A stretch of 40,022 nucleotides of DNA from Thermoplasmata archaeon (GTDB lineage Archaea > Thermoplasmatota > Thermoplasmata > Thermoplasmatales > GCA-001856825): NCBI GenBank assembly GCA_021827945.1, contig JAKATW010000114.1, forward strand, positions 1 through 40,022. The letters run 5' to 3'. Within the stretch, counting starts at the first letter, position 1; the number at the start of each line of letters is the position of its first letter. Shown piece by piece: positions 1-40,022 of this stretch. The translations under genes and the position numbers were made by a program. The notes beneath the pieces are model-generated. The model had not been told where the DNA came from. It saw nothing but the letters and a program-made list of their open reading frames with translations, and did no database searches.

Positions 1-439
1 ATTCCTCTTTATCTCCACCATTCGTTTCTACCTCTCCCCCTGCGCTCTTAACTTTTTCGATTGCTTTCTCCGTTGCCCTTCCTACCTTTATTATAAACGG
101 CCTACCTACCTGTCCTCCTCCTAGGAGAACAGCGTAACCCATCTTTTCAAGATCAACCCTTATCTTGTCTTCCTCGACATGTGCCATTCCGGTCTCTACG
201 AGCTTCTCTGAGGTTCTGTCGAGGTCCCCTATGTTTATCGCCCTGACATCGGACTTCTGGGCGTGCCTGACGAATCCGTGCCCTCCGTAGTGGTCTGGCA
301 TGTACTTCACCATCCAGATCCACCTGTGCTTTCCAAGGCCCGCCATTCCCTTTCCTCCTCTCTTTCCCTTTCCTCTTCCAGCCTTGTGTCCCCTTCCGTA
401 GGACCCGCCTCTCAGCTTCTTAGTTTTCTCCGTGACCAC
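1..439 (-). CDS. rpl15: Large ribosomal subunit protein L15 (uL15), partial
   Basis: This gene encodes ribosomal protein uL15 of the 50S subunit. The frame opens with GTG at 439, giving [20 protein letters not shown], and continues with the glycine- and arginine-rich N-terminal segment (GRGKGKRGGKGMAGLGKHRW) typical of the family. It overlaps the end of the L30 gene by about 20 bases. The frame stays open to the window edge (146 codons), so the 3' end is missing. Family archaeal lengths near 150 residues suggest only a few codons are lost. The GTG is the first possible start ahead of the conserved region. In other archaea secY commonly follows, which would lie outside the window. Confidence 0.93.
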   Translation of the reverse strand, partial: MVTEKTKKLRGGSYGRGHKAGRGKGKRGGKGMAGLGKHRWIWMVKYMPDHYGGHGFVRHAQKSDVRAINIGDLDRTSEKLVETGMAHVEEDKIRVDLEKMGYAVLLGGGQVGRPFIIKVGRATEKAIEKVKSAGGEVETNGGDKEE

Positions 440-902
440 TCTTACCACCTTCCAACATTGCGTCGATGAGTTTGTTTATCTCCTTTCCCCTGTATCCGAG
501 GGCTCCCTTCAGGTTGAAAGTCTTCTTCGTAGAATTGTACCCCCTCTTCGGTGGGTTCATCCTGAAAACCGGTTTCATGCTCTCAATGTCCTTGATCCTG
601 AGACTTCCGTCGAGAAGCCTTGACGCAACTTCTTTGATCGTGCCCAGACCAAGTTCCTTTAAAACCGTTTCGTCCAGAGGCTTGTTTCCAACGATTCTTC
701 CCCTTTCCTCAAGAAGCCTGACCAGGTGCTCTTCGTCTATCTCCCCCCATGTCACATAGTCCTTGGCTTTCCTGATCTGTCCCAGCTGGGATTCGTCCAC
801 GAGGACGAGGTGATTGTTTCTGTTGAGCCTGAGCTCCCGAAACGCCATCTTTATGTGGATGTCCGTTTTGTTACTTCCCCTGACTTTTATCACTGCTAAC
901 AT
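420..902 (-). CDS. rpl30: Large ribosomal subunit protein L30 (uL30)
   Basis: This gene encodes the archaeal/eukaryotic long form of uL30 (160 residues), a 50S protein. The N-terminus [20 protein letters not shown] and the segment [20 protein letters not shown] match the family's ferredoxin-like fold, and the C-terminal [18 protein letters not shown] is characteristic of the archaeal form. The ATG at 902 lies inside the S5 gene, overlapping its end by 32 bases, and is preceded about six bases upstream by a strong GGAGGTG ribosome binding site. The gene is part of the L3-to-L15 operon. Confidence 0.95.
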
Positions 903-1554
903 TCATCACACCTCCCTTGTAAATCGGAGTACTAAGGTTCAGCTTGTCATTTATCTTGAACTTGCCCGTCTCCTTAAGCGCGTTGAATGTGGCATATGCG
1001 AAATTCACCGTGCTCTTTGTGTGTCCCTCTGAGAAACCCCATGTGTCCTGTATTCCCGCGATCGCAAGTACCTTCTTTGGTATGTCTCCTATCGCGAGCC
1101 CGACACCTTGCGGAGCTGGCTTGAGGTACACCCTTACCGACCCTGATTTTCCCATTACCTCGAACGGCATTGTGTGGCTCCTTCCGCAGCCGCACTCCCA
1201 TGAACCGCATCCTCTCTTGATCTCTATGAGATTTATCTTTGCATTCTCTATTGCCTTCGCTATCGCGTCGCCGGTCTCCCTTGCCTTGCCATGTCCCATT
1301 CCCACATATCCATCCTTATTGCCTACTACTACCGTCGCTGCGAACTTCACCTTTCTTCCCGAGTCTGACATCTTCTGAACCATCTTTATCTCTATAACCT
1401 CATCCTCGAGGTTCGGGACAAGGGTATCGACTATTCCTGGCTCCCTGATTGGCATGTGCGTACCAAGGACCTCTGATATGGACTTGATCTTCCCTTCCTT
1501 GACCATCTTTCCGAGCCTTGTTTTTGGTATCCACTCAATTGCATCTTTAGTCAC
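871..1554 (-). CDS. rps5: Small ribosomal subunit protein S5 (uS5)
   Basis: This gene encodes 30S protein uS5 (227 residues), which shapes the mRNA entry channel and affects decoding fidelity. It contains the double-stranded RNA-binding-like S5 domain ([20 protein letters not shown], then [17 protein letters not shown]) and the C-terminal [19 protein letters not shown]. The [19 protein letters not shown] segment is the archaeal insert. The start is GTG at 1554, inside GTGA that overlaps the L18 stop codon. Its 3' end overlaps L30 by 32 bases, which suggests translational coupling. Confidence 0.95.
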
Positions 1555-2048
1555 AGTGATTCCTCCATCGCTTTCTTCACTTCATCGATTGCATTTTCCT
1601 GAATCGTCTTCAGGTGCTTTCCAGCTATCCTGTCCTTGTTCGGCAAGAATTTCTTGTTTACAGGTACCTTTATTCCCGAGTCCACCAGGCCCTGTACACT
1701 AGCCATGAGCTTTCCGCCCTTTATGACCTTCTGTCTTCCTAGGTCGACTATCACTTTCTTTATGCCCTTTTTCTTTGCCCTAAGCCCTACGAGATATCCA
1801 GCGAGATAAGAAGCTGGTGTGTTACCGGTCGGGCTCTTCCACCCGAACTTCTTCAGCTCCACAGTGGACCCGTGTGCCACTATCTTGTCTCCGTTGACGG
1901 CATATTCAGCTATGTCTACCTGCGTGTTCTTGATGGACCGCCTGACAACTGCCCTCGGGATGCCACCCTTTATGAGAGCGAGCCTCTTCTTGTAGTCCGT
2001 CTTCTTGAGCCTTCTTCTCTTCAGCGGCATTATGTATCTTGATTTCAT
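1551..2048 (-). CDS. rpl18: Large ribosomal subunit protein L18 (uL18)
   Basis: This gene encodes 5S-rRNA-binding protein uL18. The archaeal signature is clear: a basic N-terminus ([20 protein letters not shown]), then [15 protein letters not shown] and [15 protein letters not shown]. The ATG at 2048 is chosen because a GGGTGAG ribosome binding site, made of the last codons of L19e, lies just ahead of it and because the protein then aligns with usual archaeal N-termini (165 residues). A GTG three codons upstream (2057) and an ATG six codons downstream are alternatives. Confidence 0.93.
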
Positions 2049-2049
2049 C

Positions 2050-2508
2050 TCACTCACCCTTCAGGACTCCCTCTTCCCTCATGTGGAGGAGCAGAGCATT
2101 CTTGCTCCTCAATGCCCCTCCCTTGATCTTCTTGTAGAAAACCCTGTAATCAGTCCTAGTGATCTTTCCTGACTCCCTCATTTCCTTCAGCGCATTCCTC
2201 ATCGACCTGATGCTCCTTATCCACTTCCTCTTCCTTGGGTCCCTGGCATTCTTCGTTCCCTTTTTGGACCCGGGTCCCTTTCTCCTTCCCTTGTTCCTCT
2301 GCGCCTTGGCTGCATTGAACCTTGATCGGGAGTTGCCCTTGGCCGCTCTCTTCTGGATGACGTTCCTCTTTATGAGCTTCCTTACGTCATCCCTAGTGAC
2401 GGCCTCTGCAATGTCATCTATACTCTTTGTGTCCATCCATATTCTCGTCTGTCCGGTCTTGAGGATAGATGCCGCCATCTTCTTCTGCGGACTGAGGGTC
2501 GCCATCAT
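2050..2508 (-). CDS. rpl19e: Large ribosomal subunit protein L19e (eL19)
   Basis: This gene encodes eL19, a 50S protein found only in archaea and eukaryotes (152 residues). The sequence shows the family's N-terminal LSPQKKMAASILKTGQTRIW, the basic middle (AAKAQRNKGRRKGPGSKKGT) and a C-terminal helix rich in basic residues. The start ATG at 2508 is inside an ATGA overlapping the L32e stop, with GAGGTGA immediately upstream as ribosome binding site. Confidence 0.96.
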   Translation of the reverse strand: MMATLSPQKKMAASILKTGQTRIWMDTKSIDDIAEAVTRDDVRKLIKRNVIQKRAAKGNSRSRFNAAKAQRNKGRRKGPGSKKGTKNARDPRKRKWIRSIRSMRNALKEMRESGKITRTDYRVFYKKIKGGALRSKNALLLHMREEGVLKGE

Positions 2509-2900
2509 TTCACCTCGTTGAGTATGCGGATTCCGATCGCCCTGGCTCTCTCCTGTATCAGCTTTCTCTTCCTCATCCCGAGACTAGAGCTGATTCTCGC
2601 TGCCTGCGTCTTGGGATTTATCTTTTCCAGATCTATGATGGTCGTGACGTACACCTCTTTGAACCCAGATGGGTGAAGATTCCTGACCTTCGCAGGTCCC
2701 CTGTATCCTGACTCGACGTATGCATGCCTGTAGCCCTTCTTCTCCCTCAATTTCGAGTGTTTCCCCCTCGGTTTTCTCCATTCAGTACCCAGTCTGATAT
2801 ACCTGAACCATTCCTGCCTGTGGAACTCCGGCCTCTTCCTGTTCATCCTGTTTCTTATGACCAACAGTTTCTTTCCCTCTTGGTCAAGTTCAGCCTTCAA
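2505..2900 (-). CDS. rpl32e: Large ribosomal subunit protein L32e (eL32)
   Basis: This gene encodes eL32, an archaeal/eukaryotic 50S protein (131 residues). Family features visible are RPEFHRQEWFRYIRLGTEWR, RKPRGKHSKLREKKGYR and VESGYRGPAKVRNLHPSGF. The start is TTG at 2900. It lies within the last codons of L6 (11-base overlap), with GGTGAT about six bases ahead, and no ATG is available before the conserved region. The short N-terminal extension is normal for this protein. Confidence 0.95.
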   Translation of the reverse strand: MKAELDQEGKKLLVIRNRMNRKRPEFHRQEWFRYIRLGTEWRKPRGKHSKLREKKGYRHAYVESGYRGPAKVRNLHPSGFKEVYVTTIIDLEKINPKTQAARISSSLGMRKRKLIQERARAIGIRILNEVK

Positions 2901-3423
2901 TTACATCACCCTTCCTTACAATGTAGATTCCATCCTGGAATACTCTAGGATCGAATCCCTTTATCTTGCTCATCCTCTCTATCCTTGCTGCGGCGTTTCC
3001 CGTCACTTCCAGGTCGCTTCCCTCAACCGTCACCATATCTCCCTTCACCGTGACCTTTGTCTCAGGTCCCAGCGTTATCTTTCTCGGGCTCTTCTCCCCG
3101 AGGAAGTTGTCGAGATGCACCTCGTTCCCCTTGACTGTAACCTTGACAGGGAAGTGTGCATAGACGATCTTCATAGTGTAGATGAATCCCTTTGTCACAC
3201 CAGTGAATGCGCTATTCACTATGCTCTCCCACGTACCAACCACTGCCAGATCCGTTTTCTTCTCCCTCTTCGTGAATATCCTGATCTTCTTGTCCTTGAA
3301 CTCCATCGCGACATATTCGTTCCTGAATGTTTTACTGACCTTTCCTTTCGTCCCCTGTGCCTCGAAATTGAATCCCACCATCTTGACCTTGACACCCTGT
3401 GGAATCTCTATGAATCTTTCCAA
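2890..3423 (-). CDS. rpl6: Large ribosomal subunit protein L6 (uL6)
   Basis: This gene encodes uL6 (177 residues), located near the GTPase-associated centre of the 50S subunit. Both L6 domains are present: IEIPQGVKVKMVGFNFEAQG in the first repeat and IYAHFPVKVTVKGNEVHLDN in the second. The start is TTG at 3423. The codon just before it in frame is TGA and GAGGTGAT lies six to seven bases upstream, so the TTG assignment is firm. It follows S8 with a ten-base gap. Confidence 0.95.
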   Translation of the reverse strand: MERFIEIPQGVKVKMVGFNFEAQGTKGKVSKTFRNEYVAMEFKDKKIRIFTKREKKTDLAVVGTWESIVNSAFTGVTKGFIYTMKIVYAHFPVKVTVKGNEVHLDNFLGEKSPRKITLGPETKVTVKGDMVTVEGSDLEVTGNAAARIERMSKIKGFDPRVFQDGIYIVRKGDVIEG

Positions 3424-3433
3424 TCATATCACC

Positions 3434-3817
3434 TCAGTAAATGAAGGCAAGAGCCCTTCCTCCGGTTCCCTTCTTCTTTGCTTCAGTGTTGCTTATCACT
3501 CCGGACGTTGTGGAGATCACAAGTATACCTATATCCTGTGCAGGCAGGTATCTCGATTCCCACCTCTCCAGCTCTTCCCTCTTTATCGAGAATCTGGGCT
3601 TTATTACTCCACAATTGTTGACAGTCTTTGCGACCTTTACCTTGAAGAGTCCTCCCTTTCCGTTCTCGACGTACTCGTACTCCTCGATGTAACCGTACTT
3701 CTGGAAAACTCTGAGCACCCTCCCCACAAGATTAGATGCTTTGACGTCAAGTTCCTGTCTCCCTAGTCTTGAAGCATTCTTTATTGAAATTAATGCGTCG
3801 TTTAACGTATCTCCCAT
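3434..3817 (-). CDS. rps8: Small ribosomal subunit protein S8 (uS8)
   Basis: This gene encodes 30S protein uS8 (127 residues), which binds the central domain of 16S rRNA. The N-terminal DTLNDALISIKNASRLGRQE and the C-terminal ILVISTTSGVISNTEAKKKG and GTGGRALAFIY are diagnostic. The ATG at 3817 is preceded by GAGGTGAAAGA, a near-ideal ribosome binding site located just beyond the S14 stop codon. Confidence 0.96.
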   Translation of the reverse strand: MGDTLNDALISIKNASRLGRQELDVKASNLVGRVLRVFQKYGYIEEYEYVENGKGGLFKVKVAKTVNNCGVIKPRFSIKREELERWESRYLPAQDIGILVISTTSGVISNTEAKKKGTGGRALAFIY

Positions 3818-3826
3818 TCTTTCACC

Positions 3827-3988
3827 TCACGAATATTTCTCGAATCCCAGTTCGGGAGCAATCTCCCTGAAGCACTGCCTGCATAGATGTAGGTTGTACC
3901 TTCTGACGAGACCTCTCTTTCTTCCGCACCTCTCGCAGCCTTCTTTTCTCCCGTATTTCTTCTTTGGAGCAAGCTTTGTCTGTGCCAA
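3827..3988 (-). CDS. rps14: Small ribosomal subunit protein S14 (uS14), zinc form
   Basis: This short gene encodes the 53-residue archaeal uS14, beginning [20 protein letters not shown]. Four cysteines in two CxxC pairs (CERC and CRQC) form the zinc-binding site of the C+ form, and the rest is arginine-rich, ending ELGFEKYS. The start is TTG at 3988. The TGA stop of L5 lies directly before it and in the same frame, so no start further upstream is possible. Complete stop-start abutment suggests strict coupling to L5 translation. Confidence 0.93.
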
Positions 3989-4507
3989 TCACCCCACCTC
4001 CAGAATCTCAACGCTGTAGTTTTCCCTCATGAATTTCATCATTTCTTCCCTTTTGACCCTGATCTTTTGGGGCACCGGTCTAGGCGCGATCCATCTCCTC
4101 GCGACCCTGTAGCCACCCCTCCTCTTGAACGTGACAACCACGTCCATCCCGAATATTCCTATTTCCGGGTTGTATTTCATCCCTTTGAAATCGGTATAGT
4201 CTGCGATACCGAAGCTGTAACTCCCCTGCTCGGAAAACGAATAGCTGAGGCACTTGTTGTTCTTCACCCATAGTGCTGCCTTCAGGAACCTGTCCATCTC
4301 CTCACCCTTCAGCGTAACCTTAACGCCGATGGGCTGGTCCTGTCTGACTCCAAACTCCCTGCTCGTCCTCTTCGCTTTTGTCATCACTGGTTTACCTGTC
4401 GTGAGAAGCTTGAGGACGCTCTTTGCCTTCTCGAGCTTCTCTCCGGATTCCCCCACACCGATGTTGATCGTGACCTTGTCGATGACAACGTCCCGCATAT
4501 CAGTCAT
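3989..4507 (-). CDS. rpl5: Large ribosomal subunit protein L5 (uL5)
   Basis: This gene encodes 5S-rRNA-binding protein uL5 (172 residues). Recognisable parts are VVIDKVTINIGVGESGEKLE, AKRTSREFGVRQDQPIGVKV and the GIFGMDVVVTFKRRGGYRVA stretch. The ATG at 4507 follows the S4e stop by one base, and the last S4e codons supply a GGAGG ribosome binding site. Length and order are standard for archaea. Confidence 0.96.
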   Translation of the reverse strand: MTDMRDVVIDKVTINIGVGESGEKLEKAKSVLKLLTTGKPVMTKAKRTSREFGVRQDQPIGVKVTLKGEEMDRFLKAALWVKNNKCLSYSFSEQGSYSFGIADYTDFKGMKYNPEIGIFGMDVVVTFKRRGGYRVARRWIAPRPVPQKIRVKREEMMKFMRENYSVEILEVG

Positions 4508-4508
4508 T

Positions 4509-5213
4509 CTAAGCGCCTCCCGGTATGGTTATCTCGCCCTTGGACTTCCCTAGTACGAATATGTTTGACATGGTAGTAGTGAAGTTGTCGTTGCTCTCCA
4601 CTGTGTTCTCCTGGTAGCTTCTTGAGACATTTATCTCCTTTATGGTCGTGATTGTACCTCTGTGCGCTCCGCCTGTGACATAGACGGACGTCTCCTTAGC
4701 CATAGGGTATACCTCAAGGATCTTCTGCTCTGGAATGCTAATCTTGAGCGTGTCTCCTCTTTTGACGCTCTTTTCACTTGAAATAATGACCCTCCCATCG
4801 TGGGTGGATATCTGTATCTTCCCTCCGCCCACCACGGACTTTCCTGTCACCTTCACAAGCTTCCAGGAGACATCCTGTGGACTGAGATCCGCAAGAACGA
4901 ACATGCCCTTCCTATCCATCAGTACCCTCTTGGCCATACCGGAATCATTGACAGAAAGTACGTCCATGAAGCCAATGGGTCTCTGATAGTCCTTCACAAC
5001 CTTCCCATCGACCTGCACCTTACCCTTCGTGATTATATTCCTCGCTTCCTTTGACGTGTCAGCGAACTTCAGAACATCCCTTATCACTACCATTAGTGGG
5101 ACACTCGCCTTCAGCGGATGTGGTCCGGCTCTGGAACGAACGGACCAAGTAAACTTCTTTCTGGGTTGCTTCCAGGTGACCTGCGACGCGAGTCTCTTGA
5201 TGTGTTTACTCAT
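4509..5213 (-). CDS. rps4e: Small ribosomal subunit protein S4e (eS4)
   Basis: This gene encodes eS4 (234 residues), specific to archaea and eukaryotes. It shows the N-terminal HIKRLASQVTWKQPRKKFTW, an S4-like RNA-binding region (NIITKGKVQVDGKVVKDYQR), and a C-terminal KOW-like beta domain (YPMAKETSVYVTGGAHRGTI). The ATG at 5213 overlaps the last codons of L24 by eight bases, and an AGGAGAAGG run ahead can serve as ribosome binding site. Confidence 0.96.
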   Translation of the reverse strand: MSKHIKRLASQVTWKQPRKKFTWSVRSRAGPHPLKASVPLMVVIRDVLKFADTSKEARNIITKGKVQVDGKVVKDYQRPIGFMDVLSVNDSGMAKRVLMDRKGMFVLADLSPQDVSWKLVKVTGKSVVGGGKIQISTHDGRVIISSEKSVKRGDTLKISIPEQKILEVYPMAKETSVYVTGGAHRGTITTIKEINVSRSYQENTVESNDNFTTTMSNIFVLGKSKGEITIPGGA

Positions 5214-5670
5214 CCTTCTCTTCCTCCTCCACTTCCGATTCCTGTTTCTCCTTTTCTGGAGCTTCAGGCCCGGGTACTTCCTCCTTCTCCTTTTCCTTCT
5301 CAGGCTCTGGTGGTTCTGGCTCTGGTTCGTCCTCTACGACCTTGTTTCTGAACGATGCTAGTTTCGTGAGCCTTTCCTTCCTCTTCTTGTCCTCGAGGAG
5401 CAGTTTTGTCAGAATCAGTGCAGATGGGTCGAGTTTTCTCGGCTTCATCTTACCGTCGGCCTTTGCGATGTTTATGTTTTCTATGATGATCTTGCCCTCG
5501 TCCGTCATGATCTTGATTACCTTTCCTTCCTTTCCGACTATGTTCAGTTTTTCATCCTTCTCAGCGTCTCCCCTGACGATCCTTACCAGATCCCCCTTCC
5601 TCAAAGGAAAGTTTCTGATCCCGTATTTTGAGACCAGTTCCTTTGATAAATGAATACTAATTCCTTTCAT
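5206..5670 (-). CDS. rpl24: Large ribosomal subunit protein L24 (uL24) with acidic tail
   Basis: This gene encodes uL24, an early 50S assembly protein with a KOW motif. Residues 1-110 are a normal archaeal uL24 (FPLRKGDLVRIVRGDAEKDE, then VGKEGKVIKIMTDEGKIIIE and ADGKMKPRKLDPSALILTKL). Residues 111-154 form an extra tail made almost only of Glu, Asp, Pro and Lys, with EPEPEPPEPEKEKEKEE followed by a Glu run. Known archaeal uL24 proteins end near 110-120 residues, so the tail is unusual. The ATG at 5670 has GAGGTGAGAGG just before it. The tail codons also contain the ribosome binding site and start of S4e. Confidence 0.95.
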   Translation of the reverse strand: MKGISIHLSKELVSKYGIRNFPLRKGDLVRIVRGDAEKDEKLNIVGKEGKVIKIMTDEGKIIIENINIAKADGKMKPRKLDPSALILTKLLLEDKKRKERLTKLASFRNKVVEDEPEPEPPEPEKEKEKEEVPGPEAPEKEKQESEVEEEEKDE

Positions 5671-5679
5671 CCTCTCACC

Positions 5680-6078
5680 TCACACTATGGAGCTTGCCAG
5701 GGCTGCTACCCTTGGCCATCTCTCGGCGGCCTCCTTCGCCACGGGACCCTTTATTTCAGTCCCTCTTGTTTCCCCATTGTCCTGGACAAGGACGGCTGCA
5801 TTGTCCTCAAATTCGACCATTATTCCATCCTGTCTCCTGAATGTCTTTCTCTGCCGTATCACCACGGCGTAGACTACCTTCCTTCTCATTTCTGGCGATC
5901 CCTTCTTGACGGAAGCTATTATCATGTCCCCGACAGAGGCTGCGGGGATCCTGCTCTTGGTATTATGGTACGCCTTTACGTTTATGAGAGAGATTCTCTT
6001 CGCCCCAGAATTATCTGCGCACTCCAGGTTGGCTCCTAGCGGGAGACCCCTTATCTGTTTGCCTGCCAACCCCTTCAT
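5680..6078 (-). CDS. rpl14: Large ribosomal subunit protein L14 (uL14)
   Basis: This gene encodes uL14 (132 residues), a 50S protein at the subunit interface. The signature ANLECADNSGAKRISLINVK and SVGDMIIASVKKGSPEMRRK, ending ERWPRVAALASSIV, are typical of archaeal uL14. The ATG at 6078 overlaps the S17 stop in ATGA. Confidence 0.97.
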   Translation of the reverse strand: MKGLAGKQIRGLPLGANLECADNSGAKRISLINVKAYHNTKSRIPAASVGDMIIASVKKGSPEMRRKVVYAVVIRQRKTFRRQDGIMVEFEDNAAVLVQDNGETRGTEIKGPVAKEAAERWPRVAALASSIV

Positions 6079-6407
6079 GCTTTTTCCTCCTTCTCTATGA
6101 CCACGAAAGTTACCGATTTGGCCAGTGGTCTGGCATAAGCAATCTTCACGGTATCCCCGAGCTTAACATGGATACATCCCGGCAGGTGTGCGTGATATTT
6201 CTTCCTCCTCTTCTCGTACCTCTCGTACTTCTCGTTCTTCTTCAAGTACTCTCTGATGACCGTTACGGTGCCCTTCATGGATACCGAGGTGACCTTGCCC
6301 TGTATTACGGGCGACTTCACTCCCAGCTCTCCATGGAATGGACACTTCGAATCGGTGCATACTTCCTTGGGTTCGTTTACTTCTATGCCAATGTTCCTCA
6401 TTGCCAT
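6075..6407 (-). CDS. rps17: Small ribosomal subunit protein S17 (uS17)
   Basis: This gene encodes 30S protein uS17 (110 residues). The archaeal N-terminal extension (NEPKEVCTDSKCPFHGELGV) precedes the OB-fold core (GKVTSVSMKGTVTVIREYLK, then HLPGCIHVKLGDTVKIAYAR and PLAKSVTFVVIE). The ATG at 6407 lies within the end of the RNase P subunit gene (ten-base overlap) behind AGGAGAAAAGG. A second ATG two codons later (6401) is an alternative. Confidence 0.96.
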   Translation of the reverse strand: MAMRNIGIEVNEPKEVCTDSKCPFHGELGVKSPVIQGKVTSVSMKGTVTVIREYLKKNEKYERYEKRRKKYHAHLPGCIHVKLGDTVKIAYARPLAKSVTFVVIEKEEKA

Positions 6408-6655
6408 CCTTTTCTCCTTATTTTCTTCATTTTGTCTTCCGGCCTGAACCTGATCCTATCAAGGTTGATCCGTTGATCGTTAATCAATAAAATTCCCGAG
6501 GTCTTGGGCAGGATCTTTTCTCCATTACCTGTCTCAAGCGTCAGGATGTTCTTTCTCTCATCCACTACCTTTCCCTCCATTCCTATCATCGATGGATCGG
6601 AGTGTTTGATTACCCTGACATTAGAACCTATAATATCAGTCAAGTAGGGATTCAT
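6398..6655 (-). CDS. rnp1: RNase P protein component 1 (Rpp29/Pop4 family)
   Basis: This gene encodes the archaeal Rpp29 homologue (85 residues), an Sm-like protein subunit of ribonuclease P that matures tRNA 5' ends. Visible features are the N-terminal LTDIIGSNVRVIKHSDPSMI, then IGMEGKVVDERKNILTLETG and the LPKTSGILLINDQRINLDRI strand. It sits between eIF1/SUI1 and S17, its usual position in archaeal operons. The ATG at 6655 overlaps the upstream stop in ATGA. The frame runs further upstream, but that part is antisense-like noise within the SUI1 gene. Confidence 0.93.
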   Translation of the reverse strand: MNPYLTDIIGSNVRVIKHSDPSMIGMEGKVVDERKNILTLETGNGEKILPKTSGILLINDQRINLDRIRFRPEDKMKKIRRKGWQ

Positions 6656-6942
6656 TCTGAGACCTCGACCTTGAAGCCCATGTCCTCGAGGACCTTCTTT
6701 ACCCTGTCCCTCTGGTCCCCCTGGAGTTCTATCTTCTCTCCCTTCACCGTACCGCCGGTCGCGGTCTTCTTCTTCAGAGTCTTCGCTAGCTCCTTGATGT
6801 CCTCTGAGTGTGTATCGAACCCCGAGACTATGGTGACCCACTTCCCGTACCTTCTTTTGTCAGTCTCTATCGTGACGACCTGTGATTCTCTCGCTATCTC
6901 ATCTAGCGGCGTGAGGTCCCTGAAAATCTTGTCGTCCTTCAT
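6652..6942 (-). CDS. Translation initiation factor aIF1 (SUI1 family)
   Basis: This gene encodes a 96-residue SUI1/eIF1 family protein, which in archaea binds the 30S subunit and promotes correct start-codon choice. The SUI1 core is seen in VTIETDKRRYGKWVTIVSGF, then IKELAKTLKKKTATGGTVKG and the C-terminal IELQGDQRDRVKKVLEDMGF. It begins with ATG at 6942 overlapping the L29 stop and ends in an ATGA overlap with the Rpp29 gene. Confidence 0.94.
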   Translation of the reverse strand: MKDDKIFRDLTPLDEIARESQVVTIETDKRRYGKWVTIVSGFDTHSEDIKELAKTLKKKTATGGTVKGEKIELQGDQRDRVKKVLEDMGFKVEVSE

Positions 6943-7139
6943 GGCCCTGACTCCCGCAGTACCGTTTCGATCCTCGCTAGTTGTCTCCTCAGAGACTCGA
7001 TCTTTCCAGGGCTGGGAGGAGCTCCTCCCATCGCGGAAATTCCCCTCTCCCTCATTAGCTCTTCTCGGAGATCTGCATACTTCTTCTGGATCTCTTCCTT
7101 ACTCATTTTGCGAATCGATTTTGCCTTCATTTCCTCCAT
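6939..7139 (-). CDS. rpl29: Large ribosomal subunit protein L29 (uL29)
   Basis: This gene encodes the small two-helix 50S protein uL29 (66 residues from the first start). The family pattern is SIRKMSKEEIQKKYADLREE followed by LMRERGISAMG and RRQLARIETVL. Starts at 7139 (MEEMKAKSIRK) or three codons later at 7130 are both possible. Either way the gene begins 32-41 bases inside the end of S3. Confidence 0.93.
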   Translation of the reverse strand: MEEMKAKSIRKMSKEEIQKKYADLREELMRERGISAMGGAPPSPGKIESLRRQLARIETVLRESGP

Positions 7140-7749
7140 CGACTTTCACCTCCCCGAAATTTACCTTTCTTACCTGGATATCGTCAGGTAGCTTGACGCT
7201 CTTTCTTAGGATCTTGACGGAGATTCCAATGATACCGGGCTTGGTCATGGCAACTGCGAACCCCTTCTCTATGGATTCGGACGGGTATCCTGAAGAGATG
7301 ACCTTGCCTGAGGTATATTTGACGCTCCTCGCTCTCTCTCCGGTGAGCTTGCCTCGCATCCTTACCTGTCCGCCTCTTGCTCCGGCGTCCATGATTCTCT
7401 TGAGAATGCTGTGCCCTGCCCTTCTGAAGTGCCATCCCTTCTCTATTGACCTGGCCAGCTTCTGCGCCATTATCTGGGCACTGAGTCCCGGCTCCTCGGT
7501 ACCTTCGACCTTGATAAGAGGGCTGGTCAGACTGAACTTCTTCTCAAGAGTCAGCTCCATATTCTTGATCTTCGATCCCCTTCTACCAATGACGAGCCCT
7601 GGGCGCTCGACCCTGAGCATGACTATGGTGTTCTGAGGAGTCCTCTGTATGTCAACTCCACCGAACCCTGCGTCTCCTATCTCGTGTATGAGATACTCCC
7701 TGATCAGCTGTCTCCTGATGTTCTCCTTCAGAAACTTCAATTCCTTCAT
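7099..7749 (-). CDS. rps3: Small ribosomal subunit protein S3 (uS3)
   Basis: This gene encodes uS3 (216 residues), a 30S protein at the mRNA entry. A type II KH domain (VERPGLVIGRRGSKIKNMEL) and the C-terminal uS3 domain (KGWHFRRAGHSILKRIMDAG, then GARGGQVRMRGKLTGERARS) are clear. The ATG at 7749 overlaps the L22 stop codon in ATGA. The 3' end runs 32-41 bases into L29. Confidence 0.96.
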   Translation of the reverse strand: MKELKFLKENIRRQLIREYLIHEIGDAGFGGVDIQRTPQNTIVMLRVERPGLVIGRRGSKIKNMELTLEKKFSLTSPLIKVEGTEEPGLSAQIMAQKLARSIEKGWHFRRAGHSILKRIMDAGARGGQVRMRGKLTGERARSVKYTSGKVISSGYPSESIEKGFAVAMTKPGIIGISVKILRKSVKLPDDIQVRKVNFGEVKVDGGNEGKIDSQNE

Positions 7750-8198
7750 TCAGATTCCTCCAACTCTTCCAGAATGATCTGGATGTGCACTCTCTCTCTG
7801 TAGAACTTACCGCTCGATCCAAATGCCTTGTATGTGTAGTATTTGATTGGCGGCGCCGGCTGGGCCACTGCACTCTTTATGATAAGTTTCTCTGAGTCCA
7901 GTTGCTTGAACTCCGCGTTGTTCTCTGCATTGGTCAGAGTTTCCAGAACATACTTCGCGGCTCTGGTAGGGTATCTCCCCGGTCCAACTCCTTTCTTGTG
8001 AGAGACTGAGTCAAGGAACTTCCTGTACGGAACCGCACTCTTCTTTGTGATGACCCTCTCCAGATAGTCTTTCGCGCTGTCGAGTTTCATGCCCTTCACT
8101 GTCCTGACTATTTCCAGTGCATCTCTGGGTGAGATCGGCGTATTCACTGACGTTGCCCTTGCACTTTTTTTCTTGTCGGTTTCTAGTACGTACTTCAT
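7746..8198 (-). CDS. rpl22: Large ribosomal subunit protein L22 (uL22)
   Basis: This gene encodes uL22 (150 residues), which lines the peptide exit tunnel. Recognised segments are ISPRDALEIVRTVKGMKLDS, SHKKGVGPGRYPTRAAKYVL and AFGSSGKFYRERVHIQIILE. The beta-hairpin region is basic as expected. The gene follows S19 with a nine-base gap and ends in an ATGA overlap with S3. Confidence 0.96.
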   Translation of the reverse strand: MKYVLETDKKKSARATSVNTPISPRDALEIVRTVKGMKLDSAKDYLERVITKKSAVPYRKFLDSVSHKKGVGPGRYPTRAAKYVLETLTNAENNAEFKQLDSEKLIIKSAVAQPAPPIKYYTYKAFGSSGKFYRERVHIQIILEELEESE

Positions 8199-8207
8199 GT
8201 TAAGACC

Positions 8208-8663
8208 TCACTTCAGGGGCAGGAATTTCGATCCCCTAGTCGCACCCACTCCTGGTCCAGAGTGTTTCACTTCTTTCCTAGTCTGGGAGTATTCACCTAG
8301 ATAGTGGCCAATCATCTCTTCTTTTATCGTAAAGGTCTGATAGAGGTGTCCGTTGTACACAGAAACAGTCTTGCCGACATACTGGGGGATAATGATCAGG
8401 TCCCTCACTCTGGTCTTCACAGAATCCTCTTCCAGCAGTCTGTCGTGAAGTCTCTGCTGTTCTATGTTGTACCCTCTCTTGAGAGATCTCCTCGCCCTTG
8501 CAGGAATTACCTTAAGTAGTTCCGGTAAGTCCAGCGCAAGTAGTTGGTCCAGCGATTTTCCCCTGTAAAGTATCTCTTTCCCTCTCTCGGCTATTGCCTT
8601 CGTCGCCTTCCTCTTTGACCTCTTGATTGCTTTCTGTGATCTCAATCTCTTATCTTCAGGCAT
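8208..8663 (-). CDS. rps19: Small ribosomal subunit protein S19 (uS19)
   Basis: This gene encodes uS19 (151 residues) of the 30S head. The archaeal N-terminal helix (YRGKSLDQLLALDLPELLKV, then IPARARRSLKRGY) precedes the conserved core (IPQYVGKTVSVYNGHLYQTF and GHYLGEYSQTRKEVKHSGPG). The ATG at 8663 sits in the last codons of L2, with AAGGTGAAGA upstream as ribosome binding site. Confidence 0.96.
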   Translation of the reverse strand: MPEDKRLRSQKAIKRSKRKATKAIAERGKEILYRGKSLDQLLALDLPELLKVIPARARRSLKRGYNIEQQRLHDRLLEEDSVKTRVRDLIIIPQYVGKTVSVYNGHLYQTFTIKEEMIGHYLGEYSQTRKEVKHSGPGVGATRGSKFLPLK

Positions 8664-9363
8664 TTGTCTTCACCTTCTTTCTTGGGGACAGTCTACCAAC
8701 CTTTCTTCCAGGTGGTGTGTTCCTGCCAACAGTTGAAGGCCTTCCAACATGCTGGTGGTTACCTCCACCGTGCGGGTGATTCACTGCATTCATCGCGACA
8801 CCCCTGACTGTATAGGGGCGCTTCGCCTTGCTTTGATAAGCGTGAATTTTCTTCCCAGCCTTCAGGAATGGTTTTGTATTTCTTCCTCCTCCACCCGTCA
8901 CTCCTATGGTGGCGAGGCAGGAAGGCTTGATATCCCTCATCTTGCCAGATGGAAGCTTGAGCGTCACATTCTCACCATGAGCAACAACTGTGCAGAAAGA
9001 ACCGGGAGTCCTGGCAATGTTCCCTCCGGATCCTGCCTTCAGTTCGACATTGTATACCACAGCCCCGTCCGGGATTAGACCGAGTGGAAGAGTATTGCCA
9101 ATACTGGATGGAACGTCATTTCCTCCCCTTACCTTCTGTCCAGTAAACATACCGTCGTGCGCTATGAAGTTCCTTTTGCTTTGGTCCTCCATTCTTACCA
9201 CTGCGACAGGTGCATAGTGTCCTGGGTCTCTCACCAGTTTCTCTACCTTCCCCTCCCAATTCTTGTTGTCTGGATACTTTATCTGACCGAAGTGTCTATG
9301 GCTCGGGCTTCTGTAGGTAAGCCCGCCCTTTCCTCTCCTTTGAACTACTATTCGCTTTCCCAT
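8656..9363 (-). CDS. rpl2: Large ribosomal subunit protein L2 (uL2)
   Basis: This gene encodes uL2 (235 residues), needed for subunit association and close to the peptidyl transferase centre. The start MGKRIVVQRRGKGGLTYRSP is typical of archaea, and the C-terminal GVAMNAVNHPHGGGNHQHVG carries the conserved histidine loop near the active centre. The ATG at 9363 follows a TGAGGTGAAAAT ribosome binding site in the nine-base gap after L23. Confidence 0.97.
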   Translation of the reverse strand: MGKRIVVQRRGKGGLTYRSPSHRHFGQIKYPDNKNWEGKVEKLVRDPGHYAPVAVVRMEDQSKRNFIAHDGMFTGQKVRGGNDVPSSIGNTLPLGLIPDGAVVYNVELKAGSGGNIARTPGSFCTVVAHGENVTLKLPSGKMRDIKPSCLATIGVTGGGGRNTKPFLKAGKKIHAYQSKAKRPYTVRGVAMNAVNHPHGGGNHQHVGRPSTVGRNTPPGRKVGRLSPRKKVKTNA

Positions 9364-9372
9364 ATTTTCACC

Positions 9373-9642
9373 TCAGAATATTCCCAGCTTTGTAGCTAGC
9401 TCCTCTGCCGAGAAATCCTTCGAAATCTTTACTATGGCCTTCTTTCCTTCCTTATCCCTCAGAATATTGACGTTTGCAACCTTCATTCCTGATATCTCCT
9501 CGACCGCCGTCTTGATCTGGTCCCTAGTTGCCCTCTCGTCGATGATGAACCATATCTTGTTGTCTCTCTCGATCTGAAGCATCGACTTCTCTGTGACAAA
9601 TGGTTTCAGTAGGATGTCATAGGGACTCTTCAAATCTTCCAC
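9373..9642 (-). CDS. rpl23: Large ribosomal subunit protein L23 (uL23)
   Basis: This gene encodes uL23 (up to 89 residues), part of the exit-tunnel rim and the docking site for signal recognition particle. Conserved parts are YDILLKPFVTEKSMLQIERD, RATRDQIKTAVEEISGMKVA and VNILRDKEGKKAIVKISKDF. Two starts are plausible. GTG at 9642 overlaps the L4 end by 13 bases. TTG at 9633 overlaps the L4 stop in TTGA and has GGGGGTGG at a better spacing. The sequence alone does not settle it. Confidence 0.94.
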   Translation of the reverse strand: MEDLKSPYDILLKPFVTEKSMLQIERDNKIWFIIDERATRDQIKTAVEEISGMKVANVNILRDKEGKKAIVKISKDFSAEELATKLGIF

Positions 9643-10388
9643 CCCCTTACGTCATTGAGAGCTCCTTCCGTGATGACAAGTAGCCTTCCTGGATGTCCTC
9701 CGGGGGCTAGCACGTATGCGTTCAGTTCCTCGGGTCTTGCAATGTCAACACCGGGAAGATTCTTCAGTGCCTTCGATATGTGAGACTTGTCTCTTACTAC
9801 GAAAAGGATGCTCTTGGGTGTTATGTATTTCCTTCCCCTGCTCTTTCCCCTTCCGGCTCTGATCTTGGTACCTTCCTTTGACCTTATGATATCTCCGAAG
9901 ACTCCAACGTTCACAAGAACGTCCGTCGCTTCTTTCGTTTTCTCTATATTCTCGAACCTGTCCTCGAGAATCACCGGCAGCGATTCGACCGTGAACTTGT
10001 GTCCCCTCTTCTTGACAAGGTCCATGGATACTGTTGAAGAGAGTGCAGATAGTTTTGCGTAGGTCCTCTCCTTCCGGTTTACTTTCATATCCCAGTTCTT
10101 GGCTGTGACGGGATGGTGCGCCGACCTGCCACCTCTAGCGTTGCTTAAGAGGACACCTCTGGAACTTCCAGCCACCCTTGGGTACCTCGAAATACCGTGG
10201 TTTGGTCCCATGTTGTGACCAACCCTCCTATTTCCCGCGAACCAGTAACTCCCGTAGGGAGTCCTGCCATTTGATTGATATGCATTCGTGAATCTGATTA
10301 TAAGATCATTCCTTATCGGGAACTTGAAAGCTTCAGGCAGATCCACATTCCTTACCACTTTTCCATCGAGTGAGAATAGATTTGGCAT
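9630..10388 (-). CDS. rpl4: Large ribosomal subunit protein L4 (uL4)
   Basis: This gene encodes uL4 (252 residues), whose long loop reaches the exit tunnel. Archaeal features are NAYQSNGRTPYGSYWFAGNR, the basic HNMGPNHGISRYPRVAGSSR loop and the C-terminal NLPGVDIARPEELNAYVLAP followed by GGHPGRLLVITEGAL. It lies five bases after L3. Confidence 0.96.
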   Translation of the reverse strand: MPNLFSLDGKVVRNVDLPEAFKFPIRNDLIIRFTNAYQSNGRTPYGSYWFAGNRRVGHNMGPNHGISRYPRVAGSSRGVLLSNARGGRSAHHPVTAKNWDMKVNRKERTYAKLSALSSTVSMDLVKKRGHKFTVESLPVILEDRFENIEKTKEATDVLVNVGVFGDIIRSKEGTKIRAGRGKSRGRKYITPKSILFVVRDKSHISKALKNLPGVDIARPEELNAYVLAPGGHPGRLLVITEGALNDVRGWKI

Positions 10389-10393
10389 CTATA

Positions 10394-11383
10394 TCACACC
10401 CCCTGTTTGCTTTCTACTGAAACATATGTCATTCCTACCTTCTCAACATCCGGGACAAATTGCCTAGCGGGATCCCTCAGTTTTATAACTCTCTTTGTAG
10501 ATCCAGGAATGGTTCCGTGGACCAGTATGTAACTGTTGACGACCTCACCATAATTTATAAAACCTCCTTTCGGAGTGATTACCTTCTCCTCGGGCTTTCC
10601 GTAGTACAGCACTCTCTTGTTGAATTCTGTCCTCTGGTGATATCCCATCTGACCCGCTTGTGGGACGGTGTTTCTGACCCAGTCAGGATGCCAGGGACCC
10701 AAGGTACCGATCATTCTCCTGTGCTTTCTGTTCTTGTAGGGTAGAAGCTTAACGCCCCATCTCTTTACGTGACCTTGGAATCCGTGACCTTTCGTCACTG
10801 CAATTATATCTACGAACTTTCCTGACTTTGAAAATGAATCAAAACTCACTTCCTTGCCTAGAATTGACTTTGCATAATCGATTCTCTCTTTTATTGACCC
10901 TCCGCCTATTCTTATCTCGGTTATGTCAGGGACTTTCTTTGAAATTGCTTTCACCTTGTCGTTCTGAATCAAGACGAGAACGTTGACATCAACAACGTCA
11001 TTCTCTGTGAGTTCCTTTGGCTTGTACTCCTTTGATATGGGGATCACTTTCTTGAGCTCATTAATAGAACCAGCGTCGAATGTCTCCCCAATTGTGTGCT
11101 CTCCATATACATCCCTCCCATACAGTCTGATTCCTGCCACCTTTAGCGGTGGAACTTCTATTACCGTAACGGACGATGCAATTTCTGATCCCGCAGTCGT
11201 GCTGCTCTTCCTGTAGTCTACGAACAGCGCGTGTGTCATCCCTGCCTTAAACCCAACAAATCCTTGAAGTTTTGGACCTTCTTTGATCTGTGGCCATGAC
11301 CTTATATGCGGTATCTCTGATCTTGCCCTCTTCCTGGGATAGTATCCCATAGACCCATGTCTCGAATGATTTGGCGTTGCCAT
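10394..11383 (-). CDS. rpl3: Large ribosomal subunit protein L3 (uL3)
   Basis: This gene encodes uL3 (329 residues), an early 50S assembly protein close to the peptidyl transferase centre, and opens the operon. The N-terminus MATPNHSRHGSMGYYPRKRA matches archaeal uL3, so ATG at 11383 is preferred over a GTG three codons upstream (11392). Core motifs are FVGFKAGMTHALFVDYRKSS, VTKGHGFQGHVKRWGVKLLP and GTLGPWHPDWVRNTVPQAGQ. The start lies two bases after the stop of a small upstream frame (see 11386-11442). Confidence 0.96.
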   Translation of the reverse strand: MATPNHSRHGSMGYYPRKRARSEIPHIRSWPQIKEGPKLQGFVGFKAGMTHALFVDYRKSSTTAGSEIASSVTVIEVPPLKVAGIRLYGRDVYGEHTIGETFDAGSINELKKVIPISKEYKPKELTENDVVDVNVLVLIQNDKVKAISKKVPDITEIRIGGGSIKERIDYAKSILGKEVSFDSFSKSGKFVDIIAVTKGHGFQGHVKRWGVKLLPYKNRKHRRMIGTLGPWHPDWVRNTVPQAGQMGYHQRTEFNKRVLYYGKPEEKVITPKGGFINYGEVVNSYILVHGTIPGSTKRVIKLRDPARQFVPDVEKVGMTYVSVESKQGV

Positions 11384-11385
11384 AC

Positions 11386-11442
11386 TTACCACTGTTGCAC
11401 AGCCGTTGCGTCTTGATGCGTCCTTAATTGCAGGACTATCAT
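11386..11442 (-). CDS. Possible leader peptide ahead of L3
   Basis: Within the putative L3 leader an ATG at 11442 opens an 18-codon frame (MIVLQLRTHQDATAVQQW) whose TAA ends two bases before the L3 ATG. No good ribosome binding site precedes it, and an in-frame GTG lies two codons further upstream. It may be a chance frame, or it may serve to couple or regulate translation of the operon. I do not recognise the peptide. Confidence 0.3.
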   Translation of the reverse strand: MIVLQLRTHQDATAVQQW

Positions 11443-11495
11443 TGGCACTATCGCCAGAGACGTGTGGCTAATGCTCTTTCGACAGAACTTGTTTG

Positions 11496-11503
11496 TATAT
11501 AAA
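11496..11503 (-). promoter_or_regulatory. TATA box of the ribosomal protein operon
   Basis: Read on the minus strand the element is TTTATATA, a good archaeal TATA box. Transcription would begin near 11472, giving a leader of about 90 bases before L3. That is long compared with the leaderless genes elsewhere in the window, leaving room for autoregulation. No upstream BRE was firmly identified. Confidence 0.55.
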
Positions 11504-11578
11504 GCGATCGCACTCTCTTTATCCGTGGAGATTGGTATAATAAAATAAATAGAAATTGGATAGGATTATTTCGGGTCT

Positions 11579-11956
11579 CTACTTTCTAGATATTTCTTCC
11601 TTAATCCTGTCATATTCTTCCTTTGAGATGGTACCACTTGCGTACCTCTCGTTGAGTATATCCAGTGCATTACGGTCGTGCTGTCCAAAGTGATCCACTC
11701 CATTATGATTTCTAGTGACGCCTACTATCCACAGAATGAAAAGTATCAGAAGGACTAGTGGTATGAGCATCATCAGCATTCCAAGCCCCCAGAACGGTCC
11801 AAACCCCCATCCATACATCATACCATACGGATACGAAGTGCTCCCCGGAGAATAGTATTTCGGGAGGAATATTGCGTTCAATATTACCGATATGACGACC
11901 ACTGCAGCTATCACTCCTAGAAATATCCAGAAAAATCTGAACATGTGATTCTTCAT
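11579..11956 (-). CDS. Small membrane protein with C-terminal SHOCT domain
   Basis: This 125-residue protein has two hydrophobic segments (about residues 7-29 and 57-83) joined by a short loop rich in Gly, Tyr, Met and Trp (SYPYGMMYGWGFGPFWGLGM). The C-terminal tail, about residues 96-122, reads LDILNERYASGTISKEEYDR, which fits the SHOCT short C-terminal domain found on many membrane and secreted proteins and thought to promote oligomerisation. Its exact function is unknown. It lies 59 bases after the membrane winged-helix gene on the same strand and could be cotranscribed with it. Confidence 0.8.
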   Translation of the reverse strand: MKNHMFRFFWIFLGVIAAVVVISVILNAIFLPKYYSPGSTSYPYGMMYGWGFGPFWGLGMLMMLIPLVLLILFILWIVGVTRNHNGVDHFGQHDRNALDILNERYASGTISKEEYDRIKEEISRK

Positions 11957-12015
11957 TTTTTCAACCTATTATCTTCAAGACTGAAAAAGCTCTTAACCCT
12001 ATGCTGAAATAGTTT

Positions 12016-12570
12016 TCATTTTGGTGAAATCTTTTTTGAAACTCTTTTCAAGACTATCTGGTTTGTGGTTCCGTGTCTCATCCTCTCTATTGCCCCTTTA
12101 GACTCCAACCTGTTCAGGATTCTGGTGATAGTGGCCTTCGAGTACCCCTTCACGCTTGTTATGTCTCTCTGCAACAAAGTTCCCCCTGCATCTAGCAGGA
12201 GAGAATAGATCTCTTTCTCTCCTTCGTCCAGGTACTTCATCACGACGTCCTCACTCTGGGCCAGTTCCGTCCTGATGATCTCATTCTGTACTACTTTTCT
12301 ATCTGCCGCCTCATATGAAATTGACTCCATGTTTCTGAACAAGAAAACTAGGGAAACCACTAGGAGCACTGCCGAAGCTGAAATTGCGCCTATGATGTAA
12401 TAAGAGTATGGTCTCACTGGCAGGTTGCTAAAAAGTGAGCTATCTAAGAGAAGAAATAGAACGAAGGACAATAGAATCAGTAGTATCACTGCCGCAACCG
12501 CTACTACTGATGAAACGATCGCGCTCATCAGTGTCTTGCTTAGAGGACGTGCTTCCACCCTCTTCCTCAT
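12016..12570 (-). CDS. Membrane-anchored winged-helix regulator
   Basis: This 184-residue protein has two transmembrane segments (about 14-42 and 56-78), then a cytoplasmic part. Residues about 105-180 resemble a MarR/ArsR-like winged helix: EIYSLLLDAGGTLLQRDITS, then KGYSKATITRILNRLESKGA and the wing IERMRHGTTNQIVLKR. The pattern is typical of archaeal membrane-tethered DNA-binding proteins, which may couple a membrane signal to transcription. No ligand domain is seen. The downstream SHOCT-tailed membrane protein is a likely partner by position only. The ATG at 12570 is the first start before the first membrane segment. Confidence 0.8.
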   Translation of the reverse strand: MRKRVEARPLSKTLMSAIVSSVVAVAAVILLILLSFVLFLLLDSSLFSNLPVRPYSYYIIGAISASAVLLVVSLVFLFRNMESISYEAADRKVVQNEIIRTELAQSEDVVMKYLDEGEKEIYSLLLDAGGTLLQRDITSVKGYSKATITRILNRLESKGAIERMRHGTTNQIVLKRVSKKISPK

Positions 12571-12627
12571 TGATTACTTAATGATTGACGTTATAATAGC
12601 TTTTAAGCATCTTGATAGAACTTACAC

Positions 12628-13080
12628 TCAAAGGGAAATCTGGCAAGGTTTTCTTTTGCCGTAAAATTCTCCCAGTTCAAGTATTCTTGCGAAATAGTCT
12701 ATTTCATTCGGTACAAATGAGCCCTCATATATGTCCATAACATTTACCCTTTCTTCCCCAAAATCCAGTGATAGGGCTACTGACAGAAAGACCCTTGATT
12801 TCACCCCCATTGACTTTTCTTCCAGAAGAAAATTGAATGGAAGCGATACAACTCGTCTCAATAGGGTCTGGCTTAAACGTTCTGAAACCTCTTTCAGCTC
12901 TGATGAAGAAGAGGTCAGAAATTTTTCACGATGTGCAGACCATCCCGATAGAAAAACCTGTTGTAGCCCGTGAATTACATATATTCCTGGGACGGCTGGA
13001 TTCCTAGTTCCTCCATTATCTTCACTTTTAATGCCCTCTATGCAGTTTCTTGGCTTGAGATATGGCCTGCTGCAGTTATT
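12628..13080 (-). pseudogene. Probable gene remnant, 5' truncated, unknown function
   Basis: An open frame of 150 codons ends at 12628. Its first 70 or so codons contain no ATG, GTG or TTG, and it is closed upstream by TGA at 13081-13083. The encoded sequence looks like protein (for example VPGIYVIHGLQQVFLSGW, then FGEERVNVMDIYEGSFVPNE and YFARILELGEFYGKRKPC). A shorter version could start at TTG 12861 (77 residues). Upstream, bases 13116-13229 encode another protein-like fragment (MAVEILDACDEYLNITGPSK) in a different frame, followed by several stops. Together this suggests a gene broken by frameshift and nonsense mutations, though I do not recognise the family and a short real gene cannot be excluded. 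Confidence 0.35.
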
Positions 13081-13284
13081 TCATCTGATCTGGAAATATA
13101 TAGATTCAGAATCTATCAACCAGCAGTGAATTGTCTTATTGGCCATCCCATTTCTATGTCCGATTCCTCTTTAGACGGCCCTGTAATGTTCAGATACTCA
13201 TCGCAGGCATCTAATATCTCTACTGCCATGTAGGAATTAGAAAGAAGATTAGAATATTGATCTGACTCTGTCTCTTTTCTGTGA

Positions 13285-15591
13285 TCACTCGCACTTTGAA
13301 TATCCACAGGTCTTACACGTCAAGCACCCATTCTCCATTGCCAGAGTATCATTGTTGCACCTGGGGCATGTGGCAAAAGTCTTCTCTTTCTTTTCGTCCG
13401 TCTTAATTGCGGTTACCAAAAAGTCTCCGGTTAGCGTCGATTGAGGCGGTTCTCCCTTCATTGCAATGTCTATGGCCTTCGCTATGCCATCCGGGACGGA
13501 ACTGATCTTGGTTCCGCCCACAAACGTAGTGGTTTTCCCCTTTATTCCCGTAAGCGCTCGGACTACCTTGGATATATCTCCTCCCTGCTGAAGGTAGAGG
13601 GACAGTAACCTTCCGATTGCTTCAGAGTAGGCTTTCTCTTCTGAACCGGACTTACCTACGTTGACAAAAATTTCTACGGGGCTTCCATTTTCATCGAAGT
13701 TTATTGTAGTGTATAACTTTCCAGTTTCAAGCAATGGAAAAACGATTGTCCTTCCCGTGAGTACCGTCGATCTTTCGAACTCCTTGCGTTCCTTTTTCTT
13801 GGTTTCCTCTTTGGTCAGGAGTATCCCTTCTCTGGATCCCTCTCTGTACACAGTCACTCCTTTGCATCCTTCCTTCCACGCTTCGAAGTATATCTTTCCT
13901 ACTTCCTCAGTCGTAACTGTGGAGGCAAGATTGACTGTCGACGAGATGGAATGATCTACGTACTTCTGTATAGTGGCTTGCAGTTTGATCCTGATGCTGG
14001 GATTTATCTTGTGAGCCTCCATAAAATACTCAGGAAGATCCTTCTCGTCTTTTACTCCATAGAGGTCCATGTATTCCTTGACCAGTGGGTGGTAAACTTT
14101 GAATGTCTGTTTTGATAGAGACTCGCTTCTTCTGGTGTACGAGAACGCGAAGACTGGCTCGATACCACTAGACGTACCCGCAAGGGCAGATCCGCTTCCT
14201 ACAGGCGGTACTGTGATAAGGGCAACATTCCTGATTCCATTCTTCTTTATCTTTTCTATGAGCTCAGGTCCGAGCCTAGAAATGAAGGGGGACTTCAGGT
14301 GCTTCTCCAGGTCGAATGCTGGGAATGTACCTTTCTCCGCTGCGATAATCGTGCTCTCATCATATATCATCTTCATCATTCTCTCGAATAAAGAATCTAC
14401 AAAATCAATTGATTCCTTAGTGTCGTATTTGATCTTAAGTTTTATGAGCATGTCTCCGAGTCCAGTAAATCCCACTCCGATCCTCCTGCTCTTTCCTGCC
14501 TCGTCTGTCTGTTGCTTGAGAGGATGCTTGTACATATTGTAATCCACGACATCATCCAAGAAGCGGACTGTGTATCGGACTGCTTTTTCTAGGTCATCCC
14601 AATCCACCTCTGCATTTTCGAAAGGATTCTTTACAAATAAGGCCAGGTTGATGTTGCCGAGATTGCACGCACCGTATGCTTCTAGAGGTATTTCCGAGCA
14701 CGGGTTGGTTGTGAGTATTTCCATTCCGTTGTATTCCGAAGTACTCTCCTTCCTCATTGTGTCCCAGAATATCAGGCCAGGTTCCGCCCAGTTCCTAGCT
14801 GACTCTATTAGCTCATTCCAGAGTTCCCTTGCCTTCACTACTTTCTCAATTCTCTTTACCTTGTTGCTCTCGTAACGAAGTGTGAAATCTTCGTCGTCCT
14901 CTACTTTCTTCATGAATTCGTCAGTTATCCTGACGGAGATATTGGCGTGTCTTACATGGCTCAGATCCCTCTTCACCTTTATGAAGTCCATTATGTCTGG
15001 GTGGTCTACCCTTATGGTAATCATGAGTGCCCCTCGTCTTCCCGATTGGCCTATCGTGCCTGTAGTTTCAGACATTATGTTCATGAACGACACGCTTCCG
15101 GTTGATTTCAGTGCTGCGTTGTTCACAGGTGCACCTCTCGGTCTCAAGACACTTATGTCAGTACCCACTCCTCCTCCAAGAGAATAGGTTCGAGCCGCTT
15201 CTTTTGTCCAGTCGAATATCGATTCTAGCGAGTCATCTTTGATCGGAATTACGTAACAGTTGTTTAGGGTAGCTCTCCTCTTGAATTTTTCCTGGCCGGC
15301 TCCAAACAGTATTCTTCCTCCCGGAATCATTCTGAAGTTTTCCAGCAACCAATAGAATTTGTTCTCCCACTCCGCCTTCAAGGGTTCGCTCTCTACGGAA
15401 GATATCTCTCTTGCGACCCGTTTCCACATCTCTTCTGGAACCTTTTCTAGCAGAGTTCCGTCGTTATCTCGTATTGCATATTTATCTATGAATACCCTCG
15501 CCCTAAGCTCATCATTATTGAACCTGACAAGCGTTTCGGCAGGAACCTCGCCAGGGATATCTTTTAAAATTTCATCGCCCTCAATGGTCAT
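13285..15591 (-). CDS. nrdJ: Adenosylcobalamin-dependent (class II) ribonucleotide reductase
   Basis: This 768-residue enzyme reduces ribonucleotides to deoxyribonucleotides with an adenosylcobalamin-generated thiyl radical, oxygen-independently. Motifs in order are the N-terminal redox cysteine C112 (LNNCYVIPIKDDSLESIFDW), the glycine-rich SLGGGVGTDISVLRPRGAPV, active-site residues N296, C298 and E300 (TTNPCSEIPLEAYGACNLGN), and the PPVGSGSALAGTSSGIEPVF phosphate loop. The last 27 residues hold CPRC, CLTCKTC and a terminal CE pair, a zinc-ribbon-like tail common in class II enzymes that is thought to relay reducing power. There is no ATP cone at the N-terminus. The start is the ATG at 15591. 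It stands alone, divergent from the winged-helix gene, with a 266-base AT-rich gap. Confidence 0.95.
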   Translation of the reverse strand: MTIEGDEILKDIPGEVPAETLVRFNNDELRARVFIDKYAIRDNDGTLLEKVPEEMWKRVAREISSVESEPLKAEWENKFYWLLENFRMIPGGRILFGAGQEKFKRRATLNNCYVIPIKDDSLESIFDWTKEAARTYSLGGGVGTDISVLRPRGAPVNNAALKSTGSVSFMNIMSETTGTIGQSGRRGALMITIRVDHPDIMDFIKVKRDLSHVRHANISVRITDEFMKKVEDDEDFTLRYESNKVKRIEKVVKARELWNELIESARNWAEPGLIFWDTMRKESTSEYNGMEILTTNPCSEIPLEAYGACNLGNINLALFVKNPFENAEVDWDDLEKAVRYTVRFLDDVVDYNMYKHPLKQQTDEAGKSRRIGVGFTGLGDMLIKLKIKYDTKESIDFVDSLFERMMKMIYDESTIIAAEKGTFPAFDLEKHLKSPFISRLGPELIEKIKKNGIRNVALITVPPVGSGSALAGTSSGIEPVFAFSYTRRSESLSKQTFKVYHPLVKEYMDLYGVKDEKDLPEYFMEAHKINPSIRIKLQATIQKYVDHSISSTVNLASTVTTEEVGKIYFEAWKEGCKGVTVYREGSREGILLTKEETKKKERKEFERSTVLTGRTIVFPLLETGKLYTTINFDENGSPVEIFVNVGKSGSEEKAYSEAIGRLLSLYLQQGGDISKVVRALTGIKGKTTTFVGGTKISSVPDGIAKAIDIAMKGEPPQSTLTGDFLVTAIKTDEKKEKTFATCPRCNNDTLAMENGCLTCKTCGYSKCE

Positions 15592-15857
15592 TCAAATCAC
15601 TGTATTTCCTAGCTAATCTTGGTCATACTAAAAGGTTTTTGTGAATATGTCTTTATCAAAATATAGAAACAAATTACCAGATGAAGTCAGTTCATTAATA
15701 GGTAAATGACCTATGTATTTCTAGTTGAGTCTTCAGCATGAGTCCACAGCGCTTCCTCGAAGAGATATACTCACTCTTATAATAAACTAAGAAATCATAA
15801 AAAACAAGCTTAATAAATTTGATAAAATATAAATATAGAATTTTTATTAAGAATTGT
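15592..15857. other. Divergent intergenic region nrdJ / winged-helix gene
   Basis: This 266-base AT-rich gap separates two divergent genes. It contains a clear TATA box for the plus-strand gene and a short perfect inverted repeat (TAGGT, five-base spacer, ACCTA at 15699-15713) that might be an operator but is short enough to be chance. No tRNA or other RNA gene was recognised. Confidence 0.5.
15825..15835 (+). promoter_or_regulatory. TATA box of the winged-helix regulator gene
   Basis: AAATATAAATA ends 23 bases before the ATG at 15858. That spacing predicts transcription starting at or near the start codon (leaderless mRNA) and supports that start over in-frame starts further upstream. Confidence 0.6.
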
Positions 15858-16220
15858 ATGATGGAAGGATTTACTGCTGAGGATGAAAAACTCGCTGGAT
15901 TATTGATCCAGATGGGTGTACCTAGAAACGTTTCCAAAGCTCTTGTTTACATGAAAGGAAGACAAGAGACTACCTCAGTGGAGATCGAAAAAAATGCTAA
16001 TCTAAGACAACCTGAAGTATCCATAGCAATGAGAATCCTCAAAGAGCATAGCTGGATAATGAAACGAGACATTAAAAAGGAGGGAAAGGGTCGACCAGTA
16101 CACGGTTACAGACTGGCAAAGCCGTTCAACGAGATAGTCAAAGAGCTAGAAGAAGAGCAGAGGAGAAAGATCACCGACATGCAAAACGTCTTGGGGCAAA
16201 TTCAAAACCTGGTCCTCTGA
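15858..16220 (+). CDS. Winged-helix transcriptional regulator (TrmB/ArsR-like)
   Basis: This 120-residue protein has a winged helix-turn-helix over most of its length: LLIQMGVPRNVSKALVYMKG, then TSVEIEKNANLRQPEVSIAM with the recognition helix, and the wing KKEGKGRPVHGYRLAKPFNE, ending in a charged helix (KELEEEQRRKITDMQNVLGQ) likely used for dimerisation. It resembles a group of short archaeal TrmB-like regulators. Its target is unknown. It is divergent from nrdJ, so control of that gene or of itself is possible. A second ATG follows directly at 15861. The frame continues upstream, but the TATA box position argues against a longer protein. Confidence 0.85.
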   Translation: MMEGFTAEDEKLAGLLIQMGVPRNVSKALVYMKGRQETTSVEIEKNANLRQPEVSIAMRILKEHSWIMKRDIKKEGKGRPVHGYRLAKPFNEIVKELEEEQRRKITDMQNVLGQIQNLVL

Positions 16221-16233
16221 GTTACTGATTAAT

Positions 16234-16884
16234 TTATTTTAATACCTCAACTTTCTCTCCATTAGAGACAAGGACAGTCTTTTCCCCACCTAGGAAAAGA
16301 CCAGTTTCTACTACCCCTGCAATCTCTTTCATACGGAAGTGCAGATTTTGCAGATCGAACTTCTCAAGCGGTTTGCAGTCGCATATCATATTACCGTTAT
16401 CCGTGATGAAATCTTCCCTGAACTTACATGACATACCGATTGACTCCAGCTCCTTCAATGTGGTCTTGTGTCCGAATGGCAGAACTTCAACTGGAATTGG
16501 GAATTTCTCGGCCAGTCTCGTGACAATCTTTTCATCAGACACTATGATCACGTAGTTCTTTGACTTGTTTCTGACTTTCTTCTCCCTCGTGAGATGCCCT
16601 CCTCCCCCTTTAAGGATGTTCAGGTCTTTGTCCACTTCGTCGGCCCCATCAACTGTAACATCTATCCAGTCAACAGAGTCTATGTCCACGGTCCTTAACC
16701 CCACCTCTCGAGCCAGCTTGTCGGAATTAAGTGATGTAGCCACTCCAACTATCTTATCCTTGAGGCCGCTCTTCCCTAGTATCTTTATGAACTGTGATGC
16801 CGTCGTCCCTGAACCAAGCCCAACAACATTGCCCTGTACGATGAAACTGAGTGCTTCCTTTGCAACCTGCTCCTTCTTGTCCAT
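16234..16884 (-). CDS. rpiA: Ribose-5-phosphate isomerase A
   Basis: This 216-residue enzyme interconverts ribose 5-phosphate and ribulose 5-phosphate, supplying ribose for nucleotides. Family motifs are VVGLGSGTTASQFIKILG near the N-terminus, the catalytic-acid region DVTVDGADEVDKDLNILKGG followed by GGHLTREK, and the C-terminal EIAGVVETGLFLGGEKTVLV. The ATG at 16884 is preferred because AGAGGA lies upstream at ribosome-binding distance and the protein then has usual family length. An upstream ATA/ATG-containing extension of 29 codons lacks family similarity. It is convergent with the winged-helix gene. Confidence 0.94.
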   Translation of the reverse strand: MDKKEQVAKEALSFIVQGNVVGLGSGTTASQFIKILGKSGLKDKIVGVATSLNSDKLAREVGLRTVDIDSVDWIDVTVDGADEVDKDLNILKGGGGHLTREKKVRNKSKNYVIIVSDEKIVTRLAEKFPIPVEVLPFGHKTTLKELESIGMSCKFREDFITDNGNMICDCKPLEKFDLQNLHFRMKEIAGVVETGLFLGGEKTVLVSNGEKVEVLK

Positions 16885-17065
16885 AATGATATCCTCTGGA
16901 TTTGGATGTTCTAAGGGTATTATTAAGTTCCTATGGTCTGCATCGTTCCAGAAAAGCAGAGTAACAATCATCTTGCGGGGAATCAGTATCTTCTAAAATG
17001 GACATTCCTGAGTGAAGTATTTACCTGGCAGCGTAGTTTTAGTAACTAGTAGGGTGCAGCTATAT

Positions 17066-17929
17066 TCAATAGTTTGGTATGAACTTCTCGTATCCCATTT
17101 TCAGCGCTCTATCGTCCATGTGTGTGTAGATCTGCGTGGTACTGATGCTTGAATGTCCCAGGAGCAACTGAATGATTCTAAGGTCTGCACCATTCCTCAG
17201 CAACGAAGTTGCGAATGTGTGCCTGAATGTGTGGGGAGTCACTTTCTTCGGGATTCCTGATCTTTTCACTATGGTTCTTATGACTCTTTCTATTGTTACA
17301 GGAGAGATCCTTTTGCTCTTCGATGTTGGAAATAGAAAGTCCCCTTTCCCCTTGCCCTCTCTCATCTCCATAAAGTACAGCCTAAGATCTGATACGACCT
17401 TTTCGCTGAAAACTACCAACCGGTCCTTGTCTCCCTTACCGTTTCTTATCTTCAGTGTTTTGTTATTTATATCGATATCCTGAATTCTGATAGAGCAGAG
17501 TTCTGACACTCTAATACCAGTATAGACGAGCAACTTGACTATCAATCGCTCCTTGAGATTCCTGCAGTTTGCGATTATCATAGAGACCTCGTCGTTCATA
17601 AGGTAGTTTGGTACCTTTTGGGGCCTCTTGGGTGCCTTGAGATGACCTAGGTTTTCAAGGCCTATATATGAAAGAAATGACTGCAGAGCCCTGATGTACA
17701 GGTAAATGGTCGACTTTGAATATCCCTTTTCAATTGAAAGGTGTTCCTTGAATGCCTCTATGTTTTCTGCGGTTATTGCGTCCTTGTTAAATTTAATGAA
17801 GTCTAAAAACTGATCCACAATATATCCATACATTTTTACAGTATTCCTGCTCTTACCGTTGGCATATAGTCTATTTCTGAAATTGTCTGTCACGTTGTTT
17901 TCCAATTGTTCAGAGATGATTTCACTCAT
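17066..17929 (-). CDS. xerA: Tyrosine recombinase XerA
   Basis: This 287-residue protein is a tyrosine site-specific recombinase of the archaeal XerA type, which resolves chromosome dimers at a dif site. The N-terminal SAM-like core-binding domain (about 10-90) is followed by the catalytic domain with R140 (VYTGIRVSELCSI), K165 (NGKGDKDR), H233 and R236 (PHTFRHTFATSLL), H259 (LLGHSSIS) and the nucleophile Y268 (TTQIYTHMD). The full catalytic set is present. The ATG at 17929 is chosen because a TATA box lies 22 bases upstream and the longer frame has no family similarity. Housekeeping neighbours and lack of nearby repeats argue against a mobile-element integrase. Confidence 0.92.
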   Translation of the reverse strand: MSEIISEQLENNVTDNFRNRLYANGKSRNTVKMYGYIVDQFLDFIKFNKDAITAENIEAFKEHLSIEKGYSKSTIYLYIRALQSFLSYIGLENLGHLKAPKRPQKVPNYLMNDEVSMIIANCRNLKERLIVKLLVYTGIRVSELCSIRIQDIDINNKTLKIRNGKGDKDRLVVFSEKVVSDLRLYFMEMREGKGKGDFLFPTSKSKRISPVTIERVIRTIVKRSGIPKKVTPHTFRHTFATSLLRNGADLRIIQLLLGHSSISTTQIYTHMDDRALKMGYEKFIPNY

Positions 17930-17950
17930 TTTTGAATATATACATAAGAC

Positions 17951-17958
17951 AAATATAA
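17951..17958 (-). promoter_or_regulatory. TATA box of xerA
   Basis: TTATATTT on the minus strand ends 22 bases before the xerA ATG at 17929, predicting a leaderless transcript. The gap to the divergent acyl-CoA dehydrogenase gene (91 bases) also holds a candidate TATA element (GATTAATTTT, 17989-17998) for that gene. Confidence 0.6.
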
Positions 17959-18020
17959 GACTTTTGTCAGATTTCGTTAAAGAGCGAAGATTAATTTTCA
18001 TCATAACATAACGGAAACGG

Positions 18021-19154
18021 ATGAATTCAGGAATTTCTGAGAGAGAGAAATTGAAAGAAATCGAGGAATTTGCGACTTCGAAAGTAAGGGCAAGGGCATC
18101 AGAAGTTGATGAAACCTCGACATTTCCGGTTGATCTAATCAAGGAAATGAGTGAGTTAGGAGTATTCTCGATTTACATTCCTAAAGAATATGGTGGCCTC
18201 GGTCTGTCCCTGAGGACACTGATGGAGACCATCCGGATAATCTCGAGGGAATGTGCTTCCACTTCTCTCATTCCGGACGTCACTGTCTCGCTCTTCGGGG
18301 AACCTATCTTGAAGTACGGAACAGAATCGCTCAAACAGAAATATCTGTCAAGGATTGCAAAGGGTACAATAGGAGCACTTGCAATAACTGAACCGGGGGC
18401 AGGTTCCGATGCCGCTGCCATCAAAACAACTGCAGTCAAGAAGGGAGAGGGTTACGTTGTCAATGGAGCGAAAACTTTCATTACAAATGGAGGAGAGGCT
18501 GAATTTTTCCTCGCATCTGCTGTGACTGCTCCAGAGAAGAAACACCATGGAATAACTCTTTTTGCCATCGATAGGGAAATGAGTGGTCTCTCTATTGGAA
18601 AGGAATTCAAGAAAATGGGCATTAGGGGAACAAGCACAACTGAGGTCTTGATTGATAGTGTTGAGGTTGGAGAAGAGCAGATCGTTGGAAAATTCAACGA
18701 AGGTTTCAGGATCGAGATGGATACCCTGAATGTAGGAAGAATTGGAATCGCTTCTCAGGCCATCGGTATTGCTGAGGGTGCAGTGAGAGATGTTATAAAA
18801 TTCAACGAACAATTCAAGGGGAGTAACAGAGAGGGAATGGCCTTTAAGCTGGCCGACATGATCAATCTCCTGCATTCCTCAGTTGCGAAATACAATGAAT
18901 CGATTGAGATTGCAGAGGCTAGAAGAGATCCGACCCTCTTAAGCTCTCTGGCAAAACTTCAGGCAGGAGATGCGGCAGTCAAAATTACAGCAGACGCAGT
19001 GGAACTGCTCGGATACAGAGCTATGACCTCAGAGTATCCTACTGAGAGAAGATTCAGGGAAGCAAAGATTACTCAGATTTACGAAGGAACCAACGAGATT
19101 CAGAGAGTGATTATCGCAAGAGAAATCCTAAAAATGGGTGGTCCAAGCTTTTAG
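18021..19154 (+). CDS. Acyl-CoA dehydrogenase
   Basis: This 377-residue FAD enzyme oxidises acyl-CoA to enoyl-CoA in fatty-acid or branched amino-acid breakdown. Family features are an N-terminal helical domain (FPVDLIKEMSELGVFSIYIP, KEYGGLGLS), the ITEPGAGSDAAAIKTTAVKK signature that contacts FAD and substrate, the second signature near the end, and the catalytic glutamate at about E355 in QIYEGTNEIQRVIIAREIL. Length is normal. Substrate chain length cannot be read from the sequence. No electron-transfer flavoprotein or thiolase gene is nearby. The stop codon overlaps that of the convergent metallo-beta-lactamase gene by four bases. Confidence 0.94.
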   Translation: MNSGISEREKLKEIEEFATSKVRARASEVDETSTFPVDLIKEMSELGVFSIYIPKEYGGLGLSLRTLMETIRIISRECASTSLIPDVTVSLFGEPILKYGTESLKQKYLSRIAKGTIGALAITEPGAGSDAAAIKTTAVKKGEGYVVNGAKTFITNGGEAEFFLASAVTAPEKKHHGITLFAIDREMSGLSIGKEFKKMGIRGTSTTEVLIDSVEVGEEQIVGKFNEGFRIEMDTLNVGRIGIASQAIGIAEGAVRDVIKFNEQFKGSNREGMAFKLADMINLLHSSVAKYNESIEIAEARRDPTLLSSLAKLQAGDAAVKITADAVELLGYRAMTSEYPTERRFREAKITQIYEGTNEIQRVIIAREILKMGGPSF

Positions 19155-19978
19155 AGAGAGACGCTCTTAAGACTGTAACTCTCTATATCAGTCAGTTCCG
19201 CGACAGGTGCAACAGGATCGTGTTCAAAGAACAGTGTCCACTCTTCTTCAAATGCCTTCTGTAGCATTTCTTTCTTCAGGGAAAACGTGTCCATTGGATA
19301 TAGGTCATATGCCATTACGTATGCAGGCTTGATGTGAGCGGAGGTAGGAATAAGATCGCCAAAATAGGTGAATGTCTTATTGGCAACCCGCAGCGTGACT
19401 ATCTGGTGTCCTTTGGTGTGTCCCCCGGACTTGACCAGTTCAACTCCCGGAAATACTTCTTCATCTCCATTTAGCAGCTCCAGCCTGCTATCAAGGTTCT
19501 TGAAATTGAGATAATTGTAGTTAGGTCTAGTCTTTTGATTGGGCTCCTTGATTTCTTTTAGCGTATCTTCTTGCATATAGTACCTCGCATTTGGAAATGT
19601 AGGTTCAATGTCACCGTGATTGTAAATGGTAGCCCATCCAGTGTGATCTAGGTGACCGTGTGTGATAAAAACATGGGTGACGTCCTCCCGTTCAATTCCC
19701 TTTTCCCGTAAATCCTGCACGAGATTCTTCGTTCTCTTAATCTCATAAATCTCCTCGAGTTTCTTGTCAAATTTGTCCCCGATTCCAAGGTCAACCAGCG
19801 CAACATTTTTCCGATTCCTTATCGTCAATACATTCGTAGCAAGTGTAATTTTGTTCTTCTCATCTGATTTGAAATATTTCTCCCACACAGGTTTCGGGAC
19901 AATCCCAAACATTGCTCCCCCGTCCAGCTTGAACGTCCCATCGCTGGCTAGCATAAGTTCAAATCCGTCTATTTTCAC
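19151..19978 (-). CDS. Metallo-beta-lactamase fold hydrolase, lactonase-like
   Basis: This 275-residue protein has the metallo-beta-lactamase fold. The metal motif HxHxDH is seen in VFITHGHLDHTGWATIY. Further histidine and aspartate ligands are likely in VKSGGHTKGHQIVTLRVANK, TYFGDLIPTSAHIKPAY and FFEHDPVAPVAEL. The overall layout, with FLLEHD-like C-terminal ligand segment and SGGHTKGHQ, resembles N-acyl homoserine lactonases and related quorum-quenching or general lactonases. The natural substrate is unknown. A lactone hydrolase in carbon metabolism is equally possible. A TATA box (TTTATATT, 19999-20006) lies 21 bases upstream of the ATG. Confidence 0.85.
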   Translation of the reverse strand: MKIDGFELMLASDGTFKLDGGAMFGIVPKPVWEKYFKSDEKNKITLATNVLTIRNRKNVALVDLGIGDKFDKKLEEIYEIKRTKNLVQDLREKGIEREDVTHVFITHGHLDHTGWATIYNHGDIEPTFPNARYYMQEDTLKEIKEPNQKTRPNYNYLNFKNLDSRLELLNGDEEVFPGVELVKSGGHTKGHQIVTLRVANKTFTYFGDLIPTSAHIKPAYVMAYDLYPMDTFSLKKEMLQKAFEEEWTLFFEHDPVAPVAELTDIESYSLKSVSL

Positions 19979-19998
19979 TTAAGTGCTAATTAAACGTT

Positions 19999-20006
19999 AA
20001 TATAAA
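19999..20006 (-). promoter_or_regulatory. TATA box of the lactonase-like gene
   Basis: TTTATATT on the minus strand ends 21 bases before the ATG at 19978. That spacing is the same as for other leaderless genes in this window. Confidence 0.55.
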
Positions 20007-20071
20007 TCAGTTAGTATCAGAAAATTCTAAGATTCATAATTCTCAAAAGACAATTTATAATCTAAGGGAAT

Positions 20072-20989
20072 CTAAGAAAGGAATTCCAGAACGCTGTCTT
20101 TGAGATTATATGCTCTATTATCAAGCGTCACTCTCTTCCCCCTCCTTTCAATCTCTAGGAATGGCCACGAATTTCGTTTTATCAACTCCTCAAACTCTTC
20201 CTTCCTTCTGGAATATACTGAAACTACCAGCGAGCCAGAGGAGCTTGAAGAGAATATTCTTGAACCATATTCTTCAACGCCCCTTGCAGCTATCGCGTTG
20301 AGTTCTCGAGATTTGACGTTGAAACCAAAATGAGTGAGGGCAGATATTTCCTTCAAGGCTCTGACCAACCCTCCTTCTGAGATATCGTGAGCATAGTGAA
20401 CAATCTCCTTGATCTTTAACAGTTCCTTGATGTATTTTTCGATGGAGAGGTCGATTGCCTTGTAGCTGTTCTTCACCCTGGGCCTTCTGAAAAAAGACAG
20501 TTCTTTCCCTAGATTTCCCAATACGTAAAAGGAATCGTCATTTCGTATTCTCTTGAAACTGAACAGCTGTCTTTTAAAACCGAGCAATGCCATCGTCCCA
20601 GCTACTCCATAACCGAGGTTACCGTAGCTCCCAGTGTGTCCGGAAGCCACCTGAACCCTTCTCTCTTTAAGGTACCTAAAGACACTATTTATATATTCAA
20701 AGAAATCATTTCCTGAGCTGGCTGGTTTCTCAAAATCTATCATTGATATGGAGGGCCAGGTTCCAGACGTAACAAAATCATTTATTGAAAACACAACGGA
20801 TAATAGCCCGTTATCCTGGACGCTGAGAGTCTTGTAGAAAACCATTGGCTCAATCTTGAAAACCAGGTCCACTGGACCGTGTCTCAAGAAGGAGAAGTCA
20901 GAACCAAGGACATTGCTCTTCAACATTGTATCCCTGTTCCGCTTCAGGATTTTGCTGATCTCGTTCATGCCGATTTTACCAATTTCCAC
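20072..20989 (-). CDS. AIR synthase-related (PurM-fold) protein
   Basis: This 305-residue protein resembles the PurM/HypE/ThiL/SelD superfamily of ATP-dependent enzymes. The segment VASGHTGSYGNLGYGVAGTM matches the first-domain glycine-rich region, and VHYAHDISEGGLVRALKEIS matches the conserved HDxSxGGL signature of the second domain. The N-terminal ATP-binding segment is less typical (FSINDFVTSGTWPSISMIDF), so it is more likely an AIR synthase-related or selenophosphate-synthetase-related archaeal protein than a true PurM. The substrate is unknown. The start is GTG at 20989, with an ATG seven codons downstream. It is divergent from the QueG-like gene, 67 bases away. Confidence 0.75.
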   Translation of the reverse strand: MEIGKIGMNEISKILKRNRDTMLKSNVLGSDFSFLRHGPVDLVFKIEPMVFYKTLSVQDNGLLSVVFSINDFVTSGTWPSISMIDFEKPASSGNDFFEYINSVFRYLKERRVQVASGHTGSYGNLGYGVAGTMALLGFKRQLFSFKRIRNDDSFYVLGNLGKELSFFRRPRVKNSYKAIDLSIEKYIKELLKIKEIVHYAHDISEGGLVRALKEISALTHFGFNVKSRELNAIAARGVEEYGSRIFSSSSSGSLVVSVYSRRKEEFEELIKRNSWPFLEIERRGKRVTLDNRAYNLKDSVLEFLS

Positions 20990-21056
20990 TAGTTGCTAAT
21001 GCCCAACAGTAATAAAAGTATAGTTAACCTTTAGAACGCTTGATTCATTTCATCCT

Positions 21057-22055
21057 GTGCTATTGGACCAAGAATTGTCCATTCCTTCTGATCTTAGATT
21101 CTCTTCTACTAGAATTGGAATAGAGAACATACCTGTATATTCGGGTTGGCTTGCCAGGAAATTTCATGGTTCAATGGAGTATCTTACCAGGGACGACAGG
21201 ATTCGAAAAATCATCGATCCTTCACTTCTTATGCGGGATGCCAAGTCAATAGTAGTCTTTGTCATGAATTACAGGAAGAGCAAACCAGCAAGAGAAGGGT
21301 ATGGTAGGATCGCAAGTTATGCAGGATTTGCTGATTACCATGATTTCTACCCCGACATCATAGACAGTTTCGTGACTAATAATGGACTTTTCAAGGACCA
21401 CTATAGAACGTATGTGGACACAGGACCACTGAGTGAGAGAGGGCTATCTATAAGATCTTCACTTGGTTGGATAGGGAAGAATTCCATGCTCATCAATCCA
21501 TCTTTGGGGTCTTTCACTTTCATCGGAGCAGCGGTTACGGATATCCCGCTAGATTCTCCCTCTTCTCCACCTCCAGATCTATGTGGTAGATGCACTAGGT
21601 GTATAGACAGTTGTCCTACTGGAGCAATCAAACAGGATAGAACGATCGATTCAAGGCTCTGCATTTCTTTCCAGACTATAGAGAATCGAGGAATTATTCC
21701 GAAGAGGGTTGCAGGTAGAATGGAAGACATGGTCTTCGGATGTGACATATGTAACGAGGTATGCCCCTGGAACAGAGAAAAGAGAGAATCTACCATTCCC
21801 GAAGTGAGGAAGGACTTGTTTTCGAATAGAATGAAACTGGAGGACATCGCTTTCATCGACAGGGCTACTTTCGACCAGGCCTACCGAGGTAGCGCGATAA
21901 AGCGTGCAACATACGAGGGTTTTGCAAGGAACGCGCTCGTTGCTCTTCACAATGCGAATAGAGAAGACCTGGTGAGGGAGGCCTCCAAACAATTTACTGA
22001 TCTGAGAAGAGACCAAGCTCATATTCTGTTTAATGAAAAACATAGGGAACTATGA
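21057..22055 (+). CDS. queG: QueG-like iron-sulfur protein (epoxyqueuosine reductase family)
   Basis: This 332-residue protein belongs to the epoxyqueuosine reductase family, cobalamin-dependent iron-sulfur enzymes that complete queuosine synthesis in bacterial tRNA. The N-terminal domain contains RKFHGSMEYLTRDDRIRKII and GLSIRSSLGWIGKNSMLINP, as in QueG. Two 4Fe-4S cluster motifs follow: CGRCTRCIDSCPTGAIKQD and, with the preceding CISFQTIENRG, FGCDICNEVCPWN. The rest is the HEAT-like tail (FARNALVALHNANREDLVRE). The start is GTG at 21057 and the protein is slightly short at the N-terminus. Archaea usually make archaeosine, not queuosine, so the true substrate here is open. Confidence 0.82.
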   Translation: MLLDQELSIPSDLRFSSTRIGIENIPVYSGWLARKFHGSMEYLTRDDRIRKIIDPSLLMRDAKSIVVFVMNYRKSKPAREGYGRIASYAGFADYHDFYPDIIDSFVTNNGLFKDHYRTYVDTGPLSERGLSIRSSLGWIGKNSMLINPSLGSFTFIGAAVTDIPLDSPSSPPPDLCGRCTRCIDSCPTGAIKQDRTIDSRLCISFQTIENRGIIPKRVAGRMEDMVFGCDICNEVCPWNREKRESTIPEVRKDLFSNRMKLEDIAFIDRATFDQAYRGSAIKRATYEGFARNALVALHNANREDLVREASKQFTDLRRDQAHILFNEKHREL

Positions 22056-22124
22056 ACAGTTCAACTCAGTGAATCCACCTTCGAATCTCAAGGATGAAAT
22101 TGCCATTCCCCGATTCTCACCTAC

Positions 22125-22135
22125 AAATAGATATA
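22125..22135 (+). promoter_or_regulatory. TATA box of the 22156 gene
   Basis: AAATAGATATA ends 21 bases before the ATG at 22156. The position fixes that ATG as the likely start of a leaderless mRNA and argues against a longer frame that would begin inside queG. Confidence 0.5.
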
Positions 22136-22155
22136 CGAATTTACGTTGCCGACTT

Positions 22156-22482
22156 ATGTTAAGCAAGAAGGTCATGGTCATAAACATATCATCATATTAC
22201 GATCAAGATACAAGGACGAGAGGGAGGGAAATCGACCTCGACGAATATTTAACAGAAAAAGATCATCAAGTACAGACCTTCCAGTTCGGCCCAGATTTTG
22301 TGAATGACCTGATGAAGGGAATATCACAGACCGTTGGCATTCAATCCCGGCCCAACCAGAAACTCATTCTCAGGCTCACAGACGAAGAGTACGAATCCCT
22401 CGGAATAAAGTTCGAGGTTAACGACATTTACTCTCTTACCTTCGAAGAGGGACGGATAGAATTTAGAAGGGACAGCATATAG
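22156..22482 (+). CDS. Small conserved-looking protein, possibly arcadin-1-like
   Basis: This 108-residue protein has no transmembrane segment or signal peptide. The N-terminal part (KVMVINISSYYDQDTRTRGR) looks like beta strands with a Tyr-Asp pair, and the C-terminal half (KLILRLTDEEYESLGIKFEV then NDIYSLTFEEGRIEFRR) resembles, from memory, the last part of arcadin-1, a small partner of the crenarchaeal actin crenactin. That similarity is tentative. The frame runs further upstream into queG, but the ATG at 22156 has a TATA box at leaderless distance. The gene precedes a TPR protein. Confidence 0.7.
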   Translation: MLSKKVMVINISSYYDQDTRTRGREIDLDEYLTEKDHQVQTFQFGPDFVNDLMKGISQTVGIQSRPNQKLILRLTDEEYESLGIKFEVNDIYSLTFEEGRIEFRRDSI

Positions 22483-22595
22483 ATTCCCGTCCCCATTCAG
22501 TTCTTCTTGGCCCCAACACATACAGACCTCAGTGTTCTTTTAAATCTCCTTTAAAAGAGAAGGTTCGTTGAAATAATTTAAATGTGTACGAAATC

Positions 22596-22605
22596 TTTTA
22601 ATATC
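22596..22605 (+). promoter_or_regulatory. TATA box of the TPR gene at 22626
   Basis: TTTTAATATC ends 21 bases before the ATG at 22626, again the leaderless spacing. Just before it is a weak inverted repeat around 22533-22559 (CTTTTAAATCTCCTTTAAAAG) that could be the terminator of the preceding gene. Confidence 0.45.
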
Positions 22606-22625
22606 GAATTTCTCATAATTCTTCA

Positions 22626-23162
22626 ATGAGAGATAGTGACCGTTCTACCTTAGCTACTGCGGTAAGTCCAGAAAGAATGGAAAGAGTTCTAGAAAGGGAC
22701 AAACAGGAAATAGAAATAGAAATTCAGATAGAGCAGCTCATAAACAGCATGCGATCTGAAAAAAAGATTAAAGAGAGAGCCGAGTCGATAAAGAAAATTT
22801 CACGGAAATATTACGAAATGGCTAACGGAATGGTAGAAGATGCTCTGTACTCGGAGGCTATAGACCTCTATACAAAGTCGATATCTATACTTAGAAAACT
22901 GGGTAATAAGAAGGCAGTGGATTCGTATTTCAACAGGGCAATAACCCTTGCGATGATGGGCTTTCCGAAGATGGCTCTCGACGATCTCAAATTGGTATCA
23001 AAGTCCAAGCCGCCAAAGGCAGACGTATACTTTGTCAAGGGACAGATTTTTGAAAGCATCGGAAAAGTAAAACTTGCGGAAAGGATGTACAACAAGAGCC
23101 TTGACATAGACCCTTCATTTTACAGAGCCGCACATAGCCTGGAGAATATGCACTTCAGGTAA
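22626..23162 (+). CDS. TPR repeat protein
   Basis: This 178-residue soluble protein has a charged, helical N-terminal part (about 20-55, ERVLERDKQEIEIEIQIEQL), possibly a coiled coil, followed by TPR repeats: YYEMANGMVEDALYSEAIDL and YTKSISILRKLGNKKAVDSY, then YFNRAITLAMMGFPKMALDD, and VYFVKGQIFESIGKVKLAER with MYNKSLDIDPSFYRAA. Such proteins act as scaffolds for protein complexes. The partner cannot be predicted. A second TPR gene lies at 36505. The ATG at 22626 fits the TATA box. Confidence 0.8.
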   Translation: MRDSDRSTLATAVSPERMERVLERDKQEIEIEIQIEQLINSMRSEKKIKERAESIKKISRKYYEMANGMVEDALYSEAIDLYTKSISILRKLGNKKAVDSYFNRAITLAMMGFPKMALDDLKLVSKSKPPKADVYFVKGQIFESIGKVKLAERMYNKSLDIDPSFYRAAHSLENMHFR

Positions 23163-23279
23163 TGGAGGACCATCAGGCTTTTTGTCTCCTCCACGGGTGT
23201 GGCAGAACACGGGATGGCAAGTAGATAATTATTATAATATTGGATGAACTATCGTATTTGGTGGACCTATTTGAACCGT

Positions 23280-24704
23280 GTGAATTACTCGAGAGTACCG
23301 ATAAAGCACTTCAATCCAGATGAGAGAGTAAAGAGCCTAGACGTTCAAACGCTGGTGCCTTATACGTTAGATGAGGTAACTGCCGAAGCCTCAAGATGCC
23401 TTGGTTGTGGACTCTGTGTAGAAGGATGCCCTGCGAGAATAGATGTACCGGGTTTCCAAATAGCTGTGAAGAACGGAAATATTGAAGAGGGACTTAAGAT
23501 CAATTTCGAGAAGTTGCCATTTGTCGGAGTCTGCGGAAGTGTCTGCCCCCACCCGTGCGAAGACAACTGCATCCTTGATGATAACAAGGGACCTGTTGCT
23601 ACGAGACACATCAAGAGATTCATCTCGGAGAATTCGCCTGATTACAAGCAGTTGCTCGGAGTCGTTCAGAACGACCTGGGCGGACATCCGAAAGTCGCCA
23701 TCATCGGAGGTGGGCCATCAGGACTTTCAACTGCATTCTACCTTTCAATCAACGGAATACAGGTAGACGTCTTTGAGGCAACCGACAGGCCTGGGGGAAT
23801 GATGGTCCATGGCATCCCTGATTTCCGACTTTCGAGGGAGACTGTACAAAAGGAAGCAGATCACGTCCTGTCTTACGGCGCTCGCATCTTCTACAACACG
23901 AAGATCGGTAGAGATGTGAAGTTCGAGGATTTAATGGAGAAGTATGACGCAGTATACATCGCGATTGGTAACTGGAAACCATCGAGAACGAAGATCCCTG
24001 GAGCTGAACTAAAGGGAGTGTATCACGCTATTGACTTTTTAGGACAGGTAAACAACGGAAAGAAGTTAGAGGTCGGAGACACAGTTGCGATAATAGGAGG
24101 AGGATTCACCGCTTTTGATGCTGCAAGAATATCTCTCAGACTTGGGGCAAAGAAAGTCATTGTGATGTACAGAAGGGCTGTAACAGATAGACCCGGATAC
24201 CCGTCGAGCAACGCAGAAGAGGAGCTAGATGAGGCAGAGGAAGAGAAAGTTCAGTTCATCTGGGAAGTCACTCCGACTGAATATTACGGAGAGAACGGCA
24301 AGGTAAAAGGTATAAAGTACTGGAAGAACCAGATGGTGGATAAGGGAACTGGTAGGAGAGAACCCGTGCCAATGAAGGACAAGGAGTACACAATTGAAGT
24401 CGACACGCTCATAGAAGCCACCGGCCAGAAGGGAGACCTTTCGTTCATTCCTGAAAACATAATCAAAAAGATCAACCTTACACCTTCAGGAGATCTTATT
24501 GTCAATCAGTACAATATGACAAGCTATCCTGGGATTTTTGCTGGCGGAGACGTCACGAATGCCAGGAAAGACATAATCAGCGGGGTCGCAGATTCAGGGA
24601 GGGCAAGTATGGGCATCCTGTTCTACTTTAAGGACAAGGGTAAGATCGACCAGGTACCCGCAAAACTGATAAACTTTGAGAGCGGACCATACGCAGTTAC
24701 GTAG
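23280..24704 (+). CDS. GltD-like NADPH-dependent flavoprotein (glutamate synthase small-subunit family)
   Basis: This 474-residue protein has the glutamate synthase beta-subunit architecture: an N-terminal domain with two cysteine sets for 4Fe-4S clusters (CLGCGLCVEGCPARIDV and VCGSVCPHPCEDNC), an FAD-binding Rossmann fold (VAIIGGGPSGLSTAFYL), an NADPH-binding fold (VAIIGGGFTAFDAARISL) and the C-terminal PGIFAGGDVTNARKDII FAD motif. It moves electrons between NADPH and an acceptor. No large glutamate synthase subunit is nearby, so it may work alone or as a ferredoxin:NADP or sulfide-type oxidoreductase, as do archaeal homologues. ATG 23244 would extend it by 12 residues, but the only TATA-like sequence (ATTATTATAATAT, about 23228-23240) lies too close upstream of it, so GTG 23280 is preferred. 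Confidence 0.88.
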   Translation: MNYSRVPIKHFNPDERVKSLDVQTLVPYTLDEVTAEASRCLGCGLCVEGCPARIDVPGFQIAVKNGNIEEGLKINFEKLPFVGVCGSVCPHPCEDNCILDDNKGPVATRHIKRFISENSPDYKQLLGVVQNDLGGHPKVAIIGGGPSGLSTAFYLSINGIQVDVFEATDRPGGMMVHGIPDFRLSRETVQKEADHVLSYGARIFYNTKIGRDVKFEDLMEKYDAVYIAIGNWKPSRTKIPGAELKGVYHAIDFLGQVNNGKKLEVGDTVAIIGGGFTAFDAARISLRLGAKKVIVMYRRAVTDRPGYPSSNAEEELDEAEEEKVQFIWEVTPTEYYGENGKVKGIKYWKNQMVDKGTGRREPVPMKDKEYTIEVDTLIEATGQKGDLSFIPENIIKKINLTPSGDLIVNQYNMTSYPGIFAGGDVTNARKDIISGVADSGRASMGILFYFKDKGKIDQVPAKLINFESGPYAVT

Positions 24705-24725
24705 TACGTATGGTTAGGTGAAAGA

Positions 24726-24773
24726 ATGGCATTATTTCTTAGCAAAGGCAGAACCAGTGACACGAGGACGTGA
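24726..24773 (+). CDS. Possible mini-ORF after the GltD-like gene
   Basis: A 15-codon frame (MALFLSKGRTSDTRT) starts with ATG 24726 and ends in TGA. It is preceded by TTAGGTGAAAGA, which matches the ribosome binding site used by S8 in this window. It starts 21 bases after the GltD-like gene. The strong site suggests it may be translated, but no homology is recognised and chance is possible. Confidence 0.2.
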   Translation: MALFLSKGRTSDTRT

Positions 24774-24866
24774 CTTGATGGGTTCAGAAAAATATATGAG
24801 TTCCTAGGCAATAACAATACAGGAGATGGAATCCTCCTAGGCTAGGAAAGCCGAACCTTCTTCTGA

Positions 24867-25022
24867 ATGATGATTCCTGAATTGAAGGCGATGTTTATGG
24901 ATGAAATGGAAAAAGAGTTGAGTGAAAGAGAGGAGCAACTTGCGATTCTAAAGGAGAGGCTCAAGGCAGCTGTACGAGACCGAGATGTGTTCCTCAAGAA
25001 ATTAGAGGAGATGGAGAATTGA
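24867..25022 (+). CDS. Small coiled-coil protein
   Basis: This 51-residue frame (start MMIPELKAMFMDEMEKELSE) encodes a strongly charged amphipathic helix with a regular heptad-like pattern (LAILKERLKAAVRDRDVFLK then KLEEMEN), likely a coiled coil. The start is ATG 24867 (or 24870). Its TGA overlaps the TTG start of the next small gene in TTGA, which suggests the two are translated together. A TATA-like run (AAAAATATATGA, about 24789-24800) lies upstream. No family is recognised. Confidence 0.5.
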   Translation: MMIPELKAMFMDEMEKELSEREEQLAILKERLKAAVRDRDVFLKKLEEMEN

Positions 25023-25219
25023 ACGACCATGAGTTCAGGATGAGACTGTTTTCAATAAACAAGAATATTGCTGCATTAAGGTTTGAGTACTCTGAGGTCC
25101 TTTCTGACAACAAGATTCTGGCTATGAAACTTTATGGTTACAGGGCGACTTCACCGGATAAATTCCCTGAGTCACTAGTAATGAGAATGAAGTTCTATCT
25201 GCATTCTGGGAGAGAATAG
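25019..25219 (+). CDS. Small protein of unknown function, coupled to the coiled-coil gene
   Basis: This frame of 66 codons starts with TTG at 25019, overlapping the upstream TGA in TTGA, or with ATG at 25040. The sequence (FSINKNIAALRFEYSEVLSD, then YRATSPDKFPESLVMRMKFY) is mixed in composition and soluble, with no membrane segment. It may form a complex with the coiled-coil protein. The family is not recognised. Confidence 0.45.
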   Translation: MNDHEFRMRLFSINKNIAALRFEYSEVLSDNKILAMKLYGYRATSPDKFPESLVMRMKFYLHSGRE

Positions 25220-25255
25220 ATATCTTGGCTATCGCTGAGCTCTCGTCCTCTCAAG

Positions 25256-27112
25256 TCAGGACATTTTACTCTCAAACCACTTCGTTATCTCTTCCAGTCT
25301 TTTCACCCTGTTCTTTGGTTTTCCGCCCCTGGACAGATCGTGGTTTTCTCCCTTGAACGATATCATCCTTACTACCGATCCCTGTCGTTTCAGCTGCGTG
25401 AACATCTCGTACGCCTGCCATATCGGGCACCTGTAGTCTTCATCAGAGTGAACAATCAGCAATGGGGTCTTTACATTCTTGATGTACTTGAGTGGCGATT
25501 TCCCCCAGAAGTGTTCGAGGTTATCGTACGGATTTCCTCCCATTTGGTCAGAGTTGAACCTCGGTCCAATGTCACTCGAGAAATAGAATGAAATCTGGTC
25601 GCTTATAGACCTGTCTGCAACCGCCGCCTTGAATTGATCCGTGTGGCCCACCATCCAGTTTACCATGAAACCTCCATATGAACCGCCGATAATCCCGATC
25701 TTTTCTTTCTTGACCCCGAGTCTACTAGACGCGTAATCGATTATTTCCAGTATGTCCTGGTAATCTCTTTCACCGTAGTGCTCCTTTATTTCGAGTGCAA
25801 AGTCATCTCCATAACTGTCACTACCCCTTGGATTGGAGTACAGAACGTTGAAGCCAAGAGAGTTGATGAGATGGAACTCGAACGTAAAGGCCTCTCCATA
25901 TGATGTCCGGGGCCCACCATGGATCTCCAGGATCGTTCCTCTTTTCTGACCTCCCAAAAACCAACCCTCTATCTCTTTACCATCACTAGCTTTCATCCTG
26001 AAATTTTTTGCGCTTCTCAGTGTCCTCCTTTCCAATCTGGAGTTTATTATGGTAATTCTTCTACTCTGTCCATTAAACTGGTAAATTTCCTGCGGGACAT
26101 TTGAAAACTGAGCAACATAGTATATTCTGTCCCCGTCAAAATCAAAGGAGTCGACAGAGAAGTCGCCTTTCACTACTCCTTCCATCCTCTTATTCTCTCC
26201 GACCCTGTAAATCCCGGCTCTTCCTTCGACCGTAGCAATAAAGTAAATGTACCCCCCACGTGGAATCATCCGTTTTGTAATTCCCATCCTAGAATCTGAA
26301 TTCACAGAGTTCTCCGGAGAAATGTCATACTCTTCGAGAAGATTTTCGATTTTTCTGTTCTTGTAACGGAATAGCTTTGGACTCTCGAAGATACTCCTTT
26401 CCTGCTTCGAGAAAAGGAAGTAGAGATTACCATCTCCATCATAAACGGGTGAACTTACTCCTCCTCTCACTCCAGGAATGTAATTCGATTCCTTGCTCAA
26501 AGGATCTATGATACGAATCCTCGAGTCGTAGACATCCCAGTTATCGGGCCTCTCGACTATGGCAACTTCCTGTCTCGATGGATTGACCGCGAAGTCAGAC
26601 ATCTCTCCATCCAGCTCAAGTATTTTCTGGACCTTGCCGTTTAATCTCAGGTGCAGGAACTGATAATTGATTGTTGGAAAAAACCCCTCTCCGTTGAAGT
26701 ACATCGGATATTTCTCCAGTATCCTGAAATCATCATCCTTTGGCTTGTCCTGGGCTATTATGTAAAGACCCTTAGATAGCCGATCCCACATCATCTTTTT
26801 GACCGTGAGCTCAGTCTCCCATAGTCTCCTCTCCTCGCCTGTTTCAATGTTCTTTATGAAAACAGAAGTCTTTTTCTCCACCCGGGTCAGGTAAGCCATT
26901 CTGAACCCAGTCAAGTCTATCACTGCATCCCGATCCTCATTTCCTCTAGTGAATTTGACTGTCTTTGCTCCCTTCAGCTCAAATATCTCAGACTCATACT
27001 TATTTGACTTCTCGACTGGCCTGTATATCTCGAAAAAAGTTCTTCCGTTGGCAATATTCAAATTTGCTATAAACCTTAAATCATAGAAATCTTCAATTTT
27101 TAATGAAGACAT
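25256..27112 (-). CDS. Acylaminoacyl-peptidase-like S9 serine peptidase
   Basis: This 618-residue protein is a prolyl-oligopeptidase family (S9) enzyme. An N-terminal beta-propeller-like region with repeats such as VEGRAGIYRVGENKRMEGVV and FDFDGDRIYYVAQFSNVPQE is followed by an alpha/beta hydrolase domain. The catalytic serine is at about S478 (GIIGGSYGGFMVNWMVG), aspartate at about D559 (VHSDEDYRCPIWQAY) and histidine at about H591 (FKGENHDLSRGGKPKN). It probably releases N-acylated residues or dipeptides from peptides, completing proteasome or Tricorn-style protein breakdown. ATG 27112 is preferred over the adjacent TTG because it lies 20 bases from a TATA box. Confidence 0.93.
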   Translation of the reverse strand: MSSLKIEDFYDLRFIANLNIANGRTFFEIYRPVEKSNKYESEIFELKGAKTVKFTRGNEDRDAVIDLTGFRMAYLTRVEKKTSVFIKNIETGEERRLWETELTVKKMMWDRLSKGLYIIAQDKPKDDDFRILEKYPMYFNGEGFFPTINYQFLHLRLNGKVQKILELDGEMSDFAVNPSRQEVAIVERPDNWDVYDSRIRIIDPLSKESNYIPGVRGGVSSPVYDGDGNLYFLFSKQERSIFESPKLFRYKNRKIENLLEEYDISPENSVNSDSRMGITKRMIPRGGYIYFIATVEGRAGIYRVGENKRMEGVVKGDFSVDSFDFDGDRIYYVAQFSNVPQEIYQFNGQSRRITIINSRLERRTLRSAKNFRMKASDGKEIEGWFLGGQKRGTILEIHGGPRTSYGEAFTFEFHLINSLGFNVLYSNPRGSDSYGDDFALEIKEHYGERDYQDILEIIDYASSRLGVKKEKIGIIGGSYGGFMVNWMVGHTDQFKAAVADRSISDQISFYFSSDIGPRFNSDQMGGNPYDNLEHFWGKSPLKYIKNVKTPLLIVHSDEDYRCPIWQAYEMFTQLKRQGSVVRMISFKGENHDLSRGGKPKNRVKRLEEITKWFESKMS

Positions 27113-27131
27113 CAAATCATCAGTCTATTTC

Positions 27132-27140
27132 TTTATAAAA
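27132..27140. promoter_or_regulatory. Shared TATA element of the S9 peptidase and LsrF-like genes
   Basis: TTTATAAAA is nearly palindromic and can be read as a TATA box on both strands. It lies 20 bases from the S9 peptidase ATG on the minus strand. On the plus strand it would give a leadered LsrF-like transcript starting near 27165 that contains the mini-ORF at 27183. Confidence 0.5.
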
Positions 27141-27182
27141 ACTTGACCTTGTAAGAGTTATTGCCATCAGGAGGATGTCAGA

Positions 27183-27239
27183 ATGAGAATGGCTGACCGA
27201 GGCACAGTCACGAAATTGAAGCTACAGAAATGTTATTAG
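27183..27239 (+). CDS. Possible leader mini-ORF with strong ribosome binding site
   Basis: A frame of 18 codons (MRMADRGTVTKLKLQKCY) begins at ATG 27183. Nearby upstream is CAGGAGGATGTC, one of the best ribosome binding sites in the window. It ends 40 bases before the LsrF-like gene. It may be a leader peptide acting in regulation of that gene, or a chance frame. No family is recognised. Confidence 0.25.
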   Translation: MRMADRGTVTKLKLQKCY

Positions 27240-27279
27240 CCTAAAATAACATTCGAGGGTGCTATAAAAGGGGAAAAAT

Positions 27280-28101
27280 ATGGACTGGGGAATGAGTAAC
27301 AGGCTTTCAAGAATGATAAAACCAAAGACCGGAAGATCGGTAATGCTTGCTGCAGATCACGGATACTTCATGGGACCAACACGAAGGTTAGAAAATCCAA
27401 GAAAGATGCTGGAACCTCTGCTGCCTTATGCTGACACAGTGGCGGTTACAAGAGGGATCTTAAGGACATCGATAGATCCCAGGTGGGATACTCCAATTCT
27501 ACTAAGAGTATCTGGCGGTGCCAGTATATTGAAGGAGGACCTGAGTGATGAAGAGATCACGACCTCAATGAAAGAAGCGGTTAGACTGAACGTTTCTGCG
27601 GTCGCAATTTCAATTTTCGTAGGCACGAATCACGAGAAGCAGTCCCTGATTAACCTCTCAAAACTCGTTAACGAAGGTGAAGAGAACGGAATGCCCGTAA
27701 TGGCAATAACTGCAGTAGGAAAAGAACTGGAAAAGAGGGACGCGAAGTATCTTAGCCTATCCTGCAGACTCGCTGCAGAGATAGGAGCTCATGTTGTAAA
27801 GACTTATTATTGCGAAAATTTCAGGAAAGTGGCTGATGGAACTCCAGTCCCACTAGTTGTCGCTGGAGGGCCCAAACTGGATACAGAACTTGATGTCTTC
27901 AATTTGGTTTACAATGCACTGCAGGAGGGAGCGGTAGGAGTGGATATGGGCAGAAACATCTGGCAGAACGATAATCCTGTTGCAATGATCAAGGCGATCA
28001 GGTCAATAGTCCACGAGAAAGCAACTGTCAAAGAAGCTCAAGATGTATTCTTAGAGAACAAAGGAAAGTCTGCGGAGAAGGCAACGATTCACGGGGCATA
28101 G
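27280..28101 (+). CDS. LsrF/class I aldolase family protein (DeoC-like TIM barrel)
   Basis: This 273-residue protein is a Schiff-base aldolase/thiolase with a TIM barrel. It resembles E. coli LsrF closely along its length: DWGMSNRLSRMIKPKTGRSV, MLAADHGYFMGPT, VTRGILRTS, and the active lysine K174 in GAHVVKTYYCENFRK, then PLVVAGG and GVDMGRNIWQNDNPVAMIKA. LsrF is a thiolase that splits phosphorylated AI-2-derived 3-hydroxy-5-phosphonooxypentane-2,4-dione. Archaeal relatives are also annotated as fructose-bisphosphate aldolase or ADH synthase. Which reaction occurs here is not decided by sequence. It lacks about 29 N-terminal residues of the bacterial protein. An AAGGGGAAAAAT site precedes ATG 27280. 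Confidence 0.85.
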   Translation: MDWGMSNRLSRMIKPKTGRSVMLAADHGYFMGPTRRLENPRKMLEPLLPYADTVAVTRGILRTSIDPRWDTPILLRVSGGASILKEDLSDEEITTSMKEAVRLNVSAVAISIFVGTNHEKQSLINLSKLVNEGEENGMPVMAITAVGKELEKRDAKYLSLSCRLAAEIGAHVVKTYYCENFRKVADGTPVPLVVAGGPKLDTELDVFNLVYNALQEGAVGVDMGRNIWQNDNPVAMIKAIRSIVHEKATVKEAQDVFLENKGKSAEKATIHGA

Positions 28102-28153
28102 ACCGAGTTTCTACCTGGAGTCAGAGATCCTGCTCCTTGCTTAATTGAGATAT

Positions 28154-29719
28154 TCAGGCATTCTTCAACCTTATCTCTTTCCTAAGTTCGGCGCTCAGCC
28201 TTCCTAGCTCTTCCTCATTTTTGTTCAGGAATTTGAATGCACCTTGGAATGAAGGATTTACCTCTGTGGCTAGTCTTACCATCTCTCTGCTGATGTTCCT
28301 AAGATCAAAATGAGCCTGTGGTGTAGACCTTATTTCAGTAAAGTAAACTAGCTCCCTGAGACTCATCGTGACGATCGTTGGATGTTTGTGGGCGAAAACT
28401 ATCACATACTGAGCCGCATTCTTATCCTCTGCATATATTTCTTTGTATAGTCTTTTTGCCTCATCCAACGCCCCTACATATTCTCTCGACAGATCGTCAA
28501 TCTTGGATAATATTGGTGGCATGTCATGACCATAATCCGGGCTCAACATTTTTCTCTGAATCGTCATTGTGCGATGTCTCTGTAGATCCCTGAAAGCCCC
28601 AAAATTAGTGTTAATTTCAAAGGTGTAGTGGACGTGCTCAAAGCTCCTGTCAAGCTTGTTCCTCCTGTTACTCCTGAGCGATACGATTTTGTCAAGCATC
28701 TCTTTCTTCTTTGGAACACTAAGCAACGATATGGTACCATATAGAGACTCATAATCCCCCTCAGTTCTCTCAAAATAGTGACTGGAAATCACCCTATTGA
28801 GGGCCCTTTCATCCCTGTCCCATGACATCAATTTTACAACACTTCTTGTAACTGGTGATCCGGTCATAATGACTTCTGGAATGAAGCTCTTTATGGATTT
28901 GAGATATTCCACACTTTCTAGACCGTGTGGATTTTCAACGTTATCTATTAGCTTGGGAAAAACCAATTTTAGTTCCCTCAGGAGTTCCGAGTACAAAGAT
29001 TCGGCTTCCCTTAAACGACTTGCACTGAGTCTCTCAAGCATATGAGAGAAGGCCCTTGCATTGCCGCTTATGCCTATATTTGTAAGTGTTGAGGCAGGGA
29101 GTATGAACCGAGTTTCATCAAGAGCTCTGCTCCTCACTGAAGAATCATATGCTTTCTTCAAGATCTCTTCCGTTGTATTATCCTCTCCAGGTCTGACTTC
29201 CTTGCCGCTAGGAAGAAAGAATTTGGTATTCTCAAACGAATTGTGCTCACGGATATAATTCGAGACACCCGCGAGAATTTTCTCATAAAGTTCGAAGAGA
29301 GAATCGTTGAACTCTACGTACCTCTGTTGAAATCTTGAGGGAATGTTCGCTCTATCAGGGTCCAGGTACAGATACCTTCCGTTTCTCTTCTCTTTGTAGG
29401 ATACATACCTTGAACTCTTCTCCAGATAGGAAAGTCCTATCCTGCTTTCTTCTATGATCTTGGAAAGTACATTACTGACGTTCTGTATTCCAACTTGGGC
29501 TGTTGCAAGCTCGGCAACGGATTCATCTCCATACTCAAGGAAAACTCTCTCGTAGAATTTTTCAGCTCTATCCGGGACTTCAGCAAACTCCTTGTCCCAA
29601 AGTGTCCTTAAGTCAAGCTCTCGCGTCCTGCTATAGCGAGACATGAGTGCCCCCCTGTCAATCATCTTTTCACAGGTGATAAGAAAAACGTCTTTGTCCC
29701 TGTTGGAAAACGAGTCCAT
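28154..29719 (-). CDS. thyX: Duplicated ThyX-like protein (flavin-dependent thymidylate synthase family)
   Basis: This 521-residue protein contains two ThyX-like halves. The first (about 1-255) keeps the SxxExSxRYV part of the ThyX motif (RIGLSYLEKSSRYVSY, about 93-108) but lacks the RHR before it. It also has a ThyX-like ALDETRFILPASTLTNIGIS and NARAFSHMLERLSASRLREA. The second (about 280-521) has an intact RHR (381-383, FRDLQRHRTMTIQ) but lacks the SxxExSxRY part (IQRKMLSPDYG), and ends with SLRELVYFTEIRSTPQAHFD, matching the ThyX C-terminal motif. Canonical ThyX is about 220-260 residues and tetrameric, so this may be a fused dimer that makes dTMP from dUMP. A TATA box at 29740-29747 fits the ATG at 29719. 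Confidence 0.85.
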   Translation of the reverse strand: MDSFSNRDKDVFLITCEKMIDRGALMSRYSRTRELDLRTLWDKEFAEVPDRAEKFYERVFLEYGDESVAELATAQVGIQNVSNVLSKIIEESRIGLSYLEKSSRYVSYKEKRNGRYLYLDPDRANIPSRFQQRYVEFNDSLFELYEKILAGVSNYIREHNSFENTKFFLPSGKEVRPGEDNTTEEILKKAYDSSVRSRALDETRFILPASTLTNIGISGNARAFSHMLERLSASRLREAESLYSELLRELKLVFPKLIDNVENPHGLESVEYLKSIKSFIPEVIMTGSPVTRSVVKLMSWDRDERALNRVISSHYFERTEGDYESLYGTISLLSVPKKKEMLDKIVSLRSNRRNKLDRSFEHVHYTFEINTNFGAFRDLQRHRTMTIQRKMLSPDYGHDMPPILSKIDDLSREYVGALDEAKRLYKEIYAEDKNAAQYVIVFAHKHPTIVTMSLRELVYFTEIRSTPQAHFDLRNISREMVRLATEVNPSFQGAFKFLNKNEEELGRLSAELRKEIRLKNA

Positions 29720-29739
29720 GCGACTGCAACTTCAATTCC

Positions 29740-29747
29740 AATATATT
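29740..29747 (-). promoter_or_regulatory. TATA box of the ThyX-like gene
   Basis: AATATATT lies 21 bases ahead of the ATG at 29719 on the minus strand, consistent with a leaderless transcript. Confidence 0.55.
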
Positions 29748-29805
29748 CTTTGTCTTTGCCAACCGTGTTCCAAAGAGTGAAATATCTATCGATAAAATTG
29801 AAAAA

Positions 29806-29814
29806 TCTATTTTA
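29806..29814 (+). promoter_or_regulatory. TATA box of the aldolase/dehydrogenase gene
   Basis: TCTATTTTA ends 22 bases ahead of ATG 29836. With the ThyX-like TATA on the other strand about 60 bases away, the two divergent genes have separate core promoters in a 116-base gap. Confidence 0.5.
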
Positions 29815-29835
29815 TCAGGGTGGTATTCGCAATTC

Positions 29836-31800
29836 ATGATGTTTACCATTCTTGACCAGGAAAGGAAACTACTTGATGACAGAGTCGCTACTTCGATATC
29901 TCTGGGGGCCAATGAAAATCTAGTTCTCCATGGGGGTGGAAACACAAGCGTCAAATTGAAGGTTCGCAGTGCGGCTGGCAAGGAGATAAGCGCTCTCTTT
30001 GTAAAGAGTTCGGGATCCGACCTGGCCACAGTCACTCCAGAGGATTTTACTGCATTGAAAATGAACGACCTGATGGACGCAAAGCTGATGGAGAGGATGA
30101 GTGATGATGAAATGTCTTCGTTCATCAAGAGTTGTATGTTAGACCCTGATCAGGCATATCCATCAGTCGAGGTTTTCATACACGCTTTCATAAATTCAAG
30201 ATTCGTTGATCACTCTCACGCAGACTATATTGTGGCCCTCACTAATACTAATCTTGACGACAAGACAATAGCAGATGTGTTCAAGGAGAAAATTCTTGTA
30301 ATTCCCTATACACCCCCCGGTTTCAAACTCGCAAGGCACTTTCTGGATACTATAAGCGAAAGAGACCTTTCGAACTTTGCCGGTGTGATATTGAGGAATC
30401 ATGGGCTGGTCACGTGGGGAGATAATGCAAGGGAGAGTTATGAGACCCACCTCAGGCTTGTGAAGGAAGCCCAGACATTCATCGAGAGCAAATGGAAGGG
30501 ACTGCCGACCAAGAATTTTGAGAAAGTAAAAGAGGATGGTCTCATAGAATTTCTTCCAAAACTCAGAGGACTGCTGAGCAAGGAGAAGAAGAAGATTCTT
30601 ACCTGGGATAATTCTGAAGAAGCAGTCGGGTTCTCATTGAGCGATGAGGCAGATAAATTTGCTTCGCTGGGTCCCGCGACTCCAGACATGCTCGTGAGAA
30701 CAAAGAAGAACTACTTATTCTCCGATGATGTTTCAGGGCTGGAAGGCAAGATAGACAACTTTGTGAATACGTATAAAGAGGAATTTGCGAGATATGCTCC
30801 AGCGGGGAGAGCAATGCACGATCCATATCCATCGGTAATCGTGTTGAAAGGTTTTGGTTTGATCACGGCTGCAAGCACAAAGAAAGAATCGGACATACTG
30901 CGTGACGAAGCAATTCATTCTTTCAGAGTAGCATCCGCAGCCCGTGCGATCGGAAAGAATAGGTTTATCACAGACCAGCAGTGTCACGAAATGGAATACT
31001 GGCCGTTCCAAGAGGCAAAGCTGACTAAAAAAAGGAGAAAGGAACTTGAAGGCCACATTGGACTAGTCACAGGAGCAGCAAGCGGAATAGGTAAGGTCAC
31101 CTTTTCTAAGTTTGTGGATGAAGGAATACTGACGATAGGTGGTGACATAGACCAGAAGATCGACGATGTAGCTAAAGAGCTAGGAAGGGATGCTTATGGA
31201 TTGAAATTCGACATTTCAAACGAAGAATCCGTCCAGAGGGCCTATAAGGAGATCGTAAGAAAGTTCGGGGGAATTGACGTAGTCTTCAATAACGCCGGAT
31301 ATCTCAAGCCGTCACCATTGGAGGATACTTCGCTGCAGGATTTGAAGAAACATATCGACATCAACTCGATAGGCACTTTCCTAGTTACCAAAGAAGCTTT
31401 CAGGATTATGAAAAGTCAAGGAATGGGAGGGACTTTCGTCTTTAATGTCACCAAGAATGTCAGCAATCCTGGAGAAGGGATGATGTCCTATGGTACTTCA
31501 AAGGCGTTTGCTGCACAACTCTCACGTTACGTTGCATTGGAGGGGGGAAAGTACGGTATACGGAGCAACGTAATCAATCCAGACAAGATATTTAGGGAGT
31601 CCAAGATTTGGGAGAACGGGATCCTGGAAAACAGGGCGAGGGCAAAGGGAATAACCCCTGACGAATACAAGAAAGGGAATTTGCTACATGTTGAAGTGCT
31701 TCCAGACCACGTGGCGAACATCGTCGTAGAATTGATAAAGGAAAGGGTCTTCGGCGCGACCACGGGCACGATGATACCGATTGATGGGGGAATAAAGTAG
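29836..31800 (+). CDS. Bifunctional class II aldolase / short-chain dehydrogenase
   Basis: This 654-residue protein fuses a class II aldolase domain (about 1-395) with a short-chain dehydrogenase (about 405-654). The aldolase keeps NLVLHGGGNTSVKLK, the zinc histidines H126 and H128 (RFVDHSHADYIVAL) and a third at H189 (LRNHGLVTWGDN). The dehydrogenase has the TGAASGIGK cofactor loop (412-420), NNAG (485-488) and the catalytic Y552-K556 pair (SYGTSKA). The fusion matches the RhaD-RhaE type, which cleaves L-rhamnulose 1-phosphate and converts the lactaldehyde product, or related sugar pathways. Here rhamnose genes are not seen, so substrate is uncertain. ATG 29836 is followed by another ATG. 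Confidence 0.88.
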   Translation: MMFTILDQERKLLDDRVATSISLGANENLVLHGGGNTSVKLKVRSAAGKEISALFVKSSGSDLATVTPEDFTALKMNDLMDAKLMERMSDDEMSSFIKSCMLDPDQAYPSVEVFIHAFINSRFVDHSHADYIVALTNTNLDDKTIADVFKEKILVIPYTPPGFKLARHFLDTISERDLSNFAGVILRNHGLVTWGDNARESYETHLRLVKEAQTFIESKWKGLPTKNFEKVKEDGLIEFLPKLRGLLSKEKKKILTWDNSEEAVGFSLSDEADKFASLGPATPDMLVRTKKNYLFSDDVSGLEGKIDNFVNTYKEEFARYAPAGRAMHDPYPSVIVLKGFGLITAASTKKESDILRDEAIHSFRVASAARAIGKNRFITDQQCHEMEYWPFQEAKLTKKRRKELEGHIGLVTGAASGIGKVTFSKFVDEGILTIGGDIDQKIDDVAKELGRDAYGLKFDISNEESVQRAYKEIVRKFGGIDVVFNNAGYLKPSPLEDTSLQDLKKHIDINSIGTFLVTKEAFRIMKSQGMGGTFVFNVTKNVSNPGEGMMSYGTSKAFAAQLSRYVALEGGKYGIRSNVINPDKIFRESKIWENGILENRARAKGITPDEYKKGNLLHVEVLPDHVANIVVELIKERVFGATTGTMIPIDGGIK

Positions 31801-31839
31801 CACACATTCAGCAGATTGAAGTTATGGGAGTCAGAAAAA

Positions 31840-31847
31840 TTATTTAA
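31840..31847 (+). promoter_or_regulatory. TATA box of the peroxiredoxin gene
   Basis: TTATTTAA ends 22 bases ahead of the ATG at 31869, predicting a leaderless mRNA separate from the upstream dehydrogenase gene. Confidence 0.5.
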
Positions 31848-31868
31848 ACGCCTTTCGTTTGAAAAGGC

Positions 31869-32324
31869 ATGGAAGATGAACTAAAAGTCGGCGACAGCGC
31901 ACCGGATTTCGAGATACCGGGGGGAAGCGGCAAGGACAGGCTCTCCAATTACAGGGGAAGGATTGTCGTGGTATATTTCTATCCGAAGGATTTTACTCCT
32001 GGATGTACCACTGAAGCTTGCAATTTCAGGGACAACTTCAGTGATTACAAATCTAAAGGAATTGAAGTCATAGGCGTGAGCGTGGATTCTGAGGACTCTC
32101 ATAAAAGATTCGTTGATAAATACGGACTTCCGTTCCTGTTAGCTCCAGATGGATCTAAAGAGATATCTAAGAAATACAATGTACTTGGACTGGGAACGTC
32201 AAAGCGAGTCACATTCATCATAAACAAACAAGGGAAAATCGCTTACGTATTCCCAAAGGTGAGTCCAAAAGAGCACGCAAGAGAGGTTCTCGACAAGATC
32301 AAAGAGCTTGGACTTGCTGCCTAA
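31869..32324 (+). CDS. bcp: Peroxiredoxin, PrxQ/Bcp type
   Basis: This 151-residue thiol peroxidase reduces hydrogen and organic peroxides. The peroxidatic cysteine is C46 in [20 protein letters not shown], and the resolving cysteine is C51, five residues later, the arrangement of the PrxQ/Bcp group. [20 protein letters not shown] and [16 protein letters not shown] complete the thioredoxin-like fold. It is likely cytoplasmic. Its TAA overlaps the stop codon of the convergent membrane protein gene by four bases. Confidence 0.95.
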
Positions 32325-33136
32325 GAATTTCTTCTTCCGAACCAGCCCGTTCTCTGCTGCCCTGTATCTTGAACAGGTTGGTCTGTCGGGATCGGAGGGT
32401 TCTGATCTCCCTCCTTTTTCTTTCTCTGCCTAGACATAGAAAGTGCCCTTGCAAAGAAAGCGAATGCTAAGAAGAAGAGAAAAGTGATCAGAAGATAGCT
32501 CAGTATAAGACTCTCTGCAAGGAGGAATACTACGTTTATCGTGGGTATAAGTACTGGTCCCAAGAACTCAACAATCTGGTTTACAGTCGTGTTGTTCTTC
32601 AGAACGTGTAGTGTCATATACACCACGTAGGCATGCGAAGAAAGCTGACCTGCGTTCAATGAGTATGTGTAATTTGTGCCAGTCGTGGCAAAAGTAATGT
32701 TGGTTGTGGATAGAGTAGTGTTAGTAAAAAGGTCTATGAGATCAATCTTTGCGCTGTTTGTGATGTTTTTGGTCGGTAGAGTGAAATTGAAAATGTAATT
32801 TCCGCTGCTGTTGTAATAGCCGAAGTGTATGTCGTAAGTCGTGGATGAGATCGTAAGCGCTGCTGTTGTCTCGTGGGGTGCACTAGTAAGTGAGTTGGAT
32901 ATCCCTCCCATCGCAAGGAAAAAAGCTACGACTATTGCTATAAAACCGTAGAATGCCCTATCAGAGAATCTCCAAGCCTTAGTATAGTGGAATATGACAA
33001 GGAGGAGTATTGGTATCAGCAAGTACAGAAATGATATATAAAACGAAAGATACAGGAGTATAGCGGATACAACTATACCTATCAACATTCCGTAGAGCCC
33101 GTTTTTCCTTCTCTTCCCCGTGAGACCTTCCCACAT
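32321..33136 (-). CDS. Membrane protein with sequon-rich outer domain
   Basis: This 271-residue protein has three hydrophobic segments near the N-terminus (about 14-34, 35-50 and 62-80), an extracytoplasmic domain of about 110 residues, and another hydrophobic region (about 192-230), followed by a basic tail with proline and glutamine. The outer domain contains at least six N-glycosylation sequons (NFT, NIT, NTT, NIT, NYT, NNT, at about 117-183). This fits an archaeal surface glycoprotein. No catalytic motif was recognised. The start is ATG 33136. Confidence 0.75.
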
Positions 33137-33181
33137 CTAAGCGGGAAGGATAAAAGAGTTAATTAATATTGTTGAAGATCC

Positions 33182-34393
33182 TTGCAGCTAGTGGATTTCT
33201 CTGAAATAGGAGTCTTTGGATATTATTTCGACCTGAAACCATCGGGTGGCAAACTCAGAAAGGAATCAGAGGACTTCTATGTGGAAGAGCAGTTCGATTC
33301 GCTTTCCAAGAAGGAGGACGGAAAGGTGTTAATTCTCAAGCTCAAGGCAAAGAACTGGGAACACAACAGACTTCTCAGGTTCGTTGCCAGGAGCAATCGT
33401 GTATCTCCGAAGAGAGTCTACTTTGCTGGTACAAAGGACAGGAGGAGCGTGAAAGTCCAGTACCTCAGCATTCCTGGTATCAAGTACAGAGACTTTCACC
33501 TAGACGACGTCGAAATTCTTGAACATTTTTACCTAGACTCTCCCCTCACTATTGGTTCTCATTCTCAGAATCTTTTTGTGATAAAAGTATCAGATTCTGA
33601 TCCAGAAACTCTTCTTACTAATTGCAGAGAGATATCCTCTGAGGGGATAGTTCCTAACTATTATGGACCTCAGCGCTTTGGTAACATTCGTCCCGTAACG
33701 CACCTGGTCGGAAGAGAGATAGTAAAGGGACGCTACGAAGAGGCTGTCAGGCTGTTCGTTGGGTATCCCGGTGAGGACAGATTTGCGGACATTAGGAGAG
33801 AGTACTACAATAATCCAGACCCTCTGAAAGGATTGGAGAACTTCCCTGAAACTCTGGATCTAGAGAGAAAGATCATGGAGCACTTGAGTCGTGAAAGAGA
33901 GGACTACTCTGGAGCTATCAAGCAGCTCCCCGAGAACCTAGTTTCAATGTTCATTCATGCGTATCAAGGCTACATATTCAACCGTATTCTGAGCAAAAGA
34001 CTGGAAATCAACAAATCGCTTATTCCCGGTGACATTTTCAGACTAGACGACGAATTCGTAAAGGTCAATATACTGAACCTGGAAAAATTGAATTCTTCTC
34101 TAAAGAGGGGCGAAGGATCTCCGACAGGATTGGTGATAGGACACGGAACTGAGATTGCGGGCGGAAAAATGGGAGAGATTGAGAATGGAATACTGGAGCA
34201 GGAAGGATTGAAATCAATCGACTTCAAACTTCCATTCGGACTGAGCTCAAAGGGAGAGAGGAGGAATCTGTACCTTAGGTTCAATGATTTTGAATTCTTT
34301 GACTCGACCTTGAAATTCTCTCTACCACCTGGAGGCTATGCAACTTCTGTCTTAAGAGAAGTGATGAGAGTTGACGAAATGGCAAACTACTGA
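33182..34393 (+). CDS. truD: tRNA pseudouridine synthase TruD
   Basis: This 403-residue enzyme makes pseudouridine 13 in tRNA. The catalytic aspartate is D86 in RVYFAGTKDRRSVKVQYLSI, and NYYGPQRFGNIRPVTHLVGR is the second TruD signature. The TRUD insertion domain lies between. HAYQGYIFNRILSKRLEI and LPGGYATSVLREVMR-like SLPPGGYATSVLREVMR close the protein. The start is TTG at 33182, the first start before the conserved region, with GTG 33191 as an alternative. Its stop overlaps the convergent CPBP protease gene by seven bases. Confidence 0.94.
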   Translation: MQLVDFSEIGVFGYYFDLKPSGGKLRKESEDFYVEEQFDSLSKKEDGKVLILKLKAKNWEHNRLLRFVARSNRVSPKRVYFAGTKDRRSVKVQYLSIPGIKYRDFHLDDVEILEHFYLDSPLTIGSHSQNLFVIKVSDSDPETLLTNCREISSEGIVPNYYGPQRFGNIRPVTHLVGREIVKGRYEEAVRLFVGYPGEDRFADIRREYYNNPDPLKGLENFPETLDLERKIMEHLSREREDYSGAIKQLPENLVSMFIHAYQGYIFNRILSKRLEINKSLIPGDIFRLDDEFVKVNILNLEKLNSSLKRGEGSPTGLVIGHGTEIAGGKMGEIENGILEQEGLKSIDFKLPFGLSSKGERRNLYLRFNDFEFFDSTLKFSLPPGGYATSVLREVMRVDEMANY

Positions 34394-35454
34394 TCTCGTT
34401 TAAAGACCGTTCCACAATCATCGCATCGATAGACATCATCATAAAAGAAAGTAACTCTGCCAGAACCGCAGTTCTTGCATACCAACGGATTTCTAGGGTT
34501 ATTCTGTTTAACTGGATTCTGCTGTTCTGAGGGACTATGCCCGGACCTTTTTTCTTGGTAGAGAGTTCTGGCCTGCAGGACGTAGACAATCAGGACAACT
34601 ATGCCGCCCACTATCGCGACGACGATAAAGGCTCCGATAAAAGCATTGGTGTAACTCGAAGCGATCGGATCACCGTACCCGAGCGGCATAAGCAAAGAGG
34701 GAGAATCTATAGAGAAGTGGAATAAGACATCTGCGTACAAACCGAACCTGAGATATAGTACACCGAGCAGCAATCCACCCAGGGCAGCCTGTGGGACTTT
34801 CGAAAGGTCCCATGATGTCACATGAGCAAATCCGAAGATCAGGGACGATATTACCAGTGCAGTAATTTCTGGTTTGCCAAACTTGTATCCTCCACCCCAT
34901 ATGGCTCTGTACCAGGGCAGCTTAGCTGGTCTTGAAGGAGATTCTTTGCCGTGAGTGCTCCAGGCATAATACACAAATAGTGGAAGCCCAATGTAAACAA
35001 CACGGGAAATAAGCTCCTCATAGAGACCTGCATTGGTGATCGTTAAGAAATTCAGATAGAATGGAGTTGAACTAGATATTGGGCTCACAATCGGGTAACC
35101 GGCGAGTGAGATGAGACTTATATAAACTACTGACAGAAAATAGTTCAGGGCAAAGAATTCTCCCAGCCTGTATAGGGATGAATTCTCAAATTTAAAGGTC
35201 GAGCGATAGAGGGCAAAGATGAGGAACACTATTACTGCTATAACGACAAACACCAGCCAGTATGCAGTAAAAGTTCCAGAGAGGTATACTAAAAGGAGAG
35301 GTATTGGAACGATTACAAATAATGGGAATTGTGTGTTGAGGAAATTTGGAAAATTGGGTTTAAAGAGGATGATAGTCATAACTAGGTCAACCACCATCAT
35401 TATCGCCCAAAGTGCAGAAAGAACTGCTACAAACGCTACGTATCCTTTGTTCAT
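34387..35454 (-). CDS. CPBP-family intramembrane metalloprotease with zinc ribbon
   Basis: This 355-residue protein has about eight membrane segments and the CPBP (CAAX protease and bacteriocin-processing) motifs: the EExxxR motif at E146, E147 and R151 (NAGLYEELISRVVYIG), FxxxH at F207-H211 (IFGFAHVTSWD) and H246 (DVLFHFSIDSPS). After the last membrane segment a cytoplasmic tail holds a zinc ribbon (CKNCGSGRVTFFYDD then RCDDCG, about 325-350). It may cleave membrane proteins or prenylated substrates, though many CPBP members have no known substrate. The ATG at 35454 overlaps the homoserine dehydrogenase stop in ATGA, so the two are likely cotranscribed. Confidence 0.85.
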   Translation of the reverse strand: MNKGYVAFVAVLSALWAIMMVVDLVMTIILFKPNFPNFLNTQFPLFVIVPIPLLLVYLSGTFTAYWLVFVVIAVIVFLIFALYRSTFKFENSSLYRLGEFFALNYFLSVVYISLISLAGYPIVSPISSSTPFYLNFLTITNAGLYEELISRVVYIGLPLFVYYAWSTHGKESPSRPAKLPWYRAIWGGGYKFGKPEITALVISSLIFGFAHVTSWDLSKVPQAALGGLLLGVLYLRFGLYADVLFHFSIDSPSLLMPLGYGDPIASSYTNAFIGAFIVVAIVGGIVVLIVYVLQARTLYQEKRSGHSPSEQQNPVKQNNPRNPLVCKNCGSGRVTFFYDDVYRCDDCGTVFKRDQ

Positions 35455-36422
35455 TTGGCTGCCTTTTCTGACCTCGACAGTAATATATCGTTTAATACAG
35501 TTGCGGCTGATTCCAATGGCCCATCGTGATCGGTGAAAATAGTGAGGTGATCAAGAACGTCTGTATTGAACCTTATTACCATCGCAGGTCCAACAGCATT
35601 GGCAAAGACAGACTTTCCATCGACCTTCTTGTATTCTACATTAACACCCTTGGGGGTAACATCAGTAATCTGCCTGAGACCTGTTGCGATTTCGCTTTCC
35701 TTGGAAGAGACAGTGGCTTCCTTTAGTGTTAGAGTTGAACCGTATATCCTCCTGTGAAGAATGATACCCTTCCTAGCGGAATCTATTCCAGCGAGGTCGT
35801 CTCTTTGATCCCTCTCCGCTATCCCTAGATTCATCGCCTCACCCCTCGCCGAGGTCTGTGTCTTGCCTTCTTCCATCCTGGAGATAACGAAGGTGCTTGT
35901 AGCATTGAATATTCCGTCAACTGAAAGGACCTTGGCTGATTTCATGCAGTAGTCCATAAGATTGAATACTGGAAGACCTCCACACACCGTAGCTTCATAC
36001 CGTAAATTCCTCCCCATTTCCTTTGCCACACTGAACAAGTCGGTATCGGAAACAAGAACGCTCTTGTTGGCTGTCACGACATTCTTTTCATACTCGAATG
36101 CCGCCATTATGTGATCTATCCCTGGTCTACCGTCTCTAGTGCTCTGTGTTATCTCGACAACGAGATCTGATTCCAGATCCACGATTGCACTTGTCGCGCT
36201 TATCTTTTCGAACGAATCGAGCGTCTTGAGTCCCCCTCCTTCCTTGGCCTGAATTATCCTGGTAAGTGGCACTCCGTCCGTGATTACTGTTCCAGTGGTA
36301 TCACTTACGGAGACGACGTCTATCTTCTCACCAATCGATTGCTGAATAATCGTCCCTTTGTCATTGATAAGTTTCAACAGATTCCTTCCAATCGAGCCAA
36401 ATCCAATCAGCTGGACCCTCAT
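35451..36422 (-). CDS. hom: Homoserine dehydrogenase
   Basis: This 323-residue enzyme reduces aspartate semialdehyde to homoserine with NAD(P)H, toward threonine and methionine. The N-terminal cofactor fold has MRVQLIGFGSIGRNLLKLIN, the catalytic core VTANKSVLV and LRYEATVCGGLPVFNLMDYC, and DQRDDLAGIDSARKGIILHR aligns with the substrate-binding part. The protein lacks a C-terminal ACT domain, as in short archaeal forms, so threonine feedback is not evident. A TATA element (ATAATAATAC, 36442-36451) lies 20 bases upstream of the ATG. Confidence 0.92.
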   Translation of the reverse strand: MRVQLIGFGSIGRNLLKLINDKGTIIQQSIGEKIDVVSVSDTTGTVITDGVPLTRIIQAKEGGGLKTLDSFEKISATSAIVDLESDLVVEITQSTRDGRPGIDHIMAAFEYEKNVVTANKSVLVSDTDLFSVAKEMGRNLRYEATVCGGLPVFNLMDYCMKSAKVLSVDGIFNATSTFVISRMEEGKTQTSARGEAMNLGIAERDQRDDLAGIDSARKGIILHRRIYGSTLTLKEATVSSKESEIATGLRQITDVTPKGVNVEYKKVDGKSVFANAVGPAMVIRFNTDVLDHLTIFTDHDGPLESAATVLNDILLSRSEKAAK

Positions 36423-36441
36423 GAACGACGTATATTGATTG

Positions 36442-36482
36442 GTATTATTATTTTTGTTTAGCTTGAGGGAGAAACATTAAAT
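36442..36482. promoter_or_regulatory. Divergent promoter region of hom and the TPR gene
   Basis: Two TATA elements sit back to back in an 82-base gap. ATAATAATAC on the minus strand (36442-36451) is 20 bases from the hom ATG, and CATTAAAT on the plus strand (36475-36482) is 23 bases from the TPR ATG. Both fit leaderless transcripts. Confidence 0.5.
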
Positions 36483-36504
36483 CGTCGTAAGTTAATAGTC
36501 AGTT

Positions 36505-37167
36505 ATGAGCGAAGACAGGGTGCTTCCATCTCTTGCAAAGAGCACCGACGAGTACATGGCAGCTTTCGAACTTTCGGAGGACGGATATCTAGAAGAAGCA
36601 GAGAAGCACGCTAGAAAATCTTTAGAGATTAAGAAGAACATAGATGCGCTGATACTGCTTATAGACGTACTTGAAAGGCAGAACAAGGATTCCGCAAGTT
36701 ATCAGAAGATGCTTGTTGAGGAGTATCCAACAAATCCAGATACATACAGGAGACTGTTCATATCAAGCTTCAATTCCAGCAAGGAAGAAGCTCTCTCCTA
36801 CATCAACAAGGCCATAAATCTCCTGAAAAAACCTGTGTATTACTATGATAAGTCTCGCCTTCTGCTTTCCATGGAGAGGTACCTCGAAGCACTCGCTTCA
36901 GTTGACTTGGCAATCAAGATGGAGAATAGGAACCCATCCTACTGGAACAAGAGGGCAGAGATTCTGCTGAAGCTCCAGAGGGTGAACGACGCAAAGGAGT
37001 CTTGCGAGGTTTCGCTCAAGATAGACCAGAGGGATAGAAGTGCTCTTACCACACTCTCAAGGATTTATCTCAATTCCGGGGAAAAGGCAAAGGCTCGAGA
37101 CCTGCTCCTAAAGATTGAAGACAGGGATGATGAGATAAAGAAATTGCTGGAAGAGACTATCTCCTAA
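36505..37167 (+). CDS. TPR repeat protein
   Basis: This 220-residue soluble protein is made of TPR-like helical repeats, including MAAFELSEDGYLEEAEKHAR, YYDKSRLLLSMERYLEALAS with VDLAIKMENRNPSYWNKRAE, and LLKLQRVNDAKESCEVSLKI followed by a final helix pair (LTTLSRIYLNSGEKAKARDL). Five or so repeats cover most of the length. It probably mediates protein contacts. The partner is unknown. Its TAA overlaps the stop of apgM by four bases. It is not closely similar to the TPR gene at 22626. Confidence 0.82.
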   Translation: MSEDRVLPSLAKSTDEYMAAFELSEDGYLEEAEKHARKSLEIKKNIDALILLIDVLERQNKDSASYQKMLVEEYPTNPDTYRRLFISSFNSSKEEALSYINKAINLLKKPVYYYDKSRLLLSMERYLEALASVDLAIKMENRNPSYWNKRAEILLKLQRVNDAKESCEVSLKIDQRDRSALTTLSRIYLNSGEKAKARDLLLKIEDRDDEIKKLLEETIS

Positions 37168-38378
37168 GCGCCGTATTTCTCTGCCCTGTTCGCTGAGCTC
37201 AGGAGGACGTTCATTAAATCGCTTCCAGTTAGTCTAAGGTATCCATTCTTAGCAGATATTTCATCGAAATCTCCTACGCCATCTCGTCTGCATCCTGGAT
37301 AATGAAGAAGTATGGGCACCGGGTCAGATGTGTGCTCCTTTACGCTTGCGGGAGTGGAGTGATCACCAGTGAAACAGATGACGATATCGTTTCTCACTTT
37401 CATGATGGTTTCTCCCATCGCTTCGTCGATCTTTTCTATGAACTCCTTCTTTGCAATTCCATTTCCGTCGTGCCCTGCGATGTCTGTACCTTTTACATTG
37501 ACAATAACGAAATCCACTTCCTTCAATGCCTCGATTGCTGCAGAGAACTTCTTTCTCACGTCTGTATCGATAGATCCTGTAACACCGTTTGGAGTGAAGT
37601 CCCTCAAACCAACCAGTCTACATATTCCTGATACAAGTGCAACTGCAGCCACGTACCCTCCTTTGAGTGAGTATCTCTCTGCGAAGTTCGGGAGTGTCGG
37701 TACCTGTCCTCCACCTCTATATAGTATTGCGTTTGCCTCTCTCAGGCCTTCTGTCCTTCTCCTCTTATTCAACGGATGGTCCTTGAGAATGAGCAGGGAA
37801 CGCTTGTAGAATTCATTCAGTATCCTCGCGGTCTTTATCCCCTCTTTGGTGGTTGGAACGATGTCTCTGGGTTTAAGATTCTCTGCGTGAGGATCGTTAT
37901 CTGTTACATCAGTGGTTATCCCCTGACCCCTGAGAACAAGGGCAGCCCTGTGTTCTGTGCCTTCCTTGAAGAGTACCTCAACGTCTTCTATCTTCATGTT
38001 AAGTGATTTTGCTAGTTCTGATGTTCCCTCCCTGATCCTTCCAGCCCTCCTGTCAGTTACTGTTCCATTTTTGTCAACTGTTGCAAAATTTGCTCTGAAT
38101 GCGACATCGCCTCCTTTTAGGGTTAATCCCGTTCCCATGGCTTCAAATGGACCCCTCCCAGTATAGTATTTGAAAGGATCATATCCTAGATAGTTTAGGT
38201 GTGAGGTATCAGATCCAGGAATCACCCCTGGCCTTATAGGATCGATAAGGCCGACCATTCCTTCCTTTGCCAGTCTGTTGAGATTAGGCTTGTTTGCAGC
38301 CTCCAAGGTTGTCTTGCCATTTAGAGATTCGAAAGGTCTGTCACCGAGTCCGTCTGCTATTATCAAAAGAATCTTCAT
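37164..38378 (-). CDS. apgM: 2,3-bisphosphoglycerate-independent phosphoglycerate mutase (archaeal)
   Basis: This 404-residue enzyme interconverts 3- and 2-phosphoglycerate in glycolysis/gluconeogenesis without cofactor, using metal ions. Alkaline-phosphatase-superfamily motifs are the N-terminal metal site KILLIIADGLGDRPFESLNG, the nucleophile region PGVIPGSDTSHLNYLGYDPF, DIAGHDGNGIAKKEFIEKID and CFTGDHSTPASVKEHTSDPV. The ATG at 38378 is preferred over one seven codons upstream because it matches family N-termini and a TATA-like element (minus strand, about 38400-38408) lies 22 bases ahead. The gene is 30 bases downstream of the DUF92 gene on the same strand. Confidence 0.93.
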   Translation of the reverse strand: MKILLIIADGLGDRPFESLNGKTTLEAANKPNLNRLAKEGMVGLIDPIRPGVIPGSDTSHLNYLGYDPFKYYTGRGPFEAMGTGLTLKGGDVAFRANFATVDKNGTVTDRRAGRIREGTSELAKSLNMKIEDVEVLFKEGTEHRAALVLRGQGITTDVTDNDPHAENLKPRDIVPTTKEGIKTARILNEFYKRSLLILKDHPLNKRRRTEGLREANAILYRGGGQVPTLPNFAERYSLKGGYVAAVALVSGICRLVGLRDFTPNGVTGSIDTDVRKKFSAAIEALKEVDFVIVNVKGTDIAGHDGNGIAKKEFIEKIDEAMGETIMKVRNDIVICFTGDHSTPASVKEHTSDPVPILLHYPGCRRDGVGDFDEISAKNGYLRLTGSDLMNVLLSSANRAEKYGA

Positions 38379-38408
38379 CAATTGAGATGCCATCATCATA
38401 AAATAAAT

Positions 38409-39140
38409 TTATCCGAAAAATACCAGAATTCCGATAATTGTCGCAAACAGGGCAGACAGGAAGTTAACAGAGTACTTTGTGAGGTAACCTCTATTCTCAA
38501 GGGTTTCTCCTAATACAGAGTCAATTAGGCAACCGGCAAAAGCCAGGAGTCCAGAAATGAAAGTCAGGTCTAACAATGAGATAAGTGGAGTCGAGCTCAA
38601 CACTCCAAATATCACGAAGCCTAGGACCGAAAAGAATACCGGGAAGACAAAAGAAACCACTGTCCCTAGAACTGAAATCCCGCCATTTATTCCAGTCTCA
38701 GCAGGTCTCAGAGTCAGTATCATGTAGGTGTTTTCATCCAAGGAACCTATTTCTGATGCAGCAGTATCTGAAAGTATAGTTCCGAGGGCAACCAAGTACA
38801 GGAAGAATGTGATCTTAGGACTGAAGTTCCAGAAACTCAGCAAGGAGATTGCAGCAGGGAGAGCTCCTGCAGCCAGAACATTTTTAGCCCCCCTTTCGCC
38901 TTTAAGCCCTTCCTGGAGGCTCCAGCTCCTCTTTTTCTCGAATCCTGCCAGGGTCGATATGTAAGACAGACCTAGGAACAAAAAGAGCATGACAAAATAG
39001 AGCCAACCGCCCCCTATGATTATTAGCGAACCTATCACTCCTGCAGCTATCGCTCCTTCCCGGCTGAATGCCTTGATCTTTAATCCCATCACAAAGAGTA
39101 GAGGAATCAATACGAGGAGAACTAGGTTATACTCATCCAT
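38409..39140 (-). CDS. DUF92 family membrane protein
   Basis: This 243-residue protein has about six membrane segments and DUF92 family motifs: AFSREGAIAAGVIGSLIIIG, GFEKKRSWSLQEGLKGERGA, then DTAASEIGSLDENTYMILT and the C-terminal LAGCLIDSVLGETLENRGYL. Plant and cyanobacterial DUF92 members have been reported as phytyl-phosphate kinases, so a role in recycling of isoprenoid alcohols is possible here, where lipids are isoprenoid. That is inference. The start is ATG 39140, 23 bases from a TATA box. Confidence 0.87.
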   Translation of the reverse strand: MDEYNLVLLVLIPLLFVMGLKIKAFSREGAIAAGVIGSLIIIGGGWLYFVMLFLFLGLSYISTLAGFEKKRSWSLQEGLKGERGAKNVLAAGALPAAISLLSFWNFSPKITFFLYLVALGTILSDTAASEIGSLDENTYMILTLRPAETGINGGISVLGTVVSFVFPVFFSVLGFVIFGVLSSTPLISLLDLTFISGLLAFAGCLIDSVLGETLENRGYLTKYSVNFLSALFATIIGILVFFG

Positions 39141-39162
39141 GTGTGACTCGTAAATTCGGATA

Positions 39163-39171
39163 TTTTATATA
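39163..39171 (-). promoter_or_regulatory. TATA box of the DUF92 gene
   Basis: TATATAAAA lies 23 bases ahead of the ATG at 39140 on the minus strand, again leaderless spacing. In the same gap GTGTTATTA (39256-39264) lies 22 bases before the kptA GTG on the plus strand. Confidence 0.55.
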
Positions 39172-39285
39172 TTAATTGTCATTCTAATCCCTGGATTATT
39201 TTCATAAATGTTAGAATCACGCTTACTGCATACACCCCCGTTGTTCTCTGCAAAAGTGTTATTACTCCTTTCACAATTTGCTTTG

Positions 39286-40022
39286 GTGCCCACTAACGAG
39301 ATTCGTAAGTGCATGGTCCACGGATATTACAGGGGACACGACTGTCCGTCCTGTGGCGAAGAGGGAAAGTTCATTCTCTCGGACGAAGAAGTGGACATGC
39401 TTGGTAGGATTATAACGGGAATCCTGAGGCACAAACCAGAAAAGTATCACCTGGAGATCTCTGACAGGGGGTACGTCAACATTGACGAGATGGTCCAGGA
39501 GATCAGGTTCTATTATAGAAGATTCCATTTTGTAGGCCCTTCGCATATTTTTGCTATTATCTTGACTGATCAGAAGGGCAGGTATCAGTTGAGTGACAAC
39601 AAAAGGTATCTGAGGGCAACTTATGGGCATTCAATAGACGTAGATCTTACAGATTTACCCTCAGATAGTATACCTGAGGTGCTATACTATCCTACAAACA
39701 AAGAAGAGTTTGAAATTCTAAGAGAGAACGGAATACTTCCCTCCGATAGGAGATGGATTCATCTCTCCAGCTCTAAGGAGAAGGCTTACATTGCTGGACT
39801 ATATCATTTTGATGCTCCGCTGGTAATCCCTTTGAAGAGTGATGCGATTGTTGGTGCAGGAGAGAACATTTATCACGCGGGTCAGGAGGTCTTCATTTGC
39901 AAGTTTGTCCCACCTGTCAGTATGTCAGAGCCTGAGGAATACGAAGGACAGATTGATGAAGAGACTCTAAGGGAGATAAAATTCTCGAAAGAAAAGAAGA
40001 TGAGAGTAAAACAAGAGGGCTG
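39286..40022 (+). CDS. kptA: RNA 2'-phosphotransferase KptA/Tpt1, partial
   Basis: This protein moves an internal 2'-phosphate from RNA to NAD+. It opens with a probable zinc finger (C9, H12, C20, C23, in KCMVHGYYRGHDCPSCG), as seen in archaeal KptA, then the RNA-binding domain (ILRHKPEKYHLEISDRGYVN with R48 and H49) and the NAD-binding domain (KRYLRATYGHSIDVDLTDLP with R110, then YYPTNKEEFEILRENGILPS and DRRWIHLSSSKEKAY). GTG 39286 is the start. A TTG directly before it is in frame too. The frame runs open to the window end (245 codons), so the end is missing, and the charged C-terminal part after about residue 215 is longer than in most homologues. Confidence 0.9.
   Translation, partial: MPTNEIRKCMVHGYYRGHDCPSCGEEGKFILSDEEVDMLGRIITGILRHKPEKYHLEISDRGYVNIDEMVQEIRFYYRRFHFVGPSHIFAIILTDQKGRYQLSDNKRYLRATYGHSIDVDLTDLPSDSIPEVLYYPTNKEEFEILRENGILPSDRRWIHLSSSKEKAYIAGLYHFDAPLVIPLKSDAIVGAGENIYHAGQEVFICKFVPPVSMSEPEEYEGQIDEETLREIKFSKEKKMRVKQEG

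Follow-up and report, generated by a model that had tools for sequence, protein, structure and literature searches.

The protein described here, a ThyX of 521 amino acids with two Thy1 domains in tandem, is very probably an active flavin-dependent thymidylate synthase, in which a tandem duplication was followed by specialisation of the two halves and the active sites are composite. Support for this reading comes from an alignment of 77 tandem proteins and from a set of 73 viral tandems, in which catalytic residues are retained in a complementary way. The gene lies in a stretch of 40,022 nucleotides from a Thermoplasmata archaeon, the whole of which is called the window below. An initial annotation of this DNA had noticed that each half of the protein lacks a different part of the ThyX motif, and had proposed either a composite site in a fused dimer or a loss of thymidylate synthase activity.

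Pfam Thy1 (PF02511) matches the protein twice, with a total of 142.7 bits against a cut-off of 24.8, and a single open frame with two Thy1 domains is what defines a domain-duplicated ThyX. On the NCBIfam thyX equivalog TIGR02170, the protein scores 72.1 bits and stays below the cut-off of 87.9, as do the tandem proteins tested from Parabacteroides, phages and other Thermoplasmatales; unlike these, a tandem of the L063 type scores 139.6. A contiguous RHR...SxxExSxRY motif within one domain is absent, the RHR being found in the C-half only and SxxExSxRY in the N-half only. The lack of the contiguous motif and the missed NCBIfam cut-off are two points on which the protein departs from a canonical single-domain ThyX. 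The gene is flanked by a DeoC-type aldolase (27280-28101) and by a fused class II aldolase/short-chain dehydrogenase (29836-31800), neither of which has an obvious tie to folate or dTMP synthesis. The features are given below, with equivalent positions in T. maritima (TM) numbering and with counts that refer to 77 tandem proteins from archaea, bacteria and phages.

28154-29719, minus strand: tandem ThyX gene, ATG start, 521 amino acids plus stop; full-length homologues in L003-L008 begin with the same Met.
28904-29719, minus strand: N-half (residues 1-272), Thy1 domain, putative subunit roles B and C; delimited by the best Pfam stretch (46-255), the column table and AlphaFold2.
28154-28903, minus strand: C-half (residues 273-521 plus stop), Thy1 domain, putative subunit role A; delimited by the second Thy1 match (28253-28663), the column table and AlphaFold2.
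29627-29632, minus strand: S30-R31, tandem-specific N-half signature beside the folate loop position (Ser in 77/77 and Arg in 76/77 N-halves).
29525-29527, minus strand: D65, equivalent to TM H53 (Asp in 58/77 N-halves).
29519-29521, minus strand: S67, equivalent to TM T55 and Mtb S71, putative contact of subunit B with the FAD phosphate (Ser in all 77 N-halves and in no C-half).
29441-29449, minus strand: E91-S92-R93, the lost N-half RHR with its third Arg kept (R78 in 1/77 and H79 in 7/77 N-halves).
29405-29431, minus strand: S97-Y105, SYLEKSSRY, equivalent to TM S83-Y91, putative active-site loop for dUMP binding (all 77 N-halves have the equivalents of S88, R90 and Y91).
29108-29110, minus strand: R204, equivalent to TM R147 (Arg in all 77 N-halves and in no C-half).
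28646-28675, minus strand: R349xNRRxKxxR358, C-half basic motif replacing GHxS, predicted to line the vacated sites (the S55 column is Arg in 69/77 C-halves).
28571-28579, minus strand: R381-H382-R383, the RHR kept in the C-half, putatively for FAD and dUMP (77/77 C-halves).
28328-28330, minus strand: R464, equivalent to TM R174, putative dUMP-activating arginine by the role given in PMC8316439 (76/77 C-halves).

Aligning the two halves separately to ThyX bore out the split of motif parts that the initial annotation had read by eye: the N-half carries SYLEKSSRY preceded by E91-S92-R93 at the RHR position, and the C-half carries R381-H382-R383 followed by TMTIQRKMLSPDYG, without SxxExSxRY. The same arrangement holds in the 77 tandem proteins of the column table, in which 32 single ThyX, 77 N-halves and 77 C-halves are aligned. 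R78 and H79 are present in every C-half and are nearly always missing from N-halves, whereas S/T55, S88, R90, Y91 and R147 are kept in every N-half; the C-halves retain no S/T55 or R147, and have S88 in 4/77 and R90 in 3% of cases. Y91 and E/Q86, the latter kept in 76/77 N-halves, are likewise listed as restricted to N-halves. The query protein follows this scheme, with S/T55, S88, R90, Y91 and R147 equivalents but neither R78 nor H79 in its N-half, and with R78, H79, R80 and R174 in its C-half, from which the remaining N-half-type residues are lost. When the halves are summed, the set of FAD and dUMP residues (S55, R78, H79, R80, S88, R90, Y91, R147, R165 and R174) is complete.

The split is not total for every residue, since R80 (like E58) is present in both halves and R165 is found in 45/77 C-halves (about 58%) as well as in 73/77 N-halves. 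The R174 column is ambiguous in N-halves, where the LR pair is replaced, one residue is deleted and an Arg or Lys stands nearby, and it is not counted as clean evidence. Neither half retains Q75, a residue conserved in single ThyX, and most C-halves have Asp or Glu in its place. The S30-R31 pair, in turn, is not conserved in single ThyX. The histidine at TM position 53 stacks on folate; T. maritima H53D mutant structures are available (PDB 4kar and 4kas), with which the natural Asp of the tandem proteins could be compared.

Among the 73 unique viral tandems (8 of them shared with the set of 77), every C-half and no N-half has RHR, and every N-half and no C-half has SxR followed by Tyr or a substitute; these loci were retrieved with patterns touching the motif of one half, such that selection bias is avoided only for the absence from the other half. 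The Tyr of SxRY is replaced by Phe, Ala or Lys in some phage tandems (L142, L144, L154, L170, L194 and L207), which may indicate an altered chemistry. An alignment of 60 sequences from the clade of the query and from phage tandems, about 17-35% identical to the query, has only eight invariant columns (R31, S67, S102, R104, R204, R381, H382 and R464), and seven of them are FAD/dUMP-site positions, R31 being the exception. Judged from these alignments, the complementary motif pattern across tandem proteins is not due to chance. The idea that it stems from an alignment or assembly artefact is hardly credible: identity between the halves is only about 16% and makes their alignment delicate, but the motifs are found by plain, alignment-free pattern search and the same full-length frame occurs in independent genomes, the assemblies of which rule out a misassembly.

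The predicted structure has the ThyX fold. With 60 sequences as input, the AlphaFold2 monomer reached a pLDDT of 91.3 and a pTM of 0.89 and consists of two ThyX-like halves; a model built with 7 close homologues had been unusable (pLDDT 38.8). Foldseek matched T. maritima ThyX with a probability of 1.00 and a target TM-score of 0.69, one half being aligned at a time, and gave full-length matches to viral models, among them a thymidylate synthase from a Microcystis phage.

Published structures place the motif parts of one ThyX site on different subunits, and it is from these papers that the subunit roles used here are taken. In the site that holds the FAD of subunit A, RHR and Mtb R199 (TM R174) come from A, the FAD partners Mtb S71 (TM T55) and R190 (TM R165) lie on subunit B, and subunit C contributes Mtb R87, S105, R107 and Y108, the last three corresponding to TM S88, R90 and Y91 (PMC6514825). 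Equivalents of Q75 and R174 have been located on one monomer and that of S88 on another (PMC3498832), and R174 has been assigned to dUMP activation, with S88, R90 and Y91 supported in catalysis (PMC8316439). Residue retention in the tandem family tracks these published roles almost exactly, which would make the C-halves the bearers of role A, and the N-halves those of roles B and C. The retention of R147 in N-halves only predicts that it acts in role B or C; in the T. maritima structure this residue binds dUMP.

On this assignment, two chains would form a pseudo-222 tetramer. One C-half would supply RHR and R174 to each working site; of the two N-halves, one would add S55 and R165, the residues for the FAD phosphate, and the other S88, R90 and Y91, those for dUMP. 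Under 222 symmetry, if the site at g uses g, gx and gy, its completion would need C-halves at g and gz and N-halves at gx and gy; the site at gz would then be complete too, and those at gx and gy would be vacated. C-halves at A and D with N-halves at B and C would thus be the sole arrangement that completes sites in a two-chain tetramer. The composite site suggested by the initial annotation is therefore supported by published structures in its principle but refined in its stoichiometry: as each site would draw on three halves, one C-half and two N-halves, the working unit would be a dimer of tandem chains. Provided that the role assignment is valid, such a dimer would have two complete sites, and the two sites centred on N-halves would be vacated.

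At the RHR position, the N-halves mostly have Glu followed by Glu or Asp, and most C-halves carry RxNRRxKxxR in place of the GHxS segment. It is possible that this basic motif and the acidic pair form salt bridges in the vacated sites. We regard as rather unlikely the further idea that the vacated sites serve a second conserved function, being lined by these two elements and either binding a regulatory nucleotide or locking the tetramer by salt bridges; if true, tandem ThyX would be an asymmetric, allosterically controlled thymidylate synthase.

The tandem ThyX is the only thymidylate synthase detected in its source genome (1.83 Mb in 161 contigs, 87.5% complete), where it occupies the single Thy1 locus. 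Neither a second ThyX nor a ThyA nor a thymidine kinase was found there, and genes for SHMT and thymidylate (dTMP) kinase are present. Three thymidylate-kinase-like matches occur in this genome (G000:C141:1703-2889 and G000:C143:3167-3679), two of them adjacent on one contig. Across the order, ThyA was found in 0/91 genomes and ThyX in 87/91, including 50/50 of those at least 90% complete; the caveat of an incomplete source genome is largely removed by these near-complete relatives. A second full ThyX or ThyA in this genome, combined with loss of binding residues in both halves, had been named in the initial annotation as what would refute a composite site, and no other ThyX or ThyA was found.

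These observations bear on the other proposal of the initial annotation, namely that the protein has no thymidylate synthase activity and carries out another flavin- or nucleotide-dependent reaction. The incomplete classical motif of either half, the TIGR02170 score below cut-off, the change of H53 to Asp and the loss of Q75 from both halves all point that way and count against an active ThyX. Nevertheless, a loss of activity would leave the genome with no other detected thymidylate synthase, in an order where ThyA was not found, and with no detected thymidine kinase; the FAD- and dUMP-binding residues are invariant once the halves are summed, and genes of dNTP metabolism stand beside one phage copy (dCMP deaminase, adjoining) and one plasmid copy (dCTP deaminase, nearby). 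We therefore consider this alternative improbable. In other protein families, fused proteins often include one degenerate half, and the protein might accordingly be a thymidylate synthase with one working half and the other as a structural scaffold. The odds of this are slimmer still, as the full residue set is in neither half and both have invariant catalytic residues. The most fitting description of the protein is probably a tandem ThyX that functions as ThyX does.

Homologues that span the whole tandem protein are present in Thermoplasmatales and other Thermoplasmata (L059-L066), on plasmids of Parabacteroides, Euzebya, Miltoncostaea, Bacillus and Paenibacillus, and in phages; those that are annotated bear the thymidylate synthase name only. 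A viral search with a single protein as query gave no matches, and the viral tandems were recovered by searches with alignments as query. The search seeded with the second Thermoplasmata type returned four short matches, apparently single-domain or partial. In a FastTree phylogeny that sampled groups other than Chloroflexi, all 33 N-halves sampled group in one clade (support 0.975), as the 33 C-halves do in a second (0.898), an outcome for which one old fusion would account; the branches are long, and some long-branch attraction may contribute to these clades. Distances among N-halves and among C-halves correlate (Mantel r 0.875, 0/2000 permutations); together with the clades, this agrees with a single fusion, after which the halves were inherited together and transferred horizontally. 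Purifying selection acts on both halves, with synonymous changes saturated and pN of 0.09-0.25. Thermoplasmatales families f1 and f3 have the tandem form and f2, f4, f34 and f35 the single form. The sampled single ThyX of these sister families fall outside both clades of tandem halves, and the tandem gene was thus probably swapped with a single ThyX through horizontal transfer.

The composite-site reading makes a definite prediction of stoichiometry, with two sites for every two chains. It would also account for the way in which a widespread, uncharacterised form of ThyX works in archaeal families with no other detected thymidylate synthase, an explanation that would extend to the tandem ThyX of large phages. 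The family can be regarded as a natural experiment on three-subunit sites, in which one ancient fusion would have been followed by a division of catalytic residues according to subunit role.

Domain duplication in ThyX has been known since 2009, when it was reported for Chloroflexi except Dehalococcoides in proteins called uncharacterised (Valas and Bourne 2009, PMC3224940). Those proteins, compared here by their description only, likewise have two Thy1 domains per chain; unlike the present column table, that paper contains no residue analysis or mechanism. The 491-position profile PHROG 36506 ('thymidylate synthase') matches viral tandem L108 over nearly its whole length and P0001 in part, and the Microcystis phage LMM01 protein A0A7D4 is a full-length fold match to tandem ThyX; both are annotated as thymidylate synthase only, with no mention of the split of residues. 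In a literature search that took in few subscription journals, we found no description of complementary residue loss in tandem ThyX. An analogy is offered by the fused HdrA of ANME archaea, an unrelated enzyme in which the two fused copies have likewise lost complementary cofactor ligands and which its authors read as a heterodimer (PMC9012536). With single-domain ThyX (TM0449, PF02511), the tandem form shares the Thy1 fold and, when its halves are summed, RHR, SxxExSxRY, R147 and R174. It differs in that these residues are split over two fused, divergent halves, H53 is replaced by Asp, Q75 is lost, and two complete sites are expected instead of four. Single-domain ThyX has been studied as an antibacterial target, and the tandem form would reveal which of its contacts are separable.
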